From Actinomycetota bacterium (GTDB lineage Bacteria > Actinomycetota > Acidimicrobiia > IMCC26256 > VFJJ01), in NCBI GenBank assembly GCA_009886115.1, contig VFJJ01000027.1, positions 1-42,333 on the forward strand: a stretch of DNA of 42,333 nucleotides, in the 5' to 3' direction. Both the position numbers and the translations under genes were made by a program. The notes beneath the pieces were generated by a model. That model ran no database searches and was not told where the DNA came from. It was given only the letters and a program-made list of their open reading frames with translations. Positions 1-42,333 of this stretch are shown in pieces. Numbering within the stretch: position 1 is the stretch's first letter; each line of letters starts with the position of its first letter.

Positions 1-4
1 CCGA

Positions 5-2287
5 TCAGCCGCCGTGGCCGGCCGCCAGCAGGTTGAGCGCGCCGCCGGCCTTGAACCACTCGACGTGCTCGTCCGACATGGTGTGGTTGGTCACGATCTC
101 GTGCATGGTTCCGTCGGCGTGGCGCAACCGCACGGGCACCGTGGAACCCGGGGCCAAGCCGGCGAGGCCGACCACGTCGACGATGTCGTCGGCTCGAACC
201 AGGTCGTAGTCGGCCGGGTCGGCGAACGTGAGCGGCAGCACGCCCTGCTTCTTGAGGTTGGCCTCGTGGATGCGGGCGAACGAGCGGACGAGCACCACAC
301 GGCCCCCGCGAAAGCGCGGTTCCATGGCCGCGTGCTCGCGCGACGAGCCTTCCCCATAGTTCTCGTCGCCGACGGCGATCCAGGTGATCCCGGCCTCGGA
401 GTACTCCTTGGCCAGTTGGGGGATCGATTTCGTGGAACCGTCGCGGGCGTCGATGGCCTGGCCGCTCTGGCCGGGGGTGAAGGCGTTGTTGGCGCCGATG
501 AACATGTTCATCGAGATGTTCTCGAGATGGCCCCGGTAGGTGAGCCACTTCCCGGCCGGCGAGATGTGGTCGGTCGTGCACTTGCCCGCCGCCTTGAGCA
601 GCACCCGAAGGCCGGTGAAGTCCTTGCCGTCCCAAGCGGCGAACGGGGTGAGCAGCTGGAGCCGATCGCTCGTCGGCGACACCGCGACCGAGACCATCTC
701 GGGGTTACGGGCCGGGGTGATGAAGCCCGACTCGCCGGGGGTGAAGCCGGCCGCGGGAAGCTGGTCGGCCACCGGGGCCTCGAGCCGTACCTGCGAACCG
801 TCCTCGGCGGTGAGGGTGTCGCGGGTGAAGTCGAAGTCGAGCCGACCGGCCAGCGCCAGCGCCACCACGGTCTCGGGCGACGCGATGAACGCCAGGGTCG
901 ACGGGTTGGAGTCGTTGCGGGCGGGGAAGTTGCGGTTGAACGACGTGATGATCGAGTTCACCTCGCCGGGCTCGATGTCGTCTCGCTTCCACTGCCCGAT
1001 GCACGGGCCACAGGCGTTGGCCAGCACCGTGGCGCCCATCTCCTCGAGGTCGCCGAGCAGGCCGTCGCGCTCGATGGTGGCCCGCACCTGCTCGGAACCG
1101 GGAGAGATCAGGAGGTGCGTCTTGGCCTTGAGCCCCTTGGCTTTCGCCTGACGGGCCAGGTTGGCAGCCCGTCCTATGTCTTCGTACGACGAGTTCGTGC
1201 ACGAGCCGACGAGCGCCGACGAGAGCTCGAGCGGCCAGCCCTCGGCCCGGGCCTCAGCGCCCAGCTTCGAGATCGAGCGGGCCCGATCGGGCGTGTGGGG
1301 ACCGACGACGTGCGGCTCGAGCGTGTCGAGGTCGATCTCGATCACGCGGTCGTACACGCGAGCCCGATCGGCCTCGATCTCGGGGTCGTTGCGCAGCAGG
1401 TGCGCGTGCTGGTCGGCCAGGTCGGCCAGCGCTTCGCGGGCCGTGGCCTTCAGGTACATGGCCGCATGGTGGTCGTACGGGAACAGCGAGCAGGTGGCGC
1501 CGATCTCCGCGCCCATGTTGCAGACGGTGGCCTTGCCCGTGGCGCTGATGGAGTCGGCGCCGGAACCGAAGTACTCGACGATGGCACCCGTGCCGCCCTT
1601 GACCGTGAGGATCTCGGCCACCTTCAAGATGATGTCCTTGGGGGCCGTCCAGCCCGACAGCGACCCGGTGAGACGCACACCGATGAGCTTGGGGACCTTG
1701 GTGTTGAAGGGCCAGCCGGCCATCACATCGACGGCGTCGGCGCCGCCAACCCCGATGGCGACCATCCCCAACCCACCGGCGTTGGGCGTGTGGCTGTCGG
1801 TGCCGACCATCATCCCGCCGGGGAAGGCGTACTGCTCGAGCACGACCTGGTGGATGATCCCCGATCCTGGTTTCCAGAATCCGATCCCGTACTTCGACGA
1901 CACGGTACGGAGGAACTCGTAGACCTCCTCGTTGACGTCGATGGCGTCCTTCAGGTCGTCGGAAGCTCCGACGTAGGCCTGGATGAGGTGGTCGCAGTGC
2001 ACGCTGCTCGGGACGGCGGTCGTGGGCAGCCGGGCCAGCATGAACTGCAGCAGCGCCATCTGCGCGGTGGCGTCTTGCATGGCGACGCGGTCGGGCCGGT
2101 AGTCGCCGTAGTCGTCGCCCCGGGCCAGGCCGATGGTCTCGGGGTTGTCGGCGTGGCCGAAGAGGATCTTCTCGCCCAGGGTCACCGGCCGGCCCAGGCG
2201 TCGACGGGCGATCTCGGTGCCCTCGGCCAGGCGGGTGTAGGCCTGCTCGACGAGCTCGATGGGGGTGGTGGGTCCGACGGTCGTCAT
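5..2287 (-). CDS. acn: Aconitate hydratase, mitochondrial type
   Basis: TCA-cycle enzyme interconverting citrate and isocitrate through a [4Fe-4S] cluster; 760 residues. The sequence follows eukaryotic mitochondrial aconitase rather than the roughly 900-residue AcnA usual in actinobacteria: DRVAMQDATAQMALLQF (about 67-83), FWKPGSGIIHQ (137-147), GTDSHTPNAGGLG (162-174) and KGGTGAIVEYFG (230-241). Cluster cysteines are C363 (GSCTNSS) and C426/C429 (ANACGPC), with the same 63-residue spacing as the mitochondrial enzyme; the SSREHAAMEPRF segment is present in the C-terminal swivel domain. ATG at 2287 is preceded by GGAG (2296-2299, minus strand). The frame stays open upstream into the kinase remnant, but homology begins just after this ATG. 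Complete, and the function is secure. Confidence 0.95.
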   Translation of the reverse strand: MTTVGPTTPIELVEQAYTRLAEGTEIARRRLGRPVTLGEKILFGHADNPETIGLARGDDYGDYRPDRVAMQDATAQMALLQFMLARLPTTAVPSSVHCDHLIQAYVGASDDLKDAIDVNEEVYEFLRTVSSKYGIGFWKPGSGIIHQVVLEQYAFPGGMMVGTDSHTPNAGGLGMVAIGVGGADAVDVMAGWPFNTKVPKLIGVRLTGSLSGWTAPKDIILKVAEILTVKGGTGAIVEYFGSGADSISATGKATVCNMGAEIGATCSLFPYDHHAAMYLKATAREALADLADQHAHLLRNDPEIEADRARVYDRVIEIDLDTLEPHVVGPHTPDRARSISKLGAEARAEGWPLELSSALVGSCTNSSYEDIGRAANLARQAKAKGLKAKTHLLISPGSEQVRATIERDGLLGDLEEMGATVLANACGPCIGQWKRDDIEPGEVNSIITSFNRNFPARNDSNPSTLAFIASPETVVALALAGRLDFDFTRDTLTAEDGSQVRLEAPVADQLPAAGFTPGESGFITPARNPEMVSVAVSPTSDRLQLLTPFAAWDGKDFTGLRVLLKAAGKCTTDHISPAGKWLTYRGHLENISMNMFIGANNAFTPGQSGQAIDARDGSTKSIPQLAKEYSEAGITWIAVGDENYGEGSSREHAAMEPRFRGGRVVLVRSFARIHEANLKKQGVLPLTFADPADYDLVRADDIVDVVGLAGLAPGSTVPVRLRHADGTMHEIVTNHTMSDEHVEWFKAGGALNLLAAGHGG

Positions 2288-2331
2288 GGGCGGATCTCCG
2301 GTGCGCGGGCGTCGAATGGCGTTTGCGCCCG

Positions 2332-2337
2332 AGAATA
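2332..2337 (-). promoter_or_regulatory. Possible -10 box (TATTCT) for aconitase
   Basis: TATTCT on the minus strand fits the actinobacterial TANNNT -10 pattern and lies about 45 bases upstream of the ATG, with a GGAG ribosome site in between. No good -35 box is visible. The 2288-2440 stretch around it shows no coding homology. Confidence 0.28.
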
Positions 2338-2440
2338 CGTTGTTGCTCGCTGACCGCTGGCCTCCGGCTGCCCGACGAAGCTCTGGCCTCCGCTGAAGTA
2401 TCCCAAGGCCCACCGGAAGCGCAGGCGGACCGAAGGCTCT

Positions 2441-3514
2441 GAGCCCCGGCCCCTGGTCGGTGATCGTGAGCCGATGGGCGTCGACCGTCGACGACACGCC
2501 GACGGTGACGGTGGCACCCGTAGGCGACGCGGCCAGCGCGTTGTCGAGGAGGTTGTCGAGGAGGTTGTCGAGGAGGTTGTCGAGGATCTGCTCGATGGCG
2601 CCGGGCACGGCCACGACGGGTGCAGGGAGCCCGGTCCCGATGGGCACGAGGTTGACGTTCATCGACTCGGCCACCGCGGTCCACGTGTCGACACGCTCCT
2701 CGGCGAGCCGGGCGAGATCGGCGATCGCGGTGGGTGTGCGCTCGTCGGCTCGGGCCAGGTGCAGCAGATCGGTGACGAGCGTGGTGAGACGCTGGGTCTC
2801 CTCCAGTGCCGCGTCGAGCTCGACGTCGAGGTCGGGCGACGCCTCCCCCGTCGAGCGGCTCTGGAGGTTCTCGAGTCGGAGCCGCAGCGCGGTCAACGGC
2901 GTTCGGAGCTGGTGCGACGCATCCCCCACGAAGCTGCGCTGGGTCTGGAGCACCTCGTCGATGAGGATGGCCATGGTGGTCATGGTGTCGCCGAGCGCAC
3001 GGAGCTCCGGTGGACCCTCGACGGGCGTTGCGTCGACGCTCAGATCGCCGCTGGCGAATCGGGCCGCGGCATCGTTGAGCTGGCGCACGGGCCGGGTCAC
3101 CGACCGGGCAATGCCCCAGCCGATGAGCGCCACCGCCCCCAGCACCACCGCCGCGACGCCGGCCAACGCCAGCCACAGCCGGTGGATGCGGGCGTCTACC
3201 TCGCCGGTGTCGAGGGTGAGCCGGAGCGCGCCGTGCACCGTTGCGCCTGACGCGATCGGGACCGCGACGTACAGGAGGTCGCGGCCCAACGTCTCCGACG
3301 GCCGGGTGCCCGACGCCCGAGAACCGGCCAAGGCCTGCACGATCTCGGGGCGGGTGGAGAAGTCGCGGTCGATGCTGGCCTCGGTGTCGACGAGCGAGAT
3401 GCCGTCGACATCGACGACGACGACCCGGGCACCGGTGCGGACGGCGTACGTCTCGGCCGGCCCGGGGTCGATCGGCAGGCCGCCCTCGACGCCGTCCTCG
3501 TAGATCGTGGTCAT
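2441..3514 (-). pseudogene. Sensor histidine kinase remnant, truncated at both ends
   Basis: Membrane sensor kinase of a two-component system. Visible in order: part of an extracytoplasmic sensor domain (TGARVVVVDVDGISLVD), one membrane segment (LALAGVAAVVLGAVALIGWG), a HAMP domain (RPVRQLNDAAARFASGDL), the HisKA box with the phospho-acceptor His (DASHQLRTPLTAL), an N box and the G1 box (TDQGPGL). The first membrane helix and signal region are missing: homology stops near 3514, where an oppositely oriented DUF2231 fragment begins. The F box and a proper G2 box are missing after about 2441. The N box carries extra LLDN repeats. No partner response regulator is adjacent. The frame runs without a stop into aconitase, which I regard as accidental. 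Likely inactive, though a misassembly at 3505-3515 cannot be excluded. Confidence 0.75.
2540..2587. repeat. 12-bp tandem repeat, 4 units, in kinase N box
   Basis: Four consecutive 12-base units (gttgtcgaggag; the last base of the final unit differs) encode LDN followed by three LLDN on the minus strand. Kinases of this family normally have about two such units (ILDNLLDNA), so two extra in-frame units appear to have been added in the Mg-ATP-binding helix. Confidence 0.9.
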
Positions 3515-3896
3515 GGCCCTCGCCGCGTTCGGCGCCGTGATCGTGGCCCAGGGCTCGGGCGAGTCCCTCGAGGACGACGTGACCGAGACCGAGCTTGTCG
3601 AGGCCCACACCGACAAGGGCGAGTCGGTGCTGCCCTGGGCGCTGGGCGTCGCGGTGGTCGCAGCCGGGGTCGTCGCAGCCGGGCCGCTGCGTACGCGCTA
3701 CCCCACGCTGTCGGCCCGGGCCATCACCGCGACACTGCTCACCGTTGCTCTGGTCGCAGGCACCGGGGCAACGTGGACGGTGATCGACGTCGGCCATTCC
3801 GGCGCCAAGGCCACCGGGGACAAGCAGCCGACCGACAGCGAGACCGGCGACCCCGGGGAAGGCGGTTCCGACAACGGCTCCGAGGATGACGACTGA
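3507..3896 (+). pseudogene. DUF2231-like membrane protein, 5'-truncated
   Basis: The segment GSGESLEDDVTETELVEAHT followed by LPWALGV matches the middle of DUF2231-type membrane proteins, which normally begin about 50 residues earlier with a HPLVVH-type helix. Here the frame opens at GTG 3507 with only the end of the preceding helix (LAAFGAVIVAQ). Two more membrane helices follow (about residues 43-60 and 70-92), then an acidic Gly/Ser/Asp tail. It lies head-on against the truncated histidine kinase and overlaps it by about 8 bases, so both genes seem to have lost their 5' ends at one breakpoint. Function unknown; a shortened protein might still be made. Confidence 0.6.
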
Positions 3897-3951
3897 CACG
3901 AACGGCCCGCCCGACGCCAGATCAGCCGTCGGCCCGGGACCGACCGACGCG

Positions 3952-3957
3952 TAGTCT
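3952..3957 (+). promoter_or_regulatory. Possible leaderless promoter -10 (TAGTCT)
   Basis: TAGTCT matches TANNNT and ends 7 bases before the ATG at 3965, so transcription would start at or next to the start codon. No Shine-Dalgarno sequence lies between. No clear -35 box. Confidence 0.4.
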
Positions 3958-3964
3958 CGGGGAC

Positions 3965-4459
3965 ATGGCGCACGATCCCCGTCCCGGAGGGCTTCGCGTC
4001 CCGGCCGACTACGGGCTGAGTCCCGATGCCGGGCCGGCGCACTGGCCCTGGAGCGACGTCACCCGCCGCATCGCGCAAGGCCGCACGTCGTGGGTCGCCA
4101 CGACCCGGCCCGACGGTCGCCCGCACGTGCAACCGGTGTGGGGCGTGATCGTCGACGACCGGATGCTCTTCAGCACCGACCCGCGGTCGCGCAAGGCCCG
4201 CAACCTCGCAGCCAACCCGGCGATCGTGGTGCACCTCGACTCCGGCGACGAGGTCGTCATCGTCGAGGGTGTCGCCCGACGGCTCGCGGCGGCGGAGGTC
4301 CCGCCCGGGTTCACGGCCACCTACCTCGCCAAGTACGACGTCGAGGTCGTACCGACCGACGACGATCCCCGGTACGGCTTCTACGAGATCGTGCCCGAGG
4401 TGGCCATGAGCTGGGGCGAGGCCGACTTCGTCGAGTCTGTCGTACGCTGGGAGTTTTGA
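3965..4459 (+). CDS. PPOX-family FMN/F420-binding oxidoreductase
   Basis: 164 residues with the split beta-barrel fold of pyridoxamine 5'-phosphate oxidase-like proteins. Diagnostic segments are WVATTRPDGRPHVQPVWGV (about 43-61), LFSTDPRSRKARNLAANP (about 71-88; the basic SRKARNL motif typically contacts the flavin or F420 phosphate) and VVIVEGVARRL. Actinobacterial members usually use F420 or FMN to reduce small molecules, or sometimes bind haem; the sequence does not decide which. It is probably leaderless. The next gene, an aldo/keto reductase, starts 28 bases downstream on the same strand, so the two may be co-transcribed. Family assignment is firm, substrate unknown. Confidence 0.85.
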   Translation: MAHDPRPGGLRVPADYGLSPDAGPAHWPWSDVTRRIAQGRTSWVATTRPDGRPHVQPVWGVIVDDRMLFSTDPRSRKARNLAANPAIVVHLDSGDEVVIVEGVARRLAAAEVPPGFTATYLAKYDVEVVPTDDDPRYGFYEIVPEVAMSWGEADFVESVVRWEF

Positions 4460-4487
4460 GCCACCGACGACGGGGGAACACCAGGTC

Positions 4488-5525
4488 ATGGAATACCGGC
4501 GGTTGGGCACCAGCGACCTCGACGTACCCGTCATCAGCCTCGGCTCCTGGCTCACCTACGGCGCCGGCGTCGACGACTCGGCCGCAACCACCTGCGTGCG
4601 GCGGGCGCTCGAGCTCGGCATCGACTTCTTCGACACGGCGAACATCTACGGCAAGGGCTCGGCCGAGGAGGTGCTCGGACGGGCGCTCGTGGGGGTGCCC
4701 CGCGACTCGTACCGCTTGGCCACCAAGCTGTTTTGGCCCATGACCGACACCGACAAGGGTCTCTCGCGATCGCAGGTGCTCAAGCAGTGCGACGCCTCGT
4801 TGAAGCGGCTCCAGACCGACCACCTCGACCTCTACCAGTGCCATCGCTACGACAAGGACACCCCGCTCGAGGAGACCATGGGCGCGCTCACCGAGCTCGT
4901 CGAGGCCGGCAAGGTGCGCTGGCTGGGACTGTCGGAGTGGAAGGCCGACCAGATCGACGCCGCGGCCGAGATCGCCGCCCGCACCGGCGCCCGGCCCTTC
5001 GTGTCGAGCCAGCCGCAGTACTCGATGCTGTACCGGGTCCCCGAAGGAGCGGTCTTCGACAGCTGCCGGCGCCACGGCATCGGCAACATCGTGTGGTCGC
5101 CGCTCGCCCAGGGGGTGCTCACCGGCAAGTACCGGCCCGGACAGCCGCCGCCCGCCGACTCGCGCGCTGCGTCGTCGTCGATGGGCGGCGCCCTCGGCCG
5201 CTACAAGAGCGACGAGGTGCTGACGGCCGTCGAGCGGCTCCGACCGATCGCCGACGCCGCCGGGATCACCATGGCGCAACTGGCTCTGGCCTGGGTGCTC
5301 CGCGACGATGTGGTGACGAGCGCCATCATCGGGGCTACCCGTCCCGAGCAGGTGGACGACAACGTGGCTGCCGCCGGGGTGAGGCTCGACGCCGACACGA
5401 TCGCCGCCATCGACGAGGCCCTCGACGACGTCGTCACCCTTGAGCACTCACTCGTCGAGCGGGCCACGAAGGTCGCCAAAGGCACGGTGGCCAAGTTCGC
5501 CCGGGCGGTCAAGCCCAAGCGATGA
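4488..5525 (+). CDS. Aldo/keto reductase
   Basis: 345-residue NAD(P)H-dependent carbonyl reductase with the AKR (beta/alpha)8 barrel. The catalytic tetrad is complete: D49 (IDFFDTANIYG), Y54, K80 (LATK) and H119 (YQCHRYD). Cofactor and barrel motifs include GLSEWKADQ, SSQPQYSMLYR, WSPLAQGVLTGKYRPG and the C-terminal IIGATRPEQVDDN. The sequence is closest to the Kv-beta/YghZ-like branch, which is usually NADPH-dependent with broad aldehyde specificity. ATG at 4488 follows a weak AGGT site. The thioesterase gene starts 7 bases after the stop, suggesting a PPOX-AKR-thioesterase transcription unit. Physiological substrate unknown. Confidence 0.92.
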   Translation: MEYRRLGTSDLDVPVISLGSWLTYGAGVDDSAATTCVRRALELGIDFFDTANIYGKGSAEEVLGRALVGVPRDSYRLATKLFWPMTDTDKGLSRSQVLKQCDASLKRLQTDHLDLYQCHRYDKDTPLEETMGALTELVEAGKVRWLGLSEWKADQIDAAAEIAARTGARPFVSSQPQYSMLYRVPEGAVFDSCRRHGIGNIVWSPLAQGVLTGKYRPGQPPPADSRAASSSMGGALGRYKSDEVLTAVERLRPIADAAGITMAQLALAWVLRDDVVTSAIIGATRPEQVDDNVAAAGVRLDADTIAAIDEALDDVVTLEHSLVERATKVAKGTVAKFARAVKPKR

Positions 5526-5532
5526 TCGGGGC

Positions 5533-6360
5533 ATGATCGAGGTTCCCGGGGTCCTGGCCCGACACAGCACGCTCAGCGCCACGGCACCCGGCGTCTACGA
5601 ACGCCAGACCGACGCCACGTTCGAGGGCTTCCGGAGCCTGTTCGGCGGCTACGGCCTGGCCCTGGCTCTGGCCGCCATGGACGGTGAGGTCGCCTCGATC
5701 GACCCCGGTGCTCCGGTGCGCACACCCCGCTCGCTCACGATGCACTTCCTGCGCCCCTTCACGCTGGGCGGGTTCCGCGCCGAGGTCACGAACGATCGCG
5801 TCGGCCGGACGGTCACCACGCTGACGGCCCGCCTGTCGTGCAACGGAACGCTGTGCGGGCTGGCCATCGCGACCTACGCCACCGATCGCCCGTCGCCCGA
5901 GTTCAGCGATGCCACCATGCCACAGGTCGCGCCGGTCGGGGTCGACGAGGAGCCGGCCGGCGTGCTCTTGCGGGTTGCAGCCCACGACCACTTCCACTTC
6001 TGGCCCCGCCACACCACACTCGAGGGTGACGGCGGCCGAGCGTTCGCTGGCGGCTGGATCATCCCCCGCACGCCCGAGCCCGTCACCGCGGGCCTGGTGT
6101 GCGCGTACGGCGACATCTGGGTGCCGGTCGTGCACCAACGGATCACCACACCGGCAATCAGCATGACGTCCGACTTCACCGCGCACTTCCGGATGCCGCT
6201 GCCCTCGCCGGACATCGACCCGTCGTCACCGGTGCTGGTCTCGATGAGCACCCGGGCCGCGGTCAACGGGTTCGTCGACGAGGACACCGAGATCTGGACC
6301 GGCGACGGACGGCTGTTGGCATCGACCCGCCAGCTCAGGGTCCTCCAAGCCGTGGAGTGA
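5533..6360 (+). CDS. Acyl-CoA thioesterase family protein (TesB-like double hotdog)
   Basis: 275 residues. The N-terminal half carries the hotdog pattern LFGGYGLALALAAM (about 35-48) and SLTMHFLRPF (about 65-74), typical of TesB/4HBT_3 acyl-CoA thioesterases, followed by a second hotdog unit with GDIWVPVVHQRITTPAISMT and MSTRAAVNGFVDEDTEIW. Such enzymes hydrolyse acyl-CoA to free acid and CoA. I chose ATG 5533, directly after the reductase stop, because homology begins there; the open frame extends 31 codons further upstream inside the reductase gene with no homology. Acyl-chain specificity cannot be read from sequence. Confidence 0.85.
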   Translation: MIEVPGVLARHSTLSATAPGVYERQTDATFEGFRSLFGGYGLALALAAMDGEVASIDPGAPVRTPRSLTMHFLRPFTLGGFRAEVTNDRVGRTVTTLTARLSCNGTLCGLAIATYATDRPSPEFSDATMPQVAPVGVDEEPAGVLLRVAAHDHFHFWPRHTTLEGDGGRAFAGGWIIPRTPEPVTAGLVCAYGDIWVPVVHQRITTPAISMTSDFTAHFRMPLPSPDIDPSSPVLVSMSTRAAVNGFVDEDTEIWTGDGRLLASTRQLRVLQAVE

Positions 6361-6375
6361 CGGCGCCGCCTTCTC

Positions 6376-7346
6376 GTGCTTTCACCGGGCCGGCGCGCGG
6401 CGATGCTGGCCGGTGAGCACCATACGGAGCGCATCATCGGCGGGAACCACCTCGCCTTCGCGCAGGAGGGCCTGATCGCGCCGGGCACGGTCCACGTGCT
6501 CACCGAGACCGCGCCGCACGACCACTGCGTGTTCGCCGTCATCGACGATGCGGTCGACGCCACCACGCTCCGGGCGTTCGACGAGCTGCTGCTGTCGATG
6601 TCGTTCGACGATCCCGAGGTGCGGATGCTCCTCGAGCTCGAAGGCCTGCGCGAGTGGCGGTCATGGCGTACCTGGTCGAGAACGAGCAGGCGGCACTGGT
6701 GGTGCCGTCGCGCTTCCTCGGCCAGATCCATCCCCATTTCGCCGAGGTCCAGCATCTCCTCGCAGTGCAGATCGCCGACGAAGCACGGCACGCCCACGTG
6801 TTCGCCCGGCGGGCCCGACTCGCCGAGCGGCCCGCGACGTTGTCGGGCGCAGGCGGACGCGCCTCGCTGCAGACCCTCCTCGACGAGCCCCACTTCGCGA
6901 CGGCGAGCTTCTTGCTGAGCGTGCTCGGTGAGGGCACGTTCTTGTCCCTGCTGGGATTCCTGGAACGCCACGCGCCCGACGACTGCACCCGCACGGATGC
7001 CCGACTGGTCCGCGCCGACGAAGCACGGCACGTCGCGTTCGGCGTTGCGCATCTCGAACGCCACTGCTCCCGAGACCCGACGCTGCGGGCTCGCCTGGCG
7101 TCGGCCGTCGAGCGCCGTCACGACGCGCTCCGCTCGACGGCGGGGCTCAACCAGGAGGTCTTCGACAGTCTGGTCCTGCTGGCCGCGGGCAGCCGGGTCC
7201 CGAGCGACATCGCCCGTGGGTGGGCAGCGGTGCAGGAGCTGCAGGCCGACATGCAATCGGGCCGAGAAGGCCGTCTCGCCCGTCTGGGCTTCACCCCGGC
7301 CGAGACCGAGACACTCGCCGCCCTCCACACCCGCAACTTCATGTAG
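6376..7346 (+). pseudogene. Ferritin-like diiron protein, apparent frameshift near 6652
   Basis: Two overlapping open frames look like one gene. From GTG 6376 (or ATG 6403) the first reads up to RMLLELEGLRE, then turns into arginine/tryptophan-rich nonsense to 6918. From about 6651 a second frame gives a four-helix diiron domain to 7346: ENEQAALVV, DEARHAHVF, LGEGTFLSLLGF and DEARHVAFGVAH, that is, both ExxH pairs plus the two lone carboxylates. Joining them needs a -1 shift at 6652-6656. Alternatives are that translation starts at GTG 6654, giving a 230-residue protein that keeps every metal ligand, or that one base was miscalled. Ferritin-like relatives act as oxygenases or oxidases; substrate unknown. 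Confidence 0.65.
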
Positions 7347-7352
7347 CGACGG

Positions 7353-7375
7353 CCCCGGCAGCCCGGCGCCCGGGG
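7353..7375. terminator. Possible bidirectional hairpin between convergent genes
   Basis: CCCCGG and CCGGGG form a 6-bp stem around an 11-base GC-rich loop in the 36-base gap between the convergent diiron gene and the molybdoenzyme gene. There is no T tract, so this is weak evidence. Confidence 0.3.
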
Positions 7376-7382
7376 AGCACGG

Positions 7383-8018
<636 letters not shown>

Positions 8019-8072
8019 GCTGCATGAGTCAGTTGACAGAGGCCCGCGTTAGGTCCCGGGGTGGATGCTGGC

Positions 8073-8549
8073 TCAGGCGCGAGCCTGCTCGACGACCGTG
8101 ACGGTACGCATGACGTCGCCGACCTTGACGCCCAGCGCGATCTCCATCCCCGAGGTGACGTGGCCGAAGAGGTTGTACGACTTGGCCAGCTTGGCCCGGC
8201 AGTCGGCGGTGCAGATGAAGAACTGCGATCCGTTGGTGTTGGGGCCGGAGTTCGCCATCGCCACTGCGCCCACCGTGTACTCGGCGATCACCGGCTCATC
8301 GGCGAACTTGTAGCCCGGACCGCCGCGCCCCGAACCCTCGGGACAGCCGCCCTGGACGACGAAATCGGGCACGACCCGGTGGAACGTGAGGCCGGTGTAG
8401 TACCCCGCGCGGGCCAGGCTCACGAAGTTGTTCACCGTGGTGGGTGCGAGCTTCGGATCGAGCAGCATGACGATCGAGCCGGCGTCGAGGCCGATCGTGA
8501 CCTCGTAGGTCGCGTCGACATCGATCTCCATCGCGGGGGCTTGGGCCAC
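8073..8549 (-). CDS. Peptidyl-prolyl cis-trans isomerase, cyclophilin type
   Basis: 158-residue cytoplasmic cyclophilin catalysing proline cis-trans isomerisation. Visible motifs are VNNFVSLARAGYYTGLTFHR, VVPDFVVQGG (catalytic Arg just before, and the FxxQGG core), NTNGSQFFI and NLFGHVTSGMEI. GTG start at 8549, preceded by GGAG (minus strand). There is no signal peptide. It follows the ccm operon by 79 bases on the same strand and may be read through from it; cyclophilins beside cytochrome maturation genes could be fortuitous. Confidence 0.93.
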   Translation of the reverse strand: MAQAPAMEIDVDATYEVTIGLDAGSIVMLLDPKLAPTTVNNFVSLARAGYYTGLTFHRVVPDFVVQGGCPEGSGRGGPGYKFADEPVIAEYTVGAVAMANSGPNTNGSQFFICTADCRAKLAKSYNLFGHVTSGMEIALGVKVGDVMRTVTVVEQARA

Positions 8550-8628
8550 GGGAATCTCCAGTGCGGTATGGGGTTGCGGTGTGTGGTCGGGGCTGTGGTC
8601 AGGAACGGCGGTGGCGCTCAGACCCCGT

Positions 8629-9675
8629 TCACGTCGAGGCGGTCGTCGCCAGGGTGGTCTCGACGGCCACGGTAGGCGACGACGGGACGGTCGTCGAAGA
8701 CGCGACGGTGGTCGTGACTCCCAGCGTCGCGCTCGTGGTGGTGGAGCCGGCGCGGGTCGGGCCCGCCACCGACACCGTGGTCGGCACGCTCGAGACCGTG
8801 GCCGGCGCTGTGCTGTTCGCCAATCCGACGCCGCAGTCGGCGGTGTCGATCAAGCCGGCGACGGCGCCACCCCGGGGCGCGGCCGGGCCGGTCAGCTCGA
8901 GGTAGCGACGCCACTCGACGGTGGCTTCGTCGGTTCGACCGAAGCCGTAACACAGGGTCATGCCGCGGAAGAAATGGGCATCGGGGTAGTCGGAGGCTGC
9001 GCCGACCGCGGCGTCGAGACGCTCGAGCGCACTGACGTAGAGCTCCTCTCGAGCCGCGGGATCTTCGACACCATCGGCGGCGATGGTTCGGATCCAGCCC
9101 GAGTAGGCCGCGGCTTCCGGGTTGGTGGCGTCGATCGCGTAGGCCTCGTCGAACTGTTGCAGCGCACCAACGAGGTCGTCGGTCTGGAGCAGGTATCGGG
9201 CCAGGTCGAGACGGGCCGAGACCGACTCGGGATCGGCTTCGACGGCAGCCTCCAACGAGCCCAGGGCCGCCGCCGGGTCGATCTGGTCGTTCCCCGTAAC
9301 GGTCCCACCGGAGATGCGCTCACCCAGGTACTCGGCGAGCAGCCAGCTGGCCCCCACGACGAAGGTGATGATGAACAACGCGACCATGACCCGGCGCGCT
9401 CGCGACACCGGCGGGGCGGCGATACGGGCGTCGACCCCGCTGTCGAGCGACAGCAGCACCACAGCGGCCCGGGACGTGTACTCGTCGCGCAGGCGCTCGT
9501 ACTCGTCGAGGTACATGTTCCCGACGGCCAGCTCGGCTTCGAGGTCGTCGAGCGAGCGCAACAGGAAGTCGCGCTCCTCCTCAAGGACCCGGAGCTCCTC
9601 GGGATCGAGCGGACGCTCCAAGGTGTCGCCGCCCGAGCCCCCCGATGCCCGTCCAGCACTTCGGAAAGCGTTCAT
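8629..9675 (-). CDS. ccmI: CcmI-like TPR protein of cytochrome c maturation
   Basis: 348 residues. The N-terminal part (DPEELRVLEEERDFLLRSL and on to about residue 70) is the coiled-coil region found in CcmI/CycH; one membrane helix follows (VMVALFIITFVVGASWLLAEYL, about 95-116). A TPR domain then follows (about 135-280: DPESVSARLDLARYLLQ, ALQQFDEAYAIDATNPEAA), and a Thr/Ser/Val-rich low-complexity tail completes the protein. CcmI chaperones apocytochrome c to the CcmFH haem lyase. Its ATG overlaps the ccmH stop by 4 bp. It is the last clear member of the nine-gene ccm operon. The gene name rests on position plus architecture more than on strict similarity. Confidence 0.8.
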   Translation of the reverse strand: MNAFRSAGRASGGSGGDTLERPLDPEELRVLEEERDFLLRSLDDLEAELAVGNMYLDEYERLRDEYTSRAAVVLLSLDSGVDARIAAPPVSRARRVMVALFIITFVVGASWLLAEYLGERISGGTVTGNDQIDPAAALGSLEAAVEADPESVSARLDLARYLLQTDDLVGALQQFDEAYAIDATNPEAAAYSGWIRTIAADGVEDPAAREELYVSALERLDAAVGAASDYPDAHFFRGMTLCYGFGRTDEATVEWRRYLELTGPAAPRGGAVAGLIDTADCGVGLANSTAPATVSSVPTTVSVAGPTRAGSTTTSATLGVTTTVASSTTVPSSPTVAVETTLATTAST

Positions 9676-10181
9676 CGGGGCACCTCCTCGGGGGCGGAGA
9701 CGGACGGGGCGGACACGGACCCAGCAGACGACCTCTGGAGACGGTACCGATCGACCAGCGCCCGATCGGCATCACTGGGTGGAGGAGCAGGTTCGCGCCG
9801 CCACCGGAGGAACGCCAAGCCGAGACCACCCAGAGCGAGCAGTCCGAACACGAGTGGTAGCAGCCAAACGAGGAGCCCGATGCCCGAGCTCTCGGGCAGG
9901 AGCAGGATCTGGGAGTCGTAGCGCACCTTCAACTCCCCGAAGATCTCGCTGTCGGAGCGTCCCTGGGCCACGAGCTCGGCGACGAGCGTGGTGATGGCCC
10001 GCGAGGTCGCCACGTCGGAGTCGGCGACCGACGATCCTTGGCATTCCGGGCATCGCAGCCGGTCGGTGAGGCGCTCGACACGGGCGGCGTCCGACTCGTC
10101 GCCGCCCCGGGTGCCGGCGACGACGAGCGCGCCGAGCACGACCACGATCAGGACGGCCCACGTGAGGCGGGTCCGACTCAC
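9672..10181 (-). CDS. ccmH: CcmH, apocytochrome c thiol-reducing subunit of haem lyase
   Basis: 169 residues if started at GTG 10181. An N-terminal membrane helix (about 7-23) is followed by the conserved redox motif LRCPECQGSSVADS with C44 and C47, then the helical bundle SRAITTLVAELVAQGRSD and EIFGELKVRYDSQIL. A second membrane helix (LLVWLLPLVFGLLALGGLGL) and a short cytoplasmic tail follow. This is the standard NrfF/CcmH layout, in which the CxxC reduces the haem-binding cysteines of apocytochrome c. It overlaps ccmG by 4 bp and ccmI by 4 bp. The frame is open far upstream, but homology starts here. Confidence 0.92.
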   Translation of the reverse strand: MSRTRLTWAVLIVVVLGALVVAGTRGGDESDAARVERLTDRLRCPECQGSSVADSDVATSRAITTLVAELVAQGRSDSEIFGELKVRYDSQILLLPESSGIGLLVWLLPLVFGLLALGGLGLAFLRWRREPAPPPSDADRALVDRYRLQRSSAGSVSAPSVSAPEEVPR

Positions 10182-10810
10182 GCACCTGCTCCCGCGTCTG
10201 CGGCTCCGAGCTGACCCCGTCCCGCGGCCAGCATCTGCTCCAGATCGTCGAACGTCACCGGACCACGCTGGACGCCAACCACCACACCGTCGGGGTTGAT
10301 CACGAAGGTCTCGGGCTGGGCGATGGTGCCGAAGTCGACCGAGGCCCGTTCTCCCGGGTCGGTGACGAGCAGCCAGCCCGCGGGATTGTCGGCGAGCCAG
10401 CCCTCGGCAGCGGCCTGCGAGCTCGCCCGCAGGATCCCCACCATGGCGAAGTCGGGATCGTCGACGTGGCGGTTGTGGAACGACACGAGCGAGGGATACT
10501 CCTGGCGGCACGGAATGCACCAGTCGTTCCAGAAGTTCACGATGATCACCCGCCCGGCCATGTCGGACAGGCGCAGCGGCTCGCCGTCGAACGAGACCAG
10601 CTCGACGTCGGGTGCGGGCAGGCCCAGCAGGTTCCCGCCCTCGAACGACGGATCGGTGTCGAGGCCGGTCGCGGCCACGATGGCGAAGCCGGCGAACACG
10701 ACGCCGATCGCGACCGCGGCCCACAGGATGGGCCGCCGCCGCTTGGGAGACGGCCCACGCTCCGGAGCGGCCCCATCGAGGCGTGCGTGCACGTCGGGAG
10801 CGGCACTCAC
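10178..10810 (-). CDS. ccmG: CcmG/DsbE thioredoxin-like protein
   Basis: 210-residue membrane-anchored thioredoxin-fold protein. One N-terminal helix (about 28-48) is followed by the redilysin domain: LPAPDVELVSFDGEPLRLSD, the active site FWNDWCIPCRQEYP with C98 and C101, FAMVGILRASSQAAAEGW and PETFVINPDGVVV with the cis-Pro region. It would pass electrons to CcmH or apocytochrome c outside the membrane. GTG start at 10810 overlaps the ccmF stop (GTGA). The long open frame upstream lies antisense-free within ccmF but has no homology, so it was discarded. Confidence 0.92.
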   Translation of the reverse strand: MSAAPDVHARLDGAAPERGPSPKRRRPILWAAVAIGVVFAGFAIVAATGLDTDPSFEGGNLLGLPAPDVELVSFDGEPLRLSDMAGRVIIVNFWNDWCIPCRQEYPSLVSFHNRHVDDPDFAMVGILRASSQAAAEGWLADNPAGWLLVTDPGERASVDFGTIAQPETFVINPDGVVVGVQRGPVTFDDLEQMLAAGRGQLGAADAGAGA

Positions 10811-12867
10811 GACGAGACCTCGACGAGCGAGACGAGATCGTCGGAGGTGGCCTCGTCGCCGACGGACGGATCGCTTTCGCCCGGAGGCGGCGGCGACCGA
10901 CCGGGCCCACCCCGGCGTACGTGCAGCGACGGCAGGAGCGCCACGATCGTGCCCAGGGCCACGATCACCCCGCCGATCCACAGCCAGATCACGAGCGGGT
11001 TGATGAACACCGTGAGCGAGATGCGGTCGTCGGCCCCCGGAGCCGAGGAGAGCTTGAGGTACACATCCTCGACGATCCCGGCGCGCACCGACGGCGTGCC
11101 GATGGCCATGCCGCTCCCGTACGAGCGCACGTTCGGCGCGTACACGCCGAGGCTCTCGCCGTCGCGTTCGATGCGGACGTCGGCCGCGATCTGCACCCGA
11201 CGGGCGTCCTCGGTCTGGTTCAGCTCGAGGTAGGTGAACGTGTAGCCCTCGAACTCGGCCGAGGTCTCGCCGGGCGACAGCCTGAACTGGGCCTCGTGCG
11301 CGTACGACTGCGAGACGGCGAACGCAACGGCGATGATCACGATGCCGCTGTGCACGACGAGGCCGCCGTAGAGGCGGGGGTTGCTCTTGAACGTACGGAC
11401 GAAGGCCCGCCAGCGCCCGCCGCCCTCGGTTCGGCGCCGGGCCCGCACACCAACGTGGACCTGGCGGACGATCGCGCCGAGCGCGAACCCGCCGAGGCCG
11501 AAGGTGGCGACGGTCCCGAATCCGTGGGCCCCCGCCAGCAGCGCCACGACCATGACCGCGGCACCGACCAGGGCGGGGCGCAACAGTCGGTCGGCCAGCA
11601 CGCCCTTGCCCGCGCTGCGCCACGGCAACGCCGGAGCGACAGCCATGAGGAACAACAGGCACAGCCCGATGGGCATGGTCATGCGGTCGAAGTAGGGCTC
11701 GCCCACCGAGAGCTGCTCCCCGTTGAGCGCCTCGGCGATGAGCGGGAAGACCGTCCCCAGCAACACCACGAAGGCGAACGCCGCGAACAGCAGGTTGTTC
11801 ACGAGGAAGGCGCCCTCACGCGACACCGGTGAGTCGATGCGCCCCGGAGAGCGCAGCCGGTCGCCGCGCCAGCCGATGAGCACGAGGACGGCGACCACGA
11901 CGAACGCCAGGAATCCCAGCAGGGCCGGGCCCACGCCCGAGCGGTTGAACGCGTGCACCGAGCCGATGATGCCCGAGCGCGTGAGGAACGTGCCCAGGAT
12001 CGTGAGGCAGAAGGTGGCCACCACGAGCGACAGGTTCCAGACCCGCAGCATGCCGCGGCGTTCTTGGACCATCACCGAGTGCAGGTATGCCGTGGCCGTG
12101 AGCCAGGGCATCAGCGACGCGTTCTCGACCGGGTCCCAGCCCCAGTAGCCGCCCCAGCCGAGGGTCTCGTAGCTCCACCACGAGCCCAGCACGATGCCGG
12201 CGCTGAGGAATCCCCAGGCGACGAGGGTGGCCCTGCGGGTGGCGACGAGCCAGCCCTCACCCAGACGGCCGGTGGCGAGCGCCGAGATGGCGAACGAGAA
12301 CGGGACCGTGAAGCCCACGTAGCCCAGGTACAGCATCGGCGGATGGACCGCCATCAGCACGTGGTTCTGCAGCAACGGGTTCGGCCCCTTACCGTCTCGC
12401 GGAATTGCCCCGACCACCTCCTTGAACGGGTTGGCCGGGCCGACGAGCAGGCAGAAGAAGAACAGGGCCACGGCCATCTGGGTGACGAGCGCCCAGCCCA
12501 CGAGGGGATCGTCGGTGCGATCGCGGAACTTGTGGGCCGAGTACGCCAGGTAGCCGCCGAGGATGAGCACCCACAGGATGATGGAGCCTTCGAGGGCCCC
12601 CCACAGCGAGGCCACGGTGAACAGCGTGGGCGTCGACCGGGCGTGATGGTCGAACACGTACTGGAGGCTGAAGTCGTTGCTGAGCAAGGCCCATTCCATG
12701 ACGGCCGCCGCGGCGACACCGGCGCCGAGGACCATGAACGCCGAGCGCCGGCCGATCCGGACGAGCATCGGGTTGCGTCTGGTGATCCCGACCGACATGG
12801 CGACCACGCCGATGAGCGCCGAGGAGCAGCCGACGAGGACGGCCAGCAATCCGAGCGACGACTTCAC
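10807..12867 (-). CDS. ccmF: CcmF, cytochrome c haem lyase subunit
   Basis: 686-residue polytopic membrane protein of the haem-handling superfamily. The WWD signature is intact: GWGGYWGWDPVENASLMPWL (about 237-256), as are HPPMLYLGYVGFTVPF (about 175-190) and the C-terminal large periplasmic loop followed by a last helix (VIWLWIGGVIVALGTIVALL). CcmF transfers haem from CcmE to apocytochrome c with CcmH. The start is GTG 12867; a 22-bp direct repeat covers this start and supplies other potential start codons, so the exact N-terminus is uncertain by a few residues. The length is slightly longer than Escherichia coli CcmF. Confidence 0.96.
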   Translation of the reverse strand: MKSSLGLLAVLVGCSSALIGVVAMSVGITRRNPMLVRIGRRSAFMVLGAGVAAAAVMEWALLSNDFSLQYVFDHHARSTPTLFTVASLWGALEGSIILWVLILGGYLAYSAHKFRDRTDDPLVGWALVTQMAVALFFFCLLVGPANPFKEVVGAIPRDGKGPNPLLQNHVLMAVHPPMLYLGYVGFTVPFSFAISALATGRLGEGWLVATRRATLVAWGFLSAGIVLGSWWSYETLGWGGYWGWDPVENASLMPWLTATAYLHSVMVQERRGMLRVWNLSLVVATFCLTILGTFLTRSGIIGSVHAFNRSGVGPALLGFLAFVVVAVLVLIGWRGDRLRSPGRIDSPVSREGAFLVNNLLFAAFAFVVLLGTVFPLIAEALNGEQLSVGEPYFDRMTMPIGLCLLFLMAVAPALPWRSAGKGVLADRLLRPALVGAAVMVVALLAGAHGFGTVATFGLGGFALGAIVRQVHVGVRARRRTEGGGRWRAFVRTFKSNPRLYGGLVVHSGIVIIAVAFAVSQSYAHEAQFRLSPGETSAEFEGYTFTYLELNQTEDARRVQIAADVRIERDGESLGVYAPNVRSYGSGMAIGTPSVRAGIVEDVYLKLSSAPGADDRISLTVFINPLVIWLWIGGVIVALGTIVALLPSLHVRRGGPGRSPPPPGESDPSVGDEATSDDLVSLVEVSS

Positions 12868-12915
12868 GCGTTCACCCGTCCACCCGCGTTCATCGCGTTC
12901 ACCCGTCCACCCGCG
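12867..12915. repeat. 22-bp direct repeat around the ccmF start
   Basis: Perfect 22-base copies at 12867-12888 and 12894-12915, with a 27-base period. The unit contains GTGAACGCG on the minus strand, so the duplication multiplies candidate start codons ahead of ccmF and fills most of the 82-base ccmE-ccmF gap. Confidence 0.9.
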
Positions 12916-12949
12916 CCGGTGTGGGAGCCGACCCCGCCCATGCCGTCAC

Positions 12950-13501
12950 TCAGGCGCCAGGGCTCGTGGTCGGCGACGGCTCGTCCACCCCGACGTCGGT
13001 GAGATCGACGGCCGGGGGCACGTAGTCGTCGCCGTAGTCGTTGCCGTGTCGGATCAGGATCGTCTCGGACGCGAACACGTCGCCCTCCCAATGGCCGTCG
13101 CACACGACCGGGGCTCCGTCGGCGAAGAGCTCGGGAGGGTCGCCCTGGTTGTTGACCGTGACCTCCCTGGTGCCGTCGGTGACCCGGAACGAGACGCCCT
13201 CGGAGGTGGAGGTCACGCTGCCCGGCACGACCGCTCCGGCCAAGCGGAAGCGGCTCACGTCGCCGTTCTCCTTGCGCTCCAAGGCCTCGCCCACCGTGCG
13301 GTAGTACACGACGTTGCCCCTGAGGCCCCCGAAGAGCAGGAACCCGATGGCGCCGACGCAGGCCACGGCCGCGACCCAGTAGCGGGCCCGGGGGCGCGAC
13401 GACCGCCCTGCGGGGCCCGATGGCGCGCTTGACGCACCCGGAGGCGGCATCGGCTCGAGCGCGTCGGGCGGGTTCGGGGCGCCGGTCGAGGTCAGGCCCA
13501 T
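12950..13501 (-). CDS. ccmE: CcmE haem chaperone
   Basis: 183 residues. A Pro/Ser-rich cytoplasmic head (1-39), one membrane helix (YWVAAVACVGAIGFLLFGGL, about 41-60) and the OB-fold domain with GEALERKENGDVSRFRLAG, VTVNNQGDPPELF and VVCDGHWEGDVFAS. The haem-attachment region reads LIRHGNDYGDDYVPP: H152 and Y156 match the classical His and Tyr (HDENY in E. coli), but four extra residues (GDDY) precede the VPP, giving a second tyrosine Y160. CcmE binds haem covalently through this His and carries it to CcmF. ATG at 13501 overlaps the end of ccmD by 10 bp. Confidence 0.92.
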   Translation of the reverse strand: MGLTSTGAPNPPDALEPMPPPGASSAPSGPAGRSSRPRARYWVAAVACVGAIGFLLFGGLRGNVVYYRTVGEALERKENGDVSRFRLAGAVVPGSVTSTSEGVSFRVTDGTREVTVNNQGDPPELFADGAPVVCDGHWEGDVFASETILIRHGNDYGDDYVPPAVDLTDVGVDEPSPTTSPGA

Positions 13502-13629
13502 GGCGGTCGCTCCTCGGGAGGCAGGCTCCGTACGGCCCGGCGCAGGCGTCGCTGCAGGAGCAGCGCGTACACGCCGATCGCTCCCGCGGTGAGGCCCCAG
13601 CCACCGATGACGTACGCGGCGTCGGTCAT
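13492..13629 (-). CDS. ccmD: CcmD-like small haem exporter protein
   Basis: 45 residues: [19 protein letters not shown], a single membrane helix running to YALLLQRRLRR, and a basic cytoplasmic end (SLPPEERPPWA). CcmD proteins are this size and help release haem-loaded CcmE from CcmABC. The identification rests on size, topology, basic tail and exact position between ccmC and ccmE. ATG 13629 overlaps the ccmC stop by 4 bp. Confidence 0.82.
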   Translation of the reverse strand: MTDAAYVIGGWGLTAGAIGVYALLLQRRLRRAVRSLPPEERPPWA

Positions 13630-14468
13630 GGCGCGCTCCCTGGTGCTGCGCCGACGGCCACGGACACCGGCTCGGGTGCGGCGACGACGCTCGACGCGGC
13701 CTCGGAGCGGCGTTCGACGATCGCCCGCTCGAGCTGTCGCTCGTCGGCTGCCTCCTCGATCCCGGCCAGGTCGTAGCGACGCAGCACCAGGAACAGATAC
13801 ACGAGCGTGAAGGTCACCACGGCCCACAGGAGGATCCAGGCCATCGTGGCGTCGAGCTGGGCGTCGCGGTCCTCGCCGAAGACCGTCCCCTCCTGGTGCA
13901 GTGTCCGCCACCACGACACCGAGAAGTGCACGATGGGCACGTCGACGACGGCCACGAGCGCGGCGATGGCCGAGCGGCGGGCCCGCACCTGCGGATCGTC
14001 GGGCACCCGACGCAGCGCGAGGTAGCCGAGGTAGAGGAAGAACAAGATGGCCGTGGTGACCAGGCGGGCGTCCCACGTCCACCAGGTGCCCCAGACCGGA
14101 CGTCCCCAGATCGACCCCAGAGCCAGGGTGAGCGCCGTGAACAACACGCCGATCTCGGCCGAGGCGCCGGCCAGACGGTCGTAGTGCAGCGACCGCGTGC
14201 GGGGCCAGAGATAGAGGGCCGAGCACGCGGCAGTGACGCCGAACGCGAGGTATGCGAGCCAGGCGGCGGGAACATGCACGTACATCAGACGCTGGGCGTC
14301 CTTTTGCACGGCGTCGGTCGGGGCCACCGACAAGCCCAGCCAGACCAGCAGGGCCATCGAGACCAGGCACGACCATCCGAGCACGCTCACGAACCGGCGG
14401 CTCGCGAGCAGCCCCGAACGCGCCGACGCGTCGCGGGAGCCCCTGACGGGCGAAACGCTGGTGGTCAC
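13626..14468 (-). CDS. ccmC: CcmC haem exporter/handling protein
   Basis: 280-residue membrane protein with six helices. The WWD domain is clear ([17 protein letters not shown], about 121-137), flanked by the two haem-ligand histidines H65 ([10 protein letters not shown]) and H181 ([13 protein letters not shown]). With CcmD it loads haem on CcmE. The N-terminal 25 residues and the roughly 40-residue C-terminal tail ([13 protein letters not shown] onward, Ala/Val rich) extend beyond the usual core. GTG start at 14468; the ccmB stop is 22 bases upstream. Confidence 0.95.
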
Positions 14469-14490
14469 CGGGGGCCTCGGGTTCGGTGCG

Positions 14491-15165
14491 TCACGACTCC
14501 TCCAGCAGAGATCCGTAGGCCAAGACCCCGAGCGACCCGTACACCAACCCGAACAGGGCGAGCAGCTGGACCCAGGGCCATCCGTCGGACGGGGTTCCCT
14601 CGAACCCAGCTTCCCACGCCCGGGTGCCTCCGAGCAGAACGGGGGCCAGGACGGGGAGCAGGAGCAGGGGCAACACCGTCTCGCGGGCCCGCAGACCCGA
14701 CGCCAGAGCGGCGAAGAGCGTTCCGGCGGCGGCCAGGCCCACCGTTGCGCACAGCGCGCCCACGATCATCACCGGGCTCGACCGAACCTCGACGTCGTAC
14801 AGGGCGACCACGGCGACGCCCAGGACCAGCTCGAGCCCAACCAGTTGGACGGCCACGGCGGCCGCCTTGCCGAGGAAGATCGACGCGCCGTCGAGCGAGC
14901 TCATCCGCAGCCCGTCGGCCGCGCCGTTCTCGATCTCGACCGCGGCCGAACGGGCGGCGGCCAGGCTCGCCGCCAGGAGGATCGTCACCCAGAACAAACC
15001 CGGAGCGACCCGGGTGAGCGTGGGTCGGTCGGCGTCGAGCGCCATCGCGAACAAGACGATGACGAGCCCGCCGAAAGGCAGCACCTGGTTCGTGGTCACG
15101 CGCGACCGGGCCTCGATACGCAGGTCCTTGCCCGCGATCACCGCCGCCTCTCGCAGCAGCCTCAT
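14491..15165 (-). CDS. ccmB: CcmB, ABC transporter permease for CcmE release
   Basis: 224-residue six-helix permease. Markers are the N-terminal KDLRIEARSRVTTNQVLPFG (typical CcmB start, membrane-entry region), IENGAADGLRMSSLDGASIF in the cytoplasmic loop that meets CcmA, and the pore segment ETVLPLLLLPVLAPVLLGG. Together with CcmA it powers release of haem-loaded CcmE. ATG at 15165 overlaps the ccmA stop (ATGA). Confidence 0.94.
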   Translation of the reverse strand: MRLLREAAVIAGKDLRIEARSRVTTNQVLPFGGLVIVLFAMALDADRPTLTRVAPGLFWVTILLAASLAAARSAAVEIENGAADGLRMSSLDGASIFLGKAAAVAVQLVGLELVLGVAVVALYDVEVRSSPVMIVGALCATVGLAAAGTLFAALASGLRARETVLPLLLLPVLAPVLLGGTRAWEAGFEGTPSDGWPWVQLLALFGLVYGSLGVLAYGSLLEES

Positions 15166-16073
15166 GGGGACACCTCGTGCGCGTCGCCGGGTGCCATCTC
15201 GGTGTCCACCCCGGCCCGAGCAGCCGAAACACCGGCGACGGGCTCGTCGGCAGCGCTCGAGACCGAACCTGACCCTGAGGTTGAGGTTGTTGGCGAGGCT
15301 GCGGCGGCCGTCGGGAACCGGCCGCCGTGGGCCTCCCCGGCCACGATGCGCACCTCGCGGCCGGCCAGGCCCCGGGCCCGGTCGAGCTCGTGCGACGAGA
15401 ACACCACCGTTCGACCGTCGCTCGCGGCATCGCGTACCAGCGCGTCGAGCACGTCGCGGCCCTCGGGGTCGAGTCCGGCGTGGGGCTCGTCGAGCAGCAG
15501 GAGTCGGGCATCGCGAACCAGGGCCGTCCCGAGCGACAGTCGGCGCTTCTGCCCAGCCGAGAGGCGCCGGTGCTCGAGGTGCGCCTGGCGAGCGAGCCCC
15601 ACACGCTCGACAGCCCGGTCGGCCGCCTCGACCGCGGCGTGCTTGGAGCGTCCGACGGCCCGGGCGGCGAACCGCAGGTTGTCGACTACCGAGAGATCGT
15701 CGTAGCAGAACGTGTCGTGCCCGAGCAGCGCGAGCTGCGTTCTCACCGATCGCCGGTCGACCGCCAGGTCGTGGCCCAGCACGTTGGCCTCCCCCGACGT
15801 GAGGGCCAGCAGCCCCGACAGGAGACGCAACAACGAAGTCTTGCCGGCACCATTGGGTCCCGAGAGCAGGACGATCTCGCCTTCGACCACGTCGAGATCG
15901 ACCCCGGCGAGCACCGGATAGCGACCGACGAGGCAGACAGCGCTACGAAGACGGACAGCCAAACTGGGCAGAGCATCCTCCCGAACGACCTTCCCGTCAG
16001 CTTCCCATGACCGTCGCCACCGCTCCGAAACGCCCGTCGTGAGGGTGTGGTCGGAGGGGCACTCGTGGCTCAC
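15162..16073 (-). CDS. ccmA: CcmA, ABC transporter ATPase
   Basis: ABC ATPase, first gene of the ccm operon. Walker A GPNGAGKTSLL, Q-loop region LLGHDTFCYDDLSV, signature LSAGQKRR, Walker B RLLLLDEPHAGLD and the switch His (VVFSSHEL) are all present. The C-terminal 60 residues (from about GRFPTAAAAS) are a Ser/Thr/Ala-rich extension not needed for ATPase activity. The start is uncertain: GTG 16073 adds about 40 residues before the ABC core, and a TTG near 15961 with GGGAGG upstream is an alternative. The sortase gene diverges from here. Confidence 0.92.
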   Translation of the reverse strand: MSHECPSDHTLTTGVSERWRRSWEADGKVVREDALPSLAVRLRSAVCLVGRYPVLAGVDLDVVEGEIVLLSGPNGAGKTSLLRLLSGLLALTSGEANVLGHDLAVDRRSVRTQLALLGHDTFCYDDLSVVDNLRFAARAVGRSKHAAVEAADRAVERVGLARQAHLEHRRLSAGQKRRLSLGTALVRDARLLLLDEPHAGLDPEGRDVLDALVRDAASDGRTVVFSSHELDRARGLAGREVRIVAGEAHGGRFPTAAAASPTTSTSGSGSVSSAADEPVAGVSAARAGVDTEMAPGDAHEVSP

Positions 16074-16106
16074 TACGATGCTGCGGCGCCCACCACAGGA
16101 GAGCCC

Positions 16107-17456
16107 ATGCCGGATCGGCCCGACGACCCCGAACGGGGCCCGGCTGCCACGAACCCGATCGAAGCCGAAGCCGAAGCCGAAGCCGGCGACTCATCGGTCC
16201 TCGACGGCCCCGACCAGCCGGATGAAGCTTCGACACGGGGCGATCCTGACGACCTGCTCGGTGACAGCAGGGCGGCCCGACGCAGCCGCCAGCGGGCTCG
16301 GCGGCGCGCCCGGCGCGGCGATCGCGTGGCGCGTGTCCTCGGCGGTGTCGGACGCACGCTCATCACGTCGGGGCTGCTGATCCTGCTGTTCGTCGCGTAC
16401 CAGCTCTGGGGGACGGGCCTGTACACCGCCCAGCAGCAGGAAGATCTCAAGAACGACTTCCGCCAGGCCCTCGCGGCCGTCTCGGCCGACACGACGGTCG
16501 CCGCCACAACCACCACACGTGCACCCGTCTCGACCACGTCGGCGCCCCGCACGACCGGAACCACCCGGACCGGCCCGACGGCCACCACCGAGCCCGAGAC
16601 GACGAGCTCGACCCTGCCCCCCGCTCCGCCGACGGCCGAGCGCGGCGAGCCGACAGCCCTGATGCGCATCGAGAGGCTCGATCTCGAAGTCGTCGTCGTC
16701 GAGGGCGTCGGGCGAGACGATCTGAAGAAGGGGCCCGGCCACTATCCCGAGACACCGCTGCCGGGCCAGTACGGCAACGCAGCCATCGCCGGGCATCGCA
16801 CCACCAACGGCTCGCCATTCGGCCGGCTCGACGAGCTCGAGATCGGCGACGAGATCGTGGTCGAGACCCTGGCGGGCGAGTTCACCTACCGGGTCACGAC
16901 CGAGATCGTCGTGGATCCCTCCGAGGTGGGCGTGTTGGCCCCCCCACCCGATCCCCGGGCCGCCATCTTGACTCTCACCACGTGCCACCCCCGGTTCTCG
17001 GCCAGGCAGCGTCTGGTCATCCAGGCGGTGCTCGTCGCCGACGCGAGCCCGCCGCCGTCGGTGTTCAGCCCCACGACCGCGACCACCCCGACCGACGAGA
17101 TCCCGGGCGACGATCCTTCCGACACTCAAGGCTCGCCCGACGCCACCACGGCAACGGGCGACGACACCCCGCCGGACGACGGGTCGCCCGGGTCGCTCGG
17201 GTCAGGACCGTCGGCAGGCGTCGAGGCCGGCGCCGAGGCTCCGGCCATCGACGACGGGGAGCTCTTCGAGTTCCAGGCTCCGGGCGGGGCCTTCTACGTC
17301 CGGCTGGGCCTCGCGGCCTTGGTGGGTCTCGGCTGGTGGATCGCGTTCCGCCGCTGGACCCGCTGGTTCGTCTGGCTCGGGGGGGTCGCACCATTCCTCG
17401 TGGTGTTGTTCCTGTTCTACGTGCAGCTCGAGAAGGTCCTCCCCGCGGGCTACTGA
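16107..17456 (+). CDS. Class E-like sortase with N- and C-terminal membrane helices
   Basis: 449 residues. A charged head with an EAEAEAEA run and a basic RRSRQRARRRARRG stretch precedes one helix (TLITSGLLILLFVAYQLWG), then a Thr/Pro-rich linker. The sortase barrel follows, with catalytic His (AIAGHRTTNGSPFGRL), Cys (LTLTTCHPRF) and Arg (SARQRLVIQA), the TLTTC form being normal for sortases. A second acidic linker leads to C-terminal helices (VRLGLAALVGLGWWIAF and FLVVLFLFYVQL). It would join LPXTG/LAXTG-type proteins to the wall; the LAFTG protein at 23846 is a likely substrate. ATG 16107 has AGGAGAG just upstream; a TACGAT at 16074-16079 could be its -10 box. Confidence 0.9.
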   Translation: MPDRPDDPERGPAATNPIEAEAEAEAGDSSVLDGPDQPDEASTRGDPDDLLGDSRAARRSRQRARRRARRGDRVARVLGGVGRTLITSGLLILLFVAYQLWGTGLYTAQQQEDLKNDFRQALAAVSADTTVAATTTTRAPVSTTSAPRTTGTTRTGPTATTEPETTSSTLPPAPPTAERGEPTALMRIERLDLEVVVVEGVGRDDLKKGPGHYPETPLPGQYGNAAIAGHRTTNGSPFGRLDELEIGDEIVVETLAGEFTYRVTTEIVVDPSEVGVLAPPPDPRAAILTLTTCHPRFSARQRLVIQAVLVADASPPPSVFSPTTATTPTDEIPGDDPSDTQGSPDATTATGDDTPPDDGSPGSLGSGPSAGVEAGAEAPAIDDGELFEFQAPGGAFYVRLGLAALVGLGWWIAFRRWTRWFVWLGGVAPFLVVLFLFYVQLEKVLPAGY

Positions 17457-17520
17457 GCGACCACGCCGTCGCCAGCGAGAAACACGTGGCGGCCGCGGCA
17501 CCGGGAGGGGTTTCGGGCGG

Positions 17521-17534
17521 GGCTCCTCGGAGCC
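17521..17534. terminator. Possible hairpin between convergent genes
   Basis: GGCTC-CTCG-GAGCC is a perfect 14-base dyad in the 85-base gap between the sortase stop and the CoA-transferase stop. A bidirectional terminator is plausible, but there is no U tract. Confidence 0.35.
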
Positions 17535-17541
17535 GCAGCGG

Positions 17542-18741
17542 TCAGTCCGACAGGCCCAGCTCGGCGAGCAGGACGGCGCGGTGGGCGTCGAGCACGGGCA
17601 CCGGGCCGCGGATCGCCGGATCGGGGAATCCCGAGATCTTGATGGGGTTCCCGGCGAGGCGGAGACGGGCGCCCGGACCCGACCCGTCCTCCCCGGCGAT
17701 GTCGACCACCATCGTGCGGGCGAGCACCTGCGGGTCGGCGAGCACCCGGGCCACGTCGTTGATCGGTCCGCAGGGCACACCGGCGCCGGCCAGGGCGGCG
17801 AGCCACTCGTCGGTCGAGCGGGTCACGAAGGCCGCCTCAAGCTCGATCTGGAGCACATCGACGTGCGCCGATCGCGCGTCGTTGGTCACGAAGCGGGCGT
17901 CGGTCGCGAGCTCGGGCCGACCGACCACGGCGCACATCGCGGCGAAGAGCGCGTCGTTGCCAGCCGCCGCGATGAGGTACCCGTCGGCCGTCGTCATCGC
18001 CCCGAACGGTGCGATCGACGGATGGCGCGCCCCGAGCGGTCCGGGCGAGTGCCCGGTCGAGCAGTAGCGGGCGATCGCGTTCTCGAGGATCGCCACCTGG
18101 CAATCGAGCATCCCCACATCGACGAAGCGTCCCGTCCCCGTCGTGGCCCGGTCGTAGAGCGCGGCGTTCACCCCGATCGCAGTGAACAGGCCAGCCGTGA
18201 TGTCGCCGATCGAGGTGCCCACCCGGGTCGGCGGTCCGCCCGGCCATCCGGTGATGCTCATCACGCCGCCCATGCCCTGCACGACCATGTCGTACGCGGG
18301 CCGGTCGGCATAGGGACCGGTGTGCCCGAAGCCCGAGACCGCTGCATAGATCAGACGGGGCCAGCGCTCGTGCACGCTCGACCATCCGTACCCCAGGCGT
18401 TCCATGGCGCCGGGACGGAAGTTCTCGATGAGCACGTCGGCCCGCTCGAGCAAGGCGTCGAGCACTCGGCGGTCGTCAGCCGATCGCAGGTCGAGAGCGA
18501 TCGACTCCTTGGCCCGGTTGACCGAGGCGAAGTACGCCGAGCGGCCGTCGATGAACGGCCCGATGGCCCGACTGTCGTCGCCCCCCTCGGGATGCTCGAC
18601 CTTGACGATCCGGGCCCCGAGGTCGGACAGCACCATCGTGCAGAACGGCCCGGCGAGCACCCTGGTGAGGTCGACGACGAGCACGCCGTTGAGGGGCCCG
18701 GCCGGCGGGACGGGCACCGGGACGACCGGGACGCCGTCCAT
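17542..18741 (-). CDS. CaiB/BaiF family (class III) CoA-transferase
   Basis: 399 residues, full length for the family, moving CoA between carboxylic acids or onto an acid. Diagnostic segments are VVDLTRVLAGPFCTMVLSD (about 20-38), KVEHPEGGDDSR, VNRAKESIALDLRS, VLIENFRPGAMERLGYGW and YDMVVQGMGG, in which the Asp is the catalytic nucleophile; GIPCGPIND-like GVPCGPINDVARVLADPQ is near the C-terminus. The substrate acid cannot be deduced. The biotinyl carrier gene ends one base upstream of this ATG, so the two are very likely co-transcribed. Convergent with the sortase. Confidence 0.93.
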   Translation of the reverse strand: MDGVPVVPVPVPPAGPLNGVLVVDLTRVLAGPFCTMVLSDLGARIVKVEHPEGGDDSRAIGPFIDGRSAYFASVNRAKESIALDLRSADDRRVLDALLERADVLIENFRPGAMERLGYGWSSVHERWPRLIYAAVSGFGHTGPYADRPAYDMVVQGMGGVMSITGWPGGPPTRVGTSIGDITAGLFTAIGVNAALYDRATTGTGRFVDVGMLDCQVAILENAIARYCSTGHSPGPLGARHPSIAPFGAMTTADGYLIAAAGNDALFAAMCAVVGRPELATDARFVTNDARSAHVDVLQIELEAAFVTRSTDEWLAALAGAGVPCGPINDVARVLADPQVLARTMVVDIAGEDGSGPGARLRLAGNPIKISGFPDPAIRGPVPVLDAHRAVLLAELGLSD

Positions 18742-18742
18742 C

Positions 18743-18961
18743 TCAGTCGGGATCGATCACGACGAGGACCTGGAGCTCTCGCACCGACTCGTCGGGGACC
18801 ACCCGCACCTCGGCCACCCGCCCGGCCACCGGAGCCTCGACGGGGATCTCCATCTTCATCGACTCCAGGATGACCAGCTCCTCACCCGCTTCGACGTGCT
18901 GGTCGACGACGACCAGCACCTGCCAGACGTTGGCGGTCATCTCTGCCCGAATCTCGATCAC
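18743..18961 (-). CDS. Small biotin/lipoyl carrier protein (BCCP-type domain)
   Basis: 72 residues consisting only of a biotinyl domain: MIEIRAEMTANVWQVLVV, then VEAGEELVILESMKMEIPVE with the ESMKM motif whose Lys is biotinylated, then the second half-barrel APVAGRVAEVRVVPDESV. Such free-standing carriers serve multi-subunit acyl-CoA or oxoacid carboxylases, but no carboxylase subunit is visible nearby. GTG 18961 is favoured over ATG 18940 because relatives begin with the same ExRAEM segment. It is the promoter-proximal gene of a two-gene unit with the CoA-transferase. Confidence 0.9.
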   Translation of the reverse strand: MIEIRAEMTANVWQVLVVVDQHVEAGEELVILESMKMEIPVEAPVAGRVAEVRVVPDESVRELQVLVVIDPD

Positions 18962-19061
18962 CTGGCCCCCTCGGCGTCATTCGCCGCCCGACGCTACGGG
19001 GCGGAGGGTCCCGGGGGCCACGCCGGGACGGGTGGTCCACCGGTGCGACCGGCCCTGCGGG

Positions 19062-19067
19062 TACCGT
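19062..19067 (+). promoter_or_regulatory. Possible leaderless promoter -10 (TACCGT)
   Basis: TACCGT fits TANNNT and ends 7 bases before GTG 19075, the same geometry as at 3952-3965. No Shine-Dalgarno sequence lies between and no convincing -35. Confidence 0.35.
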
Positions 19068-19074
19068 CGAGCTC

Positions 19075-19683
19075 GTGATCCTGGTACCCGTGGGACTGGC
19101 GGCGGGCCTGTTCGCCGTCGTTCTGACCGGCGGGCGGCTGCGACGCGTCCTCGATCTCCACCTCCGGGCCTGGCCGCTGGTGGTTGCCAGCGCCGTGCTC
19201 CTGGCCATCCTCCGTCGCAGCTCCCCGCCAGGCGCCCCGGTGCTCTTGGTGCTGGCGCTCGCCATGTCGTTGACGTTCGTCGTGGCGAACCTCCGCTTCC
19301 GGTGCATGCCCGTGGTGTTCACCGGGCTGGCCATGAACGCCCTGTGCGTGGTCGTCAACCAGGGGATGCCCGTCCGGCTGCCGTCCGACGCCACGACCGC
19401 CGACTTCGCCGCCTACGCCGATTCGTCGAGCCACCACGTCGAGCGGGACGACGATCGTTTGACCCGCCTGGGCGATGTGCTGTTGATCCCGTGGCCCGAG
19501 CGCGTTCCCGTCTCCTACGGCGACCTCGTGCTGGTCGCCGGACTGATCGGGGTGCTCTTCCGTGTCGGCCGACCCCCCGGGCGCCACGCCGGTGCCCCCT
19601 ACCAACGACCCACCGGCGGCCACCGGGCGCGACCGCTCGATCGGCGCCCGACGCGTCGCGTGGCCGGCTCGTCGACGGCCTGA
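19075..19683 (+). CDS. DUF5317 family membrane protein
   Basis: 202 residues with about five helices: ILVPVGLAAGLFAVVLTGG, AWPLVVASAVLLAILRR, PVLLVLALAMSLTFVVANL, MPVVFTGLAMNALCVVVNQG and YGDLVLVAGLIGVLF. The central GLAMNALCVVVNQGMPV (small residues, Asn, GMPV) followed by a His/Asp-rich loop and LGDVLLIPWPERVPVSYGD is the DUF5317 signature seen in many actinobacteria. The C-terminal 35 residues are basic and low-complexity. Function unknown. It lies 6 bases before the glycosyltransferase gene and is probably co-transcribed with it. Confidence 0.85.
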   Translation: MILVPVGLAAGLFAVVLTGGRLRRVLDLHLRAWPLVVASAVLLAILRRSSPPGAPVLLVLALAMSLTFVVANLRFRCMPVVFTGLAMNALCVVVNQGMPVRLPSDATTADFAAYADSSSHHVERDDDRLTRLGDVLLIPWPERVPVSYGDLVLVAGLIGVLFRVGRPPGRHAGAPYQRPTGGHRARPLDRRPTRRVAGSSTA

Positions 19684-19689
19684 GGACCC

Positions 19690-20847
19690 GTGCCCGTCGC
19701 GGTCATGGTGTCGTTCCGGCTCGGGGGCTCCGACGGGGTCTCGATCGAAGCCGCGAAATGGGCTGACGCCTTGCGAGCCCTGGGTTTCGCGGTCCGCCGG
19801 ATCGCCGGGGAGCTCGGGACGGTCGAGCCCGTCCGACCCGAGGACGTCATCCTCCCCGGCCTGGCGATCGGAGCCGGCACGCCGGTCTCAGCTCCGGCGC
19901 TGGCCTCGGCGATGGCCGCGGCGCTCGTCGGCGTCGACCTCGTCATCGTCGAGAACCTGTTGTCGCTGCCGATGAATCTCGACGCGGCCCGGGTGGTGAC
20001 CTCGACGCTGCGACGGTTCCCGGGACGGGTCGTGCTGCACCATCACGACCTGGCATGGCAGCGCGAGCACTACCGCGGAGTCGACGAGCTCCCTCCTGAG
20101 CTGCCCGGGGCCCTGCACGTCGTCATCAACGACCACTCCCGACGGGAGCTCGCCGACCGGGGCTTCGCCGCGGTCACCGTCCGCAACCACTTCGACCTCA
20201 CGGCCCCGACCGGCGATCGGACCCGGGCCCGGGCCGCGCTCGGTGCATCCGACACCACGATCGTGGTGTTCCAGCCGACCCGGGCCATCGCCCGCAAGAA
20301 CGTCCCGGCTGCAGTGGCGCTGGCCGAGCGATTGGTCGAGCTGACCGGTCGACCCGTCCTGTACTGGCTGTCGGGTCCGGCCGAGGACGGGTACGGGCCC
20401 ACGCTCGATGCCATCCTCGCCGAGGCGGCGGTGCCCATTCGTCGGGGCCTGTGGTCACCGGCGCCCGGGGCGGAAGCGGGCACCGGGGCGGAAGCGGGCA
20501 CCGGGTCGGGAGCGGGCACCGGGCCCGACGGGAAGCTCGGGATCGCCGACGCCTACGCAGCCTGTGACGTCGTGGCGTTCCCGTCGACCTGGGAGGGCTT
20601 CGGCAACCCGGTGATCGAGTCGATCGTGGCCGGACGCCCGCTCGCCGCGGGGAGCTACCCCGCGCTCGACGAGCTGCGCTCGCTCGGGGTCCGGTGGTTG
20701 CCGATCGACGACCCACCGGCCATCGCCCGGGTCATCGAGCATCCCGATGTCGCCATGGTCTCGGCCAACCGCCTCGCGATCGCCAGGCATCTCGACCTCG
20801 CCGATCTCCCCCGACACCTCGCGGAGCTGCTCGATCGGCCAGGATGA
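19690..20847 (+). CDS. Glycosyltransferase, GT-B fold (GT4-like)
   Basis: 385 residues. The N-terminal Rossmann half has SFRLGGSDGVSIEAAKW (the GG...G donor/acceptor loop, about 8-24), VDLVIVENLLSLPMN and RVVLHHHDLAWQREHY; the C-terminal half has VFQPTRAIARKNVPAAVALA (phosphate-binding Arg/Lys), and the EX7E-type donor site PSTWEGFGNPVIESIVAGRP. A sugar is probably added to a lipid or polysaccharide acceptor in the cytoplasm. The two halves are separated by an inserted run of three GAEAGT-like repeats (about residues 260-277). ATG/GTG choice: GTG 19690 has GAGG 4-8 bases upstream. Overlaps the next gene (ATGA). Confidence 0.88.
   Translation: MPVAVMVSFRLGGSDGVSIEAAKWADALRALGFAVRRIAGELGTVEPVRPEDVILPGLAIGAGTPVSAPALASAMAAALVGVDLVIVENLLSLPMNLDAARVVTSTLRRFPGRVVLHHHDLAWQREHYRGVDELPPELPGALHVVINDHSRRELADRGFAAVTVRNHFDLTAPTGDRTRARAALGASDTTIVVFQPTRAIARKNVPAAVALAERLVELTGRPVLYWLSGPAEDGYGPTLDAILAEAAVPIRRGLWSPAPGAEAGTGAEAGTGSGAGTGPDGKLGIADAYAACDVVAFPSTWEGFGNPVIESIVAGRPLAAGSYPALDELRSLGVRWLPIDDPPAIARVIEHPDVAMVSANRLAIARHLDLADLPRHLAELLDRPG
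20467..20520. repeat. 18-bp tandem repeat, 3 units, in glycosyltransferase
   Basis: Three adjacent 18-base units encoding GAEAGT, GAEAGT and GSGAGT; the first two are identical and the third differs at a few bases. They form a flexible Gly/Ala insert in a surface loop of the C-terminal domain. Confidence 0.9.
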
Positions 20848-21254
20848 ACGACATGCGCAACGACGACCTCGATCCCGGGCCGACAGGCGACGGGTCGCCG
20901 TCGCCCGACCCGATCGTCGAGCGGCGGGCCCACATCGCATCGTGGGCCCAGCGCGGCAAGCGCATCGGCTACCTGGCTTTGGTGATCGCCATCGCCGTCT
21001 TCTCGGTGGCGTTGTACTGGGATCTGCCCGAGGCGCTCATGGTCGTGATCGTGGCCTGCCTCGTCATCGCGACGATCACCCTGCTGCCGTCGATCGTGGT
21101 CGGGTATGGCGTCAACGCTGCCGAGCGCGACGAGCGGACCGCGGCTGCAGAGCACGCGCACCGCGCAGCGCCGTCGCAGCCGCCTCGGCAGCCGGCGCCG
21201 GTCGAGAGGTCGTCGTCGAGGCGCCCGGGGTCCGAAGCACCTGATACCCCATAG
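20844..21254 (+). CDS. Small two-helix membrane protein, unknown function
   Basis: 136 residues. A polar N-terminus (to about 36) precedes two closely spaced helices (IGYLALVIAIAVFSVALYW and ALMVVIVACLVIATITLLPSIVVGYG), then a charged Ala/Arg/Pro-rich tail. I recognise no named family. ATG 20844 overlaps the glycosyltransferase stop by 4 bp, which argues that it is real and translationally coupled; ATG 20853 is a second possible start. It may assist the glycosyltransferase at the membrane, but that is only inferred from coupling. Confidence 0.7.
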   Translation: MNDMRNDDLDPGPTGDGSPSPDPIVERRAHIASWAQRGKRIGYLALVIAIAVFSVALYWDLPEALMVVIVACLVIATITLLPSIVVGYGVNAAERDERTAAAEHAHRAAPSQPPRQPAPVERSSSRRPGSEAPDTP

Positions 21255-21275
21255 GGGCCCTCGGGTTGGGACCCC

Positions 21276-21281
21276 TACACT
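21276..21281 (+). promoter_or_regulatory. Possible -10 box (TACACT) for TetR gene
   Basis: TACACT fits TANNNT and would give a start near 21288, leaving a leader of about 36 bases with CGGAG before GTG 21324. The same hexamer occurs upstream of the LAFTG gene. No -35 match. Confidence 0.3.
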
Positions 21282-21323
21282 CGGGTGTTCCCTGCACGGC
21301 TCGACCCATTTCCCGGAGTCACC

Positions 21324-22028
21324 GTGAACGCTCGCCTCCCTGCCGACCAGCGCCGCCGACAGCTCTTGGGCGTGGCGCGCACGGTCTTCGCCGAGCGGGG
21401 ATTCCACCTCACGTCGATGGACGATGTCGCCGATGCCGCCGGCGTCACGAAACCCGTGTTGTATCAGCACTTCCGGTCGAAGCGTGCGCTCTTCGGCGAG
21501 CTGCTGTCCGACATCGGGAATCAGTTGGTCCTCGAGTGGTCGACGGCGACGTTCGCGGCGACGGGGCCTCGCGACACCGTGCAGCGCGGCTTCACCGCCT
21601 ACTTCCGCTTCCTCGATGCCGACCCGGCCGCGTTTCGGCTGCTGTTCGGCGCCACCGTCAGGCACGATCCCGAGTTCGGCGACATCTGCGAGGAGATCAT
21701 CGGGCGGATCGCGGCCGAGGTCGTCGGCCTCATCGAGATCGACGGACCGGCAGAGCAGCGCGCCGCCCTCGCGCATGCTCTCGTCGGCATGGCGGAATCG
21801 GTCGGTCGCTGGGTGCTCACCGATCCCACCGTCGAGGCCGGCCTCCCCAGCTCCGAGAAGCTCGCCGAATGGCTCATGGAGCTCTCGTGGTTCGGGCTGC
21901 GGGGCCTCCGCATCCCGACGCTGCAGCCATCGGCGTCCCCCAACGCCTCCGACGGCCCCTCCTCCGGGACCGCCGAACCAGCCGAGTCGTCGACGGCCGG
22001 CCCCTCCGCCGACGCCGCTTCAGCCTGA
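21324..22028 (+). CDS. TetR family transcriptional regulator
   Basis: 234 residues. N-terminal HTH: RRRQLLGVARTVFAERGFH, LTSMDDVADAAGVTKPVLYQ and HFRSKRALFGELL, the classic TetR recognition helix ending in LYQHF. The ligand-binding domain carries AFRLLFGATVRHDPEF and VGMAESVGRWVL, typical of the large actinobacterial TetR group tied to lipid metabolism. The last 40 residues are Ser/Pro/Ala-rich. I chose GTG 21324 (VNARLPADQ), with CGGAG upstream, over the 13-codon longer GTG 21285. No obvious operator palindrome was found upstream, and its target is unknown; the gene stands alone on the plus strand, facing the CAP protein gene. Confidence 0.9.
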   Translation: MNARLPADQRRRQLLGVARTVFAERGFHLTSMDDVADAAGVTKPVLYQHFRSKRALFGELLSDIGNQLVLEWSTATFAATGPRDTVQRGFTAYFRFLDADPAAFRLLFGATVRHDPEFGDICEEIIGRIAAEVVGLIEIDGPAEQRAALAHALVGMAESVGRWVLTDPTVEAGLPSSEKLAEWLMELSWFGLRGLRIPTLQPSASPNASDGPSSGTAEPAESSTAGPSADAASA

Positions 22029-22121
22029 GGGTTCAGCCAAGCGGTCGTCAGGCCCCGGCGCCGGCCGGTTGCTCTCCAGAGGTCACCGTCGGTCGGTCGA
22101 CGAGCGGCTCGAGGCCAGGTT

Positions 22122-22167
22122 CAGCAGCTCAGCAGTGCAGCAGCTCAGCAGTGCAGCAACTCAGCAG
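22122..22167. repeat. 16-bp tandem repeat at the CAP gene stop
   Basis: About three units of 16 bases (cagcagctcagcagtg), the last one imperfect, begin at the stop codon of the CAP protein gene and run downstream. The rest of the 132-base gap between the TetR stop and this gene shows nothing recognisable. Confidence 0.85.
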
Positions 22168-23537
22168 GCCGGACCGGTGCTGTCGTTGCGAACCACGGGC
22201 TGCAGCGGCGGGGTGCCGGCGGCGTAGCCGGGCGCCGGTGAGCTCGCGACCCGGCCGAAGTTCTCGGTGGCGTAGATCTTGCCGTTGATGCACGTGACCG
22301 CGACACCGACGGTGTCGAAACCGGGTTGGAGGATGTTCACCCGGTGACTGCTCGAGTTCATCAGCATGCTGTGGATGCGGCCCGACGACATGGCCCCGCC
22401 GCTGGCCCAGGCGATGTTCTCGCCCAGACCTTCGAATCGCCCGCTGATGCCGGTGACGGTCATCGCCGCGCTGAGATCGCGGTGCACGAAGCTGCCGGTC
22501 GAGGCCATCGTGCGTGACCAATCGGCCGCCAGCGCGCCCAGGCTGTGGTCCCAGACCAGGGGGCTCAGGCCCCGTGCCGCTCGCTCCTCGTTGATGCGAG
22601 CGACGATGTCGGCTGCGATCTGGCTCTCGATCGAGACCGGCGCCGGTGCTGCGCCCGGGGACGGAACGGGCGTCGGGATCGGTGCCGCGCTCGGGATCGG
22701 GGTCGATCCCCCGAACGCCCGGGCCGTTCCGTCGGCGACGGCCACGACGTACCCGTTGCTCGTCGGCTGGCGCATGATGCCGACGACTGGAGCGCCGACG
22801 GCCGCCGAGCCGAGGTTGGCCGCGTCACCGTACGCGAGCACCGCTCCGCCCTGCGACACGAGCCAGTACCCACGCCCCGAGACCGAGGAGGCCATGCCCA
22901 CGATCGTGTCGGCTCGGGGCTGGCCGCCACCGGAGCCGAGGAACTTGGCGTCACCGAAGCTGAAGATCCCACCATCGTCGGCGGTGAGCCAGTACCCGTT
23001 CCCCGATGCCGTCGCGGTCATCGCGGTGATGGGCTGCACGAGCTTCAAATTGCCGGCGCTGCCGAGGAACTTGGCGTCACCGAAGCTGAAGATCCCACCA
23101 TCGGACGCCACCAACCAATAGCCCCGACTCGCCGGGGTGGCGGCCATTCCGACGATCGGCTGGTTGAGACGCATACCGCCCGTCGAACCGAGGAACTTGG
23201 CGTCACCGAAGCTGAAGATCCCACCATCGGACGCCACCAGCCAATAGCCCCGACCCGTCGACGTGGCCGAGATCCCGACGATCGGGAAGTTGAGCCTCGA
23301 GCCCGACATGGAGCCCAGCGCCGTCGCGTCGCCAACGGGGGCGACGGCACCGTCGGAGGAGGCCAGCCAGAAGCCGGTGCCGCTCGGCGTGGGGGCCATG
23401 CCGACGACGCTGACGGGCGCAGCGCTGGCTGAGCCGGCCAGGACACCAGTGGTGCTGACGACGAACGCCGTGGCGCCGACGGCAAGCGCTGCTGAGGCCA
23501 GAATCGCGCGCAGCGCCCAAGGGCGGGATCGGGACAT
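22161..23537 (-). CDS. Secreted CAP (SCP/PR1) domain protein with 42-residue repeats
   Basis: 458 residues. A signal-type N-terminus (basic MSRSRPWALR, hydrophobic stretch, ASAAP) is followed by five or six copies of a roughly 42-residue motif of the form GYWLVASDGGIFSFGDAKFL (about residues 45-275). A Pro-rich hinge (PIPTPVPSPGAAPAP) leads to a C-terminal CAP domain: IVARINEERAARGLSPLVW, FVHRDLSAAM, GLGENIAWAS and MNSSSHRVNILQ, with the CAP histidines and Glu in place. The repeats probably form a beta-propeller-like or wall-binding region. Extracellular role in the envelope is likely, activity unknown. ATG 23537 is chosen because the signal peptide starts there. Confidence 0.88.
   Translation of the reverse strand: MSRSRPWALRAILASAALAVGATAFVVSTTGVLAGSASAAPVSVVGMAPTPSGTGFWLASSDGAVAPVGDATALGSMSGSRLNFPIVGISATSTGRGYWLVASDGGIFSFGDAKFLGSTGGMRLNQPIVGMAATPASRGYWLVASDGGIFSFGDAKFLGSAGNLKLVQPITAMTATASGNGYWLTADDGGIFSFGDAKFLGSGGGQPRADTIVGMASSVSGRGYWLVSQGGAVLAYGDAANLGSAAVGAPVVGIMRQPTSNGYVVAVADGTARAFGGSTPIPSAAPIPTPVPSPGAAPAPVSIESQIAADIVARINEERAARGLSPLVWDHSLGALAADWSRTMASTGSFVHRDLSAAMTVTGISGRFEGLGENIAWASGGAMSSGRIHSMLMNSSSHRVNILQPGFDTVGVAVTCINGKIYATENFGRVASSPAPGYAAGTPPLQPVVRNDSTGPAC
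22936..23229. repeat. 126-bp periodic coding repeat with identical 42-bp cores
   Basis: Identical 42-base blocks lie at 22936-22977, 23062-23103 and 23188-23229, exactly 126 bases apart. They encode the DGGIFSFGDAKFLGS part of the protein repeat. Bases between blocks have diverged, except that the two right-hand copies stay almost identical for some 25 bases beyond the core. Confidence 0.93.
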
Positions 23538-23569
23538 GGCCAGAGCAGACCACGAGCCGGGGTATGGCA

Positions 23570-23598
23570 ACGTTAATTCCACGGTGGGTTTCCGTGAA
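23570..23598 (-). promoter_or_regulatory. Candidate promoter for the CAP protein gene
   Basis: On the minus strand TTCACG (23598-23593), a 17-base spacer and TAACGT (23575-23570) match the sigma-70-type pattern at four of six -35 positions and the TANNNT -10. Transcription would begin about 26 bases upstream of ATG 23537. Confidence 0.42.
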
Positions 23599-23785
23599 CT
23601 CCGTCATGCCGACGGAACGACCTGCGCCGCGCCCAGCAATCGGGAGTCGATCCTCGGCCCCGTTGAGCTCGAGGCGGTGTCTGATCCGCCCGAATCGTCG
23701 GAGTGCCGGTGAAGCTACCAACGCGTAGCGTGCGATCTCGAAGGTAAATCGTTCGCCGCGCCTGTCGTCGGAGGCGCTCGATCCG

Positions 23786-23791
23786 TACACT
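23786..23791 (+). promoter_or_regulatory. Possible -10 box (TACACT) for the LAFTG protein gene
   Basis: TACACT, the same hexamer as before the TetR gene, would give a leader of about 48 bases ending in GGAGG at 23836-23840. The -35 position (TGTCGT) is poor. Confidence 0.3.
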
Positions 23792-23845
23792 GACGGCCAG
23801 GGTGAACGGACGCACCGGTTTCCCGGTCGCGCGATGGAGGTTGTG

Positions 23846-24634
23846 ATGACGAGATCCCGAGTTCACGGACGCCGCGTGCTGGTCGTGCTGGCCACGCTGG
23901 CGATCACCCTGTTCTTCACGGTGGGGACGGCCTTCGCCCATTTCCCCGTGGTCTCGGGGACGGTCGCCTGCGCCGACGGCCAGTTCACGATCACCTGGTC
24001 GGTCTGGAACAACGCCGCTGGCGGGAACGAGCCCATACAGCTCACCAGCAGTGTCGTCACCACGAGCAGCCAGTCTCCGGCGACCGTCACCTGGAACGGA
24101 AGCGTCGCCAGCATCGCACCGGGGATCCAGAACAGCGTCTCGGGCACGACCGTGCTCCCCGACTCGCTGACCGGCACCGTCACCCTCACCGTCACCGGCA
24201 GCTACCCGACTGCCGACTTCCCCGACATGGTGCGCAGCCACACCGTCACCCTGCCGCCTCCGTGCCAGGAGACGACCACGACCACCACGACCGCACCCAC
24301 CACCACGACCACGGTCGCGACCACCACAACCGCACCGGCGACCACCACGACCACGGTCGCGACCACCACAACCGCACCGGCGACCACCACGACCGCACCG
24401 GCCACCACGACCACACCGTCCACCGCACCGGCGAGTGCGCCGCAGGCGGTCCCCCCGGCAGGCGGCGGCGGACTCCAGAACACGCCCGCCGGCTCGGGCG
24501 GTCAACTCGCCTTCACGGGCTCGACGATCTTCCCGCTGATGGCCGTGGCGGCGGCTGCCATCGCCGTCGGGACGCTCGCGCTGCGCTGGTCGCGCCGGAA
24601 CAGTTCGCCGAACAGCACCTCGCCACGGGTGTGA
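23846..24634 (+). CDS. Sortase-anchored surface protein with LAFTG signal
   Basis: 262 residues. The signal peptide (VLVVLATLAITLFFTVGTAFA, cleavage near AFA-HF) is followed by a roughly 110-residue beta-rich domain with two Cys (VACADGQFTITWSV to PPPCQE). A long TTTTTTAP-type Thr stalk, then the sorting signal: LAFTG, a hydrophobic helix (STIFPLMAVAAAAIAVGTLAL) and a basic end (RWSRRN). LAXTG is the motif used by class E sortases, so the sortase at 16107 is the natural partner. ATG 23846 is chosen over ATG 23834 because GGAGG lies 5 bases before it. The adhesive or structural role of the N-domain is unknown. Confidence 0.88.
   Translation: MTRSRVHGRRVLVVLATLAITLFFTVGTAFAHFPVVSGTVACADGQFTITWSVWNNAAGGNEPIQLTSSVVTTSSQSPATVTWNGSVASIAPGIQNSVSGTTVLPDSLTGTVTLTVTGSYPTADFPDMVRSHTVTLPPPCQETTTTTTTAPTTTTTVATTTTAPATTTTTVATTTTAPATTTTAPATTTTPSTAPASAPQAVPPAGGGGLQNTPAGSGGQLAFTGSTIFPLMAVAAAAIAVGTLALRWSRRNSSPNSTSPRV
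24299..24382. repeat. 42-bp perfect tandem duplication in Thr stalk
   Basis: Two perfect adjacent 42-base copies (24299-24340, 24341-24382) followed by a partial third. Each encodes 14 residues of the TTTT-VATTTTAPA stalk, so copy number sets stalk length. Confidence 0.92.
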
Positions 24635-24713
24635 ACCCCGGGCTCGACCACGAGGCGCTGACCGGGTTGCGGGAACGAGTCGTGTCGCCCACGTTGCGAG
24701 ATCGGCCTGGAGC

Positions 24714-26660
24714 ATGAACGAGCAGCCCGAGTTCACCCTGGGGATCCGGGGCTACGCCGCGCCCGTCGAGATCGGGCGGGGCGGCTTCGGGGTCGTCTAC
24801 CGGGCTCAGCAGGTCGAGCTGCACCGCGAGGTCGCCATCAAGGTGCTGAGGGGAACGGCGCTCGACGATCGCTCGCGGCTCCGGTTCGATCGGGAGCGCA
24901 CGGTGATGGGCTCGCTGTCGAGCCATCCGTCGATCGTCACGATCTTCGACTCCGGCTTCACCGAGCTCGGATCGCCGTTCCTGGCCATGGAGCTCATGGA
25001 CGGGGGTTCGCTCGCCGACCGGCTCGACGGCGAGGGGCCGCTCGAGTGGCAGGAGGTCGCCGAGGTCGGGATCCGCATCGCCGGGGCCCTCGAGGCTGCG
25101 CACCGGGTCGGTGTGTTGCACCGCGATGTGAAGCCCGACAACGTTCTCATGTCGTCGTACGGCGAGGTGAAGCTCACCGACTTCGGCATCGCGTCGATGA
25201 TCGAGGGGACGGTGACCGCCACCGGCAACATCACCGCTTCGGTGGTCCATGCGGCCCCCGAGGTGCTCGAGGGTCGGCCGGCGTCGGTGGCGTCCGACAT
25301 CTACTCCCTGGGCTCCTCGCTGTTCTCGCTCCTGGTGGGGCAGCCGGCCTTTCTCCGCCCCACCGACGAAGGCGTGGTTCAGCTCATCACGCGCATCCTC
25401 ACCAAGCCCGTCCCCGACATGCGCCCGGGGGGAGTTCCGGGCGCCGTCGCAGACGTCATCGAGCAGGCGATGGCCAAGGAGCCCAGCCGGCGGTACACCT
25501 CGGCCGAGGCGTTCGGACGAGCCTTGGCCGATGCCGGAGCGGGGGCCGGGGCCGCGGTCTCGGCCAGCCTGATGGCCATTCGCGATGGGTCACCACGACG
25601 GTCCCGGGCCGAGGCGACGGCCTTGGGTCTGAGAGACGAGCCAACGCCCGACACCGTGCTCACGCCATCGTCGACGCCGCCCACGTTCACTCCGCCCTCG
25701 CTCACGCCCGGGTCGTCGGGCGTCACGCCGTCGCCATCGCCCTCGTTCACGCCACCCTCGTTCACGCCGCCCGGGCTGTCGGGCATCACTCCATCGCCAT
25801 CGCCATCGCCATCGCCATCGCCATCGCCATCGCCGAAGCGGCGGCGTCGGGTCCTGGTCGGCGCAGCGGCAGCCGTGGTGATCATCGGTCTCACGGGGAT
25901 CGCGCTCGCCCTCTCGGGTGGAGGTGACGAAGTCGTCGTCACGGGCGAGACCGACCCAACCGGTGCGGCGCAGGCCGATGGTTCCACCACGACGCCCACC
26001 CAGCCGGCCGCCTCGTCCCCCGACGTCTCGGGCTCGACGACGTCGACCTCGAGCGCGGCGTCGCCCACCAGGTCCGGCGGATCAGCCACCCGCGGCACCA
26101 CGATCGAGACCGACACGGCCGGCATCGCCGGGCTTCCCACGACGACGCCCGTCCCGACACCCACGACCGCACCACGAACGACGACCACCGCCACCACAGC
26201 GCCGGTCACCACAGCACCGGCGACCACCACGACCCTGCCCGCCGAGGTGGGCATCCCCGCGGTGACCGGCCAGGATCTCGCCAGCGCGACCCGGACCCTG
26301 AACCAGGCTGGCCTGTCCAACGTGACCAGCACCGTCGACTGCTTCGGCTCGCCCGACCGGGGCAAGGTCTTCAGCCAGGACCCCGCCCCGGGCTTCGTGG
26401 TCGCCCGCGAGTCGGTGGTGCACCTCAAGGTCGAGGACTCGTCCTGCGCCTTCGTTCCCAGCGTCGTGGGCTCCGACCTCGACACCGCGCTCGCAACACT
26501 CGGGTCGGCGAACTTCGCCTATCAATGGAGCTCGGCGTGTCTCGGCGGCCCGGTCCCCAACGCCGTCGTGAGCCAGACTCCGGCGGGCGGAGCCGACGTC
26601 AAGGCATCGACCGTCGTGGTGCTGCGCATCCAGGCCGACGGCTGTCAGAGCGCTCCGTAG
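24714..26660 (+). CDS. PknB-like Ser/Thr protein kinase with two PASTA domains
   Basis: 648-residue receptor-type kinase. Cytoplasmic kinase domain about 14-275: Gly loop EIGRGGFGVVY, K43 (VAIKVL), HRD loop (VLHRDVKPDNVL), DFG (LTDFGIAS) and APE (HAAPEVLEG). A Pro/Ser/Thr juxtamembrane region with a seven-fold SP run precedes the helix (VLVGAAAAVVIIGLTGIALAL, about 380-400). Outside come a Thr-rich stalk and two PASTA-like modules (IPAVTGQDLASATRTLNQAG, about 514-577; VPSVVGSDLDTALATLGSAN, about 580-645), which bind peptidoglycan fragments in this family. GGAG precedes ATG 24714. Its 3' end overlaps the convergent esterase gene by 16 bases. Confidence 0.93.
   Translation: MNEQPEFTLGIRGYAAPVEIGRGGFGVVYRAQQVELHREVAIKVLRGTALDDRSRLRFDRERTVMGSLSSHPSIVTIFDSGFTELGSPFLAMELMDGGSLADRLDGEGPLEWQEVAEVGIRIAGALEAAHRVGVLHRDVKPDNVLMSSYGEVKLTDFGIASMIEGTVTATGNITASVVHAAPEVLEGRPASVASDIYSLGSSLFSLLVGQPAFLRPTDEGVVQLITRILTKPVPDMRPGGVPGAVADVIEQAMAKEPSRRYTSAEAFGRALADAGAGAGAAVSASLMAIRDGSPRRSRAEATALGLRDEPTPDTVLTPSSTPPTFTPPSLTPGSSGVTPSPSPSFTPPSFTPPGLSGITPSPSPSPSPSPSPSPKRRRRVLVGAAAAVVIIGLTGIALALSGGGDEVVVTGETDPTGAAQADGSTTTPTQPAASSPDVSGSTTSTSSAASPTRSGGSATRGTTIETDTAGIAGLPTTTPVPTPTTAPRTTTTATTAPVTTAPATTTTLPAEVGIPAVTGQDLASATRTLNQAGLSNVTSTVDCFGSPDRGKVFSQDPAPGFVVARESVVHLKVEDSSCAFVPSVVGSDLDTALATLGSANFAYQWSSACLGGPVPNAVVSQTPAGGADVKASTVVVLRIQADGCQSAP
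25791..25832. repeat. Hexanucleotide microsatellite (ccatcg)7
   Basis: Seven uninterrupted copies of ccatcg encode a Ser-Pro run in the juxtamembrane segment of the kinase. It is prone to slippage, and changes of one unit keep the frame. Confidence 0.95.
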
Positions 26661-27853
26661 AGCGCGTCGAAGATCGTCCGCCAGCGAGGATCGTTGCGGG
26701 TCGAACCCTGCCAGTGCTGGCTCATCACGTAGCCGAACCCGATTCCGGCGTCGGGATCGGCGACGCCGAGCGAGCCGCCGGCCCCGTTGTGACCGTAGGT
26801 TCGCATCCCCGGCCCGAAGCGCCACTCGGGCTGGGTGATCTCGAAACCCAGCCCGAAACGGGTGCGCAGGCTCATCACGAGGTCGAATCCGTCCACATGG
26901 ATCCGGGACGCCTCGTCGACCAGTTCCGCGCCGAGGATCCGGGTACCGTCCAGCTCGCCGCCGTTGGCCATGGCCGCGTAGAGCCGGGCCAGTGAACGGG
27001 CGTTGGTCATGGCGTTCGACATGGGGATCTCGGCCGCCCGGTACTGCCGGGAGTTGCAATGGTCGAAGTCGATGGCATCGGGCGGGTTGGCGAAGCTCAT
27101 GGCGCCCAACCGGTGCGTGGCGAAGTGCGCCGAGAACGTGAGCTCGCCCGGGCCCAGTGCCGGCGCCGGAAGAGTGTCGGCGATTCGGGCATCGAGCTCG
27201 GGGCCGGCGCCGATGTGGACGTCGAGACCGAGCGCCGGGTTGAGGTCGGAGCGGAGGAACTGCCCGAGCGTCGTGCCCGAGGCCCGGCGGAACACCTCGC
27301 CGACGAGATGGCCGTAGGTGACACCGTGGTAGCCGTGGCCCGTGCCCGGCTCCCACATCGGAGCCTGAGCGGCGAGGGCCTCGACCATGGCGTTCCAGTC
27401 GGACAGGTCGCCGTGGTTCATGCGCTTGGTGATCGCCGACACCCCCGACTGGTGCGTGAGGAGCCAGCGCACGGGGATCTCGCCCTTTCCCGACTGCGCG
27501 AACTCGGGCCAATAGCGCGCCACCGGAGCGTCGAGATCGACGAGGCCCCGCTCCACCAACATGAGGAGCTCGATCGCCACCACGCCCTTTGTCGACGAGA
27601 ACACACAGGTGAGCGTGTCGCGCTCCCACGGCCGGCTGCGGGCGCGGTCGGCCCAGCCGCCCCAGACGTCGACCACCGGACGCCCGCCGGCGTACACGCA
27701 CAACGCTGCGCCGCGCTCGAAGGCCGGGTACCCGCCCGAGCCCACGGTGAAGTTCTCGACGAACGCGTCGCGAACCGCAGAGAAGGCCGGATCGACGGTT
27801 CCCGCGAACGGGATGCTCGCTCCGTCGGGTCCGCTGATGGTGGAGGCGCTCAT
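26645..27853 (-). CDS. Serine hydrolase, class C beta-lactamase/EstB family
   Basis: 402 residues. SxxK nucleophile motif S86-STK (CVFSSTKGVVAIELL), a YxN-like Tyr region (HGYHGVTYGHLVGEVF) and the C-terminal TYGHNGAGGSLGVADP, which replaces the KTG of beta-lactamases as in EstB-type esterases. No signal peptide, so a cytoplasmic esterase or lactonase is more likely than an antibiotic-resistance enzyme. Its ATG overlaps the E2 stop by 4 bp (ATGA), making it the fourth cistron of the dehydrogenase operon and suggesting it works on an ester, lactone or thioester of that pathway. Substrate unknown. Confidence 0.9.
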   Translation of the reverse strand: MSASTISGPDGASIPFAGTVDPAFSAVRDAFVENFTVGSGGYPAFERGAALCVYAGGRPVVDVWGGWADRARSRPWERDTLTCVFSSTKGVVAIELLMLVERGLVDLDAPVARYWPEFAQSGKGEIPVRWLLTHQSGVSAITKRMNHGDLSDWNAMVEALAAQAPMWEPGTGHGYHGVTYGHLVGEVFRRASGTTLGQFLRSDLNPALGLDVHIGAGPELDARIADTLPAPALGPGELTFSAHFATHRLGAMSFANPPDAIDFDHCNSRQYRAAEIPMSNAMTNARSLARLYAAMANGGELDGTRILGAELVDEASRIHVDGFDLVMSLRTRFGLGFEITQPEWRFGPGMRTYGHNGAGGSLGVADPDAGIGFGYVMSQHWQGSTRNDPRWRTIFDALYGAL

Positions 27854-29214
27854 GGGGTGCTCCCTTTTCCCGGCTCGGGCTGGCGTTCGTACGGATCGAG
27901 CTCCAGACGGCGTTTGATGGCCCCCGTGAGCGCGGCAGCAGCGGCGCCGTCGAGCACACGGTGGTCGTAGGCGATCGACAACGTCATCTCGGGCCGCACG
28001 GCCGGGCGACCGTCGACGGCGACGACCCGATCGGCCAGCGCACCGACGAACACCAGCATGGCCTCGCCGTCGTTGAGGACCGGGGTGCCAGCCCGGATGC
28101 CCCAGGCACCCAGGTTCGAGACGGTCGCGCTGGCCAGGCCGGTGTCGTCGGGACCGAGCCGCCCGGTGCGGCCCAGCTCGACGAGACGCCGGCGCTGCGT
28201 CGTGATCTCCTGCACCGACAAGCGATCGGCATCACGAACCACACCGACGACGAGCCCCCGCTCGGTGTCGATGGCGATGCCGATGCGCACGTCGGCGAAA
28301 CGCAGGAGATGGCCGTCGTCGTAGCGGGCGTTGGCGTCGGGCTGATCGGCCAGGGCCCGAGCAGCGGCCGCGACGACCGCGTCGGTCACCGTGGGTGCGC
28401 TGGGGTCGCCCTGAGCCGTGACCGAGGCTCGAGCCGCCAGCCGGCTGCCGTCGATGTCGACCATCTGCACGAAATGCGGCACGGTGGTCCACGAGCGGGT
28501 GAGGCGCTTCACCGCCGTGCGGCGCAACGGTGACAGCGGGAGGCGGTCGCGTACGAGACGGCCGCCGGCCACGTCCGCCACGCCGGCTGGCGCCGCCTCG
28601 CCGGCCACGTCGGGCACGGGCACGTCGGCCAGGGGCACGTCGCGTTCGACGACCAGCCCGTCGGGGCCCGATCCCACGAGGGTGGCGGGGTCGATGCCCC
28701 GCTCGCGGGCGAGCAGCCGAGCCCGGGGCGAGATCAGACCCCGAGCGCCGCTGGGAACGGCAGGCCCGCCAGCAGCGTCGCCGAAACGGTGAGCCGCGTC
28801 AGACCCGGCGACAGGCCCTTCAGAGTAGCCAGCACCTTCGGTGCGGCCCGCGGCACTCGAGCCCTCGGAGCCCTCAGAACCACCCGCGGCACCGGAGCCG
28901 CCCAGACCGTCAGAACCCCCAGCGCCACCAGAGCCGTCGAGGACGACGCACAGCAGGGTACCGATCGCCAACTCGTCGCCGGGTCGGGCCTGATGCGGGC
29001 CGAGCACCCCGTCTGCCGGCGCCTCCACGGGGATCTCGGTCTTGTCGGTCTCGACCACGGCGATCACGTCGCCTCGACGCACGAGCTCGCCCGCCTCGAT
29101 CGCCCATGAGAGCAGCACCGCCGTCTCGGCCGACTGGCCCAGGCTCGGCACCCGCACCTCCATCGACGACCGGCCCGGCCCGGGCGCCGGGTCGTGGCGG
29201 TCGGAGGCGCTCAT
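27850..29214 (-). CDS. Dihydrolipoamide acyltransferase (E2) of an oxoacid/acetoin-type dehydrogenase complex
   Basis: 454 residues. One N-terminal lipoyl domain (about 18-95) with lipoyl Lys K58 in VVETDKTEIPVEAP; an unusual Gly/Ser/Glu-rich linker (about 95-145) instead of the usual Ala/Pro linker; a peripheral-subunit-binding domain (SPRARLLARERGIDPATLVG); and the catalytic core (PLSPLRRTAVKRLTRSWTTV, ATVSNLGAWG, SIAYDHRVLDGAAAAALT) with the DHRxxDG active site. The core moves the acyl group from lipoamide to CoA. Its ATG overlaps the E1beta stop by 4 bp. No E3 (dihydrolipoamide dehydrogenase) is encoded here, so it must be shared. Confidence 0.93.
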   Translation of the reverse strand: MSASDRHDPAPGPGRSSMEVRVPSLGQSAETAVLLSWAIEAGELVRRGDVIAVVETDKTEIPVEAPADGVLGPHQARPGDELAIGTLLCVVLDGSGGAGGSDGLGGSGAAGGSEGSEGSSAAGRTEGAGYSEGPVAGSDAAHRFGDAAGGPAVPSGARGLISPRARLLARERGIDPATLVGSGPDGLVVERDVPLADVPVPDVAGEAAPAGVADVAGGRLVRDRLPLSPLRRTAVKRLTRSWTTVPHFVQMVDIDGSRLAARASVTAQGDPSAPTVTDAVVAAAARALADQPDANARYDDGHLLRFADVRIGIAIDTERGLVVGVVRDADRLSVQEITTQRRRLVELGRTGRLGPDDTGLASATVSNLGAWGIRAGTPVLNDGEAMLVFVGALADRVVAVDGRPAVRPEMTLSIAYDHRVLDGAAAAALTGAIKRRLELDPYERQPEPGKGSTP

Positions 29215-30200
29215 CGGCACATCTCGACGACCGTGGCGACGATGTCGTCGACGCTCGGGACCAACGAGTCGACGAGGTGCTCGGCCGTGGGAACGGGGAT
29301 GTCGGGGATGGCCAGGCGCCGCAGTGGACGATCGAGCCATCCGAAGGCGTGCTCCATCAGCAACGCCCCGATCTCGGCTCCGACGCCGAGCGTGCGCGGA
29401 CCCTCCTCGACCACCAGGCAGGCCCCGGTCTTCTTCACCGAGCGCAACAGGGTCTCGAGGTCGAACGGGTTGAGCGTGACCGGGTCGACGATCTCGACCT
29501 CGATCCCTTGTGCGGCAAGGATCTCCGCGGCGGCGAGCGATCGACGCAGCATGTCCTGCCAGGCGACGATCGTGAGACGGTCGCCGGGCCTGCGCACGAC
29601 GGCCTGCCCGAATGGCGTGACGTGCTCGCCCTCGGGGACGGGGCCGCTGGTGCCGTAGAGACGTTTGTGCTCGAAGACGAACACCGGGTCGTCGCTGCGG
29701 ATGGCCGCGGTCACGAGCCCCTTGGCGTCGGCGGGGGTCGACGGGACCACGACGCGCACCCCGGGCGTGTGCATCAGATAGGCCTCGGTGCACTGCGAGT
29801 GCTCGGGGCCGAACCCGCCTCCGCCCGAGGCCATGCGCACCACGAGCGGCAGGTCGACCTGGCCGTCGTGGGCGTAGCGCCAGGTCGCGCAGTTGAGGAA
29901 CACCTCCTGGCCGGCGCTGAACACGAAGTCGCAGTACTGCAGCTCGGCGATGGGTCGAAGTCCCCGCATGGCCATCCCGATCGCCATGCCCACCACGAGG
30001 TTCTCGCTGATCGGGGTGTCGAAGAGCTGGTCGCCGATGAACTCGCCCATCCCCCGCGACACGCCCCACACGCCGCCCATCGGGCCGACATCCTCGCCGA
30101 ACATCACCACGTTGGGATCGCGCTTCATCTCGCCCACGATCGCCTCGCGGATCGCGTGTGCGTACTTGACGATTCGCGTCTCTTCCGGCGCCTCGGTCAT
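29211..30200 (-). CDS. 2-oxoacid/acetoin-type dehydrogenase E1 component, beta subunit
   Basis: 329 residues; partner of the alpha subunit in a thiamine-diphosphate heterotetramer. Markers are ALAIREA-like YAHAIREAIVGEMKRDPN, VVMFGEDVGPMGGVWGVSRG, FDTPISENLVVGMAIGMAM (with the catalytic Glu of ISE), CDFVFSAGQEVFLNC and RMASGGGGFGPEHSQC. The C-terminal transketolase domain ends in PVPTAEHLVDSLVPS. Compared with pyruvate and acetoin dehydrogenases it could be either; substrate assignment needs biochemistry. Four-base overlaps bind it to both neighbouring cistrons. Confidence 0.94.
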   Translation of the reverse strand: MTEAPEETRIVKYAHAIREAIVGEMKRDPNVVMFGEDVGPMGGVWGVSRGMGEFIGDQLFDTPISENLVVGMAIGMAMRGLRPIAELQYCDFVFSAGQEVFLNCATWRYAHDGQVDLPLVVRMASGGGGFGPEHSQCTEAYLMHTPGVRVVVPSTPADAKGLVTAAIRSDDPVFVFEHKRLYGTSGPVPEGEHVTPFGQAVVRRPGDRLTIVAWQDMLRRSLAAAEILAAQGIEVEIVDPVTLNPFDLETLLRSVKKTGACLVVEEGPRTLGVGAEIGALLMEHAFGWLDRPLRRLAIPDIPVPTAEHLVDSLVPSVDDIVATVVEMCR

Positions 30201-31174
30201 GGCACGAACACCGACTCGCGAGCCGTGTCGGCGCTGACCACCGGTCTCGATCTCATCGTGGCGACGGCGGCTTCGATGCGCTCGTCGAAGCCCCGTTCGA
30301 GCTCCTCACGCAGCACCGGGTCGATCTGGTCGAGGGGATCGACCAACGCCGTGTCGCTCGGGCCGGCGCCCGGGCCCGGGCCTGATGCGCCCCGACGGTA
30401 CGACTCCCGATCTCCGAGCCAGTGACCCCGGAGCCGGGTGACCTTGACCTCGATGAGCGACGGACCATCGCCAGCCCGGGCCCGAGCGGCGGCCACGGCC
30501 ACCGTGTCGAAGACCGCATCGATATCGCTGCCGTCGACCACGATCCCGGGCATCCCGTAACCCGCGGCCCGGTCGGCGATGTCGACGACCGACGTCGACA
30601 CCGACGCCGGCACCGACATCCCCCACCCGTTGTTCTCGCACAGCAGGATCAGCGGCAGACGGGCGACCGCCGCGTAGTTCGCCGCCTCGTGGAACTGCCC
30701 GCGGTTGGCCGAGCCGTCACCGAAGAACACGATGCACACCCGGCCCGTGCCCAGCCGCTGCTCGGCGTAGGCGACACCGGCCCCGATCACGAAGTTGCCC
30801 CCGAGCGAGCCGCTCTCGCCCAGGATCCCCCGCGCCGCGTCGATGACGTGCATGACCCCGCCCTTGCCCCGGTTCGTACCACCCTCGCGGTACGCCATGT
30901 CGCACAGGATGGTCTCGAGCGGCAGGTCGCGAGCGATCCAGTAGGCGGTGCCCCGGTGGCCGTAGAGCATCGGGTCGTCGGGACGCAGCGCAGCGAGCAC
31001 GGCGCACTGGGCCAGCTCCTGGCCCGCGCCGAGGTGGAGATTGGCCGGGATCTCGCCGGTGAGGCAGAGCTGCGCCACCCGGTCCTCGAAGCGGCGAGCG
31101 AGGAGCGCGGTCGTGAAGATCCGACGCCGCGTCAATTCGTCCACGATCCCCCGATCGATCCTTGTCGGTGACAC
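30197..31174 (-). CDS. 2-oxoacid/acetoin-type dehydrogenase E1 component, alpha subunit
   Basis: 325 residues. The thiamine-diphosphate motif GDGSANRGQFHEAANYAAV with its closing ENNGWGMSVPAS is intact, as are HRGTAYWIARDLP, GKGGVMHVIDAARG and the phosphorylation-loop-like region (RLRGHWLGDRESYRRG). With the beta subunit it decarboxylates a 2-oxoacid or cleaves an acetoin-like ketol and loads the acyl group onto E2. The start is GTG 31174, first cistron of the leftward operon; a TAGATT at 31213-31208 (minus) may be its -10 box. The SDR gene diverges 89 bases away. Confidence 0.94.
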   Translation of the reverse strand: MSPTRIDRGIVDELTRRRIFTTALLARRFEDRVAQLCLTGEIPANLHLGAGQELAQCAVLAALRPDDPMLYGHRGTAYWIARDLPLETILCDMAYREGGTNRGKGGVMHVIDAARGILGESGSLGGNFVIGAGVAYAEQRLGTGRVCIVFFGDGSANRGQFHEAANYAAVARLPLILLCENNGWGMSVPASVSTSVVDIADRAAGYGMPGIVVDGSDIDAVFDTVAVAAARARAGDGPSLIEVKVTRLRGHWLGDRESYRRGASGPGPGAGPSDTALVDPLDQIDPVLREELERGFDERIEAAVATMRSRPVVSADTARESVFVP

Positions 31175-31263
31175 TCGGCGAAACAGCCGTCGCGTCAGGC
31201 AGCCCGCAATCTAGACGAGCCGCCCAGGTGCACACAGGAGCGCTGCGGTGCTACGAACAGGGC
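31175..31263. promoter_or_regulatory. Divergent control region between the two catabolic operons
   Basis: The only gap between the dehydrogenase-esterase operon (leftward) and the SDR-amidohydrolase-crotonase operon (rightward), so both promoters should lie here. TAGATT on the minus strand (31213-31208) is a candidate -10 for the leftward side. I see no strong operator palindrome; no regulator gene is adjacent. Confidence 0.5.
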
Positions 31264-32067
31264 ATGAACGCAAGCACCAAGCGACTCGACGGGCGGGTGG
31301 CCATCATCACCGGAGCGGCCCAGGGGCAAGGCGCCGCCGAGGCGGAGGCCTTCGTCGCCGAGGGCGCCAGGGTCCTGCTCACCGACGTGCTCGACGACGA
31401 GGGGACGGCTCTGGCCGATCGGCTCGGCCCGGCCGCGGCGTACCGACATCTCGACGTGACCGACGAGAGCCAGTGGGCCGAGGCCGTCGACGATGCCGTG
31501 GGCCGCTTCGGAGCGCTGCACGTCCTGGTCAACAACGCCGGGATCTCCTTGCGCCCCGCACCCATCGCCGAGACCCCGGTGGCGCGCTATCGCAGGGTGA
31601 TCGAGACCAACCTCGTGTCGATGTTCACGGGCATCCACTACGCAGCGCCCCATCTGAGCGCCGCGGGGAACGGGTCGATCGTGAACGTGTCGTCCGTGAA
31701 CGGCTTCGCCGGCGCCGCGGGGATCGCCGGGTACGTGTCGAGCAAGTTCGGGGTGCGCGGCCTCACTCGTACCGCCGCCCTCGAGCTCGGACGATCGGGC
31801 GTGCGTGTCAACTCGATCCACCCCGGCCCCATCGACACGCCGATGGTGCAGCCGGCGGCCTGGGGCGGCTTCGACATGCGCCCGATCCTCGCCGCCCGCA
31901 TGCCCTTGGGCCGGATCGGCCAACCGGCCGAGGTCGCCGAGCTCGTCGTGTGGTTGGCGTCGGACGCGAGCAGTTACTGCACCGGCGCCGAGTTCGTGAT
32001 CGATGGCGGATATCTCGCCGGCCCGTTCGACCCGGTGGGGCCCCTCGAGCGGGAGGCCGGGGTGTGA
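31264..32067 (+). CDS. Short-chain dehydrogenase/reductase (SDR)
   Basis: 267 residues, classical SDR using NAD(P). Cofactor motif TGAAQGQGAAEAEAF (GxxxGxG), D-containing LLTDVLDDEG after beta-2 (which favours NAD over NADP), structural NNAG (VLVNNAGISL), catalytic Ser in IVNVSSVNGF and the YxxxK pair (YVSSKFG), then HPGPIDTPM. An alcohol would be oxidised to a ketone in a catabolic setting. ATG 31264 is chosen because SDR homology begins within ten residues of it; the frame is open 34 codons further up. First cistron of the rightward operon, overlapping the next gene as GTGA. Confidence 0.93.
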   Translation: MNASTKRLDGRVAIITGAAQGQGAAEAEAFVAEGARVLLTDVLDDEGTALADRLGPAAAYRHLDVTDESQWAEAVDDAVGRFGALHVLVNNAGISLRPAPIAETPVARYRRVIETNLVSMFTGIHYAAPHLSAAGNGSIVNVSSVNGFAGAAGIAGYVSSKFGVRGLTRTAALELGRSGVRVNSIHPGPIDTPMVQPAAWGGFDMRPILAARMPLGRIGQPAEVAELVVWLASDASSYCTGAEFVIDGGYLAGPFDPVGPLEREAGV

Positions 32068-33311
32068 CCTCTCGGTCGAAAGCCGGGCCGTCGCCGTCGT
32101 CGACGAGAGCCACCGCGATCGTCGGCGACCGCCTCGTCGACGCCGACAACCACTACTACGAGCCCCGCGACGCCTTCACCCGGCACATGCCCCGCGCCCT
32201 GTTGCCCCTTGCCGTTCACGTCGAAGGCGAGGGCGACGACGAGAAGATCTTCGTGGGAGCCGAGCGTTTCGTGTTCCTCCGCAACCAGTACGACGCCGTC
32301 GTGAGGCCGGGCGCCCTGCGGGAGATGCTGCGCAGCATGAAGGCCAGCGGTGAGCGGGGCGATGCCAGCGAGGTCGACGAGCCCATGCAGCCCGCGTACG
32401 TCGACCCCGTGGCCCGTCTGGAAGCCATGGACCGACAGGGCGTCGAGGCCGCGTTGCTGTTCCCGACGCTCGGCGTGTGCGTCGAGCAGGCCATGGCCGG
32501 AGATCCCGTCCAGATCCACGCCAATTTCGACGCCTTCAACCGATGGCTCGACGACGACTGGGGATACGCCCACGCCGGACGGATCTTCGCTGCGCCGATC
32601 ATCCCGCTCGCCGACCGCGATCGCGCCTGCTCCGAGCTCGACCGGGTGCTCGAGCGCGGGGCGCGCGTCATCGCGCTCCGGCCCGGGCCGGCTTACGGAC
32701 GCTCGCCCGCCGATCCGTGGTTCGATCCGTTCTGGGCCCGGATCAACGAGGCCGGCGTGCTCGTGGGCCTGCACATCGGCGAGAGCGGCTACAACGAGAT
32801 GTTCTCGACGTGCTGGGGTGAGAGCCCGAACCCGCCGTCACACCGGCAGAGCGCGTTCCAGTGGTCGTGCTCGTACGGCGACCGTCCCATCATGGACACC
32901 ATCGCCTCGCTCGTGCTGCACAACCTCTTCGGCCGCTTCCCCAACGTGCGTTTGGCTTCGGTCGAGAACGGATCGCTGTGGGTGCCCTATCTCCTGGCCC
33001 AGCTCGACAAGATGAAAGGCATGGGCCGCAACGGCCCGTGGCCCGGCGGGTACGTCTCGGGCCGACCCAGCGAGATCCTCGGACGCCATCTGTTCGTGTC
33101 GCCGTACCACGAGGAGGACATCCCGGCACTGGCCCGTCTGATCGGACCGTCGCAGGTGCTCTTCGGCTCCGACTGGCCCCATCCCGAAGGGCTGGCCGAA
33201 CCGGCTGACTTCATCGAAGGGCTCGCCGGGCTGTCCGACGGCGACGTTCGCCTCATCATGCGCGACAACACCTCGAGCCTGTTGGGCCTGGGCCCGGGCG
33301 CACCGCGGTGA
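32064..33311 (+). CDS. Amidohydrolase family 2 metal-dependent hydrolase/decarboxylase
   Basis: 415 residues with the ACMSD-like TIM barrel. The first metal motif is DADNHYYEPRDAF, with a Tyr where many relatives have the second His of HxH, a form I recall from actinobacterial Amidohydro_2 proteins. The rest is conserved: LLFPTLGVCVE, APIIPLADRDRAC, VLVGLHIGESGYNE, RLASVENGSLWVPYLL and the final LFGSDWPHPEGLAEPADF with the metal Asp. Such enzymes hydrolyse C-N or C-C bonds or decarboxylate; the reaction here is unknown. GTG 32064 overlaps the SDR stop, and the crotonase starts in its own stop codon (GTGA), so all three are translationally coupled. Confidence 0.9.
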   Translation: MTSRSKAGPSPSSTRATAIVGDRLVDADNHYYEPRDAFTRHMPRALLPLAVHVEGEGDDEKIFVGAERFVFLRNQYDAVVRPGALREMLRSMKASGERGDASEVDEPMQPAYVDPVARLEAMDRQGVEAALLFPTLGVCVEQAMAGDPVQIHANFDAFNRWLDDDWGYAHAGRIFAAPIIPLADRDRACSELDRVLERGARVIALRPGPAYGRSPADPWFDPFWARINEAGVLVGLHIGESGYNEMFSTCWGESPNPPSHRQSAFQWSCSYGDRPIMDTIASLVLHNLFGRFPNVRLASVENGSLWVPYLLAQLDKMKGMGRNGPWPGGYVSGRPSEILGRHLFVSPYHEEDIPALARLIGPSQVLFGSDWPHPEGLAEPADFIEGLAGLSDGDVRLIMRDNTSSLLGLGPGAPR

Positions 33312-34087
33312 AACCCCGCTTCGACCGGTACTCCCAGTCGTACGACCACGTCGCCATGACCCGCGACGAGCACGGCATCATCGAGCTCCGATTCCACAGC
33401 GACGGGGGCCCGCTCGTGTGGGGCGCAGCTCCGCACACCGAGCTCGGGTACTGCTTCGCCGACGTCGGTGCCGATCCCGAGAACCGCGTGGTCGTCCTCA
33501 CGGGCACGGGTGACCGGTTCATCTCGGCGATCGACGACAGCTGGGTTGGCGCCATGACCCCCGCCAAGTGGGACACGATCTACGCCCACGGCAAGCGCCT
33601 GCTCGGCCGCCTGCTCGACATCGAGGTACCCGTCATCGCCGCGATCAACGGTCCGGCGACGGTCCATGCCGAGATCGCCGTCCTCTCCGACATCGTCATC
33701 GCCGCCGAGCACACCTGGTTCTCCGACGCTCCGCACTTCCGGTTCGGCACCGTGCCCGGCGACGGCGTGCACGTCGTGTGGCCGATGTTGCTCGGGGCCA
33801 ACCGGGGCCGGTACTTCCTCCTCACCGGCCAACGGATCTCGGCAGCCGAGGCCCTGGCGCTGGGCGTCGTCAGCGAGGTCGTGCCGGCGGCGGAGCTGCT
33901 CGGTCGAGCCCACGAGCTCGCCCAGGTGCTGGCCCGCCAACCCGACACCACGCTGCGCTACACGCGCGATGCGCTCACCCAGCCCATCAAGCGGCTCCTC
34001 CTCGACAACGTGGGCCATGGCCTGGCCCTGGAGGGCCTGGGCGCGTACGCGTCGTGGCCGACGGGCGACGCGCCGGCTCCGGCCTGA
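33308..34087 (+). CDS. 6-oxocamphor hydrolase-like beta-diketone hydrolase (crotonase superfamily)
   Basis: 259 residues. It belongs to the crotonases but resembles 6-oxocamphor hydrolase (OCH) of camphor-degrading Rhodococcus far more than CoA-dependent hydratases: FDRYSQSYDHV, ENRVVVLTGTGDRF, IEVPVIAAINGPATVHAEI, VPGDGVHVVWP and ANRGRYFLLTGQ. From my memory of OCH, its active-site residues H45, H122, H145, D154 and E244 correspond here to H43, H120, H143, D152 and E242, a constant shift of two. OCH performs a retro-Claisen C-C cleavage of a cyclic 1,3-diketone to a keto acid, without CoA. Third cistron after the SDR and amidohydrolase, GTG start within the previous stop. Exact substrate unknown. 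Confidence 0.88.
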   Translation: MKPRFDRYSQSYDHVAMTRDEHGIIELRFHSDGGPLVWGAAPHTELGYCFADVGADPENRVVVLTGTGDRFISAIDDSWVGAMTPAKWDTIYAHGKRLLGRLLDIEVPVIAAINGPATVHAEIAVLSDIVIAAEHTWFSDAPHFRFGTVPGDGVHVVWPMLLGANRGRYFLLTGQRISAAEALALGVVSEVVPAAELLGRAHELAQVLARQPDTTLRYTRDALTQPIKRLLLDNVGHGLALEGLGAYASWPTGDAPAPA

Positions 34088-34131
34088 GGGCGGCGGATCC
34101 ACGTCTCCAGCAGGCGGGTTCACTCGAAGTC

Positions 34132-34145
34132 CCGTGCGCGCACGG
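34132..34145. terminator. Perfect 14-base dyad after the crotonase gene
   Basis: CCGTG-CGCG-CACGG lies 45 bases after the crotonase stop and may fold as a 5-bp stem with a 4-base loop. It could terminate the rightward operon, although no T tract follows; an operator is another reading. Confidence 0.35.
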
Positions 34146-34174
34146 ATGCCATCACGCCTTCGAGCCACGACGAT

Positions 34175-34195
34175 CAGGTTCGTACGAAGAACCTG
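34175..34195. promoter_or_regulatory. Nested inverted repeat, possible operator
   Basis: CAGGTTC and GAACCTG form perfect 7-base arms around a 7-base centre, and inside lies TTCGTACGAA (34179-34188), itself a perfect 10-base palindrome. It sits 12-32 bases upstream of ATG 34208, between the crotonase operon and the lipoprotein remnant, just ahead of an AAGGAG ribosome site. Confidence 0.4.
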
Positions 34196-34207
34196 CTCAA
34201 GGAGCTC

Positions 34208-34648
34208 ATGATGCGCAGAACCCGCCGTCTCGTCACGACGTTGGCCGGGGCCCTGTCGATCATCGCCACCGGCTGTGGCTCAGAGGACGACACCTCGGCC
34301 GATGGCGATCGAGCATCTGCCGAACCGGTCGTCGTTTCCGGATCAGGAGACATCGCTGATGTGGTCGAGCAGTACCGCCAGGTGCTGGGTACCGACAACG
34401 GCGGCGAGCCCGGTGGCGCCGCCTCTGGTCGTCGAGAGATCAACTGGGACGGGGTACCCGTGAGAGGCTTCGGCGCCGTCTACACCGATGTCGACACCGA
34501 GCACACGGCCTTCGAGTACTTCGCAGCCGACGGAACCTCCCGTTCGGTCGGAGGGCGTCTCTCGTGGGTGTACCGTCACGCTGTGATCTCTTCTTGCCCC
34601 GGCTTCGGCCGCGTCGACCTCCAGGGGTGCTCGGTCGTGCCTTCGTGA
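34208..34648 (+). pseudogene. Lipoprotein with internal deletion and lost C-terminus
   Basis: 146 residues. A lipoprotein signal peptide ends in IATGCGSED (lipobox Cys). The stretch SGRREINWDGVP is the signature of a widespread secreted family that normally continues with a long beta-rich domain (containing a FFNxNSPRG-like part) before reaching RGFGAVYTDVD and TAFEYFAADG. Here GVP is joined directly to VRGFGAVYTD, so perhaps 80-100 residues are missing, and after FAADG the expected C-terminal part gives way to unrelated sequence (RSVGGRLSWVYRHAV). ATG 34208 has AAGGAG upstream. Probably a decaying gene. Its stop overlaps the desaturase GTG start. Confidence 0.6.
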
Positions 34649-35739
34649 CCATCACCGATGTCATCCCGAACCTGACCCGGGCGATGATGCCTTCCGAGAA
34701 CGAGATCCGGCGGGCCCGCCGACGGCTCCACGCCAAGGCGCTCACCATCGTGGCGTTGTTCTTCGCGAGCTACTGGGGCCTGGTGATCGCCGACAACCGC
34801 ACGCTCGTGCGGTTCGGTTGTGCCATCACGTTGATCGTGGCCGTGGTCGCCGTCGCCACCGGGATCATGCACGACGCGAACCATGGAGCGTTCAGCAGCT
34901 CCCGCCGGGTCAACAAGATCGTCGGGTACACGCTCGACGTGCTCGGCGGCAGCTCATGGCTGTGGCGCTTCAAGCACAACACGCTGCACCACGGCAACAC
35001 GAACGTCGTCGGCGTCGACAGCGACATCGACCAGGGTCCCGTCGCCCGGCTCGCCCCGCAACAGCAGTGGCGCCCCTGGCACCGATACCAACACGTGTAC
35101 CTGTGGTTCATCTACGGCCTGCTGGCCATCCGCTGGTTCCTGATGGCCGACTTCGTGAACCTCCTCACCAATCGCATCGGCGCCCAGCCCCTGGCTGTGA
35201 ACCGCCGACGCCGCGACGTGGTGTTCCTGATCTGCGGCAAGCTCGTCCACCTCACCTGGGCCGTCATCGTCCCGCTCATGTTCAACCCCTGGTGGGGGGT
35301 CCTGGCGTTCTACCTGGTGTCGTCGTGGATCGTCGGGTTCCTCCTGGCCACGATCTTCCAGATGGCGCACTGTGTCGATGCCGCCGAGTTCGTCGACGAG
35401 GGCACGGCCTGCAAGGGCAAGCAGTTCCAGATGCACCAGATCAACACCACCGTCGACATCAACTTCCGGTTCATTCCCTTGCGCTGGCTGATGCGCTGGT
35501 TGGTCGGTGGCCTCGACCACCAGGTGGTCCACCATCTCGTGCCCAAGCTCCCGCACACCCTCTACCCCAAGATGCGCAAGCGTCTCGAGGCCGCGTGCCT
35601 GACCCACGGCATCACCCTCCGAACCCACGTGAGCATGCTCGACGCCCTGCGCTCCCACGGTCGGTGGCTCAAGCTCATGGGTCAGCAACCGAGCGTCATC
35701 GTCACGGTCCCGCCGATCGATGTCATCGGGCGTCCCTGA
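34645..35739 (+). CDS. Membrane fatty acid desaturase (acyl-CoA/acyl-lipid type)
   Basis: 364 residues from GTG 34645, or 351 from ATG 34684, where the conserved part (ENEIRRARRRLHAKALT) begins. Three histidine boxes bind the diiron centre: HDANHG (IMHDANHGAF), HNTLHHG (FKHNTLHHGNTN) and HQVVHH (GLDHQVVHHLVPKLPH). About four membrane helices separate them. There is no fused cytochrome b5. The third box (Q or H before xxHH) is like front-end/linoleoyl-type desaturases, which insert a double bond into lipid-bound or CoA-bound chains. The P450 gene follows after 49 bases on the same strand. Regiospecificity is unknown. Confidence 0.92.
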   Translation: MTITDVIPNLTRAMMPSENEIRRARRRLHAKALTIVALFFASYWGLVIADNRTLVRFGCAITLIVAVVAVATGIMHDANHGAFSSSRRVNKIVGYTLDVLGGSSWLWRFKHNTLHHGNTNVVGVDSDIDQGPVARLAPQQQWRPWHRYQHVYLWFIYGLLAIRWFLMADFVNLLTNRIGAQPLAVNRRRRDVVFLICGKLVHLTWAVIVPLMFNPWWGVLAFYLVSSWIVGFLLATIFQMAHCVDAAEFVDEGTACKGKQFQMHQINTTVDINFRFIPLRWLMRWLVGGLDHQVVHHLVPKLPHTLYPKMRKRLEAACLTHGITLRTHVSMLDALRSHGRWLKLMGQQPSVIVTVPPIDVIGRP

Positions 35740-35788
35740 GGGTTGTTCCGATCAGCTCCCGGTCGGCGCCGACGCGCCAGACTGAGCC

Positions 35789-37072
35789 ATGGCCACGCCC
35801 CAGCACGACCTCCCGCTCGACCCGGATGGCGATCTCGGGGGCAACCTCGACCTGACCGATCCGGCCACGATGGAGTGCCCGTACGGGCTCTATCGAGCAC
35901 TCCACGACCGGGACGTCCGAACGCTGGCCGTGGCTGGTGTCGGCCACTGGGTCGGGAGGATGGCCGACGTGCGCGACGTGGCCACCGACACGGCCCGATT
36001 CTCGAACCAGTACTTCGGCGACGACATCCGTCCAACCGGGGTGAGCGGACTGCCCGTCGAGGACGATGTCGCGGCGATCTTCGATGCCGGGCCCCGGGTC
36101 CGCAAGGCACTGTGGATGACCGACCCGCCCGTGCACTCGTTGCACAGGGCGCTCGTCAACCGGGCGTTCACGCCGCGCCGGGTGGCAGCGCTCGAGCCGG
36201 TGATCCGCCGGATCGCCCACGATGCGATCGATCGCTTCGCCGAGCGGGGCTCGGTGGAGTTCATGTCCGAGTACGCGATCGTGATCCCCATGACCGTGAT
36301 CGCCGATGCGCTCGGTGTGTCGCGCGACATGCTGTACACGTTCAAACGCTGGTGTGACGACATCCTCGCCGGCAATCTCGACGTGCTCGACCACCAGCGA
36401 CGCCGCCAGGTCGCCACCTCGTTCGTCGAGTACTGCGAGTACTTCGCCGACGTCGTCGCCGACCGTCGGGCGACCCCGCGCGACGACATGATCTCGGCCA
36501 TCGCCAACGCCGAGGTCGACGGTCAACGGATGGATCTCGCCGAGGTGCTCGCCGCCACCGAGACGCTGTTGCTCGCCGGGAACGAGACCACGAAGAACCT
36601 GATCGGCAACGCCATGCTGATGCTGCTCGAGCACCCCTCGCAGCTCGCCGAGGTTCGGGCCGATCCCGACCTCGTCCCCAACATGCTCGAGGAGGTGCTT
36701 CGCTACGAGGGTCCGGTGCAGTGCCTGTACCGCCTGGTGACGGGCGACACCGAGATCGCGGGGACACCCGTCCAGGCCGGGAGCATGGTCATGCTCGGCT
36801 GGGGCTCGGCCGGGCGCGATCCCAGCGTGTTCGACGATCCCGATCGCTTCGACATCCACCGCTCCAACGCCAGGGAGCACGTGAACTTCGGCTTCGGTCC
36901 TCATTTCTGCATCGGCGCGCCCTTGGCCCGAGCCGAGGCGCGCATCGCCTTCGAGGTGCTCTTCGAGCGCTTGGGCCCGATCAGGCTGGCCCCGGGGGCC
37001 TCGACCGCACACGTCCCCACGTTCGCCACCCGGGGTCTGCAACGCCTCGATCTCGACTTCGAGCACTCATGA
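35789..37072 (+). CDS. Cytochrome P450
   Basis: 427-residue soluble bacterial P450. I helix LLLAGNETTKNLIGNAM with the A/G-G-x-E-T-T oxygen-activation motif, ExxR in MLEEVLRYEGPVQ, and the haem loop FGFGPHFCIGAPLARAEAR with ligand C374. N-terminal half has MTDPPVHSLHRALVNRAFTP, the usual C-helix contact. It needs an electron supply; no ferredoxin or reductase is encoded in the window. Hydroxylation of a terpenoid, steroid or fatty acid is possible. It sits 1.7 kb from the OCH-like gene, but separated by the lipoprotein remnant and desaturase. ATG 35789 has no strong ribosome site. The stop overlaps the PIG-L start (ATGA). Confidence 0.94.
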   Translation: MATPQHDLPLDPDGDLGGNLDLTDPATMECPYGLYRALHDRDVRTLAVAGVGHWVGRMADVRDVATDTARFSNQYFGDDIRPTGVSGLPVEDDVAAIFDAGPRVRKALWMTDPPVHSLHRALVNRAFTPRRVAALEPVIRRIAHDAIDRFAERGSVEFMSEYAIVIPMTVIADALGVSRDMLYTFKRWCDDILAGNLDVLDHQRRRQVATSFVEYCEYFADVVADRRATPRDDMISAIANAEVDGQRMDLAEVLAATETLLLAGNETTKNLIGNAMLMLLEHPSQLAEVRADPDLVPNMLEEVLRYEGPVQCLYRLVTGDTEIAGTPVQAGSMVMLGWGSAGRDPSVFDDPDRFDIHRSNAREHVNFGFGPHFCIGAPLARAEARIAFEVLFERLGPIRLAPGASTAHVPTFATRGLQRLDLDFEHS

Positions 37073-37812
37073 GCGACTCGGAGTCGGCGACGGTCCCCCA
37101 GCTCCAGCCGGTGCCCGAGGATTGGCGACGCGCCCTCGCGATCGTGGCCCATCCCGACGACCTCGAGTACGGAGCGGCCAGCGCCATCGCCCGCTGGACC
37201 AAGCAGGGTAAGGACATCGCGTACCTCCTCGCGACTCGCGGCGAGGCGGGAATCGCCACCATGGACCCCACAGAGACCGGGCCCGTCCGGGAAGCCGAGG
37301 AACGAGCCGGGGCCGCGCTGGTCGGCGTCTCGACCGTCGAGTTCCTCGACCACCGCGACGGCGTCGTCGAATACGGGCTGGCCCTGCGTCTCGATCTCGC
37401 TCGCGCGATCCGCCGCCATCGACCCGAGGTGCTGATCACGATCAACCACCACGAGCGCTGGGCCTTCGGCGGCGTCAATCAGGCCGACCATCGCCACGTG
37501 GGTCTGGCCGCGGTCGACGCCGGGCGCGACGCAGCCAATCGATGGATCTTCCCTGAGCTGCTCGGCGAAGGGCTCGAGCCCTGGAGCGGTCTGCGTTTCG
37601 TGGCCGTGAGCGAATCACCGTTCGCCGGGCACGCCGTCGACGTGAGCGGCACCCTCGACCTCGGGATCGCGTCGCTGCGGGCCCACGCGGCGTACCTGGC
37701 TGCCCTCGATCCGCCGCCCGATCCCGACGCCTTCGTGCGGGGCATCGCCAACGGCGCGGCCGAGCAGTTCGGGGGTCGCCCCGCCGTCCGCTTCGAGATC
37801 ATCGATCTCTGA
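37069..37812 (+). CDS. PIG-L family (LmbE-like) deacetylase
   Basis: 247 residues. Zinc site AIVAHPDDLEYGAASAIARW (AHPDD at 27-31) and the downstream NQADHRHVGLAAVDAGRDA with the third His; TRGEAG and FLDHRDGVVEY are also typical. Actinobacterial members remove acetyl groups from N-acetylglucosaminyl compounds in mycothiol, lipid and natural-product pathways. Here ATG 37069 overlaps the P450 stop, so the enzyme is translationally coupled to the P450, which hints at a substrate carrying an amide or a thiol conjugate. A 17-base duplication covers its stop codon. Confidence 0.9.
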   Translation: MSDSESATVPQLQPVPEDWRRALAIVAHPDDLEYGAASAIARWTKQGKDIAYLLATRGEAGIATMDPTETGPVREAEERAGAALVGVSTVEFLDHRDGVVEYGLALRLDLARAIRRHRPEVLITINHHERWAFGGVNQADHRHVGLAAVDAGRDAANRWIFPELLGEGLEPWSGLRFVAVSESPFAGHAVDVSGTLDLGIASLRAHAAYLAALDPPPDPDAFVRGIANGAAEQFGGRPAVRFEIIDL

Positions 37813-37837
37813 CGGGCGTCGATCTCTGACGGGCGTC
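37804..37837. repeat. 17-bp tandem duplication over the PIG-L stop codon
   Basis: Two perfect 17-base units (gatctctgacgggcgtc) side by side. The first contains the stop codon of the deacetylase gene; the second is a copy in the 31-base gap before the convergent NIPSNAP gene ends. Confidence 0.92.
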
Positions 37838-37843
37838 GACGGC

Positions 37844-38590
37844 TCAGTCGTCGTCGGGGAGCCGGAAGCTGTCGCGATCTTCGACCCGGGGCTGGCGTCC
37901 GGTGCGGAACGGCGAGAGCGGCGCGTCGACGAGGAGAACCCGGTGCCAGTCGCGGGCCACCGCGGCGGCAGCGTTGCGCCAAGCCATGATCGAGGGATCG
38001 GTGTACTGGGCCTTCTCGAATGCCGCCCAGTCCTCCCACGTGGGGATCGCCCACAGGACGAGCGCTTCGGAGTCGTTCTTCATCGCAGTCACGAACGCGC
38101 CAGCGAGCTGCCATCCGAAACGTTCGTAGGCGGGGACGGCCTCCCGGCGCACGAGCTCGATGTACTCCCATGCTGCGCCGGGGCGAACCTGGACCATCTC
38201 GTGGGCGTACGTCTCGCCGCGCACACCGTCGGCGCACAGCTCCTCGATGGTGCGGGTCCACGGTGCCGGGATCATGAGCCGGTCCTCGCCGCTGCGGCGG
38301 AACTGGGCGGCCCGAGCCCACCATGCGCTCAGCGTCGGGTTCTGGAGCGTGGGGTGGTTGAACTCGTGGCGGAACGAGCGGGCCATCCCGTCGAACCCGT
38401 CCTCCTCCCACATGTTGACGACCTCGGGCCAACGCCTGGTCGTACCCACCGTTCCCCAGACCCCGTAGCAGAGCTGGTGGCGCTCCTCCTGGGCGATGGG
38501 CGAGAAGTTGGCCGTCATGTGGTGCATGTAGTTGGCCCGGTTGGGCCCGATGATGTCGATGTACTCGTGGATGTAGAGCTTGTCGTTCAC
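37844..38590 (-). CDS. NIPSNAP-like dimeric alpha/beta-barrel protein
   Basis: 248 residues. Two ferredoxin-like halves: LYIHEYIDIIGPNRANYMHH ... GVWGTVGTTRRWPEVVNMWE (about 4-65) and YAHEMVQVRPGAAWEYIELV ... ALVLWAIPTWEDWAAFEKAQ (about 130-205), as in NIPSNAP-type proteins found among catabolic genes. No catalytic motif is evident; a role in stabilising or binding a substrate is only a guess. GTG 38590 is chosen since homology starts there and AGGGA lies upstream; the open frame continues 23 codons further. Convergent with the deacetylase, divergent from the DUF2510 gene. Confidence 0.78.
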   Translation of the reverse strand: MNDKLYIHEYIDIIGPNRANYMHHMTANFSPIAQEERHQLCYGVWGTVGTTRRWPEVVNMWEEDGFDGMARSFRHEFNHPTLQNPTLSAWWARAAQFRRSGEDRLMIPAPWTRTIEELCADGVRGETYAHEMVQVRPGAAWEYIELVRREAVPAYERFGWQLAGAFVTAMKNDSEALVLWAIPTWEDWAAFEKAQYTDPSIMAWRNAAAAVARDWHRVLLVDAPLSPFRTGRQPRVEDRDSFRLPDDD

Positions 38591-38686
38591 GGAGTCCCTG
38601 ATCGAGCGGCGATGGACGTGAGGGGCCCCACGTGATCTCCCACGGGCCCCGGCGAGCACCAGCTCGCCAATCGGGAGGGTACGGCC

Positions 38687-39109
38687 ATGAGCTCAAGCGA
38701 CTCGGGTTGGGTGCCACCGGGGTGGTATCCCGACCCTTCGGGAGAGCACGAGCTCCGCTACTTCGACGGCCAGACCTGGACCGAGCACGTGTCGGGCGCG
38801 CACCTCGGGCCGGGAACCAGCAGCGGCCCGACGAGGTCCCCGTCACCCTTTGTGGCGACGGGGCTCACGTGGCGGGCCCGTCACCGTCCCCTGCCGACGG
38901 CCGAGCGAGGCCTGGGCGCGGCGGGCGGGACGCTCGTGGGTCTGGGCGCGGTCGGCTTCGGCGCCGAACGTCTGGAGACGAGCGGATCGTCGAGCCTGGG
39001 GATCGCCGTCACGGCCGCCCTGGTGATCGCAGGTGTCGTGGGCGCGTACCTGCTCGACGGGGCGCTCCGGTCGAGCAGCAGGCCACCGCGTACGAACGCG
39101 TCACGATGA
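38687..39109 (+). CDS. DUF2510 membrane protein
   Basis: 140 residues. The N-terminal GWYPDPSGEHELRYFDGQTW motif (about 12-31) is the DUF2510 signature, a short actinobacterial module usually found beside membrane helices. After a Ser/Pro linker come two helices (AAGGTLVGLGAVGFGA and LGIAVTAALVIAGVVGAYLL). GGGAGG at 38671-38676 supports ATG 38687. Cellular role unknown. Confidence 0.85.
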   Translation: MSSSDSGWVPPGWYPDPSGEHELRYFDGQTWTEHVSGAHLGPGTSSGPTRSPSPFVATGLTWRARHRPLPTAERGLGAAGGTLVGLGAVGFGAERLETSGSSSLGIAVTAALVIAGVVGAYLLDGALRSSSRPPRTNASR

Positions 39110-39237
39110 CCACCGCTGACCCCGACGTGGGGACTGTCAGGAACTTTGTCTTTGGGCGTGATGGTTAGCGGTGTCCGAGCTCGGTGTTCTGGGCGGGCCC
39201 TGAGCGCCGTCTGACCTGGTTGTGGGAGGCTCTGTGG

Positions 39238-41868
39238 GTGGAGAGTCCGCCCACTGGCACCGTCACCTTTCTGTTCACCGATATTGAGGGTTCGACGCGT
39301 CGGTGGCAGGACGAACCGGAGGCGATGCGGGCGTTGTTGGTGGAGCATGACGCGATCTTGCGGGACGTGATCGACAAGCGGCACGGTCATCTGTTCAAGC
39401 ACACCGGGGACGGGGTGGCGGCGGTGTTCTCGTCCGCGGCCGACGCGGCGAACGCCGCCGTCGACGCACAAGGACGCCTGCAGGATGTTCTTCCGGTGCG
39501 GATGGGTCTCCATACGGGTGAGGCCGAGCTGCGTGACGGCGATTATTTCGGTTCCACGTTGAATCGTTGTGCTCGTCTGATGGGTGTGGCGCACGGCGGT
39601 CAGATCGTCTGTAGTGCAGCTACCGTCGAGCTGGTGCGTGATCGTGGGGATCTACGCGATTTGGGTGAGCACCGTTTGCGGGATCTGAGCCGGGCGGAGC
39701 GGGTGTGGCAGGTCGGTGGCGGCGAGTTTGCGGCGTTGCGGTCGTTGGAGAACTACCTCACGAATCTGCCGTTGCAGTTGTCGTCGTTCGTGGGCCGCGA
39801 ACGCGAGATCGTCGAGGTGGGGCGGCTGTTGGGTGAGCATCGTCTGGTGACGTTGACCGGCGTCGGCGGGGTCGGTAAGACCCGTCTGGCGGTCGAGGTC
39901 GGAGCCGAGGTGCTGCCGCACTACCCCGATGGGGTGTGGTTGGTGGAGTTGGCGCCGTTGGCGCATGACGAGTTGGTGTTGTCGACGATCGCGGAGGTGT
40001 TGGGGGTCGCGGCGCAGACCGGTGAGCCATTGGCGACGACGTTGGTGGGCCGGCTGAAGGCGAAGCAGTTGTTGGTGATCCTCGACAATTGTGAACACGT
40101 GCTGGGCGTGGTGGCGCGCATTGTCGAGCAGGTGGCGGCGGGGGCAGCGGGGGTGCGGGTTTTGGCGACGAGCCGGGAGCCGTTGGGGATCGCGGCGGAG
40201 CGGGTGCGGGCGGTGCCGCCGTTGGCCGAGGCGGTCGAGTTGTTCCTCGACCGCGCCGCAGCCTCCGGGGCGGTGTTTGACGGGTCGGAGCAGCGACGGG
40301 CGGTCGTGGAGATCTGTGCACGCCTCGATGGGATCCCGTTGGCGATCGAGCTGGCCGCGGCGCGGGCCCGGATGATGGCTCCGACCAAGATCTTGGAAAG
40401 GCTCGATCAACGCTTCCGGTTGTTGACCGGTGGTGGGCGCACGGCGGTGGAACGGCATCGGACGTTGCAGGCGACGGTGGCGTGGTCTTATGACCTGCTC
40501 GATGACACCGAGAAGCGTGTGTTCCAACGCCTGTCGACGTTGGCGGGGAGCTTCGATCTCGAGGCCGCGGAGGCGATCGCCGCAGGCGGCGAGGTCGAAG
40601 GCTTCGAGGTGCTCGACGCGCTCGGGCATCTCGTCGACAAGTCGATGGTCTTGAGCGTGCCACCGGACGGGGTGCGGTATCGGCTGTTGGAGACGTTGCG
40701 CCAGTTCGCCGCCGATCGCCTCGCCGAACAACTCGACGCGACCGAGGTCCAGGACCGCCACGGCGCCTATTGGTGTGACCGGGCGGGGGCGTTGGGTCCG
40801 GGCCTCTTCGAGGCCGGCCAGGCCGGTGTGCTCGACGCGATCGACGCCGATATCGACAACTACCGCACCGCGTTCGCGTACCTGCTGGCAACCGGGAACG
40901 TGAACGACGCCGCCCGCGGTGTCCTCGCCCTCGGCAGCTACTGGTACTTGGTCCGCAACCGTGAAGGGCTCGCCTGGTCCCAGCAACTCCTCGCCCGCTC
41001 CGACCTCGACGCCGACCAGCGACTCTTGGCCCTCGCCAATGCAGGGCAGACCGAAGCCATGTTCGGCGACTTGCGGGCGGGTGAGCGGTACGCGACCGAG
41101 GCTGTCGCGCTCGCCGCCGCGACCGGCGTCGACCCGCCCTGGGAGGCGTTGCGGGCGCTGATGAACGTGGCCGTCCACCGTAACGATCCCGTGGCGTTCC
41201 GGCAGCGGTGGGAACACGCCCACCAGATCGTGACCGCCAACGAACCGCGCGGCCGGCAACTCCTCATCGAGGTGCAGCGCGGTATGGTTTTAGGGGCGTG
41301 GGACAGCGGCGAGTTGATCGGACACTACGAACGGCTCCTCCCCAAGGTCCGCCGACACGGCACCCCCGGCCTGCTCTACACGTGGGCGGCGTGCTTCGCG
41401 ACGGTCCTGTACCAGGCCGGCCAATTCGACCGGGCCCGTGAACTCGCTCGATCGGCCATCGAGCCCGCCCGACCGACCGGACCCACCCTGCACGCCACCG
41501 CCCTCACCCTGGCCGCCTCGTACGATGCGCTTGCCGGCGACACCGACCGTGCCCGCACGGCCGCCGCCGAAGGCATCCGCCTCGCCCGCGACGAAGGCCT
41601 CACCCGCACCGTCACCTACGGCGTGTACGTCGCCGCCGCCCTCGCCGCCCAAGGCCACGACCCCGAAACCGCCGCTGTGCTCCTCGCCGCCGCCGCAACC
41701 CACGCCGACCTGCTCGGCATCGCCGGGAACCCCATCGTGAACGCCTGCCGCAGCCTTGCCCAAACCGCCGTCGACGCCCACCCCGGCGACCTCACCACCG
41801 CCCGACAACGCGGCGAGAACATGACCGTCGACGAGCTCTGCGCCTACACCCTCGACACCCTCACCTGA
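39238..41868 (+). CDS. Class III adenylate/guanylate cyclase fused to an NTPase and helical repeat region
   Basis: 876 residues. Cyclase domain (about 5-160): TFLFTDIEGSTRRW with metal Asp D15, K54 and D58 in LFKHTGDGVAAVF, and N109/R113 in STLNRCARL, so the catalytic set looks complete. Next an NB-ARC/AAA-like NTPase: P-loop LTGVGGVGKTRLAV (about 210-223), LLVILDNCEHVL, ATSREPLGI, LDGIPLAIELAAAR and a winged-helix LVDKSMV. The C-terminal 330 residues are TPR-like helices ending DELCAYTLDTLT, without the LuxR-type HTH some relatives carry. GTG 39238 has GGGAGG 8 bases upstream. The first two-thirds use many TTG, GTT, CGT and GGT codons, unlike the surrounding genes. Likely a stand-alone signalling ATPase. 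Confidence 0.9.
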   Translation: MESPPTGTVTFLFTDIEGSTRRWQDEPEAMRALLVEHDAILRDVIDKRHGHLFKHTGDGVAAVFSSAADAANAAVDAQGRLQDVLPVRMGLHTGEAELRDGDYFGSTLNRCARLMGVAHGGQIVCSAATVELVRDRGDLRDLGEHRLRDLSRAERVWQVGGGEFAALRSLENYLTNLPLQLSSFVGREREIVEVGRLLGEHRLVTLTGVGGVGKTRLAVEVGAEVLPHYPDGVWLVELAPLAHDELVLSTIAEVLGVAAQTGEPLATTLVGRLKAKQLLVILDNCEHVLGVVARIVEQVAAGAAGVRVLATSREPLGIAAERVRAVPPLAEAVELFLDRAAASGAVFDGSEQRRAVVEICARLDGIPLAIELAAARARMMAPTKILERLDQRFRLLTGGGRTAVERHRTLQATVAWSYDLLDDTEKRVFQRLSTLAGSFDLEAAEAIAAGGEVEGFEVLDALGHLVDKSMVLSVPPDGVRYRLLETLRQFAADRLAEQLDATEVQDRHGAYWCDRAGALGPGLFEAGQAGVLDAIDADIDNYRTAFAYLLATGNVNDAARGVLALGSYWYLVRNREGLAWSQQLLARSDLDADQRLLALANAGQTEAMFGDLRAGERYATEAVALAAATGVDPPWEALRALMNVAVHRNDPVAFRQRWEHAHQIVTANEPRGRQLLIEVQRGMVLGAWDSGELIGHYERLLPKVRRHGTPGLLYTWAACFATVLYQAGQFDRARELARSAIEPARPTGPTLHATALTLAASYDALAGDTDRARTAAAEGIRLARDEGLTRTVTYGVYVAAALAAQGHDPETAAVLLAAAATHADLLGIAGNPIVNACRSLAQTAVDAHPGDLTTARQRGENMTVDELCAYTLDTLT

Positions 41869-41962
41869 ACACTTTTCGGGCGAGTAGCCAACCAGGCTGG
41901 GGGTGCGGATCTGCCGTTCGGGCTGGTCGACGGCAGGCGCGCGATCGGGCATTGTGTGCCGT

Positions 41963-42333
41963 ATGGACGAGTTCAGTCAGATATGGCTCGACACCGCGAG
42001 CGCTGCGTTGTCGGTCGTTGAAGGATCGCGTGTTCGCGAGTGGTGGGCCGAGCCCTCGAGCCTGTCCGGCATGACGGTCGGTGCACTCGCTGGACATCTC
42101 ATTCACAGCGGCATTCTCCAGGCTGAGCAAGGTTTCGTCGTCGTGGGCCCGGCCGGACAGCCAATCCCGGCGGCCAAGATGTACTCCTGGGTGCCGCTCG
42201 ACGAAGACAGCCCGATACACGACGGTGTGCGCGCCGTTGCCGAGGAGCAGGTGGTCGACGGAAGAGAAGGCCTGATCGAGCGAGGGAGGGCAAGCTGGAA
42301 GCGGAGCGAGGTCGTGCTCGCTGACGCTTCGCA
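41963..42333 (+). CDS. Maleylpyruvate isomerase N-terminal (DinB-like) protein, 3' end outside the window
   Basis: My translation of the plus strand from ATG 41963 stays open to the last base (123 codons). It begins MDEFSQIWLDTASAALSVVE and includes EPSSLSGMTVGALAGHLIHS, the typical W/S-LPxWTVxxLxGHL helix of mycothiol-dependent maleylpyruvate isomerase N-domain proteins; the His would be a metal ligand. These are four-helix DinB-fold proteins acting as thiol-dependent isomerases or transferases. The C-terminal part is missing because the window ends. A 94-base gap with no recognisable features separates it from the cyclase gene. Confidence 0.72.
   Translation, partial: MDEFSQIWLDTASAALSVVEGSRVREWWAEPSSLSGMTVGALAGHLIHSGILQAEQGFVVVGPAGQPIPAAKMYSWVPLDEDSPIHDGVRAVAEEQVVDGREGLIERGRASWKRSEVVLADAS

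Follow-up and report, generated by a model that had tools for sequence, protein, structure and literature searches.

A predicted CoA-independent C-C hydrolase of the 6-oxocamphor hydrolase/beta-diketone hydrolase clade and its gene neighbourhood in an actinobacterial contig

The window (the whole 42,333-nucleotide stretch of DNA analyzed) carries at 33308-34087, on the forward strand, an open frame of 259 codons with a GTG start, whose product belongs to the crotonase superfamily (PF00378, E 2.2e-31). Its GC3 is 0.92, and its composition by codon position is like that of other genes in the window; the opposite strand is likewise open, but the antisense frame is without any support. Directly upstream on the same strand lie an SDR alcohol dehydrogenase (31264-32067, 267 aa; PF13561/PF00106) and, in front of the crotonase gene, an amidohydrolase-2 family protein (32064-33311, 415 aa; PF04909), with overlaps of 4 bases at both junctions. 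The best PDB matches of the SDR are Rv2002 and 3alpha,20beta-hydroxysteroid dehydrogenase, and that of the amidohydrolase is 4dzi (E 2.6e-82), followed by PtmU3 and DitZ. The SDR likely oxidizes a ring alcohol to a ketone, and the amidohydrolase may act on a ring-cleavage product as a thioesterase, hydrolase or decarboxylase. Downstream, again on the forward strand, are a small ORF (34208-34648), a fatty-acid-desaturase-family membrane protein (34684-35739; PF00487, E 1.1e-32; the ATG is at 34684, in a frame open from 34564) and a cytochrome P450 (35789-37072, 427 aa; PF00067; best PDB match 6gmf, then CYP125-type). The P450 gene, separated from the crotonase gene by the desaturase and a total of 1.7 kb, encodes a protein that may hydroxylate the ring in this same pathway.

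Divergent from the SDR gene, across a gap of 89 bases, four reverse-strand genes follow in overlapping order (26645-31174): the E1 alpha subunit of a TPP-dependent 2-oxoacid/acetoin dehydrogenase (30197-31174; NCBIfam TIGR03182, below the curated cut-off), E1 beta (29211-30200; PRK09212, also below the curated cut-off), a dihydrolipoyl acyltransferase E2 with lipoyl, E3-binding and catalytic domains (27850-29214; PF00364, PF02817, PF00198) and, last in the operon, a beta-lactamase/LipL-type serine esterase (26645-27853; PF00144, E 7.3e-65; NCBIfam LipL, below cut-off). We did not see an E3 gene among them, and E1 alpha used as a query against plasmids gave generic matches only. A preliminary description of this DNA had the hydrolase coupled to an SDR and an amidohydrolase rather than to known camphor genes; it was right about the coupling, but missed both the P450 and this divergent operon. 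Elsewhere in the window, a reverse-strand ORF (22161-23582) has repeated units of 22 protein letters, then a stretch resembling a CAP/SCP domain, and is possibly a secreted protein. An Rfam search of the window found no RNA features.

Using phmmer, the best PDB matches of the crotonase were 6-oxocamphor hydrolase (OCH; 1o8u, E 1.8e-75) and the Anabaena beta-diketone hydrolase (ABDH; 2j5g, E 5e-75), while the next-best crotonase after the OCH and ABDH entries was 3qk8 (E 4.3e-23). Over aligned columns, the protein is 51.7% identical to OCH and 48.3% to ABDH, which are 48.5% identical to each other, so that OCH is closer to the window protein than to ABDH. The alignment to 1o8u spans residues 4-246 of 259 with only one gap, of a single residue near residue 21, giving the protein the crotonase fold by homology over nearly its full length, in line with the near full-length match to OCH proposed earlier. 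The likeness does not reflect chance, since a 77% identical relative (L011, from an Acidimicrobiales MAG) and about two dozen relatives at 41-53% exist. An AlphaFold model based on three sequences came out poor, with a pLDDT of 55.7, and lends no structural support.

In the printed alignment, His43, His120, His143, Asp152 and Glu242 fall on His45, His122, His145, Asp154 and Glu244 of OCH, in register and at the offset of minus two that the preliminary description had given. Position 122 of OCH is located independently by 1szo, the fourth PDB match, whose printed alignment shows an Ala there. An alignment in which the five residues fail to coincide, one of the two results that were to count against the proposal, was thus not obtained. 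We tabulated the sites in a 51-row alignment of 28 OCH-clade and 23 CoA-type crotonase rows. All 28 OCH-clade rows have His143, Asp152 and Glu242, whereas His43 is not invariant and is present in 26 of them. His43, His143 and Asp152 occur together in seven CoA-type crotonases too, among them 3rrv and others from the window's own genome; six of the seven also have the equivalent of Glu242, the other (EchA15) being a fragment that ends before the site. His120, in contrast, is found in all OCH-clade rows and in none of the CoA-type rows, which have Gly (22) or Ala (1) there; Glu122 is present in 28/28 OCH-clade rows. The loop itself reads NGPATVHAEIAVLSD in the window protein versus NGxAxGxGxxLAL in the CoA type: the Gly-x-Gly is gone, the loop is one residue shorter, and His120-x-Glu122 stands instead. 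Thus the five residues that had been taken as the mark of OCH are all there, but four are shared with CoA-type crotonases and only His120 is diagnostic. The real signature of the OCH clade consists of His120, Glu122 and the shortened, Gly-poor loop, all of which the window protein has.

The window protein does not show the hallmarks of enoyl-CoA hydratases/isomerases (a Glu pair and a Gly-rich oxyanion loop; E144/E164 and G141 in the rat enzyme), and its His143 occupies the position of a Glu in PaaF and 5zai. Crotonases of the EchA15/3q1t/3rrv type share with it the superfamily fold, His43, His143, Asp152 and, where covered, Glu242; however, they are 26-31% identical to it, have Gly for His120, keep the Gly-rich loop and fall outside the OCH clade. 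One of them, the M. avium protein 3q1t, was reclassified by SALSA as a beta-diketone hydrolase (PMC3584854), with these shared positions among the residues used. These residues are common to many CoA-type crotonases, which suggests that they are not sufficient for such a reassignment. The EchA15-type proteins related to 3q1t lack an equivalent of His120.

A maximum likelihood tree of the same 51 rows, under a mixture model, set the 23 CoA-type crotonases apart from the other 28, among which are OCH, ABDH and the window protein, by a 100/100 branch; the rows did not include BadI and EchA20, two CoA-dependent ring hydrolases. Placement inside the CoA-dependent enoyl-CoA hydratases, the result that was to count against an OCH-like enzyme, did not occur. 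With alignment, diagnostic residues and tree bearing out the assignment to an OCH-like crotonase of the CoA-independent type, we predict, with a probability of about 0.85, that the product of 33308-34087 is an OCH/ABDH-clade retro-Claisenase that works without CoA. The protein is a new, previously unremarked member of a known family, that of OCH and its relatives. One could suspect instead a CoA-dependent crotonase merely resembling OCH, either an enoyl-CoA hydratase/isomerase or a CoA-ester ring hydrolase like BadI or EchA20, since databases label the relatives "enoyl-CoA hydratase/isomerase family", four of the five active-site residues are common to CoA-type crotonases, and CoA-type genes lie close to several homologues. 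We consider this quite improbable in view of the 100/100 split from every CoA-type row in a set without BadI and EchA20, the replacement of the CoA-type GxG loop by the shorter one with His120-x-Glu122, and the NCBIfam search, in which none of the crotonase models listed reached its own cut-off (best 130 bits, 292 needed). As every listed model fell below its cut-off, we also dropped any NCBIfam family name for the protein.

Within the OCH clade, the window protein is sister to L011 (support 100/97); the two then join a homologue from genome G733 (99/87) and next a protein from a plasmid of Paraburkholderia sprentiae (97/79, not starred). OCH itself, from Rhodococcus sp. NCIMB 9784 (1o8u/1szo), forms a pair with a protein from a Rhodococcus plasmid (100/99), and the window protein falls outside this pair, in another subclade. 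It is therefore a member of the clade, yet not a 6-oxocamphor hydrolase in the narrow sense. Besides the five active-site residues, the window protein and OCH share the His-x-Glu loop and a Trp (Trp38, Trp40 in OCH), but the window gene has an amidohydrolase and an E1/E2 complex as neighbours. ABDH (alr4455, 2j5g/2j5s) has the same five residues and belongs to the same clade; the Trp that the window protein has in common with OCH is a Phe in ABDH and most members of its subclade, and this subclade too is separate from that of the window protein.

Genes of the OCH clade were found, at E 1e-50, in six of about 400 genomes of the class and seven of about 400 of the phylum, the window's genome included, and the plasmid collection has many homologues at about 50% identity, which with few exceptions are annotated "enoyl-CoA hydratase/isomerase family protein". 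The family is widely spread and uncommon in any one group. The remark that few such hydrolases are known thus holds for characterized enzymes; in genomes they are common, under the name of enoyl-CoA hydratase. The same genome has a second OCH-clade gene (G000:C23:11193-11909; L002, L040), 50% identical, with Val in place of His43; it falls together with plasmid-borne, cyclase-associated homologues of Pseudonocardia and Paraburkholderia. In two loci, L026 (8162-9750) and L027 (2046-3643), an OCH-clade gene directly follows a "cyclase family" gene, so that members of two unrelated families of C-C hydrolases are adjacent; the cyclase family includes the Mn-dependent dihydrophloroglucinol cyclohydrolase (PMC10470551).

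The neighbourhoods of these homologues vary. L011 has CaiB, SDR, thiolase and ABC-transporter genes nearby; we did not find there the window's P450, its E1/E2 or close counterparts of its SDR and amidohydrolase (the amidohydrolases there are only 26-27% identical), so even a relative at 77% identity does not share the pathway context. The Rhodococcus plasmid homologue, 65% identical to OCH, has a P450, a ferredoxin and SDRs nearby, and the Paraburkholderia sprentiae homologue stands in a row between P450 and GMC oxidoreductase genes on one side and a serine esterase gene on the other. The latter belongs to an island of plasmid pl1WSM5005 (540-589 kb) that has the OCH-clade gene, P450, serine esterase and SDRs within 49 kb, together with an amidohydrolase 40% identical and E1/E2 33-43% identical to those of the window. 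In this island, however, the GMC oxidoreductase replaces the coupled SDR, gene order differs, and the amidohydrolase and E1/E2 are 21 kb and 13 kb away, respectively. In other OCH-bearing genomes, we found no relatives of the window's amidohydrolase beside the OCH homologues, and thus rejected the idea that the two genes travel together.

For the P450, we examined 11 OCH-bearing genomes, which gave 125 non-self matches at E 1e-50, only three of them less than 5 kb from an OCH homologue. The best match (G733:C1:90198-91442, 48%) is 3.1 kb from the OCH homologue of that genome, and the second best (G144:C15:138687-139919, 39%) 0.1 kb from another. The chance of both top places adjoining OCH homologues is about 4e-4, a value somewhat overstating the case, as the test was devised after the first neighbour had been seen. 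The OCH-clade homologue next to the closest P450 (G733:C1:86354-87133; L021/L045) has Asp in place of His43, and one TAA inside its matched span, probably at the end. The P450 subfamily is not dedicated to OCH: although its closest copy adjoins an OCH homologue, it is also found in many genomes of the wider class and phylum samples without a detected one. The Rhodococcus plasmid and Paraburkholderia sprentiae loci described above, each with a P450, support the linkage independently. Since the best P450 relatives adjoin OCH homologues, the logic of the camphor type (P450, dehydrogenase, retro-Claisenase) is probably present, with another substrate.

By analogy with OCH, the hydrolase would most likely bind a cyclic or bicyclic 1,3-diketone. 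The His143-Asp152 pair would activate a water for attack on one carbonyl, and the ring C-C bond would be cut to give an enolate, whose protonation would yield a keto acid; His43, His120 and Glu242 presumably position the substrate or help to protonate the enolate, as we assume from the general picture of OCH. In the pathway, the P450 would hydroxylate an alicyclic skeleton, the SDR would oxidize the resulting alcohol to the second ketone, and the hydrolase would then open the ring, an order to which we give roughly even odds; the amidohydrolase, the esterase and the E1/E2 complex may process later intermediates.

The SDR relatives and the CYP125-type second match of the P450 point, weakly, to steroid- or terpenoid-like rings, and the substrate is probably a terpenoid- or steroid-like alicycle, not demonstrably camphor. 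A bolder reading of the whole neighbourhood, to which we would attach rather less than even odds, is a new, non-camphor retro-Claisen route that opens a ring of a polycyclic terpenoid- or steroid-like compound, combining P450, SDR, CoA-independent C-C hydrolysis, amidohydrolase and 2-oxoacid dehydrogenase, in outline common to Paraburkholderia sprentiae. Another possibility, also at rather less than even odds, is a pathway with the SDR and amidohydrolase as its core, the P450 unrelated, and the OCH-clade enzyme acting on an ordinary small cyclic diketone or an aromatic-derived 1,3-dione. The P450 is indeed set apart from the hydrolase gene by the small ORF, the desaturase and 1.7 kb, some homologues adjoin cyclase-family and molybdenum-hydroxylase genes with no P450, and the nearest relative, L011, lacks the window's P450. 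Against this, the best P450 relatives in OCH-bearing genomes adjoin OCH homologues, and all genes from SDR to P450 are on one strand, with no terminator-like site found on the forward strand between them, although this last is a weak argument in GC-rich DNA. The P450 and the alcohol dehydrogenase thus share the strand of the hydrolase, in a P450 linkage that recurs elsewhere, yet is absent beside L011.

Degradation of camphor itself is a pathway of Rhodococcus sp. NCIMB 9784, and the kinds of genes in the window (P450, dehydrogenase, hydrolase) match that case. Given that the window protein lies outside the OCH subclade proper, and that the neighbouring P450 is closest to 6gmf and the CYP125 type, none of the 60 matches listed being named as a camphor P450, we judge camphor a very unlikely substrate here. 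The camphor route of Pseudomonas is described in PMC4097962.

Our search of the open-access literature on OCH found little. To our knowledge, very few retro-Claisenases of the crotonase superfamily that act without CoA have been characterized, and such enzymes are wanted as enantioselective catalysts. Members of the OCH clade occur in many different bacteria, and everywhere they carry the annotation enoyl-CoA hydratase. Because His120-x-Glu122 and the shortened loop cleanly separate the two kinds in the tested set, they offer a simple rule for finding more members and correcting their annotation. The P450 and SDR linked to the hydrolase point to a way in which the diketone may be made, and thereby to substrates to try.
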